From NCBI RefSeq assembly GCF_003602275.1, contig NZ_QZVT01000003.1, forward strand, positions 124,001-188,000: 64,000 bases of DNA, given 5' to 3'. The position numbers and the translations under genes were made by a program. Shown piece after piece: positions 1 through 64,000 of the stretch. Origin of the DNA: Arthrobacter cheniae. GTDB taxonomy: Bacteria; Actinomycetota; Actinomycetes; Actinomycetales; Micrococcaceae. The notes beneath the pieces are model-generated. The model was not told the DNA's origin. It saw only the letters and a program-made list of their open reading frames with translations, and searched no databases. Positions within the stretch are counted from its first letter, which is position 1; each line of letters opens with the position of its first letter.

Positions 1-186
1 GCCGCCGGGTTCCGTGTAGCTCCTGCCGTTGGACACGCCCGGAGCGAGGACGTGCACTGAATGGCCGCGGCCCGTCATTCCCTTGGCGAGCCGGTATCCG
101 AACTGCGCTGCACCGTTCACGTTGGGCGGATAGGTGTCCGCGGCGATCAGGATGGTCAGGGGCTTGTAATCAGCCGGGTAACTCAC
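1..186 (-). CDS. Glycosyltransferase family 4, N-terminal fragment (runs off window)
   Basis: Only the first 62 codons are in the window; the gene continues past base 1. Reading leftwards from a GTG at 184-186, the protein begins with a short leader and then a hydrophobic beta strand (LTILIAADTYPPNVNGAAQF), the glycine-rich nucleotide-sugar loop, and 'GHSVHVLAPG'. This is the classic N-terminus of GT-B fold GT4 enzymes, many of which are mannosyltransferases acting on lipid or cell-envelope acceptors. An AGGGG sequence about 8 bases upstream of the GTG supports the start. The next gene on the same strand ends at 236, so co-transcription is possible. Donor and acceptor cannot be told from this fragment. 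Confidence 0.75.
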   Translation of the reverse strand, partial: MSYPADYKPLTILIAADTYPPNVNGAAQFGYRLAKGMTGRGHSVHVLAPGVSNGRSYTEPGG

Positions 187-235
187 GCGTAAATCCCCTA
201 CGTCGGTGTGCTGGTCGGAACTGCCGGGGCTCGGC

Positions 236-1111
236 TCAGCGCTGCCGCTTCACCACGTCGGGATGATGACGGGACAGGGCAACGACCCCAACAATAGCAA
301 TGAGGGCTGCAGAGCCCATGCCCAGCGCCGTCACCGTGCGCACATCCGGCTGCAGCTCGTCCAGGATGGTGATGCCGACCGCGATGCCGATGATCGGGTC
401 GATGACCGTGAGGCCGGCGATCACGAGATCGGGTGGCCCGGTCGCGTAGGCGCTCTGGACGAACCAGGAGCCGAGGGCCGCGGCCGCAACGAGTGCCACC
501 AGGGTCAGCAAGGGCACATTCAGCAGGAAGCGACCGTTCGGGTCGAGAAGGTGGCCGGCCACGATCTTGGTCAGGACGGCGACGAAACCGAACAGCACGC
601 CTGCCCCCAGGATGTAGGCGAAGGCGTTGAGTCGATGCCGTCCGAACACGGCGAGGGCTCCGAAGACGACGACGGCGGCGCCGAGCAGGAGCACGACCGA
701 TAACTCCTGCGCCGAATCGACAGCATGATTCTCGCGCGTGACATTGACGGCGAGAAGCACGAACAGGGCGCTTCCGGTCACGCAGGCGGTGATCGCCGCG
801 ACGGTAGGACGGTTGATGCGGATTCCCTGGTCGCGCGAGTTGACGATGGTGGTGATCACCAGGGCGATCGCGCCGATCGGCTGGACGACGGTCAGACTCG
901 CGAGCGCAAGCGCGACGACGTTCAGGGCTGTCCCTGCACCCAGGAGAATGAGCCCGAAGAGCCATCGCGGGCTGGTGAGGAGCCGGGTGAGACCGGAGGA
1001 GCTCAGCGCCAGGCCGCCCGTGTTCGCCCGGACGGCACTACCCTGCCGTTGAGCTCCGAAGGCGAGGAAGACGGCGCCCAGCAGCGCCAGCCCGATGGCT
1101 AGGAGGGGCAC
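236..1111 (-). CDS. DMT/NIPA-like multi-pass membrane transporter
   Basis: A roughly 291-residue integral membrane protein with about nine to ten hydrophobic segments. An early motif 'VQPIGAIALVITTIVNSRD' and a C-terminal half ending in 'LDELQP' are typical of the drug/metabolite transporter superfamily, including the NIPA-type branch. The substrate is unknown; Mg2+ or small metabolites are possibilities from the family only. The reading frame is open further upstream, but I chose the GTG at 1109-1111, because hydrophobic sequence begins there and it leaves a short 13-base overlap with the stop of the upstream phosphatidyltransferase gene, implying translational coupling. The start is not certain, as the best purine-rich stretch is a little far away. 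Confidence 0.75.
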   Translation of the reverse strand: MPLLAIGLALLGAVFLAFGAQRQGSAVRANTGGLALSSSGLTRLLTSPRWLFGLILLGAGTALNVVALALASLTVVQPIGAIALVITTIVNSRDQGIRINRPTVAAITACVTGSALFVLLAVNVTRENHAVDSAQELSVVLLLGAAVVVFGALAVFGRHRLNAFAYILGAGVLFGFVAVLTKIVAGHLLDPNGRFLLNVPLLTLVALVAAAALGSWFVQSAYATGPPDLVIAGLTVIDPIIGIAVGITILDELQPDVRTVTALGMGSAALIAIVGVVALSRHHPDVVKRQR

Positions 1112-1725
1112 GTCTGCTGGTCGGCCCTCTCCAGCCGGTACTTGCGATGCGCTGCGGTGAAGTAGGCGTAGAAGGCGATCAGGTGCAGGACGCAGCCTGC
1201 AGCGAGCAGGGCCTGGGCGACGATCAGGAGCCACTGCTGCCCGAACCCCTCGACGCGATGGAGCAGGAGCAGCGGCGCACCGACGAGCAGGAGCGTCGTC
1301 CGGACCTTACCTACCGTGACGACCTCCAGGTGAAGAGGGCCGCGGAAGAGGATGAGCGCGTTGATGATGATGATCGCGTCCGGGATGACGATCGTCCAGA
1401 CGAGCCACGCCGGCGCTATGCCGGCGACCACGAAGGTCACCGCTACCACCATGAGGGCTGTGCGGTCGGCCACCGGGTCGAGCCATTTCCCCACCACCGA
1501 GACCTGGTTGAGCCGCCGGGCGACATACCCGTCCACCCAGTCCGTGCTTCCCATGATCACGAGGGCGATGACCGCCGCCCCGTATCGCTGCTGGGTGATG
1601 AGCCAGACGAACAGCGGGACGATGAGGAAGCGGATGACCGTGATGAGGTTGGGCAGGGTCCACGGCGTCGCGAGTTCGGCGCCCTCGCTGCCGGGCTGCG
1701 CGCCAGCCCCGATCAATTTCATCAC
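1099..1725 (-). CDS. CDP-alcohol phosphatidyltransferase family protein
   Basis: A 208-residue membrane enzyme carrying the full family signature D-G-x2-A-R-x8-G-x3-D-x3-D (DGYVARRLNQ...GKWLDPVADR). This motif coordinates the divalent metal and the CDP-activated alcohol. Such enzymes transfer a phosphatidyl group from CDP-diacylglycerol to an alcohol (glycerol-3-phosphate, inositol phosphate or another) at the cytoplasmic membrane. About six TM segments surround the motif. The start is GTG at 1725 or the adjacent ATG at 1722, with GGGGAGG about seven bases upstream. Which alcohol is used cannot be read from the sequence; PgsA-like function is possible but not proven, so no symbol is given. 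Confidence 0.88.
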   Translation of the reverse strand: MMKLIGAGAQPGSEGAELATPWTLPNLITVIRFLIVPLFVWLITQQRYGAAVIALVIMGSTDWVDGYVARRLNQVSVVGKWLDPVADRTALMVVAVTFVVAGIAPAWLVWTIVIPDAIIIINALILFRGPLHLEVVTVGKVRTTLLLVGAPLLLLHRVEGFGQQWLLIVAQALLAAGCVLHLIAFYAYFTAAHRKYRLERADQQTCPS

Positions 1726-1753
1726 CCGTGCCTCCCCACCCCATTATGCAGGC

Positions 1754-1818
1754 AGGCGGCCCGTCACCCGTGACTCCCGCTGCAGGGCGCGAGTCGATTC
1801 ACGGGCGAGGGGCCGCCT
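1754..1818. repeat. Long imperfect inverted repeat, possible terminator
   Basis: Nested complementary arms (AGGCGGCCC at 1754-1762 with GGGCCGCCT at 1810-1818, and CCCGTGA with TCACGGG inside) could fold into an extended hairpin between the stop of the holin-like gene at 1866 and the start of the phosphatidyltransferase gene at 1725. There is no clear T-run on either side, so this may be a terminator without a U-tract or an attenuator-like structure. Confidence 0.4.
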
Positions 1819-1865
1819 CGCGGTTATGCGTCTGTGGTGCGGGTGGAACGCCGGCACAGCCGGGA

Positions 1866-2690
1866 TTACTTGCTGAGGAGCCTGCGCAGCATGACGAGCA
1901 TCGCGACGACGGAACCGGCGAGGACGCTCAGCGGCTTCCAGCGGTCAGCGAGGCTGGTGTTGTGTGGGACGTCGCGACGGACTGCGACGGCAGCAACGTT
2001 GTCGCGGCTCCTGTCTCCACTCGTCGAACCGGTCTTCGTTCCGCCCTGCTGCGAACGGTGCTTGGCGCCGTTGAGGCGGGCCTTGACGTCGACGCGTGCC
2101 CCGAGCGAATCCCTCGCGTCGGCGATGTGGGTCCGGCGTTCGCCCGAACGGCCTCGCAGTTCCTCGTACGAGGGCGTGGGTACCTTCGGCTTCGCGTCCT
2201 TGTCGTCGTCCTTGCGGTCCTTGTCGTTTTTGTCGTCCTTGGGCTTCTTGATATCGAGCGTGGCGGGATCGAAGCTGCGGCCTTCCTTGAGGACGCCGAG
2301 ATCGTAGCGCAGACCCCGGATCGCGTCCTCAGGCACCAGCGGGAGTTGCTTCTTGAGCCGCGAGACTCCGATCAGAGCGAGTATGCCGCCGATGACGAGG
2401 AAGAGGACGGAGACCAGAAGTGCAGCCAACCAGGCCGGCATGATCTCGGCGAGGCCCATGACGGCGGCCACGACGAGAGCGACGGCGAAGAACAGGACGA
2501 AGATGAGGGCCACGACGAGGAACGCGGCGGCGATGCCGGCCTTGATCCCCTTCTGCTTCATCTGCTGGACCGCGATCGAGAACTCGTCGTTGATCTGCCG
2601 AGGCGTCAGCCGGGCCAGTAGCTTGATGAGCCCAAACAGCGAGACCGAGCCTGAGATCCGCTTCCCGCGCGTACTAGCCGAGCTGTTCAT
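1866..2690 (-). CDS. Phage-holin-family (holin-X type) membrane protein
   Basis: A 274-residue protein. An amphipathic N-terminus (roughly residues 20-50) precedes two closely spaced strong TM segments (about 55-85 and 90-115), the pattern of the actinobacterial holin-X/DUF1469 family. A very charged Lys/Asp-rich cytoplasmic stretch follows around residues 150-175, with a single hydrophobic segment near the C-terminus. The ATG at 2690 is preferred over one five codons earlier because GGAGG lies eight bases upstream of it. Members of this family are chromosomal envelope proteins of unknown role; no other phage gene is nearby, so the 'holin' name should not be read as prophage. It is transcribed towards the phosphatidyltransferase gene. 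Confidence 0.75.
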   Translation of the reverse strand: MNSSASTRGKRISGSVSLFGLIKLLARLTPRQINDEFSIAVQQMKQKGIKAGIAAAFLVVALIFVLFFAVALVVAAVMGLAEIMPAWLAALLVSVLFLVIGGILALIGVSRLKKQLPLVPEDAIRGLRYDLGVLKEGRSFDPATLDIKKPKDDKNDKDRKDDDKDAKPKVPTPSYEELRGRSGERRTHIADARDSLGARVDVKARLNGAKHRSQQGGTKTGSTSGDRSRDNVAAVAVRRDVPHNTSLADRWKPLSVLAGSVVAMLVMLRRLLSK

Positions 2691-2830
2691 AGGCCCTGCC
2701 TCCATTCGTCTATATCTTGCTGGACATTCGCTGAACCAAAATTACCATCGGGCGGGCGAGCCGGTTCCGCTTGGTGGTCTTCGCTTCGAAAGACCCCGCA
2801 CCCGACCTTCGATGAGGTAGTGCGCCGTCC

Positions 2831-4264
2831 TCACACCGAGCTGAGCTCCGCATTGTCCTCGAGGTCCTTGCCCGCGAACTCGGGGAGGTGGGAGCGGACG
2901 AAGACGAAGGACAGGACGGCGAAGATCGTGAACGCGGCGTACATGATCCACAGTCCGAGATTCTCGCTGACCCAGGGGAAGGTCAGCGTGACGATGAAGT
3001 TGAAGACCCAGTTGACCATCGTGGCGACACCCAGTGCGATCGACCGGATGCGGTTCGGGAACATCTCGCCGAGGGTGACCCACATGACCGGCCCCCAGGT
3101 GGCGGCGAAGAAGATCACGAAGAGGTTCGCCCCGACGAGGGCGATGGGTCCCCAAACACCGGGCAGCGTGAGCTCCTCGCCGGTTCCCTCCGCCTGCAGG
3201 AAGGCGAGCGTCGCGGCGAGCAGGCCGACGGACATACCGACGGAACCGATCAGGAGCAGTTTCCGACGCCCCACCCGGTCGACGAAGAAGATGGCGACGA
3301 AGGTCATCGCGACGTTGATGACCGAGGTGATGACCGACGTGGTGAACGAATCGCTCTCGCTGAATCCGACCGACTTCCACAGCGTCGTCGAGTAGTAGAA
3401 GATCGCGTTGATCCCGACCAGCTGCTGAAGCGCGGCGATGGCCATGCCGACCCACAGGATGGGCTGCAGGCCGAACGCAGGTCCCCGCAGATCGCGGTAG
3501 CCCGCCCGGTCCTCGCGCTCGAAACTGTCGCGGATCGAACGGATCTTGCCCGCGGTGTCCCGGACACCGGAGACCCTCGAGAGCACGCGTCCTGCCTCCT
3601 CATCCCTGCCGGCCCGGATCAGGAACTGCGGCGATTCGGGGATGATGAGTGCCAGCACGCCGTACACGATGGCCGGAACCACACCGACGAGAAGCATCCA
3701 GCGCCACGCCGTCAGACCCCACCAGAGCTCTTCACCGGCACCACCGGCGGCGTTTGCAAGAGAGGCGTCGGACAGCAGTGCTGCAAAGATGCCGACGGTG
3801 ATCGCCAGCTGCTGCACGGAAGCCAGGGCGCCGCGCCACTTCGACGGTGCGATCTCCGCGATATAGCCGGGCACGATCACCGAGGCGATGCCGATGGCGA
3901 GCCCACCGATGAGGCGCCACGCCATGAGGTCCCACTCGGAGAAGGCATAGGCCGAGCCGGCAGAATTGACGGCGAACAGGATCGCGGCGGCGACCATGAC
4001 CTTCTTGCGTCCCCAGCGGTCGGCGAGGCCACCGGCGAACCAGGCTCCCGCCGCGCATCCGAGGAGGGTGATCGCGACCGTGAAGCCGAGGACGCTCGAA
4101 CTCAGTCCGAAATCGGCCTGGATCGAGTCGACTGCCCCGTTGATGACGGCGGTATCGAACCCGAACAGGAGCCCTCCGACGGCGGCGGCGACCGTGATCC
4201 CGATGACTCTCGCGAGATGCTTGGATGACTGCTCTGTTACCGGGCCGGCGTCGTGCTCGCTCAT
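2831..4264 (-). CDS. Sugar porter (MFS) family transporter
   Basis: A 477-residue, 12-TM major-facilitator protein with the sugar-porter signatures in order: 'GGLLFGFDTAVING' in TM1, 'DRWGRKK' after TM2, 'GYIAEIAPSKWRGAL' in the first half, 'PESPQFLI' before the central loop, 'QQLVGINAIFYYS' in TM7 and 'DRVGRRKLLL' in the second half. These place it with XylE/GLUT-like proton-coupled importers of monosaccharides or inositols; the exact sugar is not known. The start at 4264 is supported by AGGAAG nine bases upstream; an in-frame start 12 codons earlier lacks this. It is divergent from the Bcr/CflA-like gene, sharing an intergenic region that holds two small palindromes. Confidence 0.9.
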   Translation of the reverse strand: MSEHDAGPVTEQSSKHLARVIGITVAAAVGGLLFGFDTAVINGAVDSIQADFGLSSSVLGFTVAITLLGCAAGAWFAGGLADRWGRKKVMVAAAILFAVNSAGSAYAFSEWDLMAWRLIGGLAIGIASVIVPGYIAEIAPSKWRGALASVQQLAITVGIFAALLSDASLANAAGGAGEELWWGLTAWRWMLLVGVVPAIVYGVLALIIPESPQFLIRAGRDEEAGRVLSRVSGVRDTAGKIRSIRDSFEREDRAGYRDLRGPAFGLQPILWVGMAIAALQQLVGINAIFYYSTTLWKSVGFSESDSFTTSVITSVINVAMTFVAIFFVDRVGRRKLLLIGSVGMSVGLLAATLAFLQAEGTGEELTLPGVWGPIALVGANLFVIFFAATWGPVMWVTLGEMFPNRIRSIALGVATMVNWVFNFIVTLTFPWVSENLGLWIMYAAFTIFAVLSFVFVRSHLPEFAGKDLEDNAELSSV

Positions 4265-4306
4265 GTTTCCGTTCTTCCTGCTCGTTCGGTGTCTGCTCAC
4301 CCTACG

Positions 4307-4324
4307 TCAATTGAAAGCATGCTT
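4307..4324. promoter_or_regulatory. Two adjacent palindromes upstream of the sugar porter (possible operator)
   Basis: TCAATTGA (4307-4314) is directly followed by AAGCATGCTT (4315-4324), two perfect palindromes about 45 bases upstream of the sugar-porter start and in a locally AT-rich spot. The position is right for a repressor site such as a LacI- or GntR-type operator. No matching regulator gene is adjacent, so the function is inferred from position only. Confidence 0.3.
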
Positions 4325-4561
4325 AGTGAAGGGGGGTGGCGCTACCGTCTCATCCCCGGGGCTCAGTCAGGGTTGACGCGGGTCTTAGGATGGGAGGGTT
4401 ATTGATTCGCCCCAGCAACCAGTTTGCCGTCCTCCCGACGGCCGGTTGCGAGCCGCTCCGCCGTCGTCGCCGGGCCGCCGCTGCAGTCGATGCACCCCCG
4501 CTTCGCGTGTCCGTTCCATCTCCTCCCCACCGGCAGTACGACAGTTCCGTTAGGCAGCATC

Positions 4562-5791
4562 TTGAGCACGATCACCCACCCAGGCGACACCCTCTCCCGG
4601 CGCGAGAAGATCATCTACGTCTTCATCCTCGGGACACTGACGGCACTCGGTCCGTTCACGATCGACCTCTACCTTCCGGCCTTCCCTGCGCTGCAGTCGG
4701 ATCTCGCCGTGACGGAGGCCGCGGTGCAGCTGACGCTGACGGGCACGATCATCGGCTTTGCGGGCGGTCAACTGCTCGTGGGGCCGCTCAGCGACAAGAT
4801 CGGACGGCGCCTGCCACTCATCATGGCGACGACCCTGCACGTCGGCGCTTCGATCGGCGCGGCGTCGTCGGAGGACATCAACATGCTGATGCTCTTCCGG
4901 GTCCTCCAGGGCATCGGTGCAGCGGGCGGCGGCGTGGTCGCGATGGCCATGGTGCGCGATCTCTTCGGCGGCTACACGCTCGTGCGCATGCTGTCCTATA
5001 TGGCGCTCGTCAACGGGATGGCACCCATCTTCGCGCCGGTGATCGGCTCGCAGCTGCTGCTGTTGTTCCCGTGGCCCGGCATCTTCTGGTTCCTCGCGTG
5101 CTACGGCGTTCTGGTGATCATCGCGGTGTCGATGTTCATCATCGAGACCCTGCCGAAGGAGAACCGCCGCCAGTCGGGGCTCACGGTGATCCAGCGGTAT
5201 CGTGCAGTGCTGAGCGACCGCATCTTCATCGGCATCCTACTGGTCGGTGGCATGAACTTCTCAGGGTTGTTCTCGTACCTCTCCGCCTCGCCGTTCCTCT
5301 TCCAGGGGCCCTACGGACTCAACGAGCAGCAGTACGGCCTGCTGTTCGCGATCAACTCGCTCGGCATCGTGTCCGGCGTCCAGATCAGCTCGAGGGTCCT
5401 GAGGCGGGTCGGGCCGCAGTGGGTCATCGCGGCCGCGACAGTGGTCCAGCTCACCATGGCCCTGCTCATCTTCGCCTTCGACCAGCTGGGATTCGGGTTC
5501 TGGGGCACGGCCCTGCCGCTGTGGTTCTACATCATGGCTTCGGGTTTCATCTTCCCCTGCGTGCAGGTCCTCGCACTCATCAACAACGGGGCACAGGCCG
5601 GCACGGCAGCCTCGCTGCTCGGAGCGGTGACCTTCGGGACAGCGGGTGTCGTGTCTCCGCTGGTGGGCCTGCTCGGTGAGGGCATCGAGTCGGCGACGCC
5701 GATGGCGCTGGTGATGTCGGCGTGCATCGCCCTTGCCGTGGTGTTCATGTGGACGGTCGTCAGGCCCCGGACGGTGCCGGCCCTGCAGTAG
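4562..5791 (+). CDS. Bcr/CflA-type multidrug efflux MFS transporter
   Basis: A 12-TM protein of about 409 residues from the chosen start. It has the drug/H+ antiporter motif 'GPLSDKIGRR' after TM2 and 'LGPFTIDLYLPAFPAL' in TM1, the hallmark of Bcr/CflA exporters. The cytoplasmic loop 'ETLPKENRR' sits between the two six-TM halves. The reading frame is open from 4424, but the first TM starts near 4600 and the family usually has a short N-terminus. A TTG at 4562 with AGG nine bases upstream is my choice; ATG at 4490 is the alternative. A TTGACG at about 4372 could be the -35 of its promoter. Substrate unknown; export of drugs or metabolites such as sulfonamides or cysteine is known in the family. 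Confidence 0.85.
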   Translation: MSTITHPGDTLSRREKIIYVFILGTLTALGPFTIDLYLPAFPALQSDLAVTEAAVQLTLTGTIIGFAGGQLLVGPLSDKIGRRLPLIMATTLHVGASIGAASSEDINMLMLFRVLQGIGAAGGGVVAMAMVRDLFGGYTLVRMLSYMALVNGMAPIFAPVIGSQLLLLFPWPGIFWFLACYGVLVIIAVSMFIIETLPKENRRQSGLTVIQRYRAVLSDRIFIGILLVGGMNFSGLFSYLSASPFLFQGPYGLNEQQYGLLFAINSLGIVSGVQISSRVLRRVGPQWVIAAATVVQLTMALLIFAFDQLGFGFWGTALPLWFYIMASGFIFPCVQVLALINNGAQAGTAASLLGAVTFGTAGVVSPLVGLLGEGIESATPMALVMSACIALAVVFMWTVVRPRTVPALQ

Positions 5792-5812
5792 CCGCGGCCC
5801 TGCCCTCCGGAC

Positions 5813-7324
5813 TCAGGCGGCAGCGGACTCCGCTTCCGCGGGCAGTGCCTCCGCGGTCTTCGCGATGTTGCGCGCCATGGACTTGAAAATGAAGCCGTGG
5901 AATGGGAGTACCGCGAGCCAGTAGAGCCTTCCGGAGAGTCCCTGGGGGAAGAACACGGCGCGCTGGTAGTAGGAGCTGCCGGAGCCGTCAGGCTTCACCG
6001 AGAATTCGAGCCAGGCACGGCCGGGCACCTTCATCTCCGCGCGCAGCCTCAGGCGCTCACCGCGCACGAGTTCCTCGACGCGCCAGAAGTCGAGCGCCTC
6101 CCCCGTGAGCAGTTCCTTGGCGTCACGACGTCCGCGGCGCAGGCCCACTCCCCCGGCGAGCTTGTCCATCCAGCCACGGGCTGCCCAGCCGACCGGCCAG
6201 GAGTACCAGCCGTTCTCACCGCCGATGCCCTCGACGACGCTCCACAGCTTCTCGGTCGACGCCGTGGAGCTATAGGTCTGGACGTCCGTGAAGACCGTGT
6301 GCCCCGCCCACTGGGGATCGGATGGCAGCGGGTCGGCCTCGCTGTCGATCTGCGAGGCGCCAGCCCAGCTCGTCTCCACCTCTCCGCCGCGCATCCTGCC
6401 GAGCGCCAGGTCGACGGACCGGCGGTAACCGGTCAGCCCGCCCTCGGGCACGGCGATGTGCTGATCGATGTCATTTTCGGCCGTGACGGCGTCGTGCTGC
6501 AGGGACTCGATCAACGGCATGGCCATGGCCCTCGGGATCGGCGTGACCAGGTTCACCCAATGACCGGCGAGACGCGGGGTGAGAACCGGCAGGGCCAGGA
6601 TCTTGCGCCGCGGCAGGCCGGCAGCCTCGGCGTACTGATTCATCATCTCGGCGTAGGTCAGGACCTCGCGCGAGCCGATGTCGAACGTCCGGTTCAGGGT
6701 GCCGGGGAGGTCGAGCGCGCTGACGAGGTAGTGGATGACATCGCGCACCGCGATGGGTTCGATATGGTTCAGGACCCACTTCGGCGCGGGCATCACGGGC
6801 AGGACGTCGGAGAGGTGGCGGATCATTTCGAAGGAAGCGGAACCCGAACCGATGACGACGCCGGCCTGGAAGGCGATGGTCGGTGTCCCGGACTCCAGGA
6901 GGATCTTCCCCACCTGGGTTCGGGAGCGCATGTGGGTGGACAGCTCGACCCCCTCGGGGTGAAGCCCGCCGAGGTACACGATCCGTCGGACTCCGGCGGC
7001 GGTCGCCGCTTCCGAGACGACGGTCGCGATCGAAGCTTCACGCTTGTCGAAGTCCTTGCCCGAGCCCATCGAGTGGACGAGGTAGTAGAGCGTGTCGACG
7101 CCCTGGCTGACCTTGTGCATGGTGTCGCTGTCCTGGAGATCCCCCTGCACGATATCGACCGAGCCCGCCCAGGGGACGTCCTTCAGCTTCTGCGGGGAAC
7201 GGACGATCACACGGACCCTGCGGCCACCCGCTACGAGCTTCGTGACCAGTCGACCGCCGATATATCCCGTCGCTCCGGTGACCAGGATGAGCTTGCCGTC
7301 CGTGCCGTCAGTGTCCATATCCAC
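5813..7324 (-). CDS. NAD(P)-binding SDR oxidoreductase with C-terminal DUF2867
   Basis: About 503 residues. The N-terminal half is an atypical short-chain dehydrogenase Rossmann fold ('VTGATGYIGGRL' at about residues 15-26, 'YYLVHSMGSG' near 80-90), like the NmrA/YbjT-type proteins. The C-terminal half from about residue 340 (WAGHTVFTDVQTYSS onwards, with 'ENGWYSW' and 'FWRVEEL') matches the DUF2867 pattern. This two-domain arrangement is common in Actinobacteria and is usually named NAD(P)H-binding protein; the substrate is not known. The start is GTG at 7324 or ATG at 7318; both are near a moderate AAGGCGGG. It lies downstream of the tRNA-Asn terminator, so it needs its own promoter in the roughly 140 bases between. 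Confidence 0.82.
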   Translation of the reverse strand: MDMDTDGTDGKLILVTGATGYIGGRLVTKLVAGGRRVRVIVRSPQKLKDVPWAGSVDIVQGDLQDSDTMHKVSQGVDTLYYLVHSMGSGKDFDKREASIATVVSEAATAAGVRRIVYLGGLHPEGVELSTHMRSRTQVGKILLESGTPTIAFQAGVVIGSGSASFEMIRHLSDVLPVMPAPKWVLNHIEPIAVRDVIHYLVSALDLPGTLNRTFDIGSREVLTYAEMMNQYAEAAGLPRRKILALPVLTPRLAGHWVNLVTPIPRAMAMPLIESLQHDAVTAENDIDQHIAVPEGGLTGYRRSVDLALGRMRGGEVETSWAGASQIDSEADPLPSDPQWAGHTVFTDVQTYSSTASTEKLWSVVEGIGGENGWYSWPVGWAARGWMDKLAGGVGLRRGRRDAKELLTGEALDFWRVEELVRGERLRLRAEMKVPGRAWLEFSVKPDGSGSSYYQRAVFFPQGLSGRLYWLAVLPFHGFIFKSMARNIAKTAEALPAEAESAAA

Positions 7325-7461
7325 AGCCTACGCCCGCCTTCTGACACCTTTTCCGGGTAACTCCGCCGGGCGGGCCCGTGAAGGTTCAATCTGCGCCGGG
7401 CCAGGGCCAGGTCGTCGTCCAGCGGGTGGCCGCGCCGAGGCAGGCGACTCCGGGCACCTGG

Positions 7462-7506
7462 GCAAAAAGAATGCCCCTGACCGGTGTTTCCACTGGTCAG
7501 GGGCAT
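7462..7506 (-). terminator. Rho-independent terminator of tRNA-Asn
   Basis: A perfect 12-bp stem (7471-7482 with 7495-7506, core GCCCCTGACC/GGTCAGGGGC) is followed on the minus strand by a run of five T residues (complement of 7462-7470). It begins about six bases past the 3' end of the tRNA, which is where a tRNA terminator is expected. Confidence 0.85.
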
Positions 7507-7511
7507 ATCTG

Positions 7512-7584
7512 CTCCTCCGACTGGACTTGAACCAGTAACCCTTCGATTAACAGTCGAATGCTCTGCCAATTGAGCTACGGAGGA
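7512..7584 (-). tRNA. tRNA-Asn (anticodon GTT)
   Basis: A 73-nucleotide cloverleaf read on the minus strand. The acceptor stem is TCCTCCG paired with CGGAGGA, followed by discriminator base G. The D arm contains AGCTCAATTGGCAGAGC, the anticodon loop is CTGTTAA with anticodon GTT, and the T arm contains GGTTCAAGTCC. CCA is not encoded. A strong hairpin terminator follows directly, and dnaG ends about 55 bases upstream. Confidence 0.97.
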
Positions 7585-7638
7585 ATGCGCAGGCACAACT
7601 CTACATAGGTTCCGGAGCTAAGTGAAATTGGCTGAGGC

Positions 7639-9657
7639 TCAGTCCTCGCGGAGCAGCCGACGCTGCATCTCCAGCTCCATCAGGTCGCGTTGGAGCTGGT
7701 TGTAGAGCGCCGGATCAGCGGCCGGATCCATGCGTTGGAGTTGCCCGAGCTTCTCCGCCTTCTGCTGCGTGATCCTCAGCTCGGTGAGGCGGTTCAGGAT
7801 GTCCCTGCCGTACACCACCATCGCGTCGGCGTCCTTCGCCGGCAGTGGTCGGACGGCCAGCTCGCTGACCAGGGGACGGAGGACGTCCGGGACGCCCTCT
7901 CGCACCGACTCCACCCACCGCGACAACTCGGTGCCCGCCGCTCCGGCCGCGATCACGGCTGAGTGCAGCGCCTCGTAGACGGGGATGCTGAAGCGGGACG
8001 TCGAGAAGCTCTCCCATTGGATCGCGGTGAGGATGGTGGGCTGCTGCAGCACGACCTCGAGAGCCTCTCGCTCCATGCGCGCGATCGGATCGCGGGGATT
8101 CGGGCGCTCGTAGAACGGCTCCTCCGGTGAACCGCTGCCGGACTCCCCCTGGCCCACGGGAGTGCCTGCCTGCTGGCCCTGCTGGCTCGACGGAGCCTGC
8201 CCGCCCTGCCGACCAGAGTGACCCTGCTGGCTGGAGTGACCCTGCTGGCTGGAGTGGCTTTGCTGGCCCTGCTGGCCCTGCTGCCGGTTCCCGGAGGTCG
8301 AGGCACCCGTGTCCCGGCGGACCGCCGATGCTACGGCGCGTGCCACCTGGTCCTCCCCGACGTACTGCATGCCGAGCCAGCGGGACAGCTCGCGGGTGTA
8401 GGTGGACCGGAGCGAGACGTCCCGGATGTGGGCGACGATCGGCGCCGCGTGACGCAGTGCCTTGACCTGCCCCTCCCCCGAGGAGAGGTCGAAGTTGTCG
8501 AAGGAGGCCTTGATGGCGAACTCGAACAGCGGACGGCGGTCGGCGATGAGCGACCGGACGGCGTCGTCCCCCCGGGTCTGCCGCAGCTCGCACGGATCGG
8601 CACCGGACGCCTCCACGGCGACGTAGGTCTGCGCGTTGAAGCGCTGGTCCTCCTCGAACGCGCGGAGGGCTGCCTTCTGGCCCGCGGCATCACCGTCGAA
8701 CGTGAAGATCATCTCGCCGCCAGTACCGTCATCGGACAGGAGCCTGCGCGCGATCTTGATGTGGTCGGTCCCGAACGCCGTTCCGCAGGTCGCGACGGCG
8801 GTGCCGACACCGGCCAGGTGGCACGCCATGACATCGGTGTACCCCTCGACGACGACGAGCTGGCGGTTCTTCGCGATCTCCCGCTTGGCGAGGTCAATGC
8901 CGTACAGCACCTGGGACTTCTTGTAGAGAGAGGTCTCGGGGGTGTTGAGGTATTTCGGCCCCTGGTCGTCCTCGTAGAGCTTCCGCGCCCCGAAACCCAC
9001 GGTGTCTCCGGTTATGTCGCGGATCGGCCAGATGAGTCGCCCGCGGAAGCGGTCGTAGAACCGACCCGCAGTGCTGGAGGACTCGCTGAACATGCCCGTC
9101 AGCCTCAGCTCGTCGAGCGTGAACCCCCGACCCGTCAGGTGGGTCAGCAGCGTGTCCCAGCCCTGGGGCGCGTAGCCGACCCCGAAGTGCGCTGCGGCGT
9201 CCCGGTCGAAGCCACGCTCCTGCAGGAACTGTCGGGCCGTCGCGGCTCCCTGCGTGAGGAGCTGGTCGCGGAAGAACTCGGCCGCGATCTTGTGGGCGTC
9301 CAGGAGGCGCTGCCGCTTCCCCACGTCCTCGCGGCGGGGACCGGTGCCGCCGTCCTCGTAGTGCAGCTCGAAACCGATACGGGCCGCGAGCTTCTCCACG
9401 GTCTCACTGAAGGAGGTATGGTCCTGCTTCTGCACGAAGGAGATGACGTCGCCGCCTTCGCCGCACCCGAAGCAGTGGTAGGAGCCCATCTGCGGGCGCA
9501 CATGGAACGATGGCGACCGTTCGTCGTGGAAAGGGCAGAGCCCCTTCCACGAACCGATTCCCGCCGACTTCAGCGTCACGTACGCCTCGACGACTTCCTT
9601 GATATCCGTTCGCTGGCGAACCTCATCGATGTCTTCGCGTTTGATGAGTCCGGCCAT
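7639..9657 (-). CDS. dnaG: DNA primase
   Basis: A 672-residue primase that makes RNA primers at the replication fork and binds the replicative helicase. Domains in order: the CHC2 zinc finger at residues 41-65 (CPFH...HCFGC), the RNA-polymerase core with a TOPRIM fold ('EGYTD' near 271-275 and 'DGD' near 321-323, the metal-binding acidic residues), then a helicase-interacting C-terminal region. Between the core and C-terminal domain is an unusual low-complexity linker rich in Gln, Ser, His and Gly, encoded by an 18-bp repeat (8216-8280). ATG at 9657 starts the conserved 'MAGLIKREDI'; upstream frame is not conserved-looking. dgt ends 43 bases upstream on the same strand, the usual actinobacterial dgt-dnaG pairing. 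Confidence 0.97.
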   Translation of the reverse strand: MAGLIKREDIDEVRQRTDIKEVVEAYVTLKSAGIGSWKGLCPFHDERSPSFHVRPQMGSYHCFGCGEGGDVISFVQKQDHTSFSETVEKLAARIGFELHYEDGGTGPRREDVGKRQRLLDAHKIAAEFFRDQLLTQGAATARQFLQERGFDRDAAAHFGVGYAPQGWDTLLTHLTGRGFTLDELRLTGMFSESSSTAGRFYDRFRGRLIWPIRDITGDTVGFGARKLYEDDQGPKYLNTPETSLYKKSQVLYGIDLAKREIAKNRQLVVVEGYTDVMACHLAGVGTAVATCGTAFGTDHIKIARRLLSDDGTGGEMIFTFDGDAAGQKAALRAFEEDQRFNAQTYVAVEASGADPCELRQTRGDDAVRSLIADRRPLFEFAIKASFDNFDLSSGEGQVKALRHAAPIVAHIRDVSLRSTYTRELSRWLGMQYVGEDQVARAVASAVRRDTGASTSGNRQQGQQGQQSHSSQQGHSSQQGHSGRQGGQAPSSQQGQQAGTPVGQGESGSGSPEEPFYERPNPRDPIARMEREALEVVLQQPTILTAIQWESFSTSRFSIPVYEALHSAVIAAGAAGTELSRWVESVREGVPDVLRPLVSELAVRPLPAKDADAMVVYGRDILNRLTELRITQQKAEKLGQLQRMDPAADPALYNQLQRDLMELEMQRRLLRED
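8216..8280. repeat. 18-bp tandem repeat in the dnaG linker
   Basis: Two exact copies of an 18-bp unit (8216-8233 and 8234-8251) are followed by a diverged third copy and shorter TGCTGGCCC units. In the dnaG frame they encode repeated Ser-Gln-Gln-Gly-His type sequence in the linker between the polymerase core and the helicase-binding domain, a place where length variation by slippage would be tolerated. Confidence 0.85.
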
Positions 9658-9700
9658 GGAACCCAGTTTATGCCTGCCCCACCGACACTCGGACCCGCTC

Positions 9701-10984
9701 CTACCAGAGTGCGGGAACGGGCCCGACGATCCGCTCGTGGAGGCTGAGCGCGGACACGTCCGTGAGTGACGCCACCTGGTCGACGACCACGCGCAGGCGG
9801 GCGTCGTCGTCCGGGGCCTCACGCCAGTCGGCGGCGAACATCGGTTCGAGGTAGCGGTCGCCGTCGGCCTGGATCTGCGCGACGAGGGAGGCGAGGATTT
9901 CACGCTGCCGCTCGTAGAGGGGCTGGCGGTGGTCCGTCGTCATCACGTATGTGGTGGCGAGTCCCTTCATGACGGCGATTTCCATGATGGTCTCCTCGGG
10001 CACCACCATCTCCGCGTTGTAGCGCGTCAGCGGGTCAGGTCCGTAGATGGAGCGCGTTGACTGCATGGCACTGAGGCAGAAACGGCCGATCAGCTGGCTC
10101 GTCATGTTCTTGAGGGCCGCCATGGACCGCCGCGTCCCGTCCGCTTCCCGGACCCACACCGGAGTCTTCTCGAGGCGGACCAGGGCGGCGTCGACGGCGG
10201 CGGGGTCGCTCCCCGGGAGGTACCACTGCTGCGTGTAGCCCACCACGCGGGCGCGGGCGTCGGCGCTGTCCATCCATTTCAGCTGCAGGTGCCCGGCGAC
10301 GATCGCGTCCTCGACGTCGTGCACCGAGTACGAGATGTCATCGGCGAGGTCCATGACCTGTGCCTCGAGGCACGACCGGCCCTCCGGGGCGCCGTCGCGC
10401 AGCCAGTCGAAGACGGGGCGATCGTCGTCGTACGCGCCGAACTTCGTGGTGCGCTGGCCGCTGATGACGGGGGCCGACGCCGCGGTCCAGGGGTACTTGC
10501 ACGCGGCATCGAGGCTCGCGCGGGTGAGGTTGAGGCCGGCCGGACCGCCGTCTGCTGCCAGGACCTTGGGCTCGAGCCGGGTGAGGAGGCGGAGCGTCTG
10601 GGCGTTGCCCTCGAAACCCCCGATGCCGTGCGCGATGTCGTGGAGCGCGGTTTCTCCGTTGTGGCCGAAAGGCGGGTGCCCGAGATCGTGCGCCAGGCAG
10701 GCCGTATCGACGATGTCCGGATCGCAGCCGAGGGTCCGGCCGAGCTCCCGACCCACCTGCGCCACCTCGAGCGAGTGGGTGAGGCGCGTGCGGACGAAGT
10801 CGTCCGTGTCAGGCGCTACGACCTGTGTTTTCGCACCGAGACGGCGAAGCGCGGAGGAGTGCAGCACGCGGGCGCGGTCCCGCTCGAAGTCGGTGCGGTG
10901 GGAGCTCTTCGGCGGTTCCTCGACCCATCGCTCGGTGTCCGCGGCGCTGTACCCGGTGGTGGCGGACAGTTCGGGGAAGCTCAT
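9701..10984 (-). CDS. dgt: Deoxyguanosinetriphosphate triphosphohydrolase (HD domain)
   Basis: A 427-residue HD-superfamily enzyme that hydrolyses dNTPs (classically dGTP) to the nucleoside and tripolyphosphate, helping to balance nucleotide pools. The metal-binding HD motif is visible as 'RLTHSLEVAQ' then 'CLAHDLGHPPFGHNGE' around residues 68-110; 'DDISYSVHDVEDA' supplies the later conserved Asp. ATG at 10984 is preceded by AAAGG at good spacing. It sits between dusB and dnaG on the same strand, suggesting a housekeeping operon dusB-dgt-dnaG, with about 106 bases separating it from dusB. Confidence 0.95.
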   Translation of the reverse strand: MSFPELSATTGYSAADTERWVEEPPKSSHRTDFERDRARVLHSSALRRLGAKTQVVAPDTDDFVRTRLTHSLEVAQVGRELGRTLGCDPDIVDTACLAHDLGHPPFGHNGETALHDIAHGIGGFEGNAQTLRLLTRLEPKVLAADGGPAGLNLTRASLDAACKYPWTAASAPVISGQRTTKFGAYDDDRPVFDWLRDGAPEGRSCLEAQVMDLADDISYSVHDVEDAIVAGHLQLKWMDSADARARVVGYTQQWYLPGSDPAAVDAALVRLEKTPVWVREADGTRRSMAALKNMTSQLIGRFCLSAMQSTRSIYGPDPLTRYNAEMVVPEETIMEIAVMKGLATTYVMTTDHRQPLYERQREILASLVAQIQADGDRYLEPMFAADWREAPDDDARLRVVVDQVASLTDVSALSLHERIVGPVPALW

Positions 10985-11090
10985 GATGCCTTTCTAGCGG
11001 AGTGAGGCAGGTGAACCCGGCCGGTACCTACTCCTGTGGAGGAGAGCTGAAGCGGGCTGGGCAGCGCCCGGACCTGGTCCGTTGCGGTGG

Positions 11091-12341
11091 TCAGCCGCCG
11101 GATACGTCCACCTCGGCAGCGGCGATGTCCGCCTGCTGCGCCTCGTTGAGGACACGACCGTCCAGCCAGTGCTCGGGGAGGGCGGTCTTCTTCGGCGAGC
11201 CTGCGCGGCCACGCGGACCCTCGGCGTCCTGGCCCGGATACGGCGAGTCCTTGTCGAGTTCGTCGAGGAGGCCGCGCAGCACCTCGAGGGTCGGGACGGT
11301 GGCCAGCTTGGCGCGCAGTTCGCCACCGACGACATAGCCCTTGAAGTACCAGGCCATGTGCTTGCGGATGTCGCGCAGCCCCATCATCTCGCTGCCGAAC
11401 GTCTCGACGAGGAGTTCCGCGTGCCGGTAGACCGTCTCGGCGACCTGGCCGAGGCCGGGCTGGTACCTCGTCGGGCTGCCTTCGAACGCATTCATGAGGT
11501 CGCCGAAGAGCCAGGGGCGCCCCTGGCAACCGCGGCCGATGACGACGCCGTCGACCCCCGTCTGCCGCACCATGCGCACGGCGTCCTCGGCGCTCCAGAT
11601 GTCTCCGTTGCCGAGCACGGGGATGTCCGGGAGGGCCTCCCGGAGTTCGGCGATGGCGTTCCAGTCCGCCTTGCCCGAGTAGAACTGTGACGCGGTCCGC
11701 CCATGGAGCGCGACGGCGGCGACCCCGCTGTCCCGGGCGATCTTGCCGGCCTCGCGGAATGTGAGGTGGTCCTCGTCGATGCCCTTGCGCATCTTGATGG
11801 TCAGGGGAACGTTCCCCCTCGAGGCCTCGCGCACTGCGGTCTGGACGATGCCCGTGAAGAGGTCGAGCTTCCAGGGCAGGGCCGCTCCCCCACCCTTGCG
11901 GGTGACCTTGGGCACCGGGCAACCGAAGTTCAGGTCGATGTGGTCCGCGCGGTCCTCCTCGATGAGCAGGCGCACCGCGGCACCGACGGTCCTGGGGTCG
12001 ACGCCGTACAGCTGTACGGAGCGGACCTTCTCGTCGCCGTCGTGCGAGATGATGCGCATCGACTCGGGGCTGCGCTCCACGAGAGCGCGGGAGGTGACCA
12101 TCTCAGATACGTACAGCCCGCCGCCGTACTCACGGCACAGCCTGCGGAAGGCCTTGTTGGTGATGCCGGCCATCGGCGCCAGGATCACGGGCGTGTTCAC
12201 GGTGATGTTGCCGAGCGTCAGCGGCGGGAGGTCGAGCCTGAGGGCGCTGCCCCCCTGTGCGGGCGGGGCGGCATGGGCGTCCCCGGCAGTTCCGTCGCCG
12301 GGAGCACCGATCGGGGCAGGGAGGGTCGATACTGCAGTCAC
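11091..12341 (-). CDS. dusB: tRNA-dihydrouridine synthase DusB family
   Basis: A roughly 416-residue FMN-dependent enzyme that reduces uridine to dihydrouridine in tRNA D-loops. Seen in the TIM barrel: 'ILAPMAGITNKAFR' (FMN-binding start), the catalytic Cys in 'NFGCPVPKV', 'KMRKG', 'HGRTASQFYSG' and the C-terminal phosphate-binding 'GNGDI...GVVIGRGCQGRPW'. A proline/alanine-rich N-terminal extension of about 35 residues precedes the barrel. No convincing ATG exists. I chose GTG at 12341, although its GGAGG is only a base or two away, so the true start could differ. It lies 95 bases downstream of the YibE/F-like gene and upstream of dgt on the same strand. Confidence 0.93.
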   Translation of the reverse strand: MTAVSTLPAPIGAPGDGTAGDAHAAPPAQGGSALRLDLPPLTLGNITVNTPVILAPMAGITNKAFRRLCREYGGGLYVSEMVTSRALVERSPESMRIISHDGDEKVRSVQLYGVDPRTVGAAVRLLIEEDRADHIDLNFGCPVPKVTRKGGGAALPWKLDLFTGIVQTAVREASRGNVPLTIKMRKGIDEDHLTFREAGKIARDSGVAAVALHGRTASQFYSGKADWNAIAELREALPDIPVLGNGDIWSAEDAVRMVRQTGVDGVVIGRGCQGRPWLFGDLMNAFEGSPTRYQPGLGQVAETVYRHAELLVETFGSEMMGLRDIRKHMAWYFKGYVVGGELRAKLATVPTLEVLRGLLDELDKDSPYPGQDAEGPRGRAGSPKKTALPEHWLDGRVLNEAQQADIAAAEVDVSGG

Positions 12342-12436
12342 CCCTCCATTGTCGCAAGAGCGAGCAAATCCGGGGGTATCGCCTGCTACCGGCCTGAGCT
12401 TCCGCTTCGCGGCCGCAGCCTTGCGCCAGGCGCTCG

Positions 12437-13831
12437 TCACGCGTCCTCCCCCTCGGCGCGCCGGGCACGCCGATCCCCGAGGGCGACGAGCCGCTGACCG
12501 GGTGCGAGGGTCCCCGCTCCCTCGGAGGCCAGGACAGCCGGCGTCGCTCCTTCGTCCGGCTGGTGGGCGTGCGTGGTGTCGACGTGTCCTCCACCCGTGG
12601 TCTTCGGTCCGACGGCCTTGACCACGAGTACCGCGATCAGCGTGGTGAGCGGTATGGCCAGCACGAGGCCGATCGACCCGACCAGTGTCCGCACCACCTC
12701 CTCTGCGAGCTCGCCGCTGGTGAGGGTCTCGATCAGGGCGCGGTCGTAGAGGGAGACGAGGATCAGCACCGGCAGGGCGGCTCCGGCATAGGCGAACGCG
12801 ATGGTGTAGACCGTCGACGCGATGTGGTCGCGGCCGATCCTCATCGCGGACGCGAAGAGCCGCCTCCCTGATGTGTTGGGCGCGAGCTCGTACAGTTCCC
12901 AGACCGACGACGACTGCGTGATGGTCACGTCGTTGAGGACGCCGAGGCCGGAGATGATGAGGCCGCACAGGATGATCGAGGAGATGGACAGCTCGTCCGA
13001 GGCATTCACGAGCGCATAGGCATTCTCGTCCCCCACACCCGTCAGGTGCGCGGTGTCGGTCGCCCACGCCGCGAGGACCGCCGTCACGCCGAGCCCGAAC
13101 ACCGTTCCGAGCAGCGCCGTGGACGTCCGCGCGGAGAAGCCGTGGGCGAAGTAGAGGACGCCGTACATGATCACCACGGAACCCACGAGACCGAGGAGCA
13201 GTGGCGGTGCGCCCTCCACGAGACCGGGCAGGATGAACTGTGCCAGGATCACCAGTGCACCCACCAGGCCGATCATGGCGCGCAGACCGCGCCAGCGCGC
13301 CACGGCGATGACGACGACGGCGTACACGACCGCCAGCGCGACGATGGGGACGGACCGCACGAAGTCCACAAAGACGTACGGCGCCGCCCCGCCCTGGATG
13401 ACGTTGGCGAGGTTGAGGTAGCGGATCTCGTCGCCGGGCTCGACGGCGTTCGTCGTCGCGAGTTCGGGGGTGACCTCGACGGCGATCACCTCACCACCGA
13501 GCGCAGGCTGCGTGTAGGCGATTGTGCAGGTCAGGGCCGTGCCGCCGGCGTCGACGGTGGGTTGCGAGGACGGGCAGTCGGCTTCGCCGACCTCGCGCAC
13601 GGTGCCGCTATCGAAGCTGACGCCGTCCGCCGTCGCATAGGGGTTGGCGACCGCGAGGGAACTGCGGTCCCCGCTCGGCCAGAGCAGCACCATGGCGATG
13701 AGGGTCACCACGCCGAGGGGCACGAGGATGGCCGAGAGCAGGAGTGTCGCCCGGCGCCGCGTGGCAATCGCTGATGCGGACGGCCCCGAACTCCCGGTAG
13801 CGCTCGTGGCGTGCAGGTGGCTGTGGCCCAA
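12437..13831 (-). CDS. YibE/F-like multi-pass membrane protein
   Basis: A 464-residue protein. A cytoplasmic N-terminus and one TM (about residues 28-50) lead to an extracytoplasmic domain of about 100 residues with two Cys (DCPSS, LTCTI). Then come seven to eight TM segments including 'SIILCGLIISGLGVLNDVTITQSSS', the hallmark block of the YibE/F family. Its function is unknown; transport has been suggested for the family. The start is a TTG at 13831 with a strong GGAGGAA six bases upstream, a clear case where the ribosome binding site decides the start. A His-rich N-terminus (GHSHLH) and a basic C-terminal tail are visible. It opens the yibE-dusB-dgt-dnaG run. Confidence 0.88.
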   Translation of the reverse strand: MGHSHLHATSATGSSGPSASAIATRRRATLLLSAILVPLGVVTLIAMVLLWPSGDRSSLAVANPYATADGVSFDSGTVREVGEADCPSSQPTVDAGGTALTCTIAYTQPALGGEVIAVEVTPELATTNAVEPGDEIRYLNLANVIQGGAAPYVFVDFVRSVPIVALAVVYAVVVIAVARWRGLRAMIGLVGALVILAQFILPGLVEGAPPLLLGLVGSVVIMYGVLYFAHGFSARTSTALLGTVFGLGVTAVLAAWATDTAHLTGVGDENAYALVNASDELSISSIILCGLIISGLGVLNDVTITQSSSVWELYELAPNTSGRRLFASAMRIGRDHIASTVYTIAFAYAGAALPVLILVSLYDRALIETLTSGELAEEVVRTLVGSIGLVLAIPLTTLIAVLVVKAVGPKTTGGGHVDTTHAHQPDEGATPAVLASEGAGTLAPGQRLVALGDRRARRAEGEDA

Positions 13832-14067
13832 GGATTTCCTCCGGGTGGTCGGTGTCGGCTGGTCGATGCATCATGGTTGCGCAGGGGCCGGGACGGCGTG
13901 ACCGCGCTCCGGGCACCTCACGGATTCTACGCAGGACACCGGGTGGGCCCGTGTATTGAGCCATCAGGACCAAGCCCGCTCGGCGGGCACCGCACGAACC
14001 GCAACCATCATCAGGACGGAGCATCATCAGGATGAAGCAGGCCCGCCGGGGCGGAAAGGGACGATTC

Positions 14068-14802
14068 GTGGCAGCACAGGCAGGACTCCCCGCGAGGGAT
14101 GGGGGACCCGTCATCAGCATCAGCGGGGCGACCTCCGGTGTGCGCGGCATCGCCCTCGTCCTGCATGGCGGACGGGCGACCAGCTTCGACGCCGTGCAGC
14201 CCCATCATCTGAGCCCGTTGCGCATGCGACCCTTCGCCGCACGCCTCGCCGCGGACGGCGGGAAGCACGGCCTCGCGGTCTGGACGCTCCGCAACAGGGT
14301 GCGTGGGTGGAACGGGGCGGACCAGTCCGCACTGCGGGACGCACGGTGGGCCCTCGCGCGCATCGCCGCGGAGCATCCGGGGCTCCCTGTCTATCTCCTC
14401 GGCCACTCCATGGGCGGGCGGACCGCGCTCTCCGCCGCCGGTTCCACCCAGGTCCGCGCCGTCGCGGCCCTCGCACCGTGGCTCGAGCCGTCGAGTCCGG
14501 TGGAGCCGGTCCGGGGGCGCAGCATGCTCATCATGCACGGGGACGCGGACCGATGGACCAGTCCGACGGCGTCGCTCGCCTTCGCGGGCCGTGCCCAGGG
14601 CGTCGCGCGGGACGTCCACTACGTGCGCATGCTCGGGGCGGGACACTTCATGGTCCGCACCCTGCCCGTCTGGCACGGCATGAGCACCTCCTTCCTCCTC
14701 CGCCACTTCGCTGCTGACACCGGTGCCGCCGTCGATCCCGGCGTGATCGACCGCTCGGCGTCGCTGTACCGTGCCGCCGACCCGCTCGGAGTGACAGCCT
14801 GA
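14068..14802 (+). CDS. Alpha/beta hydrolase
   Basis: About 244 residues with a complete alpha/beta-hydrolase framework: oxyanion region 'VLHGG', nucleophile elbow 'GHSMGGR' (Ser), an acidic residue in 'HGDADRWTSP', and a catalytic His in 'GAGHFM'. The substrate is unknown; lysophospholipase- and dienelactone-hydrolase-like enzymes share this layout. GTG at 14068 is preferred because GGAAAGGGA sits about seven bases upstream. An ATG at 14032 is an in-frame alternative with a weaker CGGAG. It is divergent from the YibE/F-like gene across a roughly 200-base intergenic region, and upstream of the acyltransferase gene. Confidence 0.82.
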   Translation: MAAQAGLPARDGGPVISISGATSGVRGIALVLHGGRATSFDAVQPHHLSPLRMRPFAARLAADGGKHGLAVWTLRNRVRGWNGADQSALRDARWALARIAAEHPGLPVYLLGHSMGGRTALSAAGSTQVRAVAALAPWLEPSSPVEPVRGRSMLIMHGDADRWTSPTASLAFAGRAQGVARDVHYVRMLGAGHFMVRTLPVWHGMSTSFLLRHFAADTGAAVDPGVIDRSASLYRAADPLGVTA

Positions 14803-15007
14803 TCCCGCGGCGCGGTGCTGGTGCACCGGAGGGCGGCGCGACGGGCGCGCACAGCAACCTCCAGGTCCGCCGTTCGGTGCCAGGCGCGTGCCAGCGGGAC
14901 GGGAAACTCCTGACCGGGAGGCGTAGGTCCAGCCGCGCGGGGTACAAAGGGTATATGGAGAGCAGAAGCGGGTTCTTCCCGCTCCCACCGCAGGCCGGAA
15001 GAGAGCG

Positions 15008-15829
15008 TTGAGCATGGGATGGAAGCCGCGGCAGAGCGACCGCATGTACCGCTTCGTGGTGTACGCGGGCAAGGCCGTCTTCGCGGCTCTCCGCCTGCCG
15101 GTCAAGGTCACCGGCACGGAGAACCTGCCCGCGTCGGACCCGCTGAACGGCCGCTCACGACGCGCGGTGCCGGGCCACGGTGCGGTGGTCGCGATCACCC
15201 ACTTCGGGTACCTCGACTTCGCGTTCGCGGAGCTGGTCCTCTGGAACCACGCGCGCATCCAGGCCAGGTACATGATCTCGAAGCGGGCGGCGGACAACCG
15301 GTTCGTCAGCCCGTTCATCTTCGGACTCGGTCACGTCGTCACGGACCGCTCGGCCGGTGCGGCGGCGTACGACGACGCCCTGGCGAAGCTGCGCGCCGGT
15401 GAGTACGTCGCGATCCTGCCGGAAGCGGGAGTGTCCCGCAGCTACACCGTCCGCACGCTCAAGACCGGGGCGGTCCGGCTGGCAGCAGAGGCCGGCGTAC
15501 CGGTGATCCCGATCAGCGTCTGGGGCGCGCACCGGCTGCTGACCCGGGGCCACGGATTCTCCATCAAGCGCGCCTGGAAGGCACCGATCCGGCTCCACAT
15601 CAACCCGGCGATCCACCACTCCCCCGGCCTCGATGTGACCGAGGAGACCGAAAAGCTTCGGCGGGAACTGCAGGACGGCATCGAGGTGTGCATCGCCGAT
15701 TTCCCCGTGACACCGGAACCCGGCGCGTGGTGGATGCCGGCGCACTTCGGCGGCGGCGCGATGACCGACGCCGAGCGCGACGCCGCGGACGTCGCCGACA
15801 GGAACGCGGGGCGGTACAGCCGGGGCTGA
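15008..15829 (+). CDS. PlsC-like 1-acyl-sn-glycerol-3-phosphate acyltransferase
   Basis: A roughly 273-residue lysophospholipid acyltransferase-family protein. The catalytic H-x4-D motif is seen as 'THFGYLD', with a later block 'ILPEAGVSRS' and 'VPVIPISVWGAHR', as expected for enzymes that acylate lysophosphatidic acid at the membrane. In place of the usual 'FPEG', the second block reads 'LPEAG', a modest variation. The start is TTG at 15008 (GGAA about eight bases upstream) or ATG at 15014. A GGTATAT stretch near 14950 could be part of its promoter. A bidirectional terminator hairpin follows, shared with the convergent GNAT gene. Confidence 0.87.
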   Translation: MSMGWKPRQSDRMYRFVVYAGKAVFAALRLPVKVTGTENLPASDPLNGRSRRAVPGHGAVVAITHFGYLDFAFAELVLWNHARIQARYMISKRAADNRFVSPFIFGLGHVVTDRSAGAAAYDDALAKLRAGEYVAILPEAGVSRSYTVRTLKTGAVRLAAEAGVPVIPISVWGAHRLLTRGHGFSIKRAWKAPIRLHINPAIHHSPGLDVTEETEKLRRELQDGIEVCIADFPVTPEPGAWWMPAHFGGGAMTDAERDAADVADRNAGRYSRG

Positions 15830-15844
15830 CAGGCCACCGGAATG

Positions 15845-15884
15845 CACAGGGCCGCCCGTTCCTTCCGGAAGGGGCGGCCCTGTG
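15845..15884. terminator. Bidirectional hairpin terminator
   Basis: A perfect 13-bp GC-rich stem (CACAGGGCCGCCC with GGGCGGCCCTGTG), whose loop itself contains a TTCC/GGAA pairing, lies between the convergent acyltransferase (+) and GNAT (-) genes. No strong T-run follows, but the location and stem quality fit a terminator serving both strands. Confidence 0.75.
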
Positions 15885-15899
15885 GGTATCCGGCGACCG

Positions 15900-16811
15900 T
15901 CAGTCGGTCGCGACGACGAGCGTTTCCGGTCCTGCGAGGTACGCGGCACCGGTCGCCAGCAGGGGCTCGACGACGGCGACGAGCGCCTCCATCGAGTCAT
16001 CCACCTCGAGCTGGACCGGGAACTGGTGCACGAGCATCGCAATCATCGTGGCGACGGCCGCCTGCTGCTCCCGTGGTGCGAGCGAGGTGTCATAGCCCAC
16101 CAGGACATCGGCCGGGTCATCGGTGCGGGCCTGCGTGTAGCTGACGGCGAAGGCTGCGATGGCACCGCCGTCGGCCTTCGGCCGGTCGCGCAGGACGATC
16201 GCCCCGCCGGCACCGCTCGCATCACCGAGGAACAGCTGCTGGGCACGTCCCAGGCTGATGTCCGCACGGTCCCAGGCATGGACGGACTCGTAGAAGGCCG
16301 CGAGCGCACGCGTCAGTTCCACGGAGCCGGTAGCGGACTCCTCGAGCTGCGGCCCCGACGCGTCGTCGAAGGCCGGCGCGGCGATGGCACCCGGCTGCAC
16401 GACGACGAGCCGCGAGCGCTGAAGCACCCCGAAACCGGTGGCCTCGGCGAACGCGGCCCCCGTGGACCCGGGCGTCACTTTCGACCGCAGGGCGGTGATG
16501 CCCGACGGCGAGGCAGCGGCCTCGTGCTGGAGCATCGTGAGGAGAGTCGAACCGACGCCCGCGCGCCGATGGTCCTCCGCGACCTCGACGTAGCACCAGA
16601 GCCGGTCCGGATGGAGCGCGGCGCCGTAGACGCAGCCAGCCGCGACCGGGATGCCCTGGTCCACCACCGTGATGCAGCGGTTCCAGGGACTGTCGGACGG
16701 CATACGGAAGGATCCACGGAACTGCTCCGACGCAGCCGACTCCGGTCCACCCCAGAGCTGGATGAGCTCGAGGTCGTCACCCTCCTGCCAGGCGCGGTAT
16801 TCGAGGGCCAT
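15900..16811 (-). CDS. GNAT family N-acetyltransferase (tandem-domain length)
   Basis: A 303-residue protein with one clear GNAT acetyl-CoA loop, 'VAEDHRRAGVGSTLL' (about residues 77-91), and a C-terminal half of similar size with GNAT-like spacing but a degenerate loop. This is consistent with a double-GNAT fold. It probably transfers an acetyl group to an unidentified small molecule or protein. Its ATG shares one base with the stop codon of glyS (TGATG), so it is translationally coupled to glyS. The coupling does not itself reveal a role. Confidence 0.82.
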   Translation of the reverse strand: MALEYRAWQEGDDLELIQLWGGPESAASEQFRGSFRMPSDSPWNRCITVVDQGIPVAAGCVYGAALHPDRLWCYVEVAEDHRRAGVGSTLLTMLQHEAAASPSGITALRSKVTPGSTGAAFAEATGFGVLQRSRLVVVQPGAIAAPAFDDASGPQLEESATGSVELTRALAAFYESVHAWDRADISLGRAQQLFLGDASGAGGAIVLRDRPKADGGAIAAFAVSYTQARTDDPADVLVGYDTSLAPREQQAAVATMIAMLVHQFPVQLEVDDSMEALVAVVEPLLATGAAYLAGPETLVVATD

Positions 16812-18199
16812 CAGGCTCCGATCAGGCGCGCGGCGAGGTATCCCTGCACCTGGTCCAGGGATACGCGCTCCTGCGCCATGCTGTCCCGCTCGCGGATGGT
16901 CACGGCCTGGTCCTCAAGGGTGTCGAAGTCCACGGTGATGCAGAACGGGGTGCCGATCTCGTCCTGGCGGCGGTAGCGCCGACCGATGGCTCCGGCGTCG
17001 TCGAACTCGATGTTCCAGCCCGTGCGAAGCTGTGCCGCGAGGTCCTTCGCCTTCGGTGAGAGGTCCTCGTTGCGGCTCAGCGGCAGCACCGCCGCCTTGA
17101 CGGGGGCGAGCCGCGGGTCGAGCTTGAGCACTGTGCGCTTGTCCACGCCACCCTTGGCGTTCGGGGCCTCGTCCTCGGTGTACGCATCGACGAGGAACGC
17201 CATGAAGGAACGGGTCAGACCGGCTGCGGGTTCGATCACGTACGGGGTGTAGCGCTCGTTGGTGGCCTGGTTGAAGTAGCCGAGGTCGGTGCCCGAGTGC
17301 TTGGAGTGCGTGCTGAGGTCGAAGTCGGTGCGGTTGGCCACGCCTTCGAGCTCGCCCCACTCCGAACCCTGGAATCCGAAGCGGTACTCGATATCCGTGG
17401 TGCCCTTGGAATAGTGGCTCAGCTTCTCGAGGGGGTGCTCGAAGAGGCGCAGGTTGTCCGGGTCGATGCCGAGGCCCGTGTACCAGGCGAAGCGCTGGTC
17501 GATCCAGTACTTGTGCCATTCCTCGTCCGTGCCGGGTTCGACGAAGAACTCCATCTCCATCTGCTCGAACTCGCGCGTGCGGAAGATGAAGTTGCCCGGC
17601 GTGATCTCGTTGCGGAAACTCTTGCCGATCTGGCCGATACCGAACGGCGGCTTCTTCCGCGCCGTCGTCAGGACGTTGTTGAAGTTCACGAAGATTCCCT
17701 GGGCGGTCTCGGGCCGCAGGTAGTGCATGCCCTCCTCCGAAGCCACCGGGCCGAGGAAGGTCTTGAGCAGTCCCGAGAACTCCTGCGGCTCGGTCCACTG
17801 GCCCTTGGTGCCGCAGTTGGCGCAGGTGACGTCCTTCAGGCCGTTCTCCGGCGCGCGGCCCTTCTTCTCCTCGTACTCCTCCTCGAGGTGGTCGGCGCGG
17901 TACCGCTTGTGGCAGGAGAGGCACTCCACCAGGGGATCGCTGAACACGTCGACGTGCCCGGAGGCCTCCCAGACCTGGCGGGGCAGGATCACGGCGGAAT
18001 CGAGCCCGACGACGTCCTCGCGGCCGCGGACCATGGTCTGCCACCACTGCCGCTTGATGTTCTCCTTCAATTCGGCCCCGAGGGGTCCGTAATCCCAGGC
18101 CGAGCGGGAACCGCCGTAGATCTCCCCCGACTGGAAGACGAAGCCGCGCCGCTTGGCGAGCGAGATGATCGGGTCGAGTGCTGACTTGGCTGCTGCCAT
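16811..18199 (-). CDS. glyS: Glycine--tRNA ligase (single-chain, homodimeric type)
   Basis: A 462-residue class II aminoacyl-tRNA synthetase charging tRNA-Gly. Visible marks: N-terminal '[14 protein letters not shown]' (motif 1 region), two zinc-type CxxC pairs ('CLSCHKRY' and 'CANCGTKG'), motif 2 '[20 protein letters not shown]' and a motif 3 region near '[14 protein letters not shown]', then the anticodon-binding domain with '[14 protein letters not shown]'. Length fits the dimeric alpha2 form found in Actinobacteria rather than the GlyQ/GlyS heterotetramer. The start at 18199 opens with '[10 protein letters not shown]'. The leader of about 170 bases was examined for a T-box; none is evident. 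Confidence 0.97.
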
Positions 18200-18366
18200 G
18201 GGATTCTTCTCCAGTTCTGTGCAGGCCGCTGGGTGCGGTCAGAAGGTGGGGGTCGCGTGGAACAGGGCCCGTCAGGACCCCCGGAGGGGCCGACGAGTAC
18301 CCGGCAAGCCTACCGGGTTCGGCTGGAACGGCACCGGGGCAGGTGCTCGCCGTCCGCAGGGGCGAC

Positions 18367-19335
18367 CTACTGCCGGGGCCGCATCTGCCGGGGCCACGGC
18401 AGGGTGGTGAGGATGATGGCGCCGAGGGTCAACAGGGTCCCGGCGACCGTCGCGAAGACCACGGTGGTACCGGGAGCCGGGACGACGAGGTCGAGCAGGA
18501 GGGAGCCGACGAGTTGGCCGCCGATCATGCAGAGCCCCGTGAGCAGCACTCCGAGGCTCCGCACGAGGAGTGCGCCGAGCGCGATGAAGATGCAGCCCAT
18601 GGGTCCGCCGAGGTAGTACCACCAGTCCGACGGCAGGGGGTTGCCGGGTCCGGCGATCGCGAGCTTGATCAGCCAGGCCGCCAGCAGGACCACGGTCCCG
18701 GCGATGAAGTTCATGAGGGTCGCGGCGAGCGGCGTGCCGTAGTGCAGGGACGCCGTGCCGTTCATGGCCTGCTGGAAGCTCAGCAGGACACCTCCGGCGA
18801 CGGGCAGCAGGACGGGCAGGAGCCAGGCCGATGCCTCCCCCGCGGCACCGAACCTGGGCGAGACGGCCCAGACGACGGACAGGACCGTCAGGACGACGCC
18901 GATCACCCGCATGGCGGTCACCGCGCGCTTTCCCCCCGGGCCGATGCCCGCCCGGTCCACGAGGAGCCCGCTGAGGGACTGACCCATCACGGCGGCCACC
19001 GTGAACAGGGCGACGCCGATGAGACCGATGGTCAGCGACTGCGCGAACACGAAGAACGCGCCGATCGCGCCGGCCGCCACGTAGTAGGGCGGGAAGCGGC
19101 GCTCGCGCACGGAGGGGATGATCTGGAGCGCACCGGCCCGCGCACCCGGCAACGCCAGCGTGATGGCGATCATCACGATCAGGCCCGTACTGAAGCTGAT
19201 CAGGGCGGCGGCGATGCCGTCCTCGAGCACGGTACCCAGCGCGCCGTTGATCCTGCCCTGGATGGGGATGGCGAGACCTGCCCCGAGGGCAAGGGGGAAA
19301 CCGACAGCTGGGGACAACGCGGGCGCATCAGACAC
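18367..19335 (-). CDS. DMT family transporter (YdcZ/DUF606 type)
   Basis: A 322-residue membrane protein with ten predicted TM helices arranged as two similar five-helix halves, each starting with a 'G...IPIQGRINGALG / LLSFQQAMNGTASLHYGTPLAATLMNF' type block. This tandem repeat is characteristic of the DUF606/YdcZ branch of the drug/metabolite transporter superfamily. The substrate is unknown. It is divergent from the small S4-domain gene, whose start lies only about 40 bases away, so their promoters must overlap or be very compact. Confidence 0.85.
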   Translation of the reverse strand: MSDAPALSPAVGFPLALGAGLAIPIQGRINGALGTVLEDGIAAALISFSTGLIVMIAITLALPGARAGALQIIPSVRERRFPPYYVAAGAIGAFFVFAQSLTIGLIGVALFTVAAVMGQSLSGLLVDRAGIGPGGKRAVTAMRVIGVVLTVLSVVWAVSPRFGAAGEASAWLLPVLLPVAGGVLLSFQQAMNGTASLHYGTPLAATLMNFIAGTVVLLAAWLIKLAIAGPGNPLPSDWWYYLGGPMGCIFIALGALLVRSLGVLLTGLCMIGGQLVGSLLLDLVVPAPGTTVVFATVAGTLLTLGAIILTTLPWPRQMRPRQ

Positions 19336-19376
19336 CCGTACAGCCTAGTCCGGGCCCATCCGGCATGATGGAACGC

Positions 19377-19607
19377 ATGACCGACGACTCCCCCATCGCA
19401 GAACTACCCATCCGGGACGACATGATCCGCCTGGGGCAGCTGCTGAAGCTCGCCTCCCTCGCCGAGGACGGCGTCGAGGCGAAGACCCTGATCGACAACG
19501 GCCTCGTGCAGGTCAACGGCGAGATCGAGGAGCGCCGCGGCCGCCAGCTCCATCCGGGTGACACCGTGAGCGTCAACGGCCAGGCGGTGCGGATCACCCG
19601 CGGCTGA
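19377..19607 (+). CDS. S4-domain RNA-binding protein
   Basis: A 76-residue protein made almost wholly of one S4 fold: 'IRLGQLLKLASLAEDGVEAK', 'GLVQVNGEIEERRGRQLHPGD' and a C-terminal 'VRITRG'. Stand-alone S4 proteins (YbcJ/RlbA-like) bind structured RNA, often ribosomal, but the target here is unknown. The ATG at 19377 is chosen because GGAACGC precedes it; two earlier in-frame ATGs at 19365 and 19368 have no ribosome binding site. Confidence 0.85.
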   Translation: MTDDSPIAELPIRDDMIRLGQLLKLASLAEDGVEAKTLIDNGLVQVNGEIEERRGRQLHPGDTVSVNGQAVRITRG

Positions 19608-19636
19608 AGCTTCCCGGGCCCGACCGACAGGTCAGG

Positions 19637-19652
19637 GTTCGGCATGCCGAAC
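19637..19652. repeat. 16-bp perfect palindrome between convergent genes
   Basis: GTTCGGCATGCCGAAC is a perfect palindrome between the S4-domain gene and the convergent esterase gene. It could be a small terminator stem or a protein-binding site; no T-run flanks it. Confidence 0.4.
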
Positions 19653-19677
19653 GCCCGACGCGCCCCGTCGGCGCTGC

Positions 19678-20358
19678 TCAGCGTGGGTTGAGCACCGTCA
19701 TGGTCAGGAATTCGCGGACGTGCGAGAGTTCCTGCAGGTTGATGCTGTGGAGCATGTTCGGATAGAGGATCTTGGTGAGTCTGGTGTTCTGCGTGAGCCA
19801 GGCGTGGGTGAACCCGATCATCTCGGGGGTGATGACCTGATCCTCCTGGTCCCGCCCCCAGAAGAACCGGGCGGGTGCCGCGGCGGCGTCGTCGTCCCGG
19901 AAGAAGCTGTGGCCCTCCGACGGCACCGCGAAACCGGACAGCCCGACGACGCAGGCGAAGTCCGCGGGACGATGTCGCAGGAGCGAGGTCGCCACTGCCA
20001 TGCCCTGCGAGAAACCGAGGATGCTGACGCTGGAGTGCGCCTCCCGCACCGTGTCCAGCCAAGCCGACACAGCGCTGACGCTCTCGACCACGCGCTCCAC
20101 CGAGTAGTCGTCCTCGCGTGACAGGGGAAACCAGGAGAACCCCTGTCCCACCGCCAGGGGCGCGCGGACGGACACCACCGTGAACTCGGAGGGCAGGTGG
20201 TCCGTCAGGCCCATGAGGTCCTCCTCGTTGGCCATGTACCCGTGGAACAGGACCAGCAGGGGCGTGCCTGCGCGCTCGGACTCGGGCTTCGACCAGAGGA
20301 CCACCGGGTCCCAGGACAGGGCGGAGGGCACAGCTGTGCCGTGGGCAGATTCAGTCAT
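19678..20358 (-). CDS. Phospholipase/carboxylesterase-type alpha/beta hydrolase
   Basis: A 226-residue hydrolase of the phospholipase/carboxylesterase family. Oxyanion region 'VLFHGYMANEEDL', nucleophile 'GFSQGMA' (Ser at about residue 117), Asp in 'GRDQEDQVI' and His in 'MLHSI' make a complete catalytic triad. Such cytosolic enzymes cleave small esters or acyl groups; substrate unknown. It is divergent from the SGNH hydrolase gene with about 80 bases between the starts, so the two may share a promoter region. Confidence 0.87.
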   Translation of the reverse strand: MTESAHGTAVPSALSWDPVVLWSKPESERAGTPLLVLFHGYMANEEDLMGLTDHLPSEFTVVSVRAPLAVGQGFSWFPLSREDDYSVERVVESVSAVSAWLDTVREAHSSVSILGFSQGMAVATSLLRHRPADFACVVGLSGFAVPSEGHSFFRDDDAAAAPARFFWGRDQEDQVITPEMIGFTHAWLTQNTRLTKILYPNMLHSINLQELSHVREFLTMTVLNPR

Positions 20359-20440
20359 CCCCCTATCCTGTCACGGGAGAATCGGCACATGCGTGACCGG
20401 GGGTTGGCCTGCCGGCGAGGACAGCGGGGAGAATGGTGCG

Positions 20441-21322
20441 GTGAGCCCCCGAAATGCCGGTATGCCCTCCCCGAGCGGTGCCGAAGCTATCCTGAACGGT
20501 CCGATGATCGACCCGACCCTCAATCCCGAGCCCCATCCCTGGCACCGGTTCGTCGCCCTCGGGGACTCCTTCACCGAGGGCATCGGAGACCCGAATCCGG
20601 AGAGCATCGGCGGCAATCGCGGCTGGGCGGACAGGGTGGCGGAGGAACTGACGCGTGGCCGCGCCGACTTCGCCTATGCCAACCTGGCGGTACGCGGGCG
20701 CCTGCTGCAGCAGGTCATCGACCAGCAGGTCGAGCCTGCCCTCGCCCTGCGCCCCGACCTCGTCAGTATCTCTGCCGGCGGCAACGACCTCCTCCGTCCC
20801 GGCGGCGACCCGGATCTCCTCGCGGAGAAGCTCGACGGCGTCGTCGCGACGCTGGCAGGATCCGGCGCCACGGTGGTCCTGTTCACCGGCCCGGACGTCC
20901 GCGAGACCGTCCTCGGCAGCATCCGCTCGAAGACCGCGATCTACAACGAGAACCTGCGGACCATCGCTGCACGCCAGGAGGCGGTCATCGCCGACATGTG
21001 GGCGCTGCGGCAACTGCTGAACCCGCAGATGTGGTCCTCGGACCGGCTGCACTTCTCGCCGCTCGGACATCACACCATCGCGGCGATGGTCCTCGACACC
21101 CTCGCCGTCCGTCACACGCTCGAACCCCTGCAGCCGAAGGATCTTCCCGCGAGGACCTGGCGCGCGGCACGCGCCGAGGACCTCGTGTGGGCGCGTGACT
21201 ACTTCGTCCCGTGGGTACTGCGCCGCCTGCGCCACCAGTCATCGGGCGACGGCATCACCGCAAAGCGCCTGCAGGCGGCGCCGATCTTCGGGCCGGGCAT
21301 GCCACCGGGCGCAGCGGACTGA
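20441..21322 (+). CDS. SGNH/GDSL hydrolase
   Basis: About 293 residues. The four SGNH blocks are visible: block I 'ALGDSFTEGIGDP' (nucleophile Ser), block II Gly in 'NLAVRG', block III 'GGND', and block V 'DRLHFSPLGH' (Asp and His). This is an esterase or lipase fold acting on unknown esters. No signal peptide is seen, so it is probably cytoplasmic. GTG at 20441 has GGGGAGA seven bases upstream; ATG at 20504, just before the conserved 'HRFVALGDS', is an alternative with no clear ribosome binding site. Confidence 0.87.
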   Translation: MSPRNAGMPSPSGAEAILNGPMIDPTLNPEPHPWHRFVALGDSFTEGIGDPNPESIGGNRGWADRVAEELTRGRADFAYANLAVRGRLLQQVIDQQVEPALALRPDLVSISAGGNDLLRPGGDPDLLAEKLDGVVATLAGSGATVVLFTGPDVRETVLGSIRSKTAIYNENLRTIAARQEAVIADMWALRQLLNPQMWSSDRLHFSPLGHHTIAAMVLDTLAVRHTLEPLQPKDLPARTWRAARAEDLVWARDYFVPWVLRRLRHQSSGDGITAKRLQAAPIFGPGMPPGAAD

Positions 21323-21355
21323 CGAAACGCCGTCGAACCGGTCGGCGAGCGCGGC

Positions 21356-21598
21356 TCAACTCTCGAGCGAGACCTCGCCGTTGGCCACGGCATCCGCGCA
21401 GGCGCTGAGGTCCGGCCCGGGCTTGAAATCGACGAATTGCGGCTGCAGCTTCTGGAAGAGGAACTCGTAGACCTCGTCGCGGGACTTCCCGTCCATCGTC
21501 TCCACGGCTTCCTTCACGGCGCCCTGCAGCGCGCGGTCGGAGTCCAGCAGGATCTTGTCGCGTGCTTCCTGGTTCCAGCCGATGGTGCTCAGGTCCAT
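21356..21598 (-). CDS. Small conserved-looking protein of unknown function
   Basis: An 80-residue acidic, mostly alpha-helical protein starting 'MDLSTIGWNQEARDKI' and containing 'VYEFLFQKLQPQFVDFKPGPD'. No Cys clusters, membrane segment or known motif. ATG at 21598 has GAGGAG at ideal spacing, better than a start 12 codons upstream. It lies upstream of, and co-directional with, nothing in its own operon: metX ends 126 bases away on its 5' side, so it could be the tail of the metY-metX transcript. I do not recognise its function. Confidence 0.65.
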   Translation of the reverse strand: MDLSTIGWNQEARDKILLDSDRALQGAVKEAVETMDGKSRDEVYEFLFQKLQPQFVDFKPGPDLSACADAVANGEVSLES

Positions 21599-21724
21599 GA
21601 ACAGCTCCTCTTCGTCTTCCGTCGATGAGTCCAAGGCGATGACCTCGGACGCGCCCGCGCGAAATCGGTAAGCAGGCTTAGCTCCAGACTAGGTGCCCGC
21701 AGGACGAAACCCAACCGGTACCTG

Positions 21725-22864
21725 CTACGACGAGAAGAAGGCCGTCCTGAGCTGATCGTCGAGCTGGTGGATCTGGGTCAGGAACGCGTCATGACCCACG
21801 GGCGAGGTGATCAGGTGGAGGGGGACGTTCCCCGGCAGCCCTTCCGCGAGCCGACGGGACTGCACCGGGAAATACAGCCGGTCCGTGTCGACGGCGGCGA
21901 TGAAGAACTCCGACGTCGCCGCTCCCAGGGCGTCGTCCAGGCTCCCCCGGTCCCGGGCGGCGTCATGGCTCATCAGCGCCTCGGTCAGGATGACATAGCT
22001 GTTGGCATCGAATCGGTCCACCAGTTTCTCGGCCTGGTGGTCGAGGTAACTCTCCACCTGGTAGCGGCCGCGGTGGGAGGGCAGGACGGCCCCGAAGGGC
22101 TGCTCGGCGTCCTGCTCCGCCCGACCGAAGCGTGCCTCGAGCTCCCGTTCGGAGCGGTAGGTGATGTGCGCGATGCGGCGGGCCAACCCGAGGCCCGCTT
22201 CCGGAAGCGGGCCGTCGTAGTAGTCGCCGCCGCGATAGGCGGGATCGAGCCGGATGGCCTGAAGCTGCGCCTGGGCGAACGCTATCTGTTCGGCCGACGA
22301 GGCGGCAGTGCAGGCGATGACGGCGCACCGCTCCACGCGGTCCGGATACATCAGGGCCCATTCGAGCGCGCGTGCGCCGCCCATCGATCCACCGAGCACC
22401 GAGTGCCAGCGCTCGATACCGAGCAGGTCGGCGAGCAGGGCCTCGGCGCGGACGGAGTCGCGGATGGTGACAAAGGGGAAACGTGATCCCCAGGGAGCGC
22501 CGTCGGGGGCGAGGCTGGCCGGCCCCGTCGAGCCGTAGCAGCCTCCCACCATATTGATGGACACCACGAAGAAGCGGTCCGTGTCCACGGTCCGTCCTGG
22601 ACCGACCAGCGAGTCCCACCAGCCCTCCTCCTCCGATGCCCCCCGCGCGACGTGCGAACTGCCGGTGAGGGCATGCTGCACCAGCACGGCGTTCGAGGCA
22701 TCCCGGTCCAGCTCGCCCCACGTCTCGAAGGCGAGCTGCACGTCCGGCAGCTCACCCCCGGTCTCGAGGAACAGCGGACCGATGGGGGCGACGCGCAGGA
22801 GCCCGTCCCCCGAGGGGCCGGCGTCGTTCCCCGGGTAGAGCGGAGCAGGAGGGTAGGTGGTCAC
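21725..22864 (-). CDS. metX: Homoserine O-acetyltransferase
   Basis: A 379-residue alpha/beta-hydrolase-fold acyltransferase that activates homoserine with acetyl-CoA, the committed step to methionine. Features: 'NAVLVQHALTGSSH', 'NMVGGCYGSTGP' and the nucleophile elbow 'LGGSMGGARAL' (Ser), an Asp in 'AVDTDRLYFP' and the His in 'SPVGHDAF', all at standard family positions. It follows metY by six bases on the same strand, so both are controlled by the SAM-IV riboswitch upstream of metY. Acyl specificity (acetyl versus succinyl) is assigned by family and the MetY partner, not by direct evidence. Confidence 0.94.
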   Translation of the reverse strand: MTTYPPAPLYPGNDAGPSGDGLLRVAPIGPLFLETGGELPDVQLAFETWGELDRDASNAVLVQHALTGSSHVARGASEEEGWWDSLVGPGRTVDTDRFFVVSINMVGGCYGSTGPASLAPDGAPWGSRFPFVTIRDSVRAEALLADLLGIERWHSVLGGSMGGARALEWALMYPDRVERCAVIACTAASSAEQIAFAQAQLQAIRLDPAYRGGDYYDGPLPEAGLGLARRIAHITYRSERELEARFGRAEQDAEQPFGAVLPSHRGRYQVESYLDHQAEKLVDRFDANSYVILTEALMSHDAARDRGSLDDALGAATSEFFIAAVDTDRLYFPVQSRRLAEGLPGNVPLHLITSPVGHDAFLTQIHQLDDQLRTAFFSS

Positions 22865-22870
22865 GGAAGG

Positions 22871-24187
22871 TTAGGCTCCCTTGGCGGCGCGGAAGCCCGC
22901 GTCCAGGTCGGCGAGGATGTCGGTGATGTTCTCGAGTCCCACCGACAGCCGGACGAGGCCCGGACGCACGCCGGCGGTGAACTGCGCCTCGGCGCCGAGC
23001 TGACTGTGGGTCGTCGAGGCCGGATGGATGACGAGCGAGCGGACATCGCCCACGTTCGCCACGTGGGAGTGCAGTTCGAGGCCGTCCACGAACCGCTTGC
23101 CCGCCTCTACTCCACCGACGATGTCGAAGCTGACGATCGCGCCCGTGCCGTTCGGGCCGTACTTGCGCCCCCGCTCGTACCAGGGGCTCGAGGCGAGTCC
23201 GGCGTAGGAGACGCGTTCGACGTCGTCGTGCCCTTCGAGCCATTCGGCCACGGCCTGGGCGTTCTGCACGTGACGCTCCACCCGGAGGCTGAGCGTCTCC
23301 AGTCCCTGCGCGATCAGGAAGGCGTTGAACGGGGACACCGAGGCGCCGAGGTCGCGCAGCAGCTGCACGCGTGCCTTGAGGATGTAGGCGAGGTTGGCAC
23401 CCAGGGGGCTGCCGACGCCCAGGTCGCGCGCATAGACGAGCCCGTGGTAGCTCTCGTCCGGCGTGTTCAGGCCGGGGAAGCGCTCGGGGTACTGCGCGAA
23501 GTCGAAGTTGCCCGAATCGACGATCACGCCGGCGATCGCGGTGCCGTGCCCGCCGAGGTACTTCGTGGCGGAGTGCACCACGATGTCCGCGCCCCATTCG
23601 ATCGGCCGGATCAGGTACGGGGTGGACAGTGTGTTGTCCACGATCAGGGGCAGGCCGTGCTCGTGGGCGACGGCACTGATGCCCTCGAGGTCCAGGACGT
23701 CCTGCCGGGGATTGGAGACGACCTCGCCGAAGAAGAGCTTGGTGTTCGGCCGCACGGCCGCCCTCCACTGCTCGAGGTCATCCGGATCCTCCACGAACGT
23801 GGTCTCGATCCCGAACTTCTTCAGCGTGTGCTTGAAGAGGTTGTACGTGCCGCCGTACAGGCTGGGGCTGGCGACGACGTGATCGCCCGCCTCGGCGATG
23901 TTCAGGATCGCGAAGGTCTCGGCGGCCTGCCCGGAAGCGAGCAGCAGGGCGCCGACGCCACCCTCGAGGCTCGCGATCCTGGTCTCCACCGCCTCCTGGG
24001 TGGGATTGCCGATACGCGTGTAGATGGGTGCGAGCTCCGCCAGGGCGAACCTGTTGGCGGCACTCTCGGCGCTCGGGAAGACGAACGACGACGTCTGGTA
24101 GATGGGCAGCGCTCGCGCCCCCGTGGTTGCGTCCGGGACCTGGCCGGCGTGGATCTGGCGTGTCTCAAAGGACCAATCGTTGGACAT
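22871..24187 (-). CDS. metY: O-acetylhomoserine sulfhydrylase (PLP)
   Basis: A 438-residue Cys/Met-metabolism PLP enzyme that converts O-acetylhomoserine and sulfide to homocysteine. The PLP lysine is in 'VHSATKYLGGHGTAI', with 'PIYQTSSFVF', 'YTRIGNPTQEAVE' and 'SLEGG' at the N-terminus and 'HPASTTHSQL' near the C-terminus. The length (longer than MetB/MetC) and insertion pattern fit MetY. ATG at 24187 is preceded by GGGAG. The 5' leader of about 200 bases holds a SAM-IV riboswitch, so expression should fall when S-adenosylmethionine is abundant. metX is directly downstream. Confidence 0.94.
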   Translation of the reverse strand: MSNDWSFETRQIHAGQVPDATTGARALPIYQTSSFVFPSAESAANRFALAELAPIYTRIGNPTQEAVETRIASLEGGVGALLLASGQAAETFAILNIAEAGDHVVASPSLYGGTYNLFKHTLKKFGIETTFVEDPDDLEQWRAAVRPNTKLFFGEVVSNPRQDVLDLEGISAVAHEHGLPLIVDNTLSTPYLIRPIEWGADIVVHSATKYLGGHGTAIAGVIVDSGNFDFAQYPERFPGLNTPDESYHGLVYARDLGVGSPLGANLAYILKARVQLLRDLGASVSPFNAFLIAQGLETLSLRVERHVQNAQAVAEWLEGHDDVERVSYAGLASSPWYERGRKYGPNGTGAIVSFDIVGGVEAGKRFVDGLELHSHVANVGDVRSLVIHPASTTHSQLGAEAQFTAGVRPGLVRLSVGLENITDILADLDAGFRAAKGA

Positions 24188-24280
24188 GGTGCTCCCTGTT
24201 CGAAGGGGCCCCGCCTGTCCGATGCTCCGGCCGGTAACTGCTGCTCCAGGACACCGGACCCACAGGAGCCCGCGCTTGCA

Positions 24281-24385
24281 CGGCGCCGATGCAGCGCCGA
24301 GCCTGGTCTTCACCCGGGGCACCCCACCGCGGTTGGAGGGTTGCCGGCCAGCAAGCCGGGGCTGTGCGCTGGCACTCATGACCTG
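24281..24385 (-). promoter_or_regulatory. SAM-IV riboswitch upstream of metY-metX
   Basis: On the minus strand the leader contains the ordered SAM-IV core: GGTCATGAGTGCCAGCG, then CCCCGGCTTGCTGGCCGGCA, then ACCCTCC with CCGCGGTGGGGTGCCCCGGG, closing with TGAAGACC which pairs with the 5' GGTC to form P1. A small hairpin (24281-24299) follows. This order and these loops match the actinobacterial SAM-IV class that binds S-adenosylmethionine and turns off methionine and sulfur genes. It lies about 95 bases before the metY start, leaving room for an expression platform acting on transcription or on the metY ribosome binding site. Confidence 0.88.
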
Positions 24386-24550
24386 TATTCATGAAAACTC
24401 ATCCGGGCGGATCCGGCAACCCGTATGACACTGGATGAAGTGGCCGCACGTTCACCGCTGGAGGGTCCGGTTGACGCGCGGATGAGGGAGCGATCGGGGG
24501 TAAGGGTTGCCTAAGTCGAGAGGTGCATCACTAAGTGCCAAGATAATCGC

Positions 24551-25192
24551 ATGCGACTGGACCATGTCTCTTATGCCTGCGAACCCGACGGACTTGCTGC
24601 GACGGCCGATCGGATCTCTGCCAAGCTCGGAATGGACCCCGTAAAAGGCGGTGTCCACCCGCGCTTCGGTACCCGCAACATGATCTTCCCGTTGACGAAC
24701 GACCAGTACCTCGAGGTCGTGGAGGCCCTGAACCACCCGGCGTCGGACAAGGCTCCCTTCGGCCAGGCCGTGCGTGCCCGCTCCGAGGCCGGTGGAGGCT
24801 GGATGGGCTGGTGCGTCGCGGTCGAGGATCTCGGCCCCTTCGAAGAACGGCTCGGCCGCAGCGCCGTTCCCGGCAACCGCAAGTTTCCCGACGGCCAGGA
24901 ACTGACCTGGCGGCAGATCGGCATCAAGGGCCTCATCGCGGATCCCCAGGTCCCGTACCTGCTGCGCTGGGACGAGGGCACCGAATCCCTGCACCCGTCC
25001 AAGGCCCGGCCCGCATCCGTCAAGCTCGACTGCCTGACGATCGCCGGCTCTTCCGAGCGCGTCACCGAATGGCTCGGCACGGACGTCGAGGAGACGCTCG
25101 ATGGGGTCGAGGTCCAGTGGATCGCCCCCAACGGGACCCCGGGCATTATGTCCGTGACCTTCGAGACCGACGAGGGCCGTATCGAGATTTGA
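24551..25192 (+). CDS. VOC/glyoxalase-like domain protein
   Basis: A 213-residue protein beginning 'MRLDHVSYAC', with 'HPRFGTRNMIFPL...YLEVVEAL' in the first half and a second beta-alpha-beta-type half from about 150. This is the glyoxalase-like fold seen in many uncharacterised actinobacterial proteins. The metal ligands of true glyoxalases are only partly placed (His5, Glu55), so the chemistry is unknown. There is no ribosome binding site before the ATG; a GATAAT hexamer ends only four bases upstream, hinting at a leaderless or near-leaderless message. A large perfect hairpin terminator follows. Confidence 0.8.
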   Translation: MRLDHVSYACEPDGLAATADRISAKLGMDPVKGGVHPRFGTRNMIFPLTNDQYLEVVEALNHPASDKAPFGQAVRARSEAGGGWMGWCVAVEDLGPFEERLGRSAVPGNRKFPDGQELTWRQIGIKGLIADPQVPYLLRWDEGTESLHPSKARPASVKLDCLTIAGSSERVTEWLGTDVEETLDGVEVQWIAPNGTPGIMSVTFETDEGRIEI

Positions 25193-25207
25193 CGGTCCGG
25201 CTACGGA

Positions 25208-25259
25208 CACCGAACAAGGAAGGGACCGGACTGATGTCCGGTCCCTTCCTTGTTCGGTG
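25208..25259. terminator. Strong bidirectional hairpin terminator (23-bp perfect stem)
   Basis: Arms at 25208-25230 and 25237-25259 are perfectly complementary over 23 bp with a six-base loop. The arms contain a purine-rich AAGGAAGGGA tract on one strand and its pyrimidine complement on the other. The hairpin lies between the VOC gene (+) and the DUF1540 gene (-), touching the latter's stop, and would end transcription from both sides. Confidence 0.9.
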
Positions 25260-25261
25260 GT

Positions 25262-25549
25262 TCAGGCGTGTGTGTACGTCAGGCAATCTGCCGCTTCGGC
25301 GCCCGGCCCCACCTTGACCGCCGGCGCGGTGCACAGGAGGTCGTGGTTGAAGCTGCATTCGGAGCGCTGGCATGCGCCGACGTGCGCGAGCATCTTGGGC
25401 AAGCCGCCGCTGATCGACGTATCGATGAAGGTGGCGCAGGAGGCGTGTTCTTCGCTTCCGGAGACGGTGATGGCCACGGCGGTACAGCCGTCGTGGTTGA
25501 ACGAGCAGTTGTGGACACTGCATTCAGAGACACTGGTGACGACGCTCAT
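25262..25549 (-). CDS. DUF1540 protein with two Cys4 repeats (probable metal binding)
   Basis: A 95-residue protein built from two DUF1540 units. Cysteines are at 10, 15, 22, 38 and at 60, 65, 73, 89, giving C-x4-C-x6/7-C-x15-C twice, each with the shared block 'CSFNHD' and a following Cys-x-Ala. This conserved Cys set suggests metal (zinc) coordination, but no function is established for the family. ATG at 25549 has AGGAGGA at ideal spacing; earlier in-frame starts lack this. The gene stands alone, with a terminator at its 3' end and an AT-rich upstream region containing an operator-like palindrome. Confidence 0.9.
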   Translation of the reverse strand: MSVVTSVSECSVHNCSFNHDGCTAVAITVSGSEEHASCATFIDTSISGGLPKMLAHVGACQRSECSFNHDLLCTAPAVKVGPGAEAADCLTYTHA

Positions 25550-25632
25550 GATTCCTCCTGGCTGGTCCGGTGGAGCCCCGGTCGGAGCCGCCGCTCTTAT
25601 GCCGATGAATTCACGGTAGCACCGCAATTGAC

Positions 25633-25655
25633 CGATAATTTAGTCATGATTATCG
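25633..25655. promoter_or_regulatory. AT-rich Fur-box-like palindrome upstream of DUF1540 gene
   Basis: CGATAAT (25633-25639) is mirrored by ATTATCG (25649-25655) across a nine-base spacer in a strikingly AT-rich patch. The GATAAT...ATTATC pattern resembles Fur-superfamily sites (Fur, Zur, PerR). It lies about 85 bases before the DUF1540 start and just before the CPBP gene's stop. A regulatory role is inferred from the pattern and its position upstream of a Cys-rich gene. Confidence 0.45.
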
Positions 25656-25691
25656 TGCGGAATAAACAAAGGCAAGCCTTGTCTTGGTAAT

Positions 25692-26501
25692 TCAGCCACC
25701 AATTCCGATAGCCGGTCCGATGAGCGCGAATCCGACGAAGCCGGTGATGTCGATGAGCGCGTGGGCGATGACGAGCGGCATGACCCGGCGGGTGCGGGTA
25801 TAGAACCAGCCGAAGAGCAGGCCCATCAGCACGTTGCCGACGAACGGTCCGAAGCCCTGGTACAGGTGGTAGCTTCCCCGCACGAGGGCGCTGGTGATGA
25901 TGATGGCGGGGGTCGACCAACCCAGTTCCCGCAGGCGGATGAACAGGTACCCCACCACGATCACCTCCTCGAGCACCGCGTGCCTGAGCGCGGACAGGAT
26001 GAGCACGGGGATGGTCCACCAGTAGGCATCGAGCGCAGCGGGCACGAGCGCCGTCGTGATCCCCAGGGCGCGGCCGCCCGCGTACACGCCGAGGGTCCCG
26101 ACGCCGATGATCGCGGCGAGGCCAACGCCGAAGCCGACCGTGCGGAGCGGCTTCTCGAAGGTGAACCCGAGGCGGCGGAAGGCGGACACCCCGTGCCCAC
26201 TGAGGAGGAACAGGACCAGCGCCACCGGAACGAGGGCGAAGAAGATGTTCAGGAGCTGATAGGTGAGGTCGAAGTACTGCCGCTCGTTGAGGACGGGGTT
26301 GAGGGTGGTGGTCTGCCCGGCGAGCGGCCCCCTCGTCAGTTTTTCGGCGAGGTTGACGATGGCGTAGATGCCGGACTGTCCCAGTGACAGCCCGAACACG
26401 ATGAGCAGTTCCGCCGTGATGCGGCGCTTCGACGACGATTCGGCGTCGCGGCTCGCGGCGATTCCGGAGGTTGCGGCGGAGGATTTCGGCTGGGCACTCA
26501 T
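25692..26501 (-). CDS. CPBP family intramembrane metalloprotease (CAAX protease type)
   Basis: A 269-residue protein with seven to eight TM segments. The three CPBP/Abi motifs are present: the Glu-Glu pair 'LEEVIVVGYLFIRL' (about residues 173-186), 'RGSYHLYQGFG' and 'AHALIDITG', whose Glu and His residues form the intramembrane metal site. Such proteases act on prenylated or small peptides in some bacteria, but many have unknown targets. It stands between the DUF1540 gene and the hut locus without close coupling to either. Confidence 0.85.
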   Translation of the reverse strand: MSAQPKSSAATSGIAASRDAESSSKRRITAELLIVFGLSLGQSGIYAIVNLAEKLTRGPLAGQTTTLNPVLNERQYFDLTYQLLNIFFALVPVALVLFLLSGHGVSAFRRLGFTFEKPLRTVGFGVGLAAIIGVGTLGVYAGGRALGITTALVPAALDAYWWTIPVLILSALRHAVLEEVIVVGYLFIRLRELGWSTPAIIITSALVRGSYHLYQGFGPFVGNVLMGLLFGWFYTRTRRVMPLVIAHALIDITGFVGFALIGPAIGIGG

Positions 26502-26561
26502 GGCGCTATCCTCCCAGCGGTCGCTGGGGATTCCCAGTTCGGCAGCGGAGCCCCGGCGATG

Positions 26562-27758
26562 CTACCGGACCCGGTTCCCTGCCTTCCAGACGGCGTGCAC
26601 GAGCGGCATTCCCGGACGGTAGGCGAGGTGAGTGGCCGATGGCGCGTTCAGCAGTTGCAGGTCGGCCCGGTGCCCGACGGCGAGGGATCCGACAGCACGG
26701 CGTCCCTCGACGTCGTCGCCCGTGTGCCGGCGGAGGGCGACGGCGCCGCCGTAGGTGGCCGCCCGGACCGCCTCATGGATGGTGAGCCCCATCTGCAGGA
26801 CGGCCGTGGCGACGCAGAAGCCCATGGACGTCGTGTAGGACGTGCCGGGGTTGCAGTTGCTGGCGAGGGCGAGTTGCACTCCTTCATCGAGCAGGAGCCG
26901 GGCGGGCGGGAAGGGCTGGCGCGTCGACAGGTCGCAGGCGGGCAGGCAGGTGGCGACGGTGCCCGGCGTCGCACCGTCTGCCGACCAGGTTCCCGCGAGG
27001 GCATCGACGTCGTCGTCGGACAGATGGTTCACGTGGTCCACGCTGGCTGCGCCGAATTCCGCGGCGAGCGCGACGCCGGCGCCCGGGCCCAGCTGGTTGC
27101 CGTGCACACGGAGGCCGAGACCCGCGGCGGCGCAGGCCGCGAGGACGCGGCGGGACTGCTCGGCGGTGAAGGCGCCCTCCTCGCAGAAGACGTCGGCCCA
27201 GCGGACGTAGGGCAGGACGGCGTCGAGCATGGGTCCGCAGACGAGCTCCGTGTACTCGTCGGCGTCCCGGCCTGCCGGAACGAGGTGGGCGCCGAGGAAC
27301 GTGACCTCGTCCACGACGCCGGCCGCGATCCGGGCGCTGCGGGCCTCCTGCGCGACGTCGAGCCCGTATCCCGTCTTCGTCTCCAGGTACGTCGTTCCGC
27401 CCGCCGCGGCTTCCGCGACACGGGCCAGCAGGAGGCGCGTGAGGTCGTAGTCGCCGGCAGCGCGGGTGGCATCGACGGTGACGGCGATACCTCCTGCGGC
27501 GTAGGACTCCCCCGCCATGCGTGCCTCGAACTCCGCCGTCCTGTCACCGGCGAACACGAGATGGGTGTGGCTGTCGACCCACCCGGGCAGGCCGGCACGG
27601 CCACCGGCGTCGTACGCCTCGTCCGCCGCCGGAGCCCGGGCGGCGGGTCCGATCCAGCTGACGCGCTCTCCCTCGAGGACCAGGGCGGCGTCCCGCAGGA
27701 CGGTAGCCTCGGCATCCTGCGTCATCAGTTCACCGATGTTGGTGATGAGCATGGACAT
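26562..27758 (-). CDS. hutI: Imidazolonepropionase
   Basis: A 398-residue amidohydrolase-superfamily enzyme that hydrolyses 4-imidazolone-5-propionate to N-formimino-L-glutamate, step three of histidine breakdown. Metal-binding 'DSHTHLVFAGDR' starts the barrel, 'KTGYGLD' carries the lysine-containing loop, and 'VHGNQLGPG', 'VDHVNHL' and 'ASNCNPGTS' supply the later His and Asp residues. It is the last gene of the hut operon; its ATG overlaps the hutF stop by one base (TGATG). Confidence 0.95.
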   Translation of the reverse strand: MSMLITNIGELMTQDAEATVLRDAALVLEGERVSWIGPAARAPAADEAYDAGGRAGLPGWVDSHTHLVFAGDRTAEFEARMAGESYAAGGIAVTVDATRAAGDYDLTRLLLARVAEAAAGGTTYLETKTGYGLDVAQEARSARIAAGVVDEVTFLGAHLVPAGRDADEYTELVCGPMLDAVLPYVRWADVFCEEGAFTAEQSRRVLAACAAAGLGLRVHGNQLGPGAGVALAAEFGAASVDHVNHLSDDDVDALAGTWSADGATPGTVATCLPACDLSTRQPFPPARLLLDEGVQLALASNCNPGTSYTTSMGFCVATAVLQMGLTIHEAVRAATYGGAVALRRHTGDDVEGRRAVGSLAVGHRADLQLLNAPSATHLAYRPGMPLVHAVWKAGNRVR

Positions 27759-29206
27759 CAGGAGCCCCCCGCGGTCTGGTGATCCCGTGCGGTCTGGTGA
27801 TCCCGTGCGGGCACGTCCTGGGCCTCGGTCGCTTCGTCGAGGCGGGCGATGGCGGCGACCAGCAGGTCCGCGGGATCGCCGAGGACGGTGTGGACACCGT
27901 TGCGTGCGGCCAGGACACCCGCGACGACGACGCCCGTGACGTCCTGTCCCGTGGCCGAGTAGGCCAGCTGCTCCCGGGACGATCCGGCCGTGCGTGCGCT
28001 GTGCGGATCGACGGCCATGAAGTCGGCCGCGGAGCCGGGACGGAAGCCCGCGCCGCGGCGTCCCTGGGCCGCTGCTCCTCCGAGTGCGGCGATGCCGTGC
28101 AGGGCCTCCGGGTCGAAGTGGCCTCGCCTCCCTGTCCGTAGTCGCTCACCGTGCTCGAGGGCTCTCATCTCGAGCCACGGGTCGACGACGGCGTGCTGGT
28201 CGGTTCCGAGGGCGAGCCTGGCCCCCGCCTCGCGGAAGTCACCGGCAGGGCCGATGCCGTCCGCCAGGTCCGCCTCGGTGGTCGGGCAGAGGACGACGAC
28301 GGCCCCGGCGGCGGCGAGCGCGGCGATGTCGTCCTCGCGCACATGGGTGGCGTGGACGACCGACAGCCGGTTCCCGACCAGCCCGTGCCGGCGCAGCAGC
28401 CCGGTGGGGGTGAGGCCGGTGGCCCGCAGGCAGTCGTCGTTCTCGGCGGGTTGCTCCGACAGGTGGATGTGCAACGGCAGGTCGGGGGGCAGGTGCTCCG
28501 CGATGACCGCCAGCTGGTCCTCGGGCACGGCACGCACGGAATGGATGGCCGCACCGACGGACACCTGGTGTTCGGGGTACAGCGCGGAGACCGAGGCGCG
28601 GAGGGAGGCGAGCCGTTCGAGCCAGCGCTCCGCGGTGCCGTCCGAGAACCGGCGCTGCCCCTCCTCGGGGTGCTTTCCGAACCCGCCGGCGAGGTAGCAC
28701 GTATCGAGCAGGGTGAGCCGGATGCCCGCCCGGACGGCTGCGCGGGCGAGGGCGAGCTCCATGGCGTGGGGGCCGGCGTCATCCGCGTCCCCCTCGCCGT
28801 AGGGTGTGCCGTCGGGGTGGTGATGGACATAGTGGAACTCTGCGACACTCGTCCAGCCCACCGTGACCATCTCGGCATAGGCCGCCGTGGCGAGCTCCTC
28901 GTAGAGCCCGGGAGTGAGGGCAGCAGCCGCCCGGTACATGGTGGAGCGCCAGGTCCAGAAGGTTCCTCCGCGGTCGTGGGTGCGGCCCCGCAGCGCGCGG
29001 TGGAACGCGTGGGAGTGGGCGTTCGCGGCTGCCGGGAATGCCACACCGTGGAGGAGCACGTCGCCGTCCTGCGCGGGCACTCCCGCAACGACGGAGTGGA
29101 CGTAGCCCTCGGCGTCGACCTCGACGCGGACGGCAGCGCACACTCCCCTTCCATCCAGCAGCGCGTGTTCGCACCACACCCCCCGGGCGGCGGCCGGCAC
29201 TGTCAT
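27758..29206 (-). CDS. hutF: Formimidoylglutamate deiminase
   Basis: A 482-residue amidohydrolase that removes ammonia from N-formimino-L-glutamate to give N-formyl-L-glutamate. The metal site is visible: 'NAHSHAFHRALRG' (HxH), 'HIHLSEQ', 'VHATHV' and 'LGTDQHAVVDP'. The presence of HutF, not a HutG-type formiminoglutamase, means the two-step formylglutamate route is used. ATG at 29206 overlaps the upstream M20 gene's stop by four bases (ATGA). The C-terminus carries two near-identical 'ARDHQT' units encoded by a short tandem repeat (about 27775-27805), probably a recent slippage extension. Confidence 0.94.
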   Translation of the reverse strand: MTVPAAARGVWCEHALLDGRGVCAAVRVEVDAEGYVHSVVAGVPAQDGDVLLHGVAFPAAANAHSHAFHRALRGRTHDRGGTFWTWRSTMYRAAAALTPGLYEELATAAYAEMVTVGWTSVAEFHYVHHHPDGTPYGEGDADDAGPHAMELALARAAVRAGIRLTLLDTCYLAGGFGKHPEEGQRRFSDGTAERWLERLASLRASVSALYPEHQVSVGAAIHSVRAVPEDQLAVIAEHLPPDLPLHIHLSEQPAENDDCLRATGLTPTGLLRRHGLVGNRLSVVHATHVREDDIAALAAAGAVVVLCPTTEADLADGIGPAGDFREAGARLALGTDQHAVVDPWLEMRALEHGERLRTGRRGHFDPEALHGIAALGGAAAQGRRGAGFRPGSAADFMAVDPHSARTAGSSREQLAYSATGQDVTGVVVAGVLAARNGVHTVLGDPADLLVAAIARLDEATEAQDVPARDHQTARDHQTAGGS

Positions 29207-30420
29207 AGCAGGTCTTCGAGCACGTCGGCGAGCGCCGTAGCCCCGGCATCGGCGTCGTCGCGCTCCACGAACTCTTCCGGTGAGTGGCTGATGCCGGTCG
29301 GGTTCCGGACGAACAGCATGGCGGTCGGGGCGATGGTGCCGAGGATCCCGGCGTCGTGCCCGGCGCCGGTGGGAAGGGTGGGAGCACCGGGGAAGGAGCG
29401 CTTGAGTGCGTTGCCGAGCGTGCGCTGCAGTGCCCCGTCGAAGTGGACCGTGCCGCTCCGGGACTCCTCGGTGAGTGTGGCCCGGCAGTCCTCGAACGCG
29501 CAGATCTTCTGCGCCCGGCCGTGGATCTTCTCGATGAGCGACGCCGTGACGGCGTCCTCCTCGTGGCGCACGTCGAGCCAGAGGTCCACGCGCGACGCGA
29601 TGACGTTCGTCCCGCCCGGCACGGGCTGGAGGCGTCCCACGGTGGCGCGCGCTCCGTCCTGCTCGGCTGCGACCGTGCGGGCGGCGAGGACCACCTGCGC
29701 GGCGGCGATCATGGGATCGGCGCGGTCCGCCATGAGGGTGGTCCCGGCGTGGTTGCCCTGACCCGTGATCGACAGGCGCCAGCGGCCATGGCCGAGCATG
29801 GTGGAGCCGATGGCCACGGGAGCGTCGAGATCGATCAGGCCGCGACCCTGCTCGACATGGAGTTCCACGAAGTCGCCGATCCGCCGGATGGCGTCCTCGT
29901 CCCGACCCAGGTGGGAGACGTCGATGCCGGCGGACCGGGCCGCATCGGCGAACGTGATCCCGTCGGTGTCCTTCAGCGAGCGCACCTGGTCCGGGTCGAG
30001 GGTGCCGGTGAGGAGCCGTGAGCCGAGGCAGGACACACCGAACCGTGAGCCCTCCTCTTCGGGGAACACCGCGACGGCGAGCGACCGGTTCGGCTGGACG
30101 CCGCGTTCCCGCAGGAGGTCGACGGCGACCAGCGCCGATGCCACCCCGAGGGGACCGTCGTAGGCTCCGCCCCCGGGGACGGAGTCGAGGTGGCTGCCCG
30201 TGACGAGGGCACCGTCGCGGCTGTCCGTGGCGTCCCACCAGGCCCACAGGATCCCGTTGCGGTCCGTTTCCACGGACAGCCCCCGTGCGGCGGCCTCGGC
30301 GGAGAACCACTCGCGGAGGGATGACTCCGCGCCGGTGTAGACGCCGCGGGAGTAGCCACCCCGGGAGGCGTCACGGCCTACGTCGCTGATGGAATCGAGG
30401 ACTGATGAAACGGTCTGCAC
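29203..30420 (-). CDS. M20-family amidohydrolase (allantoate/carbamoyl-amino-acid hydrolase type), putative N-formylglutamate hydrolase
   Basis: A 405-residue dinuclear-metal amidase. Ligands appear in order: His and Asp in 'GSHLDSVPGGGAYDG', Glu-Glu in 'PEEEGSRFG', 'VELHVEQG' and a late His in 'ISHSPEE'. These match the allantoate amidohydrolase/N-carbamoyl-L-amino-acid hydrolase subfamily. In this operon it sits between HutU and HutF with a four-base overlap to hutF, and no HutG (N-formylglutamate deformylase) is seen. The likeliest job is cleaving N-formylglutamate to glutamate and formate. That role is inference from context; family members typically act on ureido or carbamoyl substrates. 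Confidence 0.85.
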   Translation of the reverse strand: MQTVSSVLDSISDVGRDASRGGYSRGVYTGAESSLREWFSAEAAARGLSVETDRNGILWAWWDATDSRDGALVTGSHLDSVPGGGAYDGPLGVASALVAVDLLRERGVQPNRSLAVAVFPEEEGSRFGVSCLGSRLLTGTLDPDQVRSLKDTDGITFADAARSAGIDVSHLGRDEDAIRRIGDFVELHVEQGRGLIDLDAPVAIGSTMLGHGRWRLSITGQGNHAGTTLMADRADPMIAAAQVVLAARTVAAEQDGARATVGRLQPVPGGTNVIASRVDLWLDVRHEEDAVTASLIEKIHGRAQKICAFEDCRATLTEESRSGTVHFDGALQRTLGNALKRSFPGAPTLPTGAGHDAGILGTIAPTAMLFVRNPTGISHSPEEFVERDDADAGATALADVLEDLL

Positions 30421-30457
30421 GGCACGTACCTTCCGGTGGTGGGGCTGCTCTGACTAC

Positions 30458-32119
30458 TCAGGATTGCATGGGGATGCGGACGCCACGCTCGGCGGCCACC
30501 TCCCGCGCCCGCTCGTACCCGGCGTCGACGTGGCGGATGACGCCCATGCCGGGATCATTCGTGAGGAGGCGCTCGAGCTTCTGGGCTGCGAGCTCGGTAC
30601 CGTCGGCGACGGAGACCTGGCCCGCGTGGATGGACCGGCCGATCCCCACGCCGCCGCCGTGGTGGATGGATACCCAGGTGGCCCCCGACGACGTCGTCAG
30701 CAGTGCATTCAGGAGCGGCCAGTCGGCGACGGCGTCGGACCCGTCGGCCATGGCCTCCGTCTCGCGGTAAGGCGAGGCGACGGACCCCGAGTCGAGGTGG
30801 TCGCGGCCGATGACGATGGGGGCCGAGACCTTGCCCTCGGCCACGAGCCGGTTGAAGAGCAGCCCGGCCTTCGCTCGGTCCCCGTAGCCCAGCCAGCAGA
30901 TGCGGGCGGGCAGGCCCTCGAACTCGACGTGCTCGGCGGCTGCCTCGAGCCAGCGGTGCAGGTGCTCGTTCTCGGGGAACAGCTCCTTGAGCGCGGCGTC
31001 GGTGACGGCGATGTCCGCCGGGTCGCCTGATAGTGCCACCCAGCGGAAGGGGCCGAGACCCTCGCAGAAGAGCGGGCGGATGTAGGCGGGGACGAACCCG
31101 GGGAAGTCGAAGGCCCGGCCGAACCCTCCCTTGCGGGCCTCGTCGCGGATGGAGTTCCCGTAGTCGAAGACCTCGGCTCCCACGTCCAGGAAGCCGACCA
31201 TCGCCTCGACCTGCAGGGCCATGGAGGCCTGTGCCTTCTTGGTGAACCCGTCCGGGTCCGCCGAGGATTCGCGCTCCCACTCGTCGAGCGCCACACCCTC
31301 GGGGAGGTAGCTGAGCGGATCGTGCGCGGACGTCTGGTCGGTGACGATGTCGACGTCGAGCCCTCGTCGGAGCAATTCGGGGAACACGGTGGCGGCGTTG
31401 CCCACGACGCCGACGGAGAGGGCACGCTTCCCGCGCTTGGCGTCGAGGACCTGGGCGACGGCGTCGTCGAGCGTGTCGGCGACCGTGTCCAGGTACCGCT
31501 TGGCGACCCGGCGGCGGAGGCGCGCCTCGCTGACGTCGACGATGAGGACGGCACCGCCGTTGAGGGTGACGGCCAACGGCTGGGCGCCACCCATGCCGCC
31601 ACAGCCTCCGGTGAGGGTCAGGGTGCCGGCGAGGGTGCCGGCGAAGCGCTTGCGGGCAATGGCCGCGAAGGTCTCGTACGTACCCTGCAGGATGCCCTGC
31701 GTCCCGATGTAGATCCACGAGCCGGCCGTCATCTGCCCGTACATCATGAGGCCCTCGGCCTCGAGGCGCCGGAACTCCGGCCACGTGGCCCAGTCGCCCA
31801 CGAGGTTCGAGTTGGCCAGGAGCACGCGGGGCGCCCAGGGGTTGGTGCGGAAGACGCCGACGGGCTTCCCGGACTGCACGAGGAGCGTCTCGTCGTCGTC
31901 GAGGGTCTCCAGCGTGCGGACGATCGCGTCGTACGCCTCCCAGCTGCGCGCGGCCCGGCCGGTGCCGCCGTAGACCACGAGGTCCTCGGGGCGCTCGGCG
32001 ACTTCCGGGTCGAGGTTGTTCATGAGCATGCGCAGGGGCGCCTCGGTCTGCCAGCTCTTCGCGGTGAGCCGGGTGCCACGGGCGGCGCGGATCGAGCGTG
32101 AGGGGTCATGGGTGGTCAT
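30458..32119 (-). CDS. hutU: Urocanate hydratase
   Basis: A 553-residue NAD+-dependent urocanase converting urocanate to imidazolone propionate. Diagnostic blocks: '[17 protein letters not shown]' (NAD region), the conserved Cys in '[10 protein letters not shown]', and '[15 protein letters not shown]'. Length is standard for the family. It overlaps the upstream IclR gene by four bases (ATGA) and is followed by the M20 gene after 37 bases. It therefore belongs to the same transcript and is presumably controlled by that regulator. Confidence 0.97.
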
Positions 32120-32841
32120 GCTGTTTCTCCTGTCAGGTCCTGCTGAAGGGGGTCTGCGTCGACCGGAAGGTCCTCGGCGCTTCCGCCGGGTTCGGCGCTC
32201 CCGGTGTGCGTGAGCAGCGCGGCGGCCTCGGCCGCGACGAGCTTGCCGATACGGCGGGCCTCCGCTCCGGTGATGCGGTAGCTGGGCACCACGACGCTGA
32301 TCGCCGCGACGGCCCGGCCACCGGGTGAGACGGGAGAGGCGATCGCGGTGACGTCCGCCTCGATGCCGTTCCGCACGACGACGAAACCCTCGGCCGGGTG
32401 CCCACCCCTGAGCACAGCGCCGACGGCGGTGCCCCCGAGCGGAAGGCTGCGACCGACCCAGCTCGCATGCCGGACCGAGTGCGTACCCTCGCGCATGGCG
32501 AGGTAGACGCCCTCACCGTCATGGGACGGGACACTCAGGTAGGCCGATTCACCCGTCATCTCCACGAGCCGCTCTAGGGCGGGCTCGGCGAGGGAGACGA
32601 GCGATTCGTGCCCGAGCGCCTGCGCCCCGAGCTGTACCACGCGGAGTCCCGGCCGGTAGGAGCCGAGCCCGTCGCGGCGGACGAATCCCGTGCCCTCGAG
32701 GGTGCGCAGGAGCCGGAGGGCCGTCGACGCCGACAGCTCGGTCACCCGCGCTGCGTCGGCGAGGGTGAGCGACCCGGCGTCACACACCGCGCCGAGGAGC
32801 ACGAGGGCGCGCTCCACGGTGCGGGTCGATGGTTCCGGCAT
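32116..32841 (-). CDS. IclR family transcriptional regulator of the hut locus
   Basis: A 241-residue regulator: N-terminal winged helix '[19 protein letters not shown]' to '[19 protein letters not shown]' (about residues 5-62), followed by the IclR effector domain with '[23 protein letters not shown]' and '[11 protein letters not shown]'. It heads the hutU-M20-hutF-hutI operon and is divergent from hutH, so it most likely senses histidine or urocanate and controls both sides. ATG at 32841 has AAGGAGGGG directly upstream. The C-terminal 25 residues are low-complexity and probably not structured. Confidence 0.92.
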
Positions 32842-32873
32842 GGTCCCCTCCTTGCTTTCGGCCGCGACGTGTA

Positions 32874-32888
32874 TTTCACTTATTGAAA
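32874..32888. promoter_or_regulatory. Inverted repeat in the divergent hut promoter (candidate IclR site)
   Basis: TTTCA-N5-TGAAA lies midway between the IclR start (32841) and hutH start (32942), in a short AT-rich patch. IclR-family proteins often bind such A/T-flanked palindromes. A site here could repress both the hut operon and hutH. The assignment is by position and symmetry only. Confidence 0.45.
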
Positions 32889-32941
32889 CGTCCTTTTCAT
32901 CTGATGGCAATAGCGGACTTTCCGCAGGAACCGAGGCATAC

Positions 32942-34561
32942 GTGAACCAGCACCCCGTGATCGTGGGGACCGGCCCCCTCTCCCCCGCCGACGTGGTCGC
33001 GGTGGCCCGGTACGGTGCACAGGTCGACCTGGACCCGGCCGCACTGGCGGCTATGGCGGTGTCCCGTTCCGTCATCGACTCCCTCGTCGACGACGGCACG
33101 CCGCACTACGGTGTCTCCACCGGCTTCGGCGCGCTGGCGACCAAGCACATCCCGCTGGATCAGCGCAGCCAGCTCCAGCGGAGCCTCATCCGCAGCCATG
33201 CCGCCTCCTCGGGCGCCGAGGTGGACCGCGAAGTGGTGCGCGCCCTGATGCTCAATCGCCTCTCGACCCTCGCGACGGGCCGGACCGGCGTGCGTCCCCT
33301 CGTGGGAACCACCTACGCCGCACTGCTCAATGCCGGGATTACCCCCGTCATCGGCGAGTACGGCTCGCTCGGCTGCTCCGGCGACCTCGCCCCCCTCTCG
33401 CACATCGCGCTGGCGCTCATGGGCGAGGGCACCGTGCGGACCCGCGACGGGCAGCTCGTACCTGCCGCGGAGGCCCTCGCCGCCGCAGGGATCGCACCCG
33501 TCGAGCTCCGCGAGAAAGAGGGCCTGGCGCTCATCAACGGCACGGACGGGATGCTCGGCATGCTGGTCCTCGCCTCCGCGGACCTGCACCGGCTGCTGAC
33601 GATGGCCGACCTCGCCGCTGCGATGAGCGTCGAAGGCCTGCTCGGCACCGATGCCGTCTTCGCCGAGGACCTCCACGCCCTGCGTCCCCACCCGGGCCAG
33701 ATCTCCTCCGCCGCCACCATCCGGGCGCTCCTCGAGGGCTCACCGCTCATCGCCGAGCAGCTGACCTCGGAAACCGGACGCCACCGTTTCACGCGCGTGC
33801 AGGACGCCTACTCGCTGCGGTGCGCGCCCCAGGTCCACGGCGCCGCCCGCGCCACCCTCGCGCACGCGGAGTCCGTCGCCGCCGTCGAACTAGGGTCGGC
33901 CATCGACAACCCGGTCATCACGCCCGACGGCCGGATCGAATCCAACGGCAACTTCCATGGCGCGCCCGTGGGATACGTGCTGGATTTCCTGGCGATCGCC
34001 GTCGCCGATGTCGCCTCGATGAGCGAGCGCCGGACGGACCGCTTTCTCGACAAGACGCGCAACCACGGGCTCAACGCCTTCCTCGCGCACGATCCCGGGG
34101 TCGATTCGGGCCACATGATCGCGCAGTACACCCAGGCCGGCATCGTTTCCGAGCTCAAGCGCCTCGCGAACCCGGCGTCGGTGGACTCCATCCCCTCCTC
34201 CGCCATGCAGGAGGACCACGTCTCCATGGGCTGGGCCGCGGGCCTCAAGCTGCGGAAGGCGATCGACGGGCTCACGCGCGTCCTCGCCATCGAGATCCTG
34301 ACCGCGGCCAGGGCGCTGGACATGCGCGACGGCGGCGCTTCCCCCGGCACGCCTGCTCCGACGGGCGATGCCCCCGCTCCCTCGGGCGGCATGCGAAGCT
34401 CGGTCCCCATCAACGCCGTGCGCGCCCGGCTCCGGCAGGACGTCGAGGGGCCGGGTACCGACCGCTACCTCGCGCCGGAGATCGAGGCCGCCCGCCTCCT
34501 CGTGGATGACGGGTCCCTGCTCGCCGCAGCCCTCGGCGTGCTCCCAGCTCCTCTCCAGTAG
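32942..34561 (+). CDS. hutH: Histidine ammonia-lyase
   Basis: A 539-residue MIO-dependent lyase that deaminates histidine to urocanate, the first step of the pathway. The prosthetic group forms from the tripeptide in 'YGSLGCSGDLAPLSH'; here it is Cys-Ser-Gly instead of the more common Ala-Ser-Gly, which I recall from other actinobacterial histidases. The active-site Tyr is in 'PHYGVSTGFG', and 'ESNGNFHG' and 'SMQEDHVSMG'-like blocks are present. GTG at 32942 is chosen for GAGG seven bases upstream. A Pro/Ala/Gly-rich insert occurs near residue 465-480. It is divergent from the IclR-led hut operon. Confidence 0.96.
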   Translation: MNQHPVIVGTGPLSPADVVAVARYGAQVDLDPAALAAMAVSRSVIDSLVDDGTPHYGVSTGFGALATKHIPLDQRSQLQRSLIRSHAASSGAEVDREVVRALMLNRLSTLATGRTGVRPLVGTTYAALLNAGITPVIGEYGSLGCSGDLAPLSHIALALMGEGTVRTRDGQLVPAAEALAAAGIAPVELREKEGLALINGTDGMLGMLVLASADLHRLLTMADLAAAMSVEGLLGTDAVFAEDLHALRPHPGQISSAATIRALLEGSPLIAEQLTSETGRHRFTRVQDAYSLRCAPQVHGAARATLAHAESVAAVELGSAIDNPVITPDGRIESNGNFHGAPVGYVLDFLAIAVADVASMSERRTDRFLDKTRNHGLNAFLAHDPGVDSGHMIAQYTQAGIVSELKRLANPASVDSIPSSAMQEDHVSMGWAAGLKLRKAIDGLTRVLAIEILTAARALDMRDGGASPGTPAPTGDAPAPSGGMRSSVPINAVRARLRQDVEGPGTDRYLAPEIEAARLLVDDGSLLAAALGVLPAPLQ

Positions 34562-34566
34562 GACTT

Positions 34567-34582
34567 GTTAGGGTGGGCTAAC
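34567..34582. promoter_or_regulatory. DtxR/IdeR-like iron box
   Basis: GTTAG-N6-CTAAC with the inner TTAGGGTGGGCTAA resembles the DtxR/IdeR consensus TTAGGTTAGGCTAACCTAA. It begins six bases past the hutH stop and 28 bases before the siderophore-interacting protein start, the expected place for an iron-responsive repressor site. This predicts that the downstream gene is induced under iron limitation. Confidence 0.6.
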
Positions 34583-34609
34583 TACTTCCCGAGAAAGAAG
34601 CCCTGCCCC

Positions 34610-35455
34610 ATGTCCTCCGCCGTGCCCGAACCGTCCCGCAAACCGCCCCGTCCGCAGGCGGTCCTCGCCGTGCTGGAGACGCATCGGCTGAGTCCGCACC
34701 TCGTGCGGGTGGTGGCGGGCGGACCGGGCTTCGAGGACCTGCAGGAATGCGACGCGACGGACAGGTATGCCAAGCTGCTCTTCGCGAAGCCCGAGCTCGG
34801 CCTGGTGCCTCCGTACGACCTGGCTGCGCTGAAGCAGGACCTGCCGTCCGGGGACCGCCCCGTGAAGCGCACCTATACGATCCGCTGGCTCGACCGCGCG
34901 GCCCGGCGGCTCGCCATCGACTTCGTGGTGCATGGCGACGCCGGGATCGCGGGTCCCTGGGCGGCGGCAGCGGTGCCGGGTGACACGATGGTCCTCATGG
35001 GCCCGTCCGGAAAATGGTCACCCGACCCCACGGCCGACTGGCACCTGTTCGTCGGGGACGAGTCCGCCCTTCCGGCGATCGCCGCGGGCATCGAAGCCCT
35101 GCACCCCGCCGCCGTGGGGCACGCCTACCTCGAGGTGGACAGCGCCGCCGGGATCATCCCTCTGGACGCTCCCCCGGGCCTCGAGCTGCACTGGCTGCAC
35201 CGCGACGGGCAGGTGGCCGGGACGACGACGCTGCTCGCTGATGCCGTCGCCGCCGGTCCCTGGCCCGGCGGCCGCGTCGATGCCTTCGTCCACGGGGAAC
35301 GCGGTGCCATGAAAGCCCTGCGGGACGTCCTGTTCAGGGACAAGGGCCTGGCCCGCTCGCAGGTCTCCCTGTCGGGTTATTGGGCCTATGGCCGCGAGGA
35401 AGACACGTTCCAGGCGGAGAAGCGCGAACCGATCGGCCAGATCCTCGACGACTGA
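34610..35455 (+). CDS. Siderophore-interacting protein (ferric-siderophore reductase family)
   Basis: A 281-residue flavin/NAD(P)H-type reductase-like protein. Residues about 30-130 form the FAD-binding barrel with 'RYAKLLFA', 'VKRTYTIRWLD' (R-x-Y-T-I-R flavin motif) and 'VHGDAGIAGPWAAAA'. The C-terminal SIP domain has 'DWHLFVGDESALPAIA' and ends in the conserved 'SLSGYWAYGREEDTF'. Family members reduce Fe(III) from siderophores in the cytoplasm. The chosen ATG at 34610 opens 'MSSAVPEPSRK'. An iron box directly upstream fits iron regulation. It is convergent with the antiporter gene. Confidence 0.92.
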   Translation: MSSAVPEPSRKPPRPQAVLAVLETHRLSPHLVRVVAGGPGFEDLQECDATDRYAKLLFAKPELGLVPPYDLAALKQDLPSGDRPVKRTYTIRWLDRAARRLAIDFVVHGDAGIAGPWAAAAVPGDTMVLMGPSGKWSPDPTADWHLFVGDESALPAIAAGIEALHPAAVGHAYLEVDSAAGIIPLDAPPGLELHWLHRDGQVAGTTTLLADAVAAGPWPGGRVDAFVHGERGAMKALRDVLFRDKGLARSQVSLSGYWAYGREEDTFQAEKREPIGQILDD

Positions 35456-35469
35456 TCCTTCCGGTTGCG

Positions 35470-36663
35470 TCAGACGACCGGAACCGGTCCCGGCCGCCGC
35501 TTGGGGACCCTTTGCAGGAGGTCCATCACCGGCTCGGCGAGGCGCGCCATTACGGGACCGAGGACGGCCATGAGCAGGACGTACGTCGTCGCCAGGGCCG
35601 CGAGGTCCGGGACGACGGCGCCCGACGCCACCGCGAGTCCGGCGATGACGATCGAGAATTCTCCGCGGGCGACGAGCGCGGTCCCGGCCCGCGCCCGGCC
35701 CATGCGGCCGATCCCCTGCCTGCGGGCCGCCCACCAGCCGGTCCCGATCTTCGTCACCGAGGTGACGAGCGCGAGGAGCAGTGCGAAGCCGAGGACCGGC
35801 GGGATGGACGCCGGGTCGGTGTTCAGCCCGAACACCACGAAGAAGATCGCTGCGAAGAGGTCCCGCAGGGGTTCGAGGACCCGGGCCGCGTTCTCCGCCG
35901 TCGCCCCCGAGATGGCGATGCCGAGGAGGAACGCCCCGACGGCCGCCGATACCTGCAGGGCCGAGGCCAGTCCCGCCACGAGCAGCGCCGCGCCGATGAG
36001 GGTCAGGAGGAAGACCTCGCGATCCTTGCTGTCGACGACGGCCGAGACGACGTTGCCCCAGCGCAGGGCGACCACGAGCACGAGGGTCACCACGAGCAGC
36101 GAGATGCCGACCGTGCCGAGTCCGCCCGCGAAGCTGAGCCCAGCCAGGACAGCGGTGAGGATGGGCAGGTAGACGGCCATCGCGAGGTCCTCGAACACGA
36201 GGATCGCGAGGACGGTAGGAGTCTCCCTGTTACCCAGCCTGCCGAGGTCGCTGATGACCTTCGCGGCGATGCCGGACGAGGAGATGTAGGTGACGCCGCC
36301 CATGACGAGGGCTGCGACCGGCCCCCAGCCGAGGACGACGGCGACGAGCACGCCGGGCGTGAAGTTGAGGATGAGATCGACGACCCCGGCGAGCCAGGAC
36401 TGGCGCAGTCCCGTGACGAGTTCCTTCGCCGTGTACTCGAGGCCGAGCATCAGCAGGAGCAGGACCACCCCGATCTCGCTGGCCACATGGCTGAACTCGA
36501 TGACTCCCTCGAGTTGGAGGAAGCCGCCCTGCCCGAAGAACAGCCCGCCGATGAGGTACAGCGGGATGGGTGAAAGTCCGATCCGGCCCGCGAGCCGCCC
36601 GAGGATACCGAGGAACAGGAGAATGGCACCGAGTTCGATCAGGGTCAGGGCGGTCGTGTGCAC
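35470..36663 (-). CDS. CPA2-type K+(Na+)/H+ antiporter, KhtU-like
   Basis: A 397-residue, 12-13 TM monovalent cation/proton antiporter. The CPA2 core is visible: 'GLFFGQGGFLQLEG', 'LLMLGLEYTAKEL', 'ISSSGIAAKVISDLG', 'VFEDLAMAVYLP', 'GAFLLGIAISG', and 'VFFVVFGLNTDPAS'-like blocks. The family exchanges K+ or Na+ for H+ across the membrane. It lacks its own cytoplasmic TrkA-N domain. Instead the preceding gene supplies an RCK_C protein, as in Bacillus KhtTU. GTG at 36663 is seven bases after that gene's stop; no strong ribosome binding site, so coupling is likely. Confidence 0.88.
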   Translation of the reverse strand: MHTTALTLIELGAILLFLGILGRLAGRIGLSPIPLYLIGGLFFGQGGFLQLEGVIEFSHVASEIGVVLLLLMLGLEYTAKELVTGLRQSWLAGVVDLILNFTPGVLVAVVLGWGPVAALVMGGVTYISSSGIAAKVISDLGRLGNRETPTVLAILVFEDLAMAVYLPILTAVLAGLSFAGGLGTVGISLLVVTLVLVVALRWGNVVSAVVDSKDREVFLLTLIGAALLVAGLASALQVSAAVGAFLLGIAISGATAENAARVLEPLRDLFAAIFFVVFGLNTDPASIPPVLGFALLLALVTSVTKIGTGWWAARRQGIGRMGRARAGTALVARGEFSIVIAGLAVASGAVVPDLAALATTYVLLMAVLGPVMARLAEPVMDLLQRVPKRRPGPVPVV

Positions 36664-36670
36664 AGGCGGC

Positions 36671-37153
36671 TCAGCCGTTTCGCAGGATGTCCGCCGCGGT
36701 GTCGAGGCCCTCGGATGTGCCCACCGCCACGAGCAGGTCGCCGGCGGCGAGGATGAAGTCGGGCGTGGGCGAAGCCTGCACCTGACCGGAGCGAAGCACC
36801 GCCACCAGGGACGCACCGGAGCGCGAGCGCATCCGGGTGTCCGCGAGCGGGCGTCCCTCGAAGGGCGAGCCGTGCTCGATCTGGAACTGCCGCGTGGAGA
36901 CTCCGGGGAGGTCACGATGCTCCTCCGTCAGCTGTGCGACGAGCTGGCGTGAGCCGAGGAGGTTGCCGATGGTCGCTGCCTCATCCGGGGTCAGCGGGAT
37001 CGACGCGACGCAGGCGTCGGGATCGCTGGCCTTGGAGATGATGAGGTCCAGATCGCCGTCACGCTGGGCGACGATCCCTACCCTCCGACCGGAGCCTGTG
37101 ACGATCTCGCGCCGCACTCCGATGCCGGGAAGGCGTGTTTCGATGACGTTCAT
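36671..37153 (-). CDS. RCK_C (TrkA-C) regulatory subunit, KhtT-like
   Basis: A 160-residue soluble protein. The N-terminal half ('VRREIVTGSGRRVGIVAQRDGDLDLI' and 'IPLTPDEAATIGNLLG') matches the KhtT N-terminal region. The C-terminal half carries the RCK_C fold 'GRPLADTRMRSRSGASLVAVLRSG' through 'ILAAGDLLVAVGTSEGL'. Such proteins bind nucleotides or ions and gate a partner antiporter. It directly precedes the CPA2 antiporter by seven bases, making a KhtTU-like pair probably used for K+ efflux under alkaline, osmotic or electrophile stress. The stress link is from homologues. Confidence 0.88.
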   Translation of the reverse strand: MNVIETRLPGIGVRREIVTGSGRRVGIVAQRDGDLDLIISKASDPDACVASIPLTPDEAATIGNLLGSRQLVAQLTEEHRDLPGVSTRQFQIEHGSPFEGRPLADTRMRSRSGASLVAVLRSGQVQASPTPDFILAAGDLLVAVGTSEGLDTAADILRNG

Positions 37154-37177
37154 GCGCCCATCCTAGACCTGCGCGGA

Positions 37178-38152
37178 CTATTCCTCGGACGGCAGGGACC
37201 GCGTGGAGCTTCCGTTCGCTGAGGGCGTCGACGCAGCCCGGGGAGAGTACAGATCCGGCTCGAGATAGATGGCCGTGGCGATCGGGACGGCTGTCCGGAT
37301 GCGCTGCTCGGCGCCGTTGATGACCGCTGCGATCTGCCTGCCGTTCTCCTGGCCCTCCACCGTGATCTTGGCTGCGACGAGCAGTTCCTCGGGCCCGAGG
37401 TGGAGCGTCTTGAGGTGGATGATGCGGGTTGATCCGTCGCTCGCGATGGCCGCCTCGATCTTCGCAACATCCGACGCCTTGGCCGATTCCCCGAGCAGCA
37501 GGCTCTTGGTCTCGACGGCGAGCACGGCGGCGATACCCACCAGGAGCAGTCCGATCATTGCGGTACCAGCGGCGTCCCACATGCCGTTATCGGTGAGCAG
37601 CGTCATCGATACGCCGAACAGGGCGAAGACGAGCCCGATGAGCGCACCGAAGTCCTCGAGCAGGATGACCGGCAGTTCGGGGGCTTTCGCCGTGCGGACG
37701 AAGCGTATCCAACCCATGTCGCCGCGCGTGTGGTTGGACTCCCTGATGGCGGTCCGGAACGAGAAGGACTCGGCGATGATCGCGCCGATGAGGACCGCGA
37801 GGGGCACCCACCAGAAGCTGCCTTCGATCGGGTGCGGGTCCTGGTACTTGTGGTACGCCTCGTACAGCGCGAAGAGGCCTCCGACGCTGAAGAGGACGAT
37901 CGAGACGATGAAGGCGTAGATGTAACGCTCGCGGCCGTACCCGAAGGGATGTTCGGGACTGGCCTGGCGCTTTGCGCGCTTTCCGCCGAGGAGGAGCAGG
38001 AGCTGGTTGCCGGAGTCCGCCACCGAGTGGATTCCCTCGGCGAGCATCGACGAGGAACGCGTGAGGGCGAACGCCACGAACTTGAGCGCGGCGATGGTGA
38101 GGTTGGCGGCGAGGGCCGCGACGATCGCCTTGTTGCCTCCACTTGCCGACAT
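37178..38152 (-). CDS. Cation diffusion facilitator (CDF) family transporter
   Basis: A 324-residue metal exporter-like protein with six TM segments. 'AEGIHSVADSGNQLLLLLGGKRAK' and 'HPFGYGRERYIYAF' are the conserved TM2-TM3 blocks with the H and D metal-site residues; 'LLEDFGALIGLVFALFG' forms TM5 with its Asp. A C-terminal cytoplasmic domain follows from residue 220. The unusual TM4-5 loop and lack of a His-rich loop fit the SLC30A9-like subgroup. The metal (Zn, Co, Mn or other) is not determined. It is co-directional with, and 24 bases upstream of, the KhtTU-like pair. Confidence 0.9.
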   Translation of the reverse strand: MSASGGNKAIVAALAANLTIAALKFVAFALTRSSSMLAEGIHSVADSGNQLLLLLGGKRAKRQASPEHPFGYGRERYIYAFIVSIVLFSVGGLFALYEAYHKYQDPHPIEGSFWWVPLAVLIGAIIAESFSFRTAIRESNHTRGDMGWIRFVRTAKAPELPVILLEDFGALIGLVFALFGVSMTLLTDNGMWDAAGTAMIGLLLVGIAAVLAVETKSLLLGESAKASDVAKIEAAIASDGSTRIIHLKTLHLGPEELLVAAKITVEGQENGRQIAAVINGAEQRIRTAVPIATAIYLEPDLYSPRAASTPSANGSSTRSLPSEE

Positions 38153-38311
38153 GATCCGCTTCCGTTCCTCCTGCCCGCGTTCCCGCGGGTATTCCGATGA
38201 TTTGCAGGCACACCGCCAGGGGCCCCGGGGCTGCGTCCGGCCACTACTCTACGGAAGAGTTGGTACGACGGGGCAGGAAAGTGCACCTGGTGACAGGCCG
38301 TTGCGGACGGC

Positions 38312-39409
38312 TCAGGCGGGTCGGAGCGCGCTCGCCGCGGCCAGGATGCGCGAGGGGTCCGCACCCAGGTCGGCGGGATCAGCCCCCGTCAGCAGGACGG
38401 TGGCGAGTTCGGCGATGCCCGACGACGTCTGGAAGCCGTACCCGCCCTGCCCTGCGTGCCAGAAGAAACCGGGGTGGCCGACGTCGAACCCCACCACGGG
38501 GAGTCCGGACGCCCGCTCGGTCCTCAGCCCCGTCCAGGACCTCCGGACCGAGGTGATATCGAGGGTCGTGACCGACGCGAGGTGGTCGATCAGCCGCTCG
38601 ACGTCACCGGGACGGGGTTGAGCGTCGCCTGCTTCGGCGGGTTCGGACTCACTCGGCGAGATCAGGACGCCCTCGGTGTCGGGCCGGTAGTAGAACGAGC
38701 CGTCGGCCGCGGCGACCATCGGGGTGCCGACCGGCGGCGCATTCCCGGCGGCGACGATCGCGGCGGTCCGCCGGAGCGGTACCAGTCCCTGCGGTGCGAT
38801 GCCGCACAGCTCGGCGACGCCGTCCGCCCACGCCCCCGCCGCATCGACCACGACCTCCGCCGTGATGCTGCGGTACCCCGCCCGGACGCTCCAGCCCGTG
38901 CCGTCGTACCGGGCGGAGGTGACTGGCGCACCCGTGAGGATGAGGACGCCGTCGTCGCTCGCGCTCCGTCGGTGGTATTCGAGGAGGAGGTCCGTGTCCG
39001 TGCCGACGGAGTCGGTGTCGATGGCCGCGGCACCGAAGGCGTCCGGGCGCAGCTGCGGGCACAGCTCCAGTGCCTCGGCGTGCGGAACCCGGCGCATCGA
39101 CGCACCGGCCGCAGCCTCGACGTCGGCCTCCGACCCGATGAGCAGGAAGGACCGCGGCACGGTGAGCGGGAGCCCGGTGGAGGACTGGACACCGGAGAGC
39201 AGCTCGAGCGTGCGGCGCGTCAGGTCCACCACGGGTCCTGGCCCGTAGCTCGGGATGAGCTGGCGCGCGGAGCGGGACGATGTGTGGTATCCGAGGGTGG
39301 ACTCCGACTCGACGAGCACCACGCTGGAGAACGGCGCCAGGGCGGACGCCAGCGAGAGGCCGGCGATCCCGCCGCCGATGATCAGGATGTCGCACTCGAG
39401 GGAGCTCAT
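38312..39409 (-). CDS. FAD-dependent oxidoreductase (DAO family)
   Basis: A 365-residue flavoenzyme with the N-terminal dinucleotide-binding loop 'DILIIGGGIAGLSLASAL' and E at the end of beta-2 ('VVLVESESTLG'). A DAO-type substrate domain and the C-terminal FAD loop 'GLPVVGF...FFWHAGQGGYGFQTS' complete the fold. It resembles D-amino-acid or glycine oxidase/dehydrogenase-like proteins; the substrate is unknown. Downstream kbl ends 58 bases before the start on the same strand, but the two need not be linked. Confidence 0.85.
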   Translation of the reverse strand: MSSLECDILIIGGGIAGLSLASALAPFSSVVLVESESTLGYHTSSRSARQLIPSYGPGPVVDLTRRTLELLSGVQSSTGLPLTVPRSFLLIGSEADVEAAAGASMRRVPHAEALELCPQLRPDAFGAAAIDTDSVGTDTDLLLEYHRRSASDDGVLILTGAPVTSARYDGTGWSVRAGYRSITAEVVVDAAGAWADGVAELCGIAPQGLVPLRRTAAIVAAGNAPPVGTPMVAAADGSFYYRPDTEGVLISPSESEPAEAGDAQPRPGDVERLIDHLASVTTLDITSVRRSWTGLRTERASGLPVVGFDVGHPGFFWHAGQGGYGFQTSSGIAELATVLLTGADPADLGADPSRILAAASALRPA

Positions 39410-39466
39410 CCCGTCATCCTAGGGCGGCCCTCCCCCAACGAGACGGGCTGATCGGTACAGGTGTGC

Positions 39467-40717
<1,251 letters not shown>

Positions 40718-40731
40718 GGTGTTCCTGCCTT

Positions 40732-41775
40732 CTAGAAGGTGGTCCAGTCGAGGACCACTTTGCCGCTCGCGCCGTCGCGCGCTGTTGTGAAGCCCTGTTG
40801 CCACTCCGTGGCCGGCAGGCAGTCGGTGACCACGGACGAGACAGCCTCGCGCAGCGTCCGGTCGGACTGCAGCATGGCACTCATCGCGTACCAGGTCTCG
40901 AACATCTCGCGCCCGTAGATCCCCTTGAGCGTGAGCATGTGGGTGACCACCTTGCCCCAGTCGATGGAGATGGGAGCGGCGGGCAGCCCGAGCAGGGCGA
41001 TGCGCCCGCCGTGGTTCATGTTGTCGATCATCTCGGGCAGCGCTGTGGCGTGGCCGGACATCTCCATCCCGACGTCGAACCCCTCCTTCATGCCGAGCTC
41101 GCGCTGCGCGTCCGCGATGCGCCTGCGGCTGACGTCGATGGCGATATCGGCTCCGATGCCGCGCGCCAGGTCCAGCCGGGGGGCCGAGACGTCGGTGATG
41201 GCGATCTTGCGGGCTCCTGCATGGCGGGCGACGGCGACCGCCATGAGTCCGATGGGCCCGGCTCCGGTGATCAGCACGTCCTCCCCGACGAGCGGGAAGC
41301 TCAGCGCGGTGTGGACGGCGTTGCCGAAGGGGTCGAAGACGGCTCCGAGCTCGGGCGTGATGGTCGCGTCGTGCACCCAGACGTTGGTCTCGGGGACGAC
41401 GACGAACTGGGCGAACGCGCCGTCGCGCTGGACCCCGACGCTGGAGGTACGGATACACATCTGGCGACGGCCGGCGCGGCAGTTGCGGCAGGTCCCGCAG
41501 ACGATGTGGCCTTCGCCCGAGACGCGGTCCCCGATCCGGATGTCGTGGATGCCCTCGCCGAGCGCCACGACCTCGCCGTAGAACTCGTGGCCCGGGATGA
41601 GCGGGGCCTTGATCATGCCCTGCGCCCAAGCGTCCCAGCTCTCGATGTGGAGGTCGGTGCCGCAGATGCCCGTGGTGATGACCCTGATCTTGACCTCGCC
41701 CCACCCTGCCTCGGGTTCGGGTCGGTCGATGAGTTCGAAACCGGGGTGGGCCCCGGATTTGTACAGCGCCTTCAC
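40732..41775 (-). CDS. tdh: L-threonine 3-dehydrogenase
   Basis: A 347-residue zinc alcohol-dehydrogenase-family enzyme oxidising threonine to 2-amino-3-ketobutyrate with NAD+. The catalytic zinc site begins with Cys in '[15 protein letters not shown]' and 'GHEFYGEVV'; structural zinc cysteines are in '[15 protein letters not shown]'; the Rossmann loop is '[15 protein letters not shown]'. The GTG at 41775 has AAGGAA at suitable spacing; upstream sequence of the same frame is not conserved-looking. It leads the tdh-kbl operon. Confidence 0.96.
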
Positions 41776-41870
41776 TGGACAGTTCCTTCCATGCCGCCGG
41801 CGGCAGCCGGCGGGATAGGCCGGGCCGATGCGGTACGAGTGCCGGGCGGGATGTGCCCGCAGCCACAGTA

Positions 41871-42788
41871 TCAGCGCGCGACGGCGGGGGCGCCGGACTC
41901 CTCTTCGAGCACTGCGGCCAGTACCTCGAGCCCGAGCGAGAGGAACGCCGGGGCGTCGTCCGAGGACGCCGCCAGGGCGCTGCCCATGCTCACCGCCCAG
42001 CCCCGGGCGCGGTCCCAGGTGGCGGGGTCGGTCGGGCGACGGGCCTCCAGCGCCGCGCGGAAGGCGGAACGGCCCGCCGCGTCGAAGTGCAGCCATGCTG
42101 CCGCGAGGTCGGTCGCCGGATCACCGGAGCACAGGTCACCGAAGTCGACGACGCCGGCCAGGACGCCGCCGGCCGTCAGTACCGTGTTGGCGGGATGCAG
42201 GTCCCCGTGCAGCCAGAGGGGCGTCCCGGCCCAGGCCGGGACGGCGAGCGCCCGGTCCCAGATGTCCATCAGCGAGCCGGTCGGTACTCCCGGCAGGGAC
42301 GCGAGGCGCGCACGGACGACGTCGTCGCGCGCCGCCAGCGGACCACCGCGCCCCACCGGACTCCTGGGGGCTCCGGGCGGCGCCGGGCGCTGGAACTCGG
42401 CGAGGAAGTGCGCGAGCGGGACGGCCGCCGGTGCGCGACGGGCCCGAGGCACGGTGATGCCACCGGCACCGGGGATCCAGCGGCAGACGGACCAGTGCCA
42501 GGGATAGCCGGAGCCCGGCGACCCGGCACGAAGCGGCGCGGAGGTCGGCAGGGACAGGTGCCGGGTCAGGCCCGGCAGCCACTGCTGCTCCGCGACCATC
42601 AGCGCGTTGGCGACCTCCCGACGGGGAAGCCGCACCACCAGGTCCGCTCCGAGCCTGAAGAGGAAGTTGTCCCACCCGTGACCGACGAAGCGGACCGGCA
42701 GATCGGCCAGGTCCGGATGCTGGTCGGTCAGCAGGGACGTGACGAGGGATGGCGCGACGTCGATCTCTGCCCTCGGCAGAACCGCCAT
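41871..42788 (-). CDS. Aminoglycoside phosphotransferase-like kinase (APH family)
   Basis: A 305-residue APH/choline-kinase-fold protein. The catalytic loop '[11 protein letters not shown]' and the metal-binding '[18 protein letters not shown]' are intact; an ATP-lysine region is seen near 'LVVRLPRR'. Genomic members usually phosphorylate sugars, amino alcohols or small metabolites. Nothing here shows antibiotic resistance, so resistance should not be assumed. It lies between tdh and gatB, 28 bases after gatB's stop, on the same strand. Confidence 0.85.
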
Positions 42789-42816
42789 CGCGCCCTCCCT
42801 GCTGAGCTGAGCAGCC

Positions 42817-44331
42817 CTAGCCCTCGACGCCGAGGCGCTGCAGGATGAGTTCGCGCACGCGCCCGGCGTCGGCCTGGCCGCGGGTCGCCTTCATGACCCC
42901 GCCCACGATCGCGCCGACGGCCTGAACCTTGCCCCCGCGGATCTTCGCGGCGACATCCGGCTGGGCCGCGAGGGCGCCGTCGATCGCTTCGAGCAGCGGG
43001 CCGTCGTCGGACACCACCGCGAGGCCTCGCTTCTCCACGACCTCGGCAGGGGTGCCTTCACCGGCGAGGACGCCGTCGAGCACGTCGCGCGAGAGCTTGT
43101 CGTTGATCTTGCCACTCTCGATGAGCACGTTGAGCTCCACGATCAGTTCGGGTGTCACGCCCAGTTCGGCGGGCTCGAGGTCCGCGAGCTTGGCGCGGCG
43201 CGAGATCTCGCCCATCCACCATTTGCGGGCGACGGCGGCGCTGACGCCGGCAGCGATGGTGTCCTCGATCGAGGACATGACGCCGGCGTTGACGACGTCG
43301 CGGAACTCGGCGTCGGAGTAGCCCCAGTCAGCCTGCAGCCGCTTGCGCCGCTCGGCGGGCGGCTCGGGCAGTTCGGCACGCAGCTTCTCGATCCAGGCGT
43401 GGTTCGTCACGACGGGCACGAGGTCGGGCTCCGGGAAGTAGCGGTAGTCGTCGGCGTCGGACTTGGGGCGGCCCGACGTCGTCGACCGCGTGTCCTCGTG
43501 CCAGTGGCGCGTCTCCTGCTGGATGGGCGTGCCGGAATCGAGGACCGCCGCGTGGCGCTGGATCTCGTACCGGACAGCGTGCTCGACGGCGCGCAGCGAG
43601 TTGACGTTCTTCGTCTCTGTACGCGTGCCGAACTTCTCCTGCCCGTAGGGGCGCAGCGATACGTTGGCATCGCAGCGCACGTTGCCGCGTTCCATGCGCG
43701 CGTCGGACACGCCGAGGTTCTTGACGATCTCGCGGATGGCCGCGACATAGGCCTTGGCGAGCTCGGGGGCGCGGGAACCGACACCCTCGATGGGCTTCGT
43801 GACGATCTCGATGAGGGGAACGCCGGCACGGTTGTAGTCGACGAGGGAGAAATCGGCGCCCTGGATCCGGCCGGTCGCGCCGCCCATGTGCGTCAGTTTC
43901 CCGGCATCCTCCTCCATGTGCGCGCGCTCGATCTCGACCGTGAACACGGTGCCGTCCGCGAGTTCGATGTCGATGGACCCGTCATAGGCGATGGGGTCCT
44001 CGAACTGGGAGGTCTGGAAGTTCTTCGGGGTGTCCGGGTAGAAGTAGTTCTTCCGCGCGAAGTAGCACTTCTCGGCGATCTTGCAGTTCAGCGCGAGCCC
44101 GATCTTGATCGCCGACTCCACGGCCACGCCGTTGACGACGGGCAGGACGCCGGGCAGGCCGAGGTCCACGGGTGTCACATTGGTGTTCGGCACGTCCCCG
44201 AAGGCGTTCGGCGCGGACGAGAACATCTTGGTTCTCGTGTTGAGCTCCACGTGGACCTCGAAGCCGAGCACGGGATCGTACTTTTCCATCGCCTCTTCGA
44301 AGGACAGGATCTCGTCGGTTGCAGCAGTCAT
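42817..44331 (-). CDS. gatB: Asp-tRNA(Asn)/Glu-tRNA(Gln) amidotransferase subunit B
   Basis: A 504-residue GatB that phosphorylates the mischarged Glu or Asp on tRNA, using ammonia channelled from GatA. 'FEVHVELNTRTKMFS', 'VDYNRAGVPLIEIV', 'GNVRCDANVSLRP' and 'FPEPDLVPV' are conserved GatB blocks; the C-terminal YqeY-like tRNA-binding domain starts near residue 390. The start ATG 44331 shares a base with the gatA stop (TAATG) and has GGAGGAAG upstream. It ends the gatCAB operon. Confidence 0.97.
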   Translation of the reverse strand: MTAATDEILSFEEAMEKYDPVLGFEVHVELNTRTKMFSSAPNAFGDVPNTNVTPVDLGLPGVLPVVNGVAVESAIKIGLALNCKIAEKCYFARKNYFYPDTPKNFQTSQFEDPIAYDGSIDIELADGTVFTVEIERAHMEEDAGKLTHMGGATGRIQGADFSLVDYNRAGVPLIEIVTKPIEGVGSRAPELAKAYVAAIREIVKNLGVSDARMERGNVRCDANVSLRPYGQEKFGTRTETKNVNSLRAVEHAVRYEIQRHAAVLDSGTPIQQETRHWHEDTRSTTSGRPKSDADDYRYFPEPDLVPVVTNHAWIEKLRAELPEPPAERRKRLQADWGYSDAEFRDVVNAGVMSSIEDTIAAGVSAAVARKWWMGEISRRAKLADLEPAELGVTPELIVELNVLIESGKINDKLSRDVLDGVLAGEGTPAEVVEKRGLAVVSDDGPLLEAIDGALAAQPDVAAKIRGGKVQAVGAIVGGVMKATRGQADAGRVRELILQRLGVEG

Positions 44332-45836
44332 TACTTCCTCCCTGCGATCTCGGGGGCCTTGGCCAGCAGCGGCCCGCCCCACGTCTCTTCGAGCAGTGCT
44401 TCGAGGACGGCGCCCACGCGGTAGAGGCGCGCGTCCTTGCGGGCGGGTGCGAGGAGCTGGATGCCGACCGGCAGTCCGTCCTCGTCCGCGAGGCCGCCCG
44501 GCAGGGACAGTCCGGGGATGCCGGCCATGTTCGCCGGGATCGTCGCGACGTCGTTGAGGTACATGGCCAGCGGGTCGTCGATCTTCTCCCCCAGCTTGAA
44601 GGCGGTGGTGGGGGCGGTCGGCGAGATGAGCACGTCGGCCTGCTCGAACGCGGCCGCGAAGTCGCGCTGGATGAGCGTGCGGACCTTCTGTGCCGAACCG
44701 TAGTAGGCGTCGTAGTAGCCGGCGCTCAGCGCGTACGTGCCGAGGATGATGCGGCGCTTGACCTCGTCACCGAAGCCGGCGGCGCGGGTGGCCCCCATGA
44801 CCCGTTCGATCGTCGGGGTGCCCTCGGGCACGACGCGCAGGCCGAAGCGCACGCCGTCGTACTTCGCGAGGTTGCTGGAAGCTTCCGACGGCATGATCAG
44901 GTAGTAGGCGCCGAGCGCGTACCGGAAGTTGGGGCAGGAGACCTCGACGACCTCCGCGCCCGCCGACCGCAGCAATTCGAGCGACTCGGAGAAGCGCGTG
45001 AGGACGCCGGCCTGGTAGCCCTCGCCCTGCAGTTCCTTGATGACGCCGATGCGCATTCCTTCGACCTGGCCCATGCGGGCGGCCTCGACGAGGGCACCGA
45101 CGGGGTCGGTCAGGGACGTCGAGTCGTGGGGGTCGTGGCCACCGATGACCTCGTGCAGCAGCGCGCTGTCGAGGACGGTCCGGGAGACGGGACCGATCTG
45201 GTCGAGGGAGGACGCCATGGCAATGGCGCCGTAGCGGGAGACGCCGCCGTAGGTGGGCTTCACGCCGACCGTCCCGGTGACGGCGCCGGGCTGGCGGATG
45301 GAGCCACCGGTGTCGGTACCGAGGGCCAGCGGCGCCTCGAAGGCGGCGACGGCGGCAGCGGACCCGCCACCGGATCCGCCGGGGATGCGGTCGAGGTCCC
45401 ACGGGTTGCGGGTGGGCCCGTACGCGGAGTGCTCGGTGGAGGAGCCCATCGCGAATTCGTCGAGGTTGGTCTTGCCGAGGATAGGCATCTTCGCGGCGCG
45501 GAGCTTCTTCACCACGGTGGCGTCGTAGGGGCTCTGCCAGCCTTCGAGGATCTTCGACCCGGCCGTGGTGGGCTGGCCCTTCGTGACGATGAGGTCCTTC
45601 ACGGCGATGGGGACGCCGGCGAGCGGGTGCAGGGTATCGCCGTCGGACCGGGCCTTGTCGACCTCGGCGGCGACGAGCAGCGCCTCGTCGGTGTTGACGT
45701 GCAGGAAGGCGTTGATCGCGCCGTCGACGGCGTCGATGCGGTCCAGGTAGGCCTGCGTCGCCTCGACGGCGGAGACCTCCTTCGACGCGAGCTTCTGCGC
45801 CAGGGAGTGGGCGGAGAGGTGGATCAGGTCGGTCAT
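44331..45836 (-). CDS. gatA: Asp-tRNA(Asn)/Glu-tRNA(Gln) amidotransferase subunit A
   Basis: A 501-residue amidase-signature protein that releases ammonia from glutamine. The catalytic Ser-cisSer-Lys triad is visible: Lys in 'AVKDLI', cis-Ser in '[14 protein letters not shown]' and nucleophile Ser in '[11 protein letters not shown]'. Also '[13 protein letters not shown]'. It begins three bases after gatC and overlaps gatB by one base. Confidence 0.97.
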
Positions 45837-45839
45837 GGG

Positions 45840-46136
45840 TTACTCCCCGTCCAGGATTGCCGGGACCCGGAAGCGGCCGTCGGCGTTGTCGGGTGCGCCC
45901 ATGAGCGCCTCCTCGTTGCTGAGGGTGTCCCCGACGACGTCATCGCGGAAGACGTTGCTCAGCGGGATCGGGTGGCTCGTCGCGGGGACGTCGTCTCCCG
46001 CCACCTCGCTCACGGTCCGGATGGAATCGACGATCACGGCGAGTTCTCCGGCCATGCGGTCGAGCTCGTCGTCGTTCATGTCGATGTGGGCGAGCCGCGC
46101 AAGGTGCGCGACGTCGTCCCGGTTGATCTCAGCCAT
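45840..46136 (-). CDS. gatC: Asp-tRNA(Asn)/Glu-tRNA(Gln) amidotransferase subunit C
   Basis: A 98-residue GatC that wraps GatA and GatB together. The opening 'INRDDVAHLARLAHIDM' and closing 'VPAILDGE' are typical. The ATG at 46136 has GGGGAG upstream. It leads the gatCAB operon, needed for Gln-tRNA(Gln) and possibly Asn-tRNA(Asn) formation. Confidence 0.95.
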   Translation of the reverse strand: MAEINRDDVAHLARLAHIDMNDDELDRMAGELAVIVDSIRTVSEVAGDDVPATSHPIPLSNVFRDDVVGDTLSNEEALMGAPDNADGRFRVPAILDGE

Positions 46137-46262
46137 GGATCTCCCCTGGAAGGTGGACGTGGGTTTCTGCGTCCAGTCTAGTGCTGACGCGCCGGGCCCC
46201 CGGCATCGCGCGGTGCGGTCCACGCGTCCGACGACGACGGCTGGATTCGAGCCGCCTCCGCG

Positions 46263-46796
46263 TCACAGGGAGAGGCGGAAGACCCAGAGGAGGATGTCCT
46301 CGTTGGGGACCTCCCAGTCGCGCTCGGGGACGCGGACGAAGCCCATCGACTCGTAGAGTCGGTGCGCGCGGACCATGTCCGAACCGCTCGTCAGGCTGAC
46401 GGCCTCGATACCGGGCAGCGTCCGCGCGTGGTCGATGATGCGTTCGACCATCGCCCTGCCGACGCCGCCGCGCTGCACCGCGGGGTCGACGGCAAGCATG
46501 CGGAACTCGAGTTCGCCCTCGACCGCGATGTCCGTGTACCGCTGGCCCGCGAACGTGAGCGCCACCGACCCGACGACGATGCCGTCGCGCTCCGCCACCC
46601 ACACCTCGGCGTGCTGCGCCCGGTGCTCGATGTCCGAGAGGACGGCGACGTACGGGTGCGCCTCGTCGGTGAAGTAGCCGGCCTCGAGGTACGCGCCGCG
46701 CGTGATGCGCCGGACATCCTCGAAGTCCTGCGTGCGGATGGGCCGGATGGTGATGCCGGTATCGGTCATGGAATTCTGGGACGGTGCTGTGGTCAC
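46263..46796 (-). CDS. GNAT family N-acetyltransferase
   Basis: About 177 residues from the GTG at 46796, or 168 from ATG at 46769. The acetyl-CoA loop 'LAVDPAVQRGGVGRAMVERI' and the following 'LYESMGFVRV' are standard for single-domain GNATs. It probably acetylates a small molecule or protein; substrate unknown. It lies 127 bases upstream of gatC on the same strand, without clear coupling. Confidence 0.88.
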   Translation of the reverse strand: MTTAPSQNSMTDTGITIRPIRTQDFEDVRRITRGAYLEAGYFTDEAHPYVAVLSDIEHRAQHAEVWVAERDGIVVGSVALTFAGQRYTDIAVEGELEFRMLAVDPAVQRGGVGRAMVERIIDHARTLPGIEAVSLTSGSDMVRAHRLYESMGFVRVPERDWEVPNEDILLWVFRLSL

Positions 46797-46881
46797 CGGC
46801 CTATTTTGCCACGCAGCGGACCCCGCCGTGTCGCCGGTCGGTCGGCGCGCGCGGAGCGGGAACGCGCGGCCTCGGTGGCTC

Positions 46882-47345
46882 TCAGGACCCCCCGGTCGCC
46901 CGACGGTAGCCGGTCCCGTCCGGATGGCGTTCCAGGTAGCCGTGGTCGACGAGCGCACGGCGGAGGGTCGGGATGTCGTGTGTCACGGTAGCGAGCAGGC
47001 GGTTGACCTCGGGCTCGGTGAGCTCCTCGTCGGCCGGCAGGAGCCGCTCGGCGAGATGGGACAGCAGATCGGCGCGGTCCTGCCCGGCGCGCGGCAGGCC
47101 GTCGATCCGCCCGTCCCGGAAGAACCTGTCGACACCCTTCGGGGTACCAGGGGCAGCGGCCGCGAGGACCACCTTGAACAGCTCACCGTCGACGTCGTTA
47201 CCGTCCGTCAGGAGGCCGGCGTCGCGTAGTCGCTGCACCTCCTTCGGCGTCGCATCGAGCGGTTGCCCGAGCACGGCCCGGGCATACAGTTCGCGGGAGC
47301 GCTCACCGGCGAGGGTGGAGAGGATCTTCTGCCAGGACGGCTTGG

Positions 47346-47349
<4 letters not shown>
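46882..47349 (-). CDS. DUF2087-domain protein (winged-helix-like)
   Basis: A 155-residue protein. The N-terminal part ('ILSTLAGERSRELYARAVLG', 'VQRLRDAGLL') looks like a small helix-turn-helix. The C-terminal 'DGRIDGLPRAGQDRADLLSHLAERLLP' then 'TEPEVNRLLATVTHDIPTLRRALVDHGYLER' is the DUF2087 pattern, found in possible transcription regulators. Its ATG overlaps the stop of the inositol-phosphatase-like gene by four bases, so the two are translated together. Function is not known. Confidence 0.8.
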
Positions 47350-50677
<3,328 letters not shown>

Positions 50678-50983
50678 TCAGCCGATGTTCTGGACCGCTG
50701 AGCGGGCGCGCGATCCGGCGCCCGTCGCCGTCTGGTCGTTGAGTCCGAGGGTTTCCTTGACCAGCGAGATGATGTTGCGGGTCTCGTTGGCAGCGTTCTT
50801 GAAGCGCACCTCGACCGCCTGGTACTCCTCCGAGACGCCATCGGCCTGGAAGTCGGACATGGCCGTGCTGACAGCCTTCTCCCGCTCGCCGATCAGGGCC
50901 TCGAGGCGCCCGACGATCGACTGGATGTCCCCCTGCACGGCCGACGATGTATCGGTATCGAAGCTGACGCGATCCTGTGACAT
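50678..50983 (-). CDS. WXG100/ESAT-6-like protein (candidate T7SS substrate)
   Basis: A 101-residue all-helical protein of WXG100 size. Two helices (about residues 15-46 and 52-80) flank a turn 'FQADGVSEEYQ' (45-55), where the usual Trp-x-Gly is replaced by 'ADG' after a Phe. It resembles proteins called pore-forming ESAT-6 family. These form small helical hairpins, typically secreted through type VII systems. The flexible C-terminus has no clear YxxxD/E signal except 'EEYQAVE' in helix 2. It is co-directional with a second such gene and divergent from the T7SS operon. Confidence 0.7.
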   Translation of the reverse strand: MSQDRVSFDTDTSSAVQGDIQSIVGRLEALIGEREKAVSTAMSDFQADGVSEEYQAVEVRFKNAANETRNIISLVKETLGLNDQTATGAGSRARSAVQNIG

Positions 50984-51082
50984 GGTGTGTCCTTCCGCAC
51001 CGGCTGACCGGTGCCTTTCTCGAAGTGGTTGGGTCCCCTGCTCGGGGTGGAGCCGCTGGAAGCGGTTCGAGGAGGACGGTGC

Positions 51083-51415
51083 TCAGCGGCCGCCGAAGCG
51101 CGCGGCATCGAATGCTGCCGAACCCTGCTGCTGCGTGGCGTTGTCGGCTGATTCCTGGTCGCCCGTCTGGAAGGCGGTGTCCATCTCGGACTGCCCCTGC
51201 AGGATGATTCCCAGCGACGTGTTCAATTCGTTCGCGACGATATCGGTGCGCTGCTTGAATTCGTCGAAGCGAACCCGGCCCTGGCCGTTGAACTTCCCTT
51301 CGAGGGGAGCGACCGCATCCACGAGGCTGCGGACGAGCTGCCCGAGATCCTCGTTCGACGTACCGGTCTGCTGCGTCAGTGTGGACAGTGTCTGCGAACC
51401 CATGTCGAACTTCAC
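51083..51415 (-). CDS. Second WXG100-like protein with F-x-G turn (candidate T7SS substrate)
   Basis: A 110-residue helical protein. Helix 1 (about 20-40), then the turn 'KFNGQGRVRFDEF' (41-53), where Phe-Asn-Gly stands at the WXG position, then a long helix 2 to residue 80. The tail is Gln/Gly-rich with 'AFDAARFGG' at the end. Size, turn and paired arrangement with the 50678-50983 gene suggest a heterodimeric substrate pair for the adjacent EccC-EccD machinery. No classical Trp is present in the protein. Confidence 0.68.
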   Translation of the reverse strand: MKFDMGSQTLSTLTQQTGTSNEDLGQLVRSLVDAVAPLEGKFNGQGRVRFDEFKQRTDIVANELNTSLGIILQGQSEMDTAFQTGDQESADNATQQQGSAAFDAARFGGR

Positions 51416-51619
51416 GAATTACCCCCTCGACGCCTGATGGCGCCTCTTGATCCTTCTCGTCGAACCCTGGTCAGGGAAACACTGCCGGGCCGCATGCTCA
51501 GCGGAGGTGTTGTCACCCGCGAGCCCTGCAGTGTCCATCTCAGCTCCCCTCACGGCTCCGGTCAAGGACGGCTCATGGGTAGTTCTCCCCATACGGCCAT
51601 GGGAACGCGGGAAGGACCG

Positions 51620-51658
51620 GCAAAAGGTGCGAGTATATGAACGGTTTCAGGAACATTC
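51620..51658 (+). promoter_or_regulatory. Possible promoter of the T7SS operon
   Basis: In the 243-base divergent region between the second WXG100-like gene (minus) and the small membrane gene (plus), a TATATG at 51634-51639 could act as a -10 about 20 bases before the ATG at 51659, with AGGA as ribosome binding site. The matching -35 is weak. Elsewhere in the region I see no strong palindrome. Confidence 0.3.
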
Positions 51659-51991
51659 ATGGGGGGATCCTTGCCGAACGACTACGACAGCCAGCTCATC
51701 GAGTCCGTCACCGTCCGCAGGAACCGTCTCACGAACGCCCTCCTGTTCGGCGGCAATCCGCATCAGCGACGGTGGATGGATTCGGTCAAGCTGTTCCTCT
51801 TCAGCATCGCCCTCTCCGCCGTCGTCGCCGCCGTCTGCGTCGGGGTGTCCTTCGTGGGCAACCTCCTCCAGGAGCAGCGTGAACGCCAGGAGCAGCAGAA
51901 CACGGGTGCAGGCGCCGTCGTCCCTCATTCCGGCTGGAACCTCCACCTCCAGGCAGCGTCGCAGCCTGCCTACCTACCCGCAGGAGACTGA
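51659..51991 (+). CDS. Small single-TM protein at the head of the T7SS operon
   Basis: A 110-residue protein. A basic cytoplasmic N-terminus ('SVTVRRNRLTNALLFG', 'PHQRRWMDSVK') is followed by one TM (about residues 42-66) and a 40-residue outside part rich in Gln ('QEQRERQEQQN'). The layout of basic N-terminus plus single TM recalls the membrane end of EccB, but the large outer domain of EccB is absent, so I do not name it EccB. ATG at 51659 has AGGA six bases upstream; TTG at 51671 is an alternative. It precedes eccD by four bases. Confidence 0.7.
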   Translation: MGGSLPNDYDSQLIESVTVRRNRLTNALLFGGNPHQRRWMDSVKLFLFSIALSAVVAAVCVGVSFVGNLLQEQRERQEQQNTGAGAVVPHSGWNLHLQAASQPAYLPAGD

Positions 51992-51995
51992 CCGG

Positions 51996-53324
51996 ATGGC
52001 CCACGCCTTCACGCGGGTGACGCTCATCGGCACACGGCGTCACCTCGACCTCCTCCTGCCGTCCGACCGGCCGGTCGGCGCGCTGATGCCACAGGTCCTT
52101 GACCTGCTGCACGACGAGCCGAGCGACGACGTCGCCGCGAAGCTGCTCGTGACGCCGGACGGGATGCCGCTCAGTGCCGGACGTACCCTCGACGACGCCG
52201 GGATCGCCGACGGGTCCTCCCTCCTGCTGTGCAATGCGGCCGAGGCTCCACCGGCCGCCGTCGTCTATGACGTCACCGACCTCGTGGTCGACCGGACGGC
52301 GGACCTGCGGGGGCGCTGGACGACGACCTTCACGACGGCGACCGCGATCGTCCTCACTGCGCTCGGCCTGTGGGCGGGTGCCGAGCTCCTCCTTCGCGAG
52401 TACCTGCCCGGCAGCGCCTGGTGGATCCTGTGTTCCCTGGGCGGCATCCTCCTGGCCGGTGGAACCGTCGCCGGCGTCGTCGCCCGGTTCCGCGAGATGG
52501 GCATCGCATTACTCGTCGCCGGCTGGATCACCGCCTTCGCCGGCATCCTGCACCGGGGTGACAGCCTGCCGGTCGTCGCCCTCCTCACCTCCGCACTGAC
52601 GGTCGTCCTCCTCCTGGCCGTCGGGATCATCGCCGACCGGAGGAAGGCGATGGCGAGTGCGGCCCTGACCCTCGGCGCCCTCACCCTCGTGTGGGTCGCC
52701 GCGACCTTCATCGCACCCGACCCGCCGAAAGCGGCCGCCCTCGCCGCGCTCGCCGGCCTCCTCGTCCTCGGCCTGATGCCGAAGGTCGCGCTGTCGGCCT
52801 CCGGCCTGGCCACGCTCGACGACCAGCGCGCGAAGGGCGGGACGATCGCCCGGACCGATGCCCTCGATGCCGTCGCCGCAGCGCACGCGAGCCTCAGCTT
52901 CGGATCGGTCATCACGGCAGGCTCGATCGGAGCGGGCCTGTGGATCATCGGTACCGATACCGATACCCAGGAGTGGACGCTGCCGTTGCTGGCCGCGCTG
53001 ACCCTGGCCACGGCGCTGCGTGCCAGGGCATTCCCCCTCGCAGCAGAGCGGATCGCGCTCAATGCCGCCTCCGCCGTCGGGCTCACCGCCCTGGCTCTCG
53101 GAGCGCTCCGGTTCCTGCCCCAGCAGCCATGGCTGGTCGCCGTCGTCGTGCTCCTGATTGCGGTGGCGAGCGCACTCTCGCTGGCCGTCGAGCCGGCGGA
53201 CCATGTCGCCGCGCGGGGCCGCCAGCAGGCGAAACGCCTCGAGACGGTCGCCATCCTCGCGTCCATCCCCCTCACCGTCGGGATGTTCGGCATCTTCGTA
53301 CAACTCCTCGAAAGCTTCCGGTGA
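51996..53324 (+). CDS. eccD: Type VII secretion integral membrane protein EccD
   Basis: A 442-residue core T7SS membrane protein. The N-terminal ubiquitin-like (YukD) domain spans about residues 5-82 ('RVTLIGTRRHLDLLLPSDRP'). Eleven TM segments follow from about residue 110, the number known for EccD, which dimerises and lines the inner-membrane channel. The ATG at 51996 has GGAG upstream. Its stop overlaps the next gene's GTG by four bases (GTGA). The TM part diverges strongly in primary sequence, so identity rests on domain order, TM count and context. Confidence 0.88.
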   Translation: MAHAFTRVTLIGTRRHLDLLLPSDRPVGALMPQVLDLLHDEPSDDVAAKLLVTPDGMPLSAGRTLDDAGIADGSSLLLCNAAEAPPAAVVYDVTDLVVDRTADLRGRWTTTFTTATAIVLTALGLWAGAELLLREYLPGSAWWILCSLGGILLAGGTVAGVVARFREMGIALLVAGWITAFAGILHRGDSLPVVALLTSALTVVLLLAVGIIADRRKAMASAALTLGALTLVWVAATFIAPDPPKAAALAALAGLLVLGLMPKVALSASGLATLDDQRAKGGTIARTDALDAVAAAHASLSFGSVITAGSIGAGLWIIGTDTDTQEWTLPLLAALTLATALRARAFPLAAERIALNAASAVGLTALALGALRFLPQQPWLVAVVVLLIAVASALSLAVEPADHVAARGRQQAKRLETVAILASIPLTVGMFGIFVQLLESFR

Positions 53325-54286
53325 GCGCCATGACCACGTCGACCGAACGGCGGACCACCCGCACGGACCCCTTCGAGACCCCGGAGGAGCGGCTCCGCCG
53401 TGTCCTTCGGACCCGCCCGGCGGACGGGGCCCTGCGCACCCTGGCGCACAACGTCACCGATCTCTTCCGCAGTGACGCCTACGTCGAGGAACTGACCAGG
53501 GCTGCAGCCGGCACGCAGGTGCCGGTCACCACGGGCCGACGCATCGCGGTCGTCGGCTCCCGCGGTGGCGCCGGGAAGACGACGACGGCCGCACTGCTGG
53601 CCCGCGTGTTCGCCGCCCTGCGCTCCGACACCATCGCCGCCGTGGACGCCGGAACGGGTCTCGGCACACTGAGCCTCCGGCTGGGGCTCGATTCCGCCCC
53701 CACGGCCGCTGACCTCGCCGCCGCCGAACCAGCGACCACCGTGGAGGAACTCTCCCGCACCATGGGCAGGGCGCAGGAAAACCTCCTGATCGCGGGCAGC
53801 GGGGCGGGCCGCACCGCGGAACCACCCCTGACCGGGACCGACAACGAGCGTGCGAGCCGCCTGGCGCGCACCATATCCCGGTTCTGCCCCGTCACCGTCT
53901 ACGACTGCGGGACAGGAATGCACTTCGCTCCCGCCCTCTGGTCCCTGGACCAGGCGCATGCCGCGCTCTTCGTGACACCGGCGACGGTCGCGGGTGTCGA
54001 GGACGCCCTCGCGGTGGCATACCGCCGGCCCGAAGCAGGCGAACCCGGGCACGTGCCCATGCTCGTCGTCGTCGTGAGTGTCGATGACAACGCCGCCCTC
54101 GACGCCGGCCGCCAGGCGAAGCGGCTCAGCGACGCCGGCATCCCCGCGGTGCACATCGACTACGACCGGCACCTCGCCGCAGGGGTCGAACTCGACCTCG
54201 GTCTACTCGCCCGGAAGACCCGCCTCCAGGTCAGCGCACTCGCCTCCCGGGCCCTCGCGCTGGCGATCGACGGCCGCGCAGGATGA
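53321..54286 (+). CDS. MinD/ParA-like ATPase (EspI-like) in the T7SS operon
   Basis: A roughly 321-residue protein. A 70-residue N-terminal segment ('EERLRRVLRTRPADG', 'HNVTDLFRSDAYVEEL') precedes a deviant Walker A P-loop 'GSRGGAGKTTTAALLA' and a MinD-type fold: 'AAVDAGTGLGTLSLRLGL', 'TVYDCGTGM' and 'ALFVTPATVAGVEDAL'. In mycobacterial ESX-1, EspI is a related MinD-like ATPase that tunes secretion to energy state. It overlaps both neighbours (GTGA with eccD, ATGA with eccC), so it is made together with the core machine. ATG at 53330 is an alternative start. Confidence 0.85.
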   Translation: MSAMTTSTERRTTRTDPFETPEERLRRVLRTRPADGALRTLAHNVTDLFRSDAYVEELTRAAAGTQVPVTTGRRIAVVGSRGGAGKTTTAALLARVFAALRSDTIAAVDAGTGLGTLSLRLGLDSAPTAADLAAAEPATTVEELSRTMGRAQENLLIAGSGAGRTAEPPLTGTDNERASRLARTISRFCPVTVYDCGTGMHFAPALWSLDQAHAALFVTPATVAGVEDALAVAYRRPEAGEPGHVPMLVVVVSVDDNAALDAGRQAKRLSDAGIPAVHIDYDRHLAAGVELDLGLLARKTRLQVSALASRALALAIDGRAG

Positions 54287-57200
54287 GCGTTCGGATCGTG
54301 CACCGGCCCGCACGGACCACGGCCCCCGCTCGGGACCTGCCGCCCTTCAGCCTCGACGCGCCTCCTGCAGTGGAGTCCGGAGGCGGCGGGATGAACATGA
54401 TGTCCCTCGTGCCGCTCCTGGGGGCCGGACTCTCGATGACCATCATGATGCTGTTCCGCGGATCCTCCCTGGCCGCCGTCGGAGCCCTCATGATGATCGT
54501 GACCGTCCTCGCGTCGGTGGTCATGATGGTCAGCCAGCGGGGCAAGCAGGGCAGGCAGCGCCGTGAGCTGCGCGAGAACTACCTCGAATACCTGGAACGC
54601 GCCAGGACGCAGCTGCGGTCGGAGGAGCAGGTCGCCGAACGCGTGGCCCGGGTGAGCAGCCCTCCCCCCGATGCCCTTTTCGACATCATCCGGAACCCAC
54701 AGCGACTGTGGGAACGACGACGCTCCAACGAGGACTTCCTGCGCGTCCGCCTCGGGACGGGCCCCCGTCGCAACCGCGATATCCTCGTCGCACACTCGGG
54801 ATCGGCCCTGCAGCAGACCGACACCTTCATGACGACGGAGCTCGAGCTGCTCAAGCAGCGCTACGAGTCCAGTCCGGACCTGCCGATCACCCTTCCCTTG
54901 GATTGCGCCGGCAACGTGAGCGTGATCGGCTCGCGCGACTTCGTGCTCCACGTCAGCAGGCTGCTGATCGCCGAGGCCGCGTCCTTCCACTCCCCCGAGG
55001 ACCTCCTCCTCGCGATCGCCTGCGACGAATCCGCCCGGACCGACTGGGAGTGGGCGACGTGGCTCCCGCACCTCGCCGACCAGCACACGACGCACCGCAC
55101 CGGCCCCGTCCGACGGCTCGCGCCGTCGATGGACCTGTTGTCCGACCTGCTGCGCGGAGACCTCCTCGAGCGCTCGAGCCTCGCCGCCGAGTCCCGCAAG
55201 AACTTCCTCCGCGGGGGAGTCGGTGTCGCCCTGCCACGCCTTCTCGTGATCGCCGACGCCTACGGGCATCTGCCGGTGGAGCTCCACATCCCGGATACCC
55301 ACGCCGCCCCCGGCCAGCTCGGCGTCACCACGATCCACCTGGTGTCCGACCGCCTGCAGGAGCCCGGAGAAGTGGCACTGCGCATCAGCGAGACGGCGAC
55401 CGGATTCACGGTGGAGAACTACCGCGTGGACGGCGTCGACCCGCTCATCGACCACGGCACCCTCGACGAGCTGCCCCTACCCACCGCCGAAGCCGTGGCG
55501 CGCGACCTCGCCCCGCTCCGCCTCTCACCGGACTCGCTGGAGCACGACTCCACGGAGAGCTCGGTCGGCTTCCTCGAGATGCTCGGCCTCACCCCTGAAC
55601 TCAGTACGGCCGACATCCGCCGGCTGTGGCAGCCCCGCAGCGACGTCGATTTCCTCCGCATACCCCTCGGCGCCGATGAGCGCGGCCGCCCCACCCTCCT
55701 GGACCTGAAGGAAGCGGCCCAGTTCGGCCAGGGCCCCCACGGACTCTGCATCGGCGCCACGGGTTCGGGCAAGAGCGAGATGCTCAGGAGCCTCGTCGTC
55801 GGGCTGCTCGCCACCCACCCGCCCGAGACACTCGCGATGGTGCTCGTCGACTACAAGGGCGGCGCCACCTTCGCCCCCTTCGAACGTGCACCCCAGGTCA
55901 CCGGTGTCATCACGAACCTGTCGGACGACCTCAGCCTGATCGAGCGGGTCTACGCCAGCCTCTCCGGGGAGATCCAGCGGCGCCAGGAAGTGCTGAAATC
56001 CGCCGGGAACCTGGCGAACATCACGGACTACCAGCTCCATCGGCAGGAGCGGAAGGCGCACGGCGAGGAGCTGGCCCCACTGCCGCACCTGGTCGTGATC
56101 ATCGACGAGTTCGGCGAACTGCTGACGGCCCGCCCCGACTTCATCGACCTGTTCCTGTCCATCGGGCGTATCGGCCGGTCCATCGGTGTCCACCTCCTGC
56201 TCTCCAGCCAGCGCATCGAGGCCGGGAAGCTGAGGGGACTGGACACCTACCTCTCCTACCGGATCGGGCTCCGCACGCTCTCCGAAGCCGAGAGCAGGAC
56301 CGTCCTGGAGACACCTGACGCCTTCCACCTGCCACCCGTCCCCGGCTTCGGCTACCTCAAGGTGGACACCACCACCTACACGAGGTTCAAGGCGGGCTAC
56401 GTCTCCGGGCCACTCGAGGCCCTGCTCGAGGAGCAGGAGCAGGACGACGACGGAGGCGAACAGGACGAGGTGCTCGAGGTCCCGAAGTACGCGGCGTCCC
56501 TGCTGTCCGGCACTCCGGCCGGCAGGGACGATCCCGCACCCCAGGCGACGACGGGGTCCAGGCGTACCACCGGCCCCACCGTCCTCTCCACCCTGATGGA
56601 CACCCTGTCCACCTTCCCGCGGGCGGTCGACCCCATCTGGCTGCCGCCCCTGCCGGGCGGCATCTCCCTCGACGCGGCAGCGGGAGGCATCCAGACCACG
56701 AGCCAGGGGCTGCGCCTCGGGCACGCCATGGCGCAGGCCGCTCCCCTACGCATCGGGGTAGGCCTCCTCGACGACCCCGCCCGGCAATGGCAGGGCGTCT
56801 GGGAGCTCGACCTCGCAGCCAACGGCGGCAACCTCGCCATCATCGGCGGTCCCCAGACCGGCAAGAGCACGGCGCTCCGGACGATCGTCGCGAGCCTCGC
56901 GCTCACCCACAGTCCCGCCGAGGTGGGCATCTACGGGATCGATCTGCTGGGCAGTGGGCTCATGGCACTCGAGGGCCTACCGCACGTGGGAGGTATAGCC
57001 GTGCGCAGCAATCGCGAGGTCATCCGCCGCACGATGGACGAGCTGCTGACCATGCTCGGCGAACGGGAGCGCCTCTTCGAGCGCTATCGGATCGACTCCC
57101 TTCCGACGCTTCGACGCATGTGCGCCCAGGGCCGCGTCCCCGAACTCACGAGCGCGGACATCGTGCTGGTCCTCGACGGCTACGGCCAGCTCAACGACGA

Positions 57201-58308
57201 GTTCGAGGACGTGGAGAAGCAGGTGCACTCGCTCATCGCCCGTGGTGGCGGCTACGGGCTGCACGTCGTCACGACGTCGTCACGCATGAACGAGATCCGC
57301 ATCTCCCAGCAGAGCTTCTTCGGCAACCGGATAGAACTGCGCCTCGCTGATCCCGGTGAATCCGCCCACGGACGAAAGGTCGGCGAGGCGGTCAGCCTCG
57401 GACGGCCAGGGCGGGGACTAGCGGCGAACAAGCTGCAGGGACACTTCGCCCTCCCCCGGATCGACGGCGTCTCCGACGAGGACACTGCGGTCCAGGGCAC
57501 GCGCGAGCTCGTTGCAGCCGTCGCGTCCTCCACCGACCAGCGGGCCATGCGCGTGCGCGTGCTGCCCGAGACGGTGCCCGCGTCGACGGTGCCGGTGCCG
57601 GAACGGCAGGCCCTGGTTCCGCTGGGCCTTCGGGAGGCGGACCTCGGGGTCGAGTACCTCGACCTGGAGCTGCGCGAGCGGCACCTCATGGTGCTCGGTG
57701 ACGAGGGCTCGGGCAAGACGAACGTCCTTCGGACCATCATCCGCAGCATGGTCGCCCAGCACACTCCCGACGACGTCGTCCTGGCCGTCTTCGATCCACG
57801 GCGCACCCTCAGCGAACAGGTGCCCGACTCCTACCTCGGTGGCTATGCGACCAGCGCGGCCCTGGCCGAGCAGCTGGCCGCCGCCGTCGCCACCGAACTG
57901 GACAAGCGCACCGGAGCCACACGGGCCGAGGTGTCCCTGATGCCCCGCGTCGTGCTCGTGATCGACGACTACGACATCCTGACCGCGGGCGGGTCGGCTC
58001 CCCTCGCACGGCTGGCGCCCTACCTGCCGCTCGCGAACGAGATCGGCCTGCATGCCGTGCTGACCAGGCGGGTCCGGGGATCGTCGAGGGGGCTGTACGA
58101 ATCCTTCTCGAGCTCCCTCCGTGACTCGGGCACTGCTGCCCTCGTCCTGTCCGGTGACCGCGCCGAGGGTCCGCTGGTCAGCGGCGTCCGCGCCCGCGCC
58201 CTGCCGCCCGGCCGCGGCCAGCTCGTGCAGGCCGGACAACCGGTGCAGACCGTGCAGCTGCTGTGGAACGAGCCGGCGTCCGTATCGGTATCGGCGGCCG
58301 GGAAGTAG
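54283..58308 (+). CDS. eccC: Type VII secretion ATPase EccC (fused EccCa-EccCb)
   Basis: A 1341-residue motor. Two N-terminal TMs (about 38-58 and 61-84) lead to a linker domain and three FtsK/SpoIIIE ATPase domains. Walker A1 'GATGSGKSE' is near 491 with Walker B1 'IDEFGE' near 607; Walker A2 'GGPQTGKST' is near 855 with B2 'LDGYG' near 965; Walker A3 'GDEGSGKT' is near 1139 with B3 'IDDYD' near 1228. Only the first Walker B has the catalytic Glu, as expected in EccC, where D2 and D3 mainly bind substrate. It powers export of WXG100-type proteins. An acidic linker (EQEQDDDGGEQDE) joins D1 and D2. Confidence 0.96.
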   Translation: MSVRIVHRPARTTAPARDLPPFSLDAPPAVESGGGGMNMMSLVPLLGAGLSMTIMMLFRGSSLAAVGALMMIVTVLASVVMMVSQRGKQGRQRRELRENYLEYLERARTQLRSEEQVAERVARVSSPPPDALFDIIRNPQRLWERRRSNEDFLRVRLGTGPRRNRDILVAHSGSALQQTDTFMTTELELLKQRYESSPDLPITLPLDCAGNVSVIGSRDFVLHVSRLLIAEAASFHSPEDLLLAIACDESARTDWEWATWLPHLADQHTTHRTGPVRRLAPSMDLLSDLLRGDLLERSSLAAESRKNFLRGGVGVALPRLLVIADAYGHLPVELHIPDTHAAPGQLGVTTIHLVSDRLQEPGEVALRISETATGFTVENYRVDGVDPLIDHGTLDELPLPTAEAVARDLAPLRLSPDSLEHDSTESSVGFLEMLGLTPELSTADIRRLWQPRSDVDFLRIPLGADERGRPTLLDLKEAAQFGQGPHGLCIGATGSGKSEMLRSLVVGLLATHPPETLAMVLVDYKGGATFAPFERAPQVTGVITNLSDDLSLIERVYASLSGEIQRRQEVLKSAGNLANITDYQLHRQERKAHGEELAPLPHLVVIIDEFGELLTARPDFIDLFLSIGRIGRSIGVHLLLSSQRIEAGKLRGLDTYLSYRIGLRTLSEAESRTVLETPDAFHLPPVPGFGYLKVDTTTYTRFKAGYVSGPLEALLEEQEQDDDGGEQDEVLEVPKYAASLLSGTPAGRDDPAPQATTGSRRTTGPTVLSTLMDTLSTFPRAVDPIWLPPLPGGISLDAAAGGIQTTSQGLRLGHAMAQAAPLRIGVGLLDDPARQWQGVWELDLAANGGNLAIIGGPQTGKSTALRTIVASLALTHSPAEVGIYGIDLLGSGLMALEGLPHVGGIAVRSNREVIRRTMDELLTMLGERERLFERYRIDSLPTLRRMCAQGRVPELTSADIVLVLDGYGQLNDEFEDVEKQVHSLIARGGGYGLHVVTTSSRMNEIRISQQSFFGNRIELRLADPGESAHGRKVGEAVSLGRPGRGLAANKLQGHFALPRIDGVSDEDTAVQGTRELVAAVASSTDQRAMRVRVLPETVPASTVPVPERQALVPLGLREADLGVEYLDLELRERHLMVLGDEGSGKTNVLRTIIRSMVAQHTPDDVVLAVFDPRRTLSEQVPDSYLGGYATSAALAEQLAAAVATELDKRTGATRAEVSLMPRVVLVIDDYDILTAGGSAPLARLAPYLPLANEIGLHAVLTRRVRGSSRGLYESFSSSLRDSGTAALVLSGDRAEGPLVSGVRARALPPGRGQLVQAGQPVQTVQLLWNEPASVSVSAAGK

Positions 58309-58338
58309 GTCTGCAGCAATGTCGTCGTGCTGCTTGTC

Positions 58339-58398
58339 GTCGCGGTAGTCCGCTTAAGGTCGCGGTGGTTCGCTGAGCGTCGCTGTGGTTCGTGCCCC
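58339..58398. repeat. Three 20-bp tandem repeats between convergent operons
   Basis: Units at 58339-58358, 58359-58378 and 58379-58398 share GTCGCGGT-GGTTCGC with decreasing match. They fill part of the 183-base gap between eccC (+) and the RDD-FHA gene (-). They may be a slippage repeat or a poor terminator; no hairpin with T-run is seen here. Confidence 0.65.
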
Positions 58399-58491
58399 GC
58401 CCGGCTCAGCGGATGTCGGTACAGCCGGGGCGGCTTTGGCCGGTTGGCGCAGCGGCGGCTGCCCTCGTCGGCCTATGAAGCGGTGGCGGCC

Positions 58492-59547
58492 CTAGCGAAT
58501 GGTGAAGCGGCGGTCCCCGAAGCGGACGCTGGAGCCTCCGGGCAGCAACATCGCGACCTCCGGGTGCAGGGGCTGCTCCGAGCCGGTCTGATCGATGAGA
58601 AAGCTGCCATTCGTGGAGCCGCGGTCGGTGACCCACACCGCGCCCTGATCGAAGCCCAGATGGACGTGCGTCTTGGAGACCGAGCGATTGAGGTCGGCGA
58701 AGTTGATGAGGTAGTTGACGGCCTCGTTCGGTCGGGGCTCGGGATTGCGGCCGATGAGGGCCTGCCCGGCAATCTCCACCTCCGTGCCGTCGTCGAATAC
58801 CAGCACCCACTGACCGTCGACAGCTGCCCCCGAGCCGGACCCGGATGAAGACGCGGCCGATGCCTCCGCGGGTACCGGGGAAAGCTCCACATCCATGCCG
58901 GGCGTGCTCGGAGCCCAGCCGCTCGAAGGAGCAATCGGAGCAAATGGAGCAGGCGGGCCCGGCGCCGTGGACCCCGAAAGGGCGGGAACTTCCGTTCGCG
59001 GAGGAGTGCCGGCTGCCGCGAACGCGTGGTCCTGCCGGCTGCCAGAAGCGACAGCGGCCCCTGTCGCTTCGTTCTCCGGATTCGACGGAACCGTTTCGCC
59101 TGCGAGTCCGCCGGTGCGCAGCGGATCGCGGCCGGCACGGACGTCGAGGACATACGTACCCACGAGCTTGTCGTGCCAGCCCCGGCGCTGTCCGTCCCGG
59201 TCCCACGTGTTGGAGATGAGCAGCGCGAGCGGCCCGATGACGGGAACGATCGAGGATACGCCGAGCGCCAGCGCCCTCACGAGTGCAGCCACGAATCCGG
59301 GCGGAGTGCCTGCTGCGCTGACCGTCACGAGACCGAGGGCGAGGTTGCCCGGCGTCCGTCCCGTGGTCGATTCCCAGGCCAGGACGGCAATCCAGTACAG
59401 GAGCACGACGACCCCTGCCGACAGCAGGGCCGCCGTACCACCGTCGAGCAGGTAGGCGACGAGGACCGCGAGGGCGGGCACCAGGGTGTCGACCACCTTG
59501 GCCAGCACCCGCTGGCGGGCCAGGGCGTTGACGAGCTTTGTTGCCAT
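58492..59547 (-). CDS. RDD-family membrane protein with C-terminal FHA domain
   Basis: About 351 residues. The N-terminal RDD part has three TM segments ('VDTLVPALAVLVAYLL', 'ALLSAGVVVLLYWIAVLAW', 'SIVPVIGPLALLIS') with 'TTGRTPGNLALGL' and 'RRGWHDKLVGTYV'. A Pro/Ala/Ser linker runs to about residue 250. The FHA domain follows: 'ALIGRNPEPRPNE', 'SVSKTHVHLGF' and 'VTDRGSTNGSFL', all key phosphothreonine-binding residues intact. It likely docks phosphorylated partners at the membrane. Starts at 59589 or 59598 are alternatives to 59547. It closes the kinase-FHA operon. Confidence 0.9.
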   Translation of the reverse strand: MATKLVNALARQRVLAKVVDTLVPALAVLVAYLLDGGTAALLSAGVVVLLYWIAVLAWESTTGRTPGNLALGLVTVSAAGTPPGFVAALVRALALGVSSIVPVIGPLALLISNTWDRDGQRRGWHDKLVGTYVLDVRAGRDPLRTGGLAGETVPSNPENEATGAAVASGSRQDHAFAAAGTPPRTEVPALSGSTAPGPPAPFAPIAPSSGWAPSTPGMDVELSPVPAEASAASSSGSGSGAAVDGQWVLVFDDGTEVEIAGQALIGRNPEPRPNEAVNYLINFADLNRSVSKTHVHLGFDQGAVWVTDRGSTNGSFLIDQTGSEQPLHPEVAMLLPGGSSVRFGDRRFTIR

Positions 59548-59669
59548 GCGGCGGGTCCTGTCTTCCTGTCCGATGCCGTGCAGGGCCATCCCCTTCACCG
59601 TGCGGCACCGATCGTTCTGATTCTAGGGCGCCTGCGGCACCCTTCCTGTTCCGGCTCGGGCTCCGGGCG

Positions 59670-60377
59670 TCAGTCCTCCTCGCTACGACCCTTCATCGTC
59701 TCGAGCAGCCCGAGATCGTCCTGTGTGACCAGGTGCGAGGTGATGGCGTGTTCCACGAGGCGGGCCCGACGATTGGTCGCCACCTTGCCCCCGCCCCCAC
59801 GGAGCCCCACCACTCCGACCCGATCGAGCTTGTCGCACACGTTGTCCAACTTGCGGTTGAACCGGGTTAGCGCCCAGCCGAGCCGCTCGGCTGCCTGGGC
59901 GGAGGACGGAATGGCACTGAAACCGGTACCCTCGCGCCGCAGCATGGGCTCGGCGAGCGCGACGATGATCGCCTTCTGCGCGTCGGTGAAATGCACAGGA
60001 CCGATTGTGGAATCACCCGCACTGTCCTCCGCCCTGGCCTGCTGCCGGAACGCGGGCGTCTGGAGGTGGATGTCGAATTCGTAGGTCGTCGGCCCTGCTG
60101 TGAAGACCACCCGGGTCTGGCCGAAGACGATGGGGATGCGCGCACCCGGAGACACCCACGCCTGCATCCCGCCGGTGGTGTCCGCTACGGTGGCCGAGAT
60201 CATGCTGCCGACGTTCGACAGCCACCACATGCCGTTCTGGCGCGCCAGCTCGAGGAACTGTCGGTGCAGGTACGGATTGTCGTCGACCTCGAGGTCACCT
60301 TCGCGGCCGATGCTGAACACGGCGTCATCCGCAGGCTCATGCCACTCACCGCAGAAATCCAGCGCGAGCTCCCCCAT
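59670..60377 (-). CDS. FHA-like protein with a putative winged-helix C-terminus
   Basis: A 235-residue protein. Residues about 15-110 form an FHA-like fold ('FSIGREGDLEVDDNPYLHRQFLEL', 'WWLSNVGS'); the Gly-Arg and His are kept, but the canonical Ser-x-x-His is degenerate. The C-terminal half ('FTDAQKAIIVALAEPMLR', 'SAQAAERLGWALTRFNRKLDNVCDKL', 'NRRARLVEHAI') looks like a winged helix or similar DNA- or protein-binding domain. ATG at 60377 has AGG at good spacing. It lies 16 bases after the kinase gene's stop in the same operon. Its role is unknown; a phospho-responsive regulator is one idea. Confidence 0.75.
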   Translation of the reverse strand: MGELALDFCGEWHEPADDAVFSIGREGDLEVDDNPYLHRQFLELARQNGMWWLSNVGSMISATVADTTGGMQAWVSPGARIPIVFGQTRVVFTAGPTTYEFDIHLQTPAFRQQARAEDSAGDSTIGPVHFTDAQKAIIVALAEPMLRREGTGFSAIPSSAQAAERLGWALTRFNRKLDNVCDKLDRVGVVGLRGGGGKVATNRRARLVEHAITSHLVTQDDLGLLETMKGRSEED

Positions 60378-60393
60378 CGTGATCCTTTCTGTA

Positions 60394-62046
60394 CTACTCG
60401 GGCCAGCAGGCGGCGGTGGGTTCCGAACCCTGGCCGTTGCTGCGGGCTGTCTGGACTTCGATGCACGTGGTGCCGGACGCATCCGCCGGAACGGACGCCG
60501 TCAGCTGCAGCGTCCGGGTCCAATCCGACGTCTCACGGACGGTGACCGTCCGGAAGCGGTACACATCGCCGTCCTGCGGGTCCGGGTTGGTCCAGCTGAA
60601 GCTGACAGCAGCTCCTGCCGCACTCCCGGCCAAAGCCTCCGGAGGGGGAACGTTGCCCTCCACGCCCGCCAGCGGATCGGCAGGCGGCTGCGTGAATCCC
60701 GGCGGCGGAGCGGCGTCCTCCTGCGAGCCGCCGAGGGCTACTGCGGCAAGAGCGACGCCGGCCACCAGGACGGCGCCCGCGACGGCCAACAGGGCCGGCA
60801 CGCGCCTGGACCTACGGGCCTGATGGTTCCCGGTCCGGTCCGACGTCGCGCCTGCCTGGTCGGGGCGGAGTGTCGACGAGGTGGTCCGGCCCGTCGTGCT
60901 GCCCGACGTCATCGCTGCCGCCGCGTCCGCCGTCGTCGGGTCGAGGGCTGGGGCACCATCGCTCCCCCGCAGGACGGTGCGTCCTGCCTCCGTGACGTCG
61001 AAGGAGGGATCCTGGTGTGCACCGGGCGCCGCGAACCGCGGCACCTCGGTCCGGGTGGTCGGTGAATCGGGGAAGGTCGGCGAGGACGTGTTCGCATCGG
61101 GGTCGATCGACACGACCCGCCGGACGCGCGTTGCATCTTCGTCGGCGTCGACCTCCACGGTGTACCGGGCATCGTCGAGGACCTCGAAACCCGTGACCGA
61201 GTAACCCAGCTCCGTCTGGATCCGCTGCAGGGTGAGGCCGAAGGAGTAGGCGGATGCAAAGCGCGAGGACGGCTGCTTGGACATCGCTGTGGCGAGTGCG
61301 AGCTCGAGGGACGCAGGAACGTCCTCCCGGTGCGTGCGCTTCAGCGGCACGGAGCTGATGCGGTCCATCAGGGCGAGCTGCGAGTTGTCCATCCCCGGCT
61401 GCACGAACGGCGAGTGACCGGCAAGGAGCGTGTACACGGTGGCTCCCAATGACCACACGTCGGCGAGGACGCCATCCACCGCTTCGTCCCCGAAGGCCTC
61501 CGGCGGGGACCACGGGACGGACATGCCCTGGTCCTGGGCGGACCCGTCGGCGTCCGTGGTGCCGGAGATGCCGAAGTCCGTCAGCGCCGGTCGGTTGTAG
61601 TCCGTGACGAGGATGTTCGCCGGCTTGATGTCGCGATGAACGATGCCGGCACGGTGTGCGGACTCCACCGCGGATGCGACCTGGATGCCGATGGTCAGCG
61701 CCTCCGCGACGGACAGCCGCCCGCTGCGGTAGCGCACGTCGAGGCTCGGGCGGGAGCAGTACTCCATGGCGAGATAGGAGTGGCCATCCGCCGTCGTATT
61801 CGCCTCGAAGATGTTCACGATGTACGGGTGTGATGACAGCTGGGCCATCAGGTTCGCCTCCGCCTCGAACGCGCGGCGCGCCCCCTCCGTCCTCAGGTCC
61901 GAGATCAGGACCTTGACGGCTACCCGGCGGCGCGGACGGTCCTGCTCGTACAGGTAGACATCGGCGAAGCCACCGGAACCGAGCAGGCTCACGTACCGGT
62001 AGCCGGGCAGCGAGGGAGGCGGGGCAGGGAGGCGCTTCGGGCTCAC
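60394..62046 (-). CDS. Transmembrane Ser/Thr protein kinase with extracellular domain
   Basis: A 550-residue kinase. The cytoplasmic domain (about 15-275) has the G-loop 'LGSGGFADVYLYE', ATP-Lys in 'VAVKVL', 'VHRDIKPANILV', 'TDFGIS' and 'SPPEAFG', so it should be active. A Thr/Ser/Pro-rich juxtamembrane region and one TM (about 420-447) follow. A roughly 90-residue outer domain resembles a fibronectin-III/Ig-type beta fold with a Cys pair (TTCIEV, AACWPE); no PASTA repeats. The GTG start overlaps the upstream FHA gene's stop (GTGA). It probably phosphorylates the FHA partners and perhaps T7SS parts. Confidence 0.94.
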   Translation of the reverse strand: MSPKRLPAPPPSLPGYRYVSLLGSGGFADVYLYEQDRPRRRVAVKVLISDLRTEGARRAFEAEANLMAQLSSHPYIVNIFEANTTADGHSYLAMEYCSRPSLDVRYRSGRLSVAEALTIGIQVASAVESAHRAGIVHRDIKPANILVTDYNRPALTDFGISGTTDADGSAQDQGMSVPWSPPEAFGDEAVDGVLADVWSLGATVYTLLAGHSPFVQPGMDNSQLALMDRISSVPLKRTHREDVPASLELALATAMSKQPSSRFASAYSFGLTLQRIQTELGYSVTGFEVLDDARYTVEVDADEDATRVRRVVSIDPDANTSSPTFPDSPTTRTEVPRFAAPGAHQDPSFDVTEAGRTVLRGSDGAPALDPTTADAAAAMTSGSTTGRTTSSTLRPDQAGATSDRTGNHQARRSRRVPALLAVAGAVLVAGVALAAVALGGSQEDAAPPPGFTQPPADPLAGVEGNVPPPEALAGSAAGAAVSFSWTNPDPQDGDVYRFRTVTVRETSDWTRTLQLTASVPADASGTTCIEVQTARSNGQGSEPTAACWPE

Positions 62047-64000
62047 GGGAGGCCTTCGAACTGCAGCGAGACGTCCTCGCCCAGCTGTGCGATGTCGCCG
62101 TCGAGCAGGAAGGCACGCTCGCCCTCACCGAGGCGGCGCTGCGGTTGCCCGGCGCGGATCAGCACGGTGCCGTTGGTCGCGCGGAGATCGCACAGCAACA
62201 CGTGCCAGCCGTCGAGTCGGACCTCCACATGGGAACGCGAGATGTCCCCGGCGTTGCTGCGCACCTGCACGAGCCGGGGCATCTCCCTGCCTGCGACCCG
62301 GGAGACGGAGGGCTGACGGCCGAAGATCAGCGAGCGATCCAACGTGATCACCTCACCCGAGCTCACCCGCACCTGCCCCAGACTCGGACGCCTGACCTGT
62401 TCCGTGTCCTCCTTGAGCGCAGCGGAGCATTCGGCGCACTCGCTTCGCGTGGGTGCATTCGCGTGGCCCTGCAGGCACAGGCGTGCAACGATCATCGGAC
62501 CGGTGGCGGGTCCCGACGGCGGTCGTGGCGCTCTCGGCGCCGAGCCGGCCTCGCCTCCGGGGGGACGGACCACGGTATCGGCGGCATCGGCGTCCGAGCT
62601 GTTGACGGCGGTGGGCAGGGTCGACGGCCCCGCCGGGTCCTTCGGCAGGCCCAGGGCGGCCGGAGCGGCCGGTGCACCTTCGGTGACAGGTGCGGCCGGT
62701 GCGCCTTCCGTGACCGGAGTGGCGGGTGCGCCTTCGGTGACCGGCGCGGCTGGTGCACCTTCGGTGACCGGCTGGGTCGGTTCGGTCGCGGTGACCGGCC
62801 GGGCCGACTCACTCCCGAGCAGCGCACCCATGTCCGCGGGCGGGTTCCGGGTGGGTGTCGGCTTCATGATGGTGTCGCCGTCGTGATCGGAGGGGACGCC
62901 TGCTGGTGAGGCGTCAGTCGTGCTCGTTGGCGTGACCGTAATAACGACTGAGGCTGCGGTCGACGTCGGGGTCGGGGTGGGTGTCGCACCTGCGGCTTGG
63001 GCTCCGGCAGTGGGTGCGACGCCGCCGCCGTGTGTTCCTGACACGCCGGCTTCGTCACGCTGCCACGTGTCGGAGGAGGGAAACCGCCGCTGGATGGTCT
63101 GTTCGGCGTCGCCGGACACCATCTGGGGGGCGTTCACCAGGGAGGACATCGAGGGGAGTTCCAGCTCCTCCGCCGGCTCGGATGCTGTCGCGGTTGTCCT
63201 GGGCAAGAGCCAGGGGATGGAGTCGATGAGCTCCCTCGCAGCCGGTGCGGTGCGCTGCCCGGGAGCCGAGGTCGCCACCGGCGCGGCGGTGATGGTGACG
63301 CGTGTCGGTACCTGCAGGTCGGTGTCCGTGTCCGTGTCGGTGTCAGTACCCGTGTCCGGGCGGGCCGCGGCAGCATCGCCTTGGGGATGGGCAGCATCAT
63401 CTCGGCTGTGCGAAGCGTCATCGGGCGCGTAGAGCAACGGGTTGATGGTTGCGGAGTCGTCCCCGGCATGGACCGGCCTCCCGCCGATCGGGACGCCGGT
63501 CGAGCGACTTCCCGTCACGGAACCGTCGGAGGGTGACGTCGACGCAGGGGTGTGGCCGTCCTTCTCTGCGAAGGTCGCCGCTTGAGCGACGGCAGGCGGA
63601 ACCGCAGCTGCACGTACCGGAACCGGCACCGCGGCGCGCACGGTTGCTCGCCGGATGATCGCGGACGCGAGCACCATGCCGGCCTCCAGCGGGTACGGCC
63701 CGCCTGAGAAGGGAACACCAACGCGGGACACACCAGCGGCGGGAACACCGACGTCGGGAGCATCAGCGTCGGGAACACCATCCAGACCGAGGTGGAAGTC
63801 CTCGCCATCGCCGCCCTCGATGACCCGCTCGGTCCACGTGGTGATGCGTCCGCCCCCGATCACCTGCTCGCCCCCGGTTCCCACCGACAGGAGGAACGGC
63901 CCGCGGAGCATGACATGGAGATCCTCGTTGCACGAGAGGAGCGCGAAGGGTGGCACGGCGCTCACGTCCGAGCCGAAGCCTCGGGCCGCAATCGGCAGCA
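62043..64000 (-). CDS. Zinc-ribbon/FHA domain protein, 5' end outside window
   Basis: At least 652 residues; the frame stays open to the window edge and the N-terminal part seen ('FALLSCNEDLHVMLRGPF') reads like the second half of the N-terminal domain of such T7SS-linked FHA proteins. I therefore mark it partial. Then comes a long disordered Pro/Ala/Thr region with three sets of short repeats, a zinc ribbon 'LCLQGHANAPTRSECAECSAAL', and an FHA domain: 'IFGRQPSV', 'ISRSHVEVRLDG', 'DLRATNGTVLI'. It leads the kinase-FHA operon. It probably binds phosphothreonine on the kinase or on secretion parts. Confidence 0.88.
   Translation of the reverse strand, partial: LPIAARGFGSDVSAVPPFALLSCNEDLHVMLRGPFLLSVGTGGEQVIGGGRITTWTERVIEGGDGEDFHLGLDGVPDADAPDVGVPAAGVSRVGVPFSGGPYPLEAGMVLASAIIRRATVRAAVPVPVRAAAVPPAVAQAATFAEKDGHTPASTSPSDGSVTGSRSTGVPIGGRPVHAGDDSATINPLLYAPDDASHSRDDAAHPQGDAAAARPDTGTDTDTDTDTDLQVPTRVTITAAPVATSAPGQRTAPAARELIDSIPWLLPRTTATASEPAEELELPSMSSLVNAPQMVSGDAEQTIQRRFPSSDTWQRDEAGVSGTHGGGVAPTAGAQAAGATPTPTPTSTAASVVITVTPTSTTDASPAGVPSDHDGDTIMKPTPTRNPPADMGALLGSESARPVTATEPTQPVTEGAPAAPVTEGAPATPVTEGAPAAPVTEGAPAAPAALGLPKDPAGPSTLPTAVNSSDADAADTVVRPPGGEAGSAPRAPRPPSGPATGPMIVARLCLQGHANAPTRSECAECSAALKEDTEQVRRPSLGQVRVSSGEVITLDRSLIFGRQPSVSRVAGREMPRLVQVRSNAGDISRSHVEVRLDGWHVLLCDLRATNGTVLIRAGQPQRRLGEGERAFLLDGDIAQLGEDVSLQFEGLP
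62671..62778. repeat. Four 27-bp tandem repeats in the FHA gene
   Basis: Four 27-bp units (62671-62697, 62698-62724, 62725-62751, 62752-62778) encode a nine-residue repeat of the form P-V-T-E-G-A-P-A-A/T in the disordered region. High identity at the DNA level suggests recent expansion. Confidence 0.88.
63325..63360. repeat. Six-base tandem repeat encoding Thr-Asp dipeptides
   Basis: A GTGTCC/GTGTCG unit repeated about five times encodes alternating Asp-Thr residues in the disordered region of the FHA protein. This kind of short in-frame repeat is prone to length change. Confidence 0.75.
63711..63785. repeat. Five 15-bp tandem repeats in the FHA gene
   Basis: Five 15-bp units at 63711-63785, built on GGGAACACC, encode a five-residue repeat of type Val-Pro/Ser-Ala/Asp with Val/Ala-rich spacing, just after the N-terminal domain. 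Later units are diverged. Confidence 0.75.

What the first reader, a model, noticed from the sequence alone, without database searches (positions are those of the whole stretch)
50678..64000. Compact, unusual type VII (ESX-like) secretion locus with a built-in kinase/FHA operon
The sequence shows an operon of a small TM protein, EccD, a MinD-like ATPase and a three-ATPase EccC, divergent from two WXG100-like genes and convergent with a kinase and three FHA-bearing proteins. Known ESX loci usually carry EccB, EccE and MycP, which I do not see here. Either they lie beyond 64000 or this is a reduced or variant system. The dense phospho-signalling set beside it suggests secretion controlled by Thr phosphorylation. 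This is the best candidate in the window for an undescribed system.
Basis: partly seen in the sequence, partly recalled or inferred. Interest (0 to 1): 0.75.

Follow-up and report, generated by a model that had tools for sequence, protein, structure and literature searches.

The report
Secretion motor with shrunken EccB
A soil bacterium carries a variant type VII secretion machine in which the large outer part of one core protein is missing and only its membrane anchor seems to be left, placed where a relative keeps a different secretion motor.

Summary
The operon is real: a divergent WXG100-like pair, a 110-aa one-helix protein, EccD, a MinD-like protein and EccC, beside a kinase and FHA-type proteins. 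Past base 64000 come PP2C, transglutaminase, DUF58, MoxR and two ~2000-aa surface-type proteins (the PFNA gene kinds of bifidobacteria), not EccB, EccE or mycosin; genome searches found no EccB or EccE. The cassette is not a one-off. Of 198 genomes of the order, 44 have EccD over the cut-off, and 14 of these have no EccB match. The EccB-less EccCs (23 rows) form one clade, sister to ESX EccCs (100/100). It keeps the N-terminal segment and membrane helix, which in ESX-5 tie EccD barrels together and cage EccC, and lacks the periplasmic domain that binds mycosin. In same-genus genome G038 the same locus (PFNA genes one side, ligA the other) holds a T7SSd-type FHA-ATPase block. I read this as an EccB-reduced T7SS that replaced a T7SSd motor: a new variant of a known kind. 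Phospho-control is plausible but untested.

The parts
50678..50983 (-). WXG_B, 101 aa, small helical-hairpin partner (NCBIfam NF035935 'pore-forming ESAT-6 family'); no WxG
   Evidence: 153 bits, cut-off 100; orthologues aligned
51083..51415 (-). WXG_A, 110 aa, WXG100-like; FNG in place of WxG in 15 of 15 aligned rows
   Evidence: below curated cut-offs
51659..51991 (+). mini-EccB, 110 aa: N-terminal segment and one membrane helix (residues 45-63), no periplasmic domain
51996..53324 (+). EccD, 442 aa: N-terminal ubiquitin-like (YukD) domain and polytopic membrane domain
53330..54286 (+). MinD/ParA-like protein, 318 aa, with a P-loop lysine that is absent in the 14 relatives read
54283..58308 (+). 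EccC, 1341 aa: two membrane helices, no FHA found, three FtsK/SpoIIIE stretches with Walker A and B
58492..59598 (-). RDD membrane domain plus FHA domain, 368 aa
59670..60377 (-). FHA-like protein (by eye; no Pfam match), ~235 aa; has homologues in the PFNA-like module of relatives
60394..62046 (-). Ser/Thr protein kinase, 550 aa, one membrane helix (418-436) and an outer tail; catalytic motifs present
62043..64000 (-). FHA protein of 701 aa (true end 64148, beyond the window). Frames that follow, in window-coordinate extension, starts uncertain: PP2C 64145-65071, TgpA transglutaminase 65275-67821, DUF58 67713-69299, MoxR 69116-70336, Ig/cadherin/Fn3 giant 70174-76296, second giant 76411-82611

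Best explanation
This is a type VII secretion system of the ESX (T7SSa) lineage in which EccB is cut down to its N-terminal segment and membrane helix, and EccE and a linked mycosin are absent. Shown by computation: mini-EccB homology; one EccC clade; a recurrent cassette of mini-EccB, EccD, MinD-like and EccC with a WXG-type pair nearby; a different, T7SSd-type ATPase block at the same locus in a same-genus genome. Inferred: mini-EccB does what that part of EccB does in ESX-5, tying neighbouring EccD barrels together and forming the helix basket around the EccC membrane bundles. EccC then exports the WXG_A/WXG_B pair (and co-substrates) across the cytoplasmic membrane without a periplasmic EccB/MycP chamber. 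Inferred less surely: in Micrococcaceae this motor took over from the T7SSd motor at a locus coding for a kinase with an outer tail, PP2C, FHA proteins, a MoxR/DUF58/transglutaminase set and giant surface-type proteins, and the kinase/phosphatase/FHA set gates its assembly or activity.
For:: same 198 genomes, 44 with EccD over cut-off, 30 of these also with EccB, 14 with none; the small protein, EccD and EccC in the same order in own plus all 14 relative loci read; an HMM from 24 EccB N-termini against 9137 frames. With default filters 22 hits at E<=1: 3 EccB, 2 short EccB, 17 small-protein frames (13 of 17 distinct; own, L060, L062, L070 missed). With filters off all 17 distinct copies come at E<=0.31 (own 0.049), the next frame at 2.7; the same HMM hits 7 of 7 copies from family f20 (1.2e-6 to 4.6e-5) and no other frame at E<=0.1. 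Profile comparison: probability 93.8, score 41.9, against at most 26.0 in 120 shuffles and 19.8 reversed. EccB-less EccCs one clade (SH-aLRT 99; 100/100 with 23 rows). G038 has the same flanks around an FHA-ATPase block; that ATPase's orthologue (over 2100 bits) is in 7 of 15 family genomes, none of them cassette carriers; role of the EccB N-terminus and membrane helix in ESX-5 and ESX-3.
Against: No secretion data. The kept EccB segment is short (about 65 residues), and the Arthrobacter copies score low one by one (own 13.0 bits; L009 13.6; L010 14.7); own has no EccB match in Pfam. The EccB set was gathered with a search that had also drawn in five small proteins; they were removed, but the choice may lean towards them. 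ESX studies credit the periplasmic EccB domain with oligomerisation, so its loss should hurt assembly. A mycosin-like S8 protease lies 192 kb away and could take part. In the other families read the cassette is not beside the PFNA genes and PFNA occurs without it, so the tie to the kinase set is weaker than the tie within the cassette.
Confidence: 0.72

Rival explanations
1. A decaying ESX locus: EccB, EccE and MycP were lost by degeneration and the rest is a non-functional remnant.
For: Missing core genes. A neighbour pair of genes (one with DUF6177) that follows EccC in A. bussei and G095 is in pieces in Leaf234 and has no room in the window.
Against: The reduced form is one clade of 23 rows in nine families, with three Walker A/B pairs intact here and a recurrent gene order. 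Decay would be patchy.
Confidence: 0.08
2. The small TM protein is not EccB-derived but an unrelated one-helix assembly protein, as TsdH of T7SSd may be; the system simply has no EccB.
For: Single helix plus short tails is a simple shape. Of 8 short proteins scanned against Pfam, the 2 from family f14 reach the EccB cut-off, one more (L057) hits EccB at E=0.063, and the own protein and 4 others have no EccB match.
Against:: all 17 distinct copies rank above every other frame of 9137, and the reverse HMM hits only small proteins (5) and EccBs (16) among 3160 frames (count); 7 of 7 in f20; shuffle controls; same place beside EccD; the alignment spans the segment before the helix too.
Confidence: 0.12
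3. The secretion cassette and the kinase/FHA/giant-protein set are neighbours by chance; the cassette works alone and the phospho genes do something else.
For: In the other families read the cassette lies elsewhere and the giant occurs in many genomes without it.
Against: In the 15 family genomes sampled the giant protein is matched in exactly the 9 that carry one or the other T7 ATPase (one, G023, by a short contig-edge match) and in none of the 6 that carry neither. The genomes are related, so this is not 15 independent cases.
Confidence: 0.3
4. It is a T7SSd system whose ATPase merely looks like EccC.
For: Shares kinase, giant Ig-type protein and locus with the T7SSd-type relative.
Against: EccC and EccD exceed the curated ESX cut-offs; no FHA found on the ATPase among the 25 Pfam families shown; the EccC tree puts it with ESX EccCs, away from seven third-class ATPases.
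Confidence: 0.03

Closest known systems
T7SSa / ESX system (ESX-5, ESX-3, ESX-4)
   Same: EccC and EccD over NCBIfam cut-offs; WXG100-like pair; N-terminal part of EccB kept
   Different: EccB periplasmic domain, EccE and linked MycP not found; FNG instead of WxG; a MinD-like gene between EccD and EccC
T7SSd (Garrett et al. 2024, PMC11217815, text parts 1-4 of 7 and Discussion read)
   Same: Actinomycetota; kinase; small one-helix protein; giant Ig-domain protein; a T7SSd-type block at the same locus in G038
   Different: ATPase is of EccC type with no FHA found; has EccD with a ubiquitin-like domain, while T7SSd has no ubiquitin-like protein; two WXG-like proteins instead of one; first giant has no C-terminal membrane helix by hydropathy
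PFNA cluster of bifidobacteria (pkb2, fn3, aaa-atp, duf58, tgm, prpC, fha; PMC8430577, passages read)
   Same: Same gene kinds and the order fn3, MoxR, DUF58, transglutaminase, PP2C, FHA
   Different: Kinase lies at the other end; a secretion motor is adjacent, which the passages read on PFNA do not mention
Short EccB next to EccD in G103 and G159 (family f14)
   Same: Pfam EccB residues 4-71 only, in frames of 122 and 145 aa
   Different: Those genomes also have full EccB elsewhere; looks like a separate truncation

Membership tests
T7SSa / ESX | EccC ATPase | tested here: met
   TIGR03924 and TIGR03925 over cut-off
T7SSa / ESX | EccD with ubiquitin-like domain | tested here: met
T7SSa / ESX | Full EccB with periplasmic domain | tested here: not met
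   only the N-terminal segment and membrane helix remain
T7SSa / ESX | Mycosin MycP in the locus | tested here: not met
   best S8 protease is 192 kb away and under the cut-off
T7SSa / ESX | EccE (absent in some ESX-4 variants, PMC11217815) | tested here: not met
   0 matches in own genome; near full-length matches in 2 of 23 genomes, partial ones in 2 more
T7SSa / ESX | Pair of WXG100 proteins | tested here: inconclusive
   pair present; WXG_A below WXG100 cut-offs, WXG_B in NF035935
T7SSa / ESX | Secretes the WXG pair in an EccC-dependent way | not testable with these tools
   needs bench work
T7SSd | EssC-type ATPase with N-terminal FHA | tested here: not met
   no FHA among families shown for EccC; no orthologue of the G038 ATPase in own genome; best other match 191 bits at C30
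T7SSd | No ubiquitin-like protein | tested here: not met
   YukD domain in EccD
T7SSd | Membrane Ser/Thr kinase | tested here: met
T7SSd | Large Ig-domain protein with signal peptide and C-terminal membrane helix | tested here: inconclusive
   2040-aa Ig/cadherin/Fn3 protein with hydrophobic stretch 14-32; no C-terminal helix by hydropathy
PFNA cluster | Kinase, Fn3 protein, MoxR, DUF58, transglutaminase together | tested here: met
   kinase position differs

The most novel reading that the evidence does not exclude
EccB-reduced T7SS is a separate, widespread subtype (mini-EccB, EccD, MinD-like, EccC, FNG/NF035935-type pair, in several loci DUF6177 and RDD-FHA) that secretes without any periplasmic EccB/MycP chamber. 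Its motor is interchangeable with the T7SSd motor at a shared phospho-regulated surface-protein module, which would make the PFNA operon of bifidobacteria part of a type VII secretion apparatus.
Probability: 0.42. Interest if true: 0.82.

Novelty: new variant of a known kind. Interest (0 to 1): 0.68.

Why it matters
In ESX structures EccB is both the staple of the membrane complex and, with MycP, the periplasmic chamber. A natural lineage that keeps only the staple would separate the two roles and give a smaller, non-pathogen model for asking what the minimal type VII motor needs. The motor exchange at one locus suggests that kinase, FHA and giant surface proteins form an accessory unit able to work with two different motors, and it gives a testable link between the PFNA operon and secretion.

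Tried and rejected
Missing ESX genes past 64000: rejected by reading on. Fused ubiquitin-like domain at the start of the T7SSd-type ATPase: probability 8.3, score 20.6, best of 40 shuffles 17.2; Pfam, 3 pieces, nothing of that kind; not supported. The EccB comparison used wrongly cut EccB sequences and that (probability 99.3) had five mini-EccBs in the EccB set; both discarded. A first reading that DUF6177 is broken in A. bussei and G095 was withdrawn: there it looks like two adjacent frames; only Leaf234 is in pieces. Whether RDD-FHA came with the cassette or is the native PFNA copy moved: the own copy is closer to G038's PFNA copy (183 bits) than to copies beside cassettes in other families (at most 83 bits), so probably native; not settled. 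Composition gave no sign of foreign DNA (GC cassette 0.693, PFNA part 0.693, ligA side 0.702). Plasmid records: best 38.4% identity in the 25 of 419 rows shown. The two-row alignment had a wrongly cut row; replaced. No structure model was obtained, so the FHA-like fold of 59670-60377 and the mini-EccB fold are untested by model. The genome-contig scan found only two close relatives.
Full report
What is there. The window is bases 124001-188000 of contig C37 of a 4.02-Mb genome, 99.1% complete. Its EccC is 91% identical in the best segment to that of Arthrobacter bussei KR32 and Arthrobacter sp. Leaf234. On the + strand lie a 110-aa one-helix protein (51659-51991), EccD (51996-53324), a MinD-like protein (53330-54286) and EccC (54283-58308). 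Two WXG100-like genes are divergent (50678-50983 and 51083-51415). On the - strand from 58492 come an RDD-FHA protein, an FHA-like protein, a kinase and a 701-aa FHA protein. Reading on past the window gives PP2C, a TgpA-type transglutaminase, DUF58, MoxR and two proteins of about 2000 aa. The first of these is rich in Ig, cadherin and Fn3 domains; the second is its homologue (50% in the N-terminal part).

Are EccB, EccE and mycosin missing? One YukD domain and one EccD are found in the genome, EccB none, EccE none. The EccB search was silent in the 14 control genomes but gave 31 of 198 genomes of the same order over the cut-off, so it works. The EccE model gave near full-length matches in only 2 of 23 genomes, and none in several EccB-bearing ones, so its silence says less. 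The mycosin model matches subtilases in 22 of 23 genomes; only one genome passes the curated cut-off. In this genome the best match (two pieces of one frame, 194 and 56 bits) is a 492-aa protease 192 kb away, beside a gene that reads as an exopolyphosphatase and one that reads as an NADH dehydrogenase (names by eye). Among the 13 other EccB-less genomes unlinked matches over 200 bits occur in G095, G121 and G180, and G042 has no match at all. I conclude that mycosin is not part of the locus but cannot exclude a helper elsewhere.

How widespread is the reduced form? Searches examined the same number of genomes of the order (198, same handles). EccD passes the cut-off in 44. Of these, 30 have EccB and 14 do not: G000 (own), G095, G042, G047, G084, G087, G121, G133, G140, G157, G169, G170, G180, G190, in eight families. 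G073 has EccB elsewhere on its chromosome and one EccD without it. I read the loci of the 13 other EccB-less genomes and of G073. All 14 hold the small protein, EccD and EccC in the same order. The WXG pair is found in 13 of the 15 loci including own (for G190 in the second stretch, L117); the two others end at a contig edge (G140, with WXG_A only, and G170). Its place varies: in G133 it follows EccC. Between EccD and EccC there is a gene-sized open frame in 14 of 14 relatives. Five of these match the own MinD-like protein at E<0.001; the other nine I judge MinD/ParA-like by eye. The P-loop lysine is present here and, by eye, in none of the 14 relatives.

EccC matches fall into three layers: the EccB-less group at 926-2950 bits (43-100% identity); ESX-type EccCs at 820 bits and below (35-41% where nearly full-length); and a widespread third class near 30% in frames of about 1300-2000 aa. 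In a tree of 39 rows the EccB-less EccCs are one group (17 rows, SH-aLRT 99), as are seven third-class ATPases (100); the EccB-bearing group has only 65. Without the third class and one long row (G167), and with six more rows from family f20, the EccB-less (23 rows) and EccB-bearing (14 rows) groups separate at 100/100.

A search of 396 genomes of the phylum with the small-protein alignment matched 13: three of the order, seven of one family f20 with genomes of 6-10 Mb (probably Streptomyces; inferred from size, not named by any search), and three weak ones under 25 bits. The seven f20 loci all show the small protein next to EccD; EccC and the MinD-like protein follow in 6 of 7 and the WXG pair is seen in 4 of 7. 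In two of these loci I scanned neighbours against Pfam. One holds an Imm49 immunity protein directly before mini-EccB, the other a frame ending in an ADP-ribosyltransferase domain and frames with DUF6508. This hints at antibacterial cargo.

The small protein is most likely a truncated EccB. Of eight short proteins given to Pfam, the two f14 copies reach the EccB cut-off, the G133 copy has EccB residues 16-69 as its only match (E=0.063), and the other five, own included, match no EccB. I then built an HMM from 24 non-redundant EccB N-termini, leaving out the small proteins, and ran it on 9137 open frames of the fetched loci. With default filters there were 22 hits at E<=1: EccB (3, all in the training set), the short EccBs of G103 and G159 (2), and 17 frames of the small protein, which are 13 of the 17 distinct copies because four loci were fetched twice. 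Own, L060, L062 and L070 were missed. With the speed filters off all 17 distinct copies appear at E<=0.31 (own 0.049, 13.0 bits), and the best other frame is at 2.7. The reverse HMM hit only five small proteins and 16 EccB frames. The EccB-only HMM also hit 7 of 7 f20 copies at 1.2e-6 to 4.6e-5, and no other frame at E<=0.1. Profile-profile comparison gave probability 93.8 and score 41.9, against a best of 26.0 in 120 column shuffles (80 of them within blocks of 5 or 8 columns) and 19.8 for the reversed alignment. Weak points: single Arthrobacter copies score low and join through their aligned orthologues (30-84% identity), and the EccB set was gathered with a search that had also drawn in five small proteins, later removed. 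In the ESX-5 structure paper (PMC8131196, passages read) the EccB5 N-terminal loop and helix couple neighbouring EccD5 barrels, its membrane helices form a basket around EccC5, and the periplasmic part makes the chamber with MycP5. In ESX-3 (PMC6986878, passages read) the N-terminal tail makes cross-protomer contacts, but the authors hold the periplasmic domain essential for oligomerisation. What is kept here matches the first set of jobs, what is lost matches the second, and MycP is lost with it.

The locus swap. In G038, a genome of the same genus without an EccD match, the order is giant, giant, MoxR, DUF58, TgpA, RDD-FHA, PP2C, FHA, kinase, FHA-like. Then come a 1478-aa FtsK/SpoIIIE ATPase with an N-terminal FHA domain, a WXG100-type protein with WEG, a P-loop ATPase that reads as AAA+ with TPR, and a repeat/membrane protein (these last three named by eye), and then ligA, IMPase and the homologue of ORF 44319. 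In the window and in G095 the same outer genes enclose the EccC-MinD-EccD-miniEccB-WXG cassette instead (in G095 I saw one giant). Searching 30 genomes with the G038 ATPase, orthologues over 2100 bits occur in 7 of the 15 family genomes sampled (G038, G165, G005, G023, G081, G151, G177), in neither of the two cassette genomes, and not in A. bussei or Leaf234. The giant protein is matched in exactly the 9 family genomes with one or other motor and in none of the 6 without; G023 is matched only by 32 residues at a contig edge. This is a 1 in 5005 arrangement if the genomes were independent, which they are not. In the wider order the giant is matched in 97 of 198 genomes. By my reading of the listed rows (lists are cut) it lies within 30 kb of a third-class ATPase in at least 27 of them. 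G133 holds both systems at separate places, its PFNA set running kinase, FHA-like, giant, MoxR, DUF58, TgpA, ATPase.

Comparison with what is known. Garrett et al. 2024 (PMC11217815; abstract, text parts 1-4 of 7 and Discussion read) define T7SSd of Actinomycetota by a WXG100 protein, an FHA-bearing ATPase, a kinase, a one-helix protein and a giant Ig-type protein, without a ubiquitin-like protein. The G038-type locus fits this closely; the window locus fails on the ATPase and on the ubiquitin-like domain. None of their subtypes c-j, as far as I read, has EccD, and the word Arthrobacter does not occur (count). PFNA papers (PMC8430577 passages; PMC6803598 passages; PMC10688814, a term search without hits) describe the same gene kinds in bifidobacteria and report that the kinase phosphorylates the MoxR ATPase; 'type VII secretion' has count 0 in all 12 papers listed. 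One search looked for phrases on missing or truncated EccB and listed one paper, on cloning of eccB5; the broader searches showed only their top rows, none describing this form. The library lacks most subscription journals, so this is not proof that it is unpublished.

How it most likely works. EccC recognises the WXG_A/WXG_B pair. WXG_A has FNG in 15 of 15 aligned rows, and most full-length rows end in an F-D/E-A-like stretch before R-F; that this end is the export signal is my inference, by analogy with the recalled YxxxD/E motif. The pair and any co-substrates cross the membrane through an EccC/EccD/mini-EccB ring. The kinase has its catalytic motifs, one membrane helix and an outer tail, PP2C is present and two FHA domains are called, so reversible Thr phosphorylation of ring parts is possible, but no site is known. 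A neighbour with DUF6177 lies beside EccC or mini-EccB in several relatives (six frames confirmed). In A. bussei and G095 it appears as two adjacent frames after EccC, in Leaf234 it is in pieces, and in the window there is no room for it (184 bases between EccC and RDD-FHA). Whether it lies elsewhere in this genome was not searched.

Limits. No expression or secretion data, no structure model, unnamed comparison genomes, and a PFNA link that rests on gene neighbourhood in one family. The system is best called a new variant of type VII secretion.

Noticed in passing
L125:9372-13562 (own genome C30:17.4-21.6 kb): Another FHA-bearing FtsK/SpoIIIE ATPase of 1396 aa, near a WhiB gene and galactofuran genes, unlinked to EccD; further ATPases with frames near 1400 aa appear in other family genomes.
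   Followed up: partly
L004 (own genome C34:37588-37839): A canonical WXG100 protein (61 bits) with WTG and a YADAE stretch, far from the locus; its export partner is unknown.
   Followed up: no
L009:14033-15504, L010:14035-14936, L051:8558-10011: A gene neighbour of EccC with DUF6177 (PF19674): two adjacent frames in A. bussei and G095, in pieces in Leaf234, no room for it in the window. Ties a family of unknown function to this secretion type.
   Followed up: partly
L051-L063, L070 between EccD and EccC: The MinD-like gene keeps its place but, by eye, has no P-loop lysine in the 14 relatives read (G095 has GRS).
   Followed up: partly
G103:C9:229297-229500, G159:C14:51184-51378 (L065, L066): A second, separate kind of short EccB (Pfam EccB residues 4-71 only) directly after EccD in genomes that also have full EccB.
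   Followed up: partly
G016, G104, G146, G182, G059, G063, G161 (same contig); G118, G012 (different contigs): Genomes with two EccD genes; in the first seven they lie about 4-8 kb apart on one strand, suggesting an ESX type with two different EccDs.
   Followed up: no
L144:5100-9654 and L145:18-5571 (family f20): Imm49 immunity protein beside mini-EccB in one locus and an ADP-ribosyltransferase-domain frame with DUF6508 frames in another: possible antibacterial cargo of EccB-reduced systems.
   Followed up: partly
L113:8599-10077 (own genome C37:374.6-376.1 kb): Mycosin-like S8 protease with signal peptide and C-terminal helix (by eye), not linked to a T7SS gene, beside a likely exopolyphosphatase and NADH dehydrogenase.
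   Followed up: partly
L106:9263-9562: First 95 residues of the G038 T7SSd-type ATPase look ubiquitin-like by eye; profile test weak (probability 8.3).
   Followed up: yes
L106:1604-3892 versus window 58492-59598: RDD-FHA lies between TgpA and PP2C in G038 (and in G165, L107) but beside EccC in the window; it seems to have moved.
   Followed up: partly
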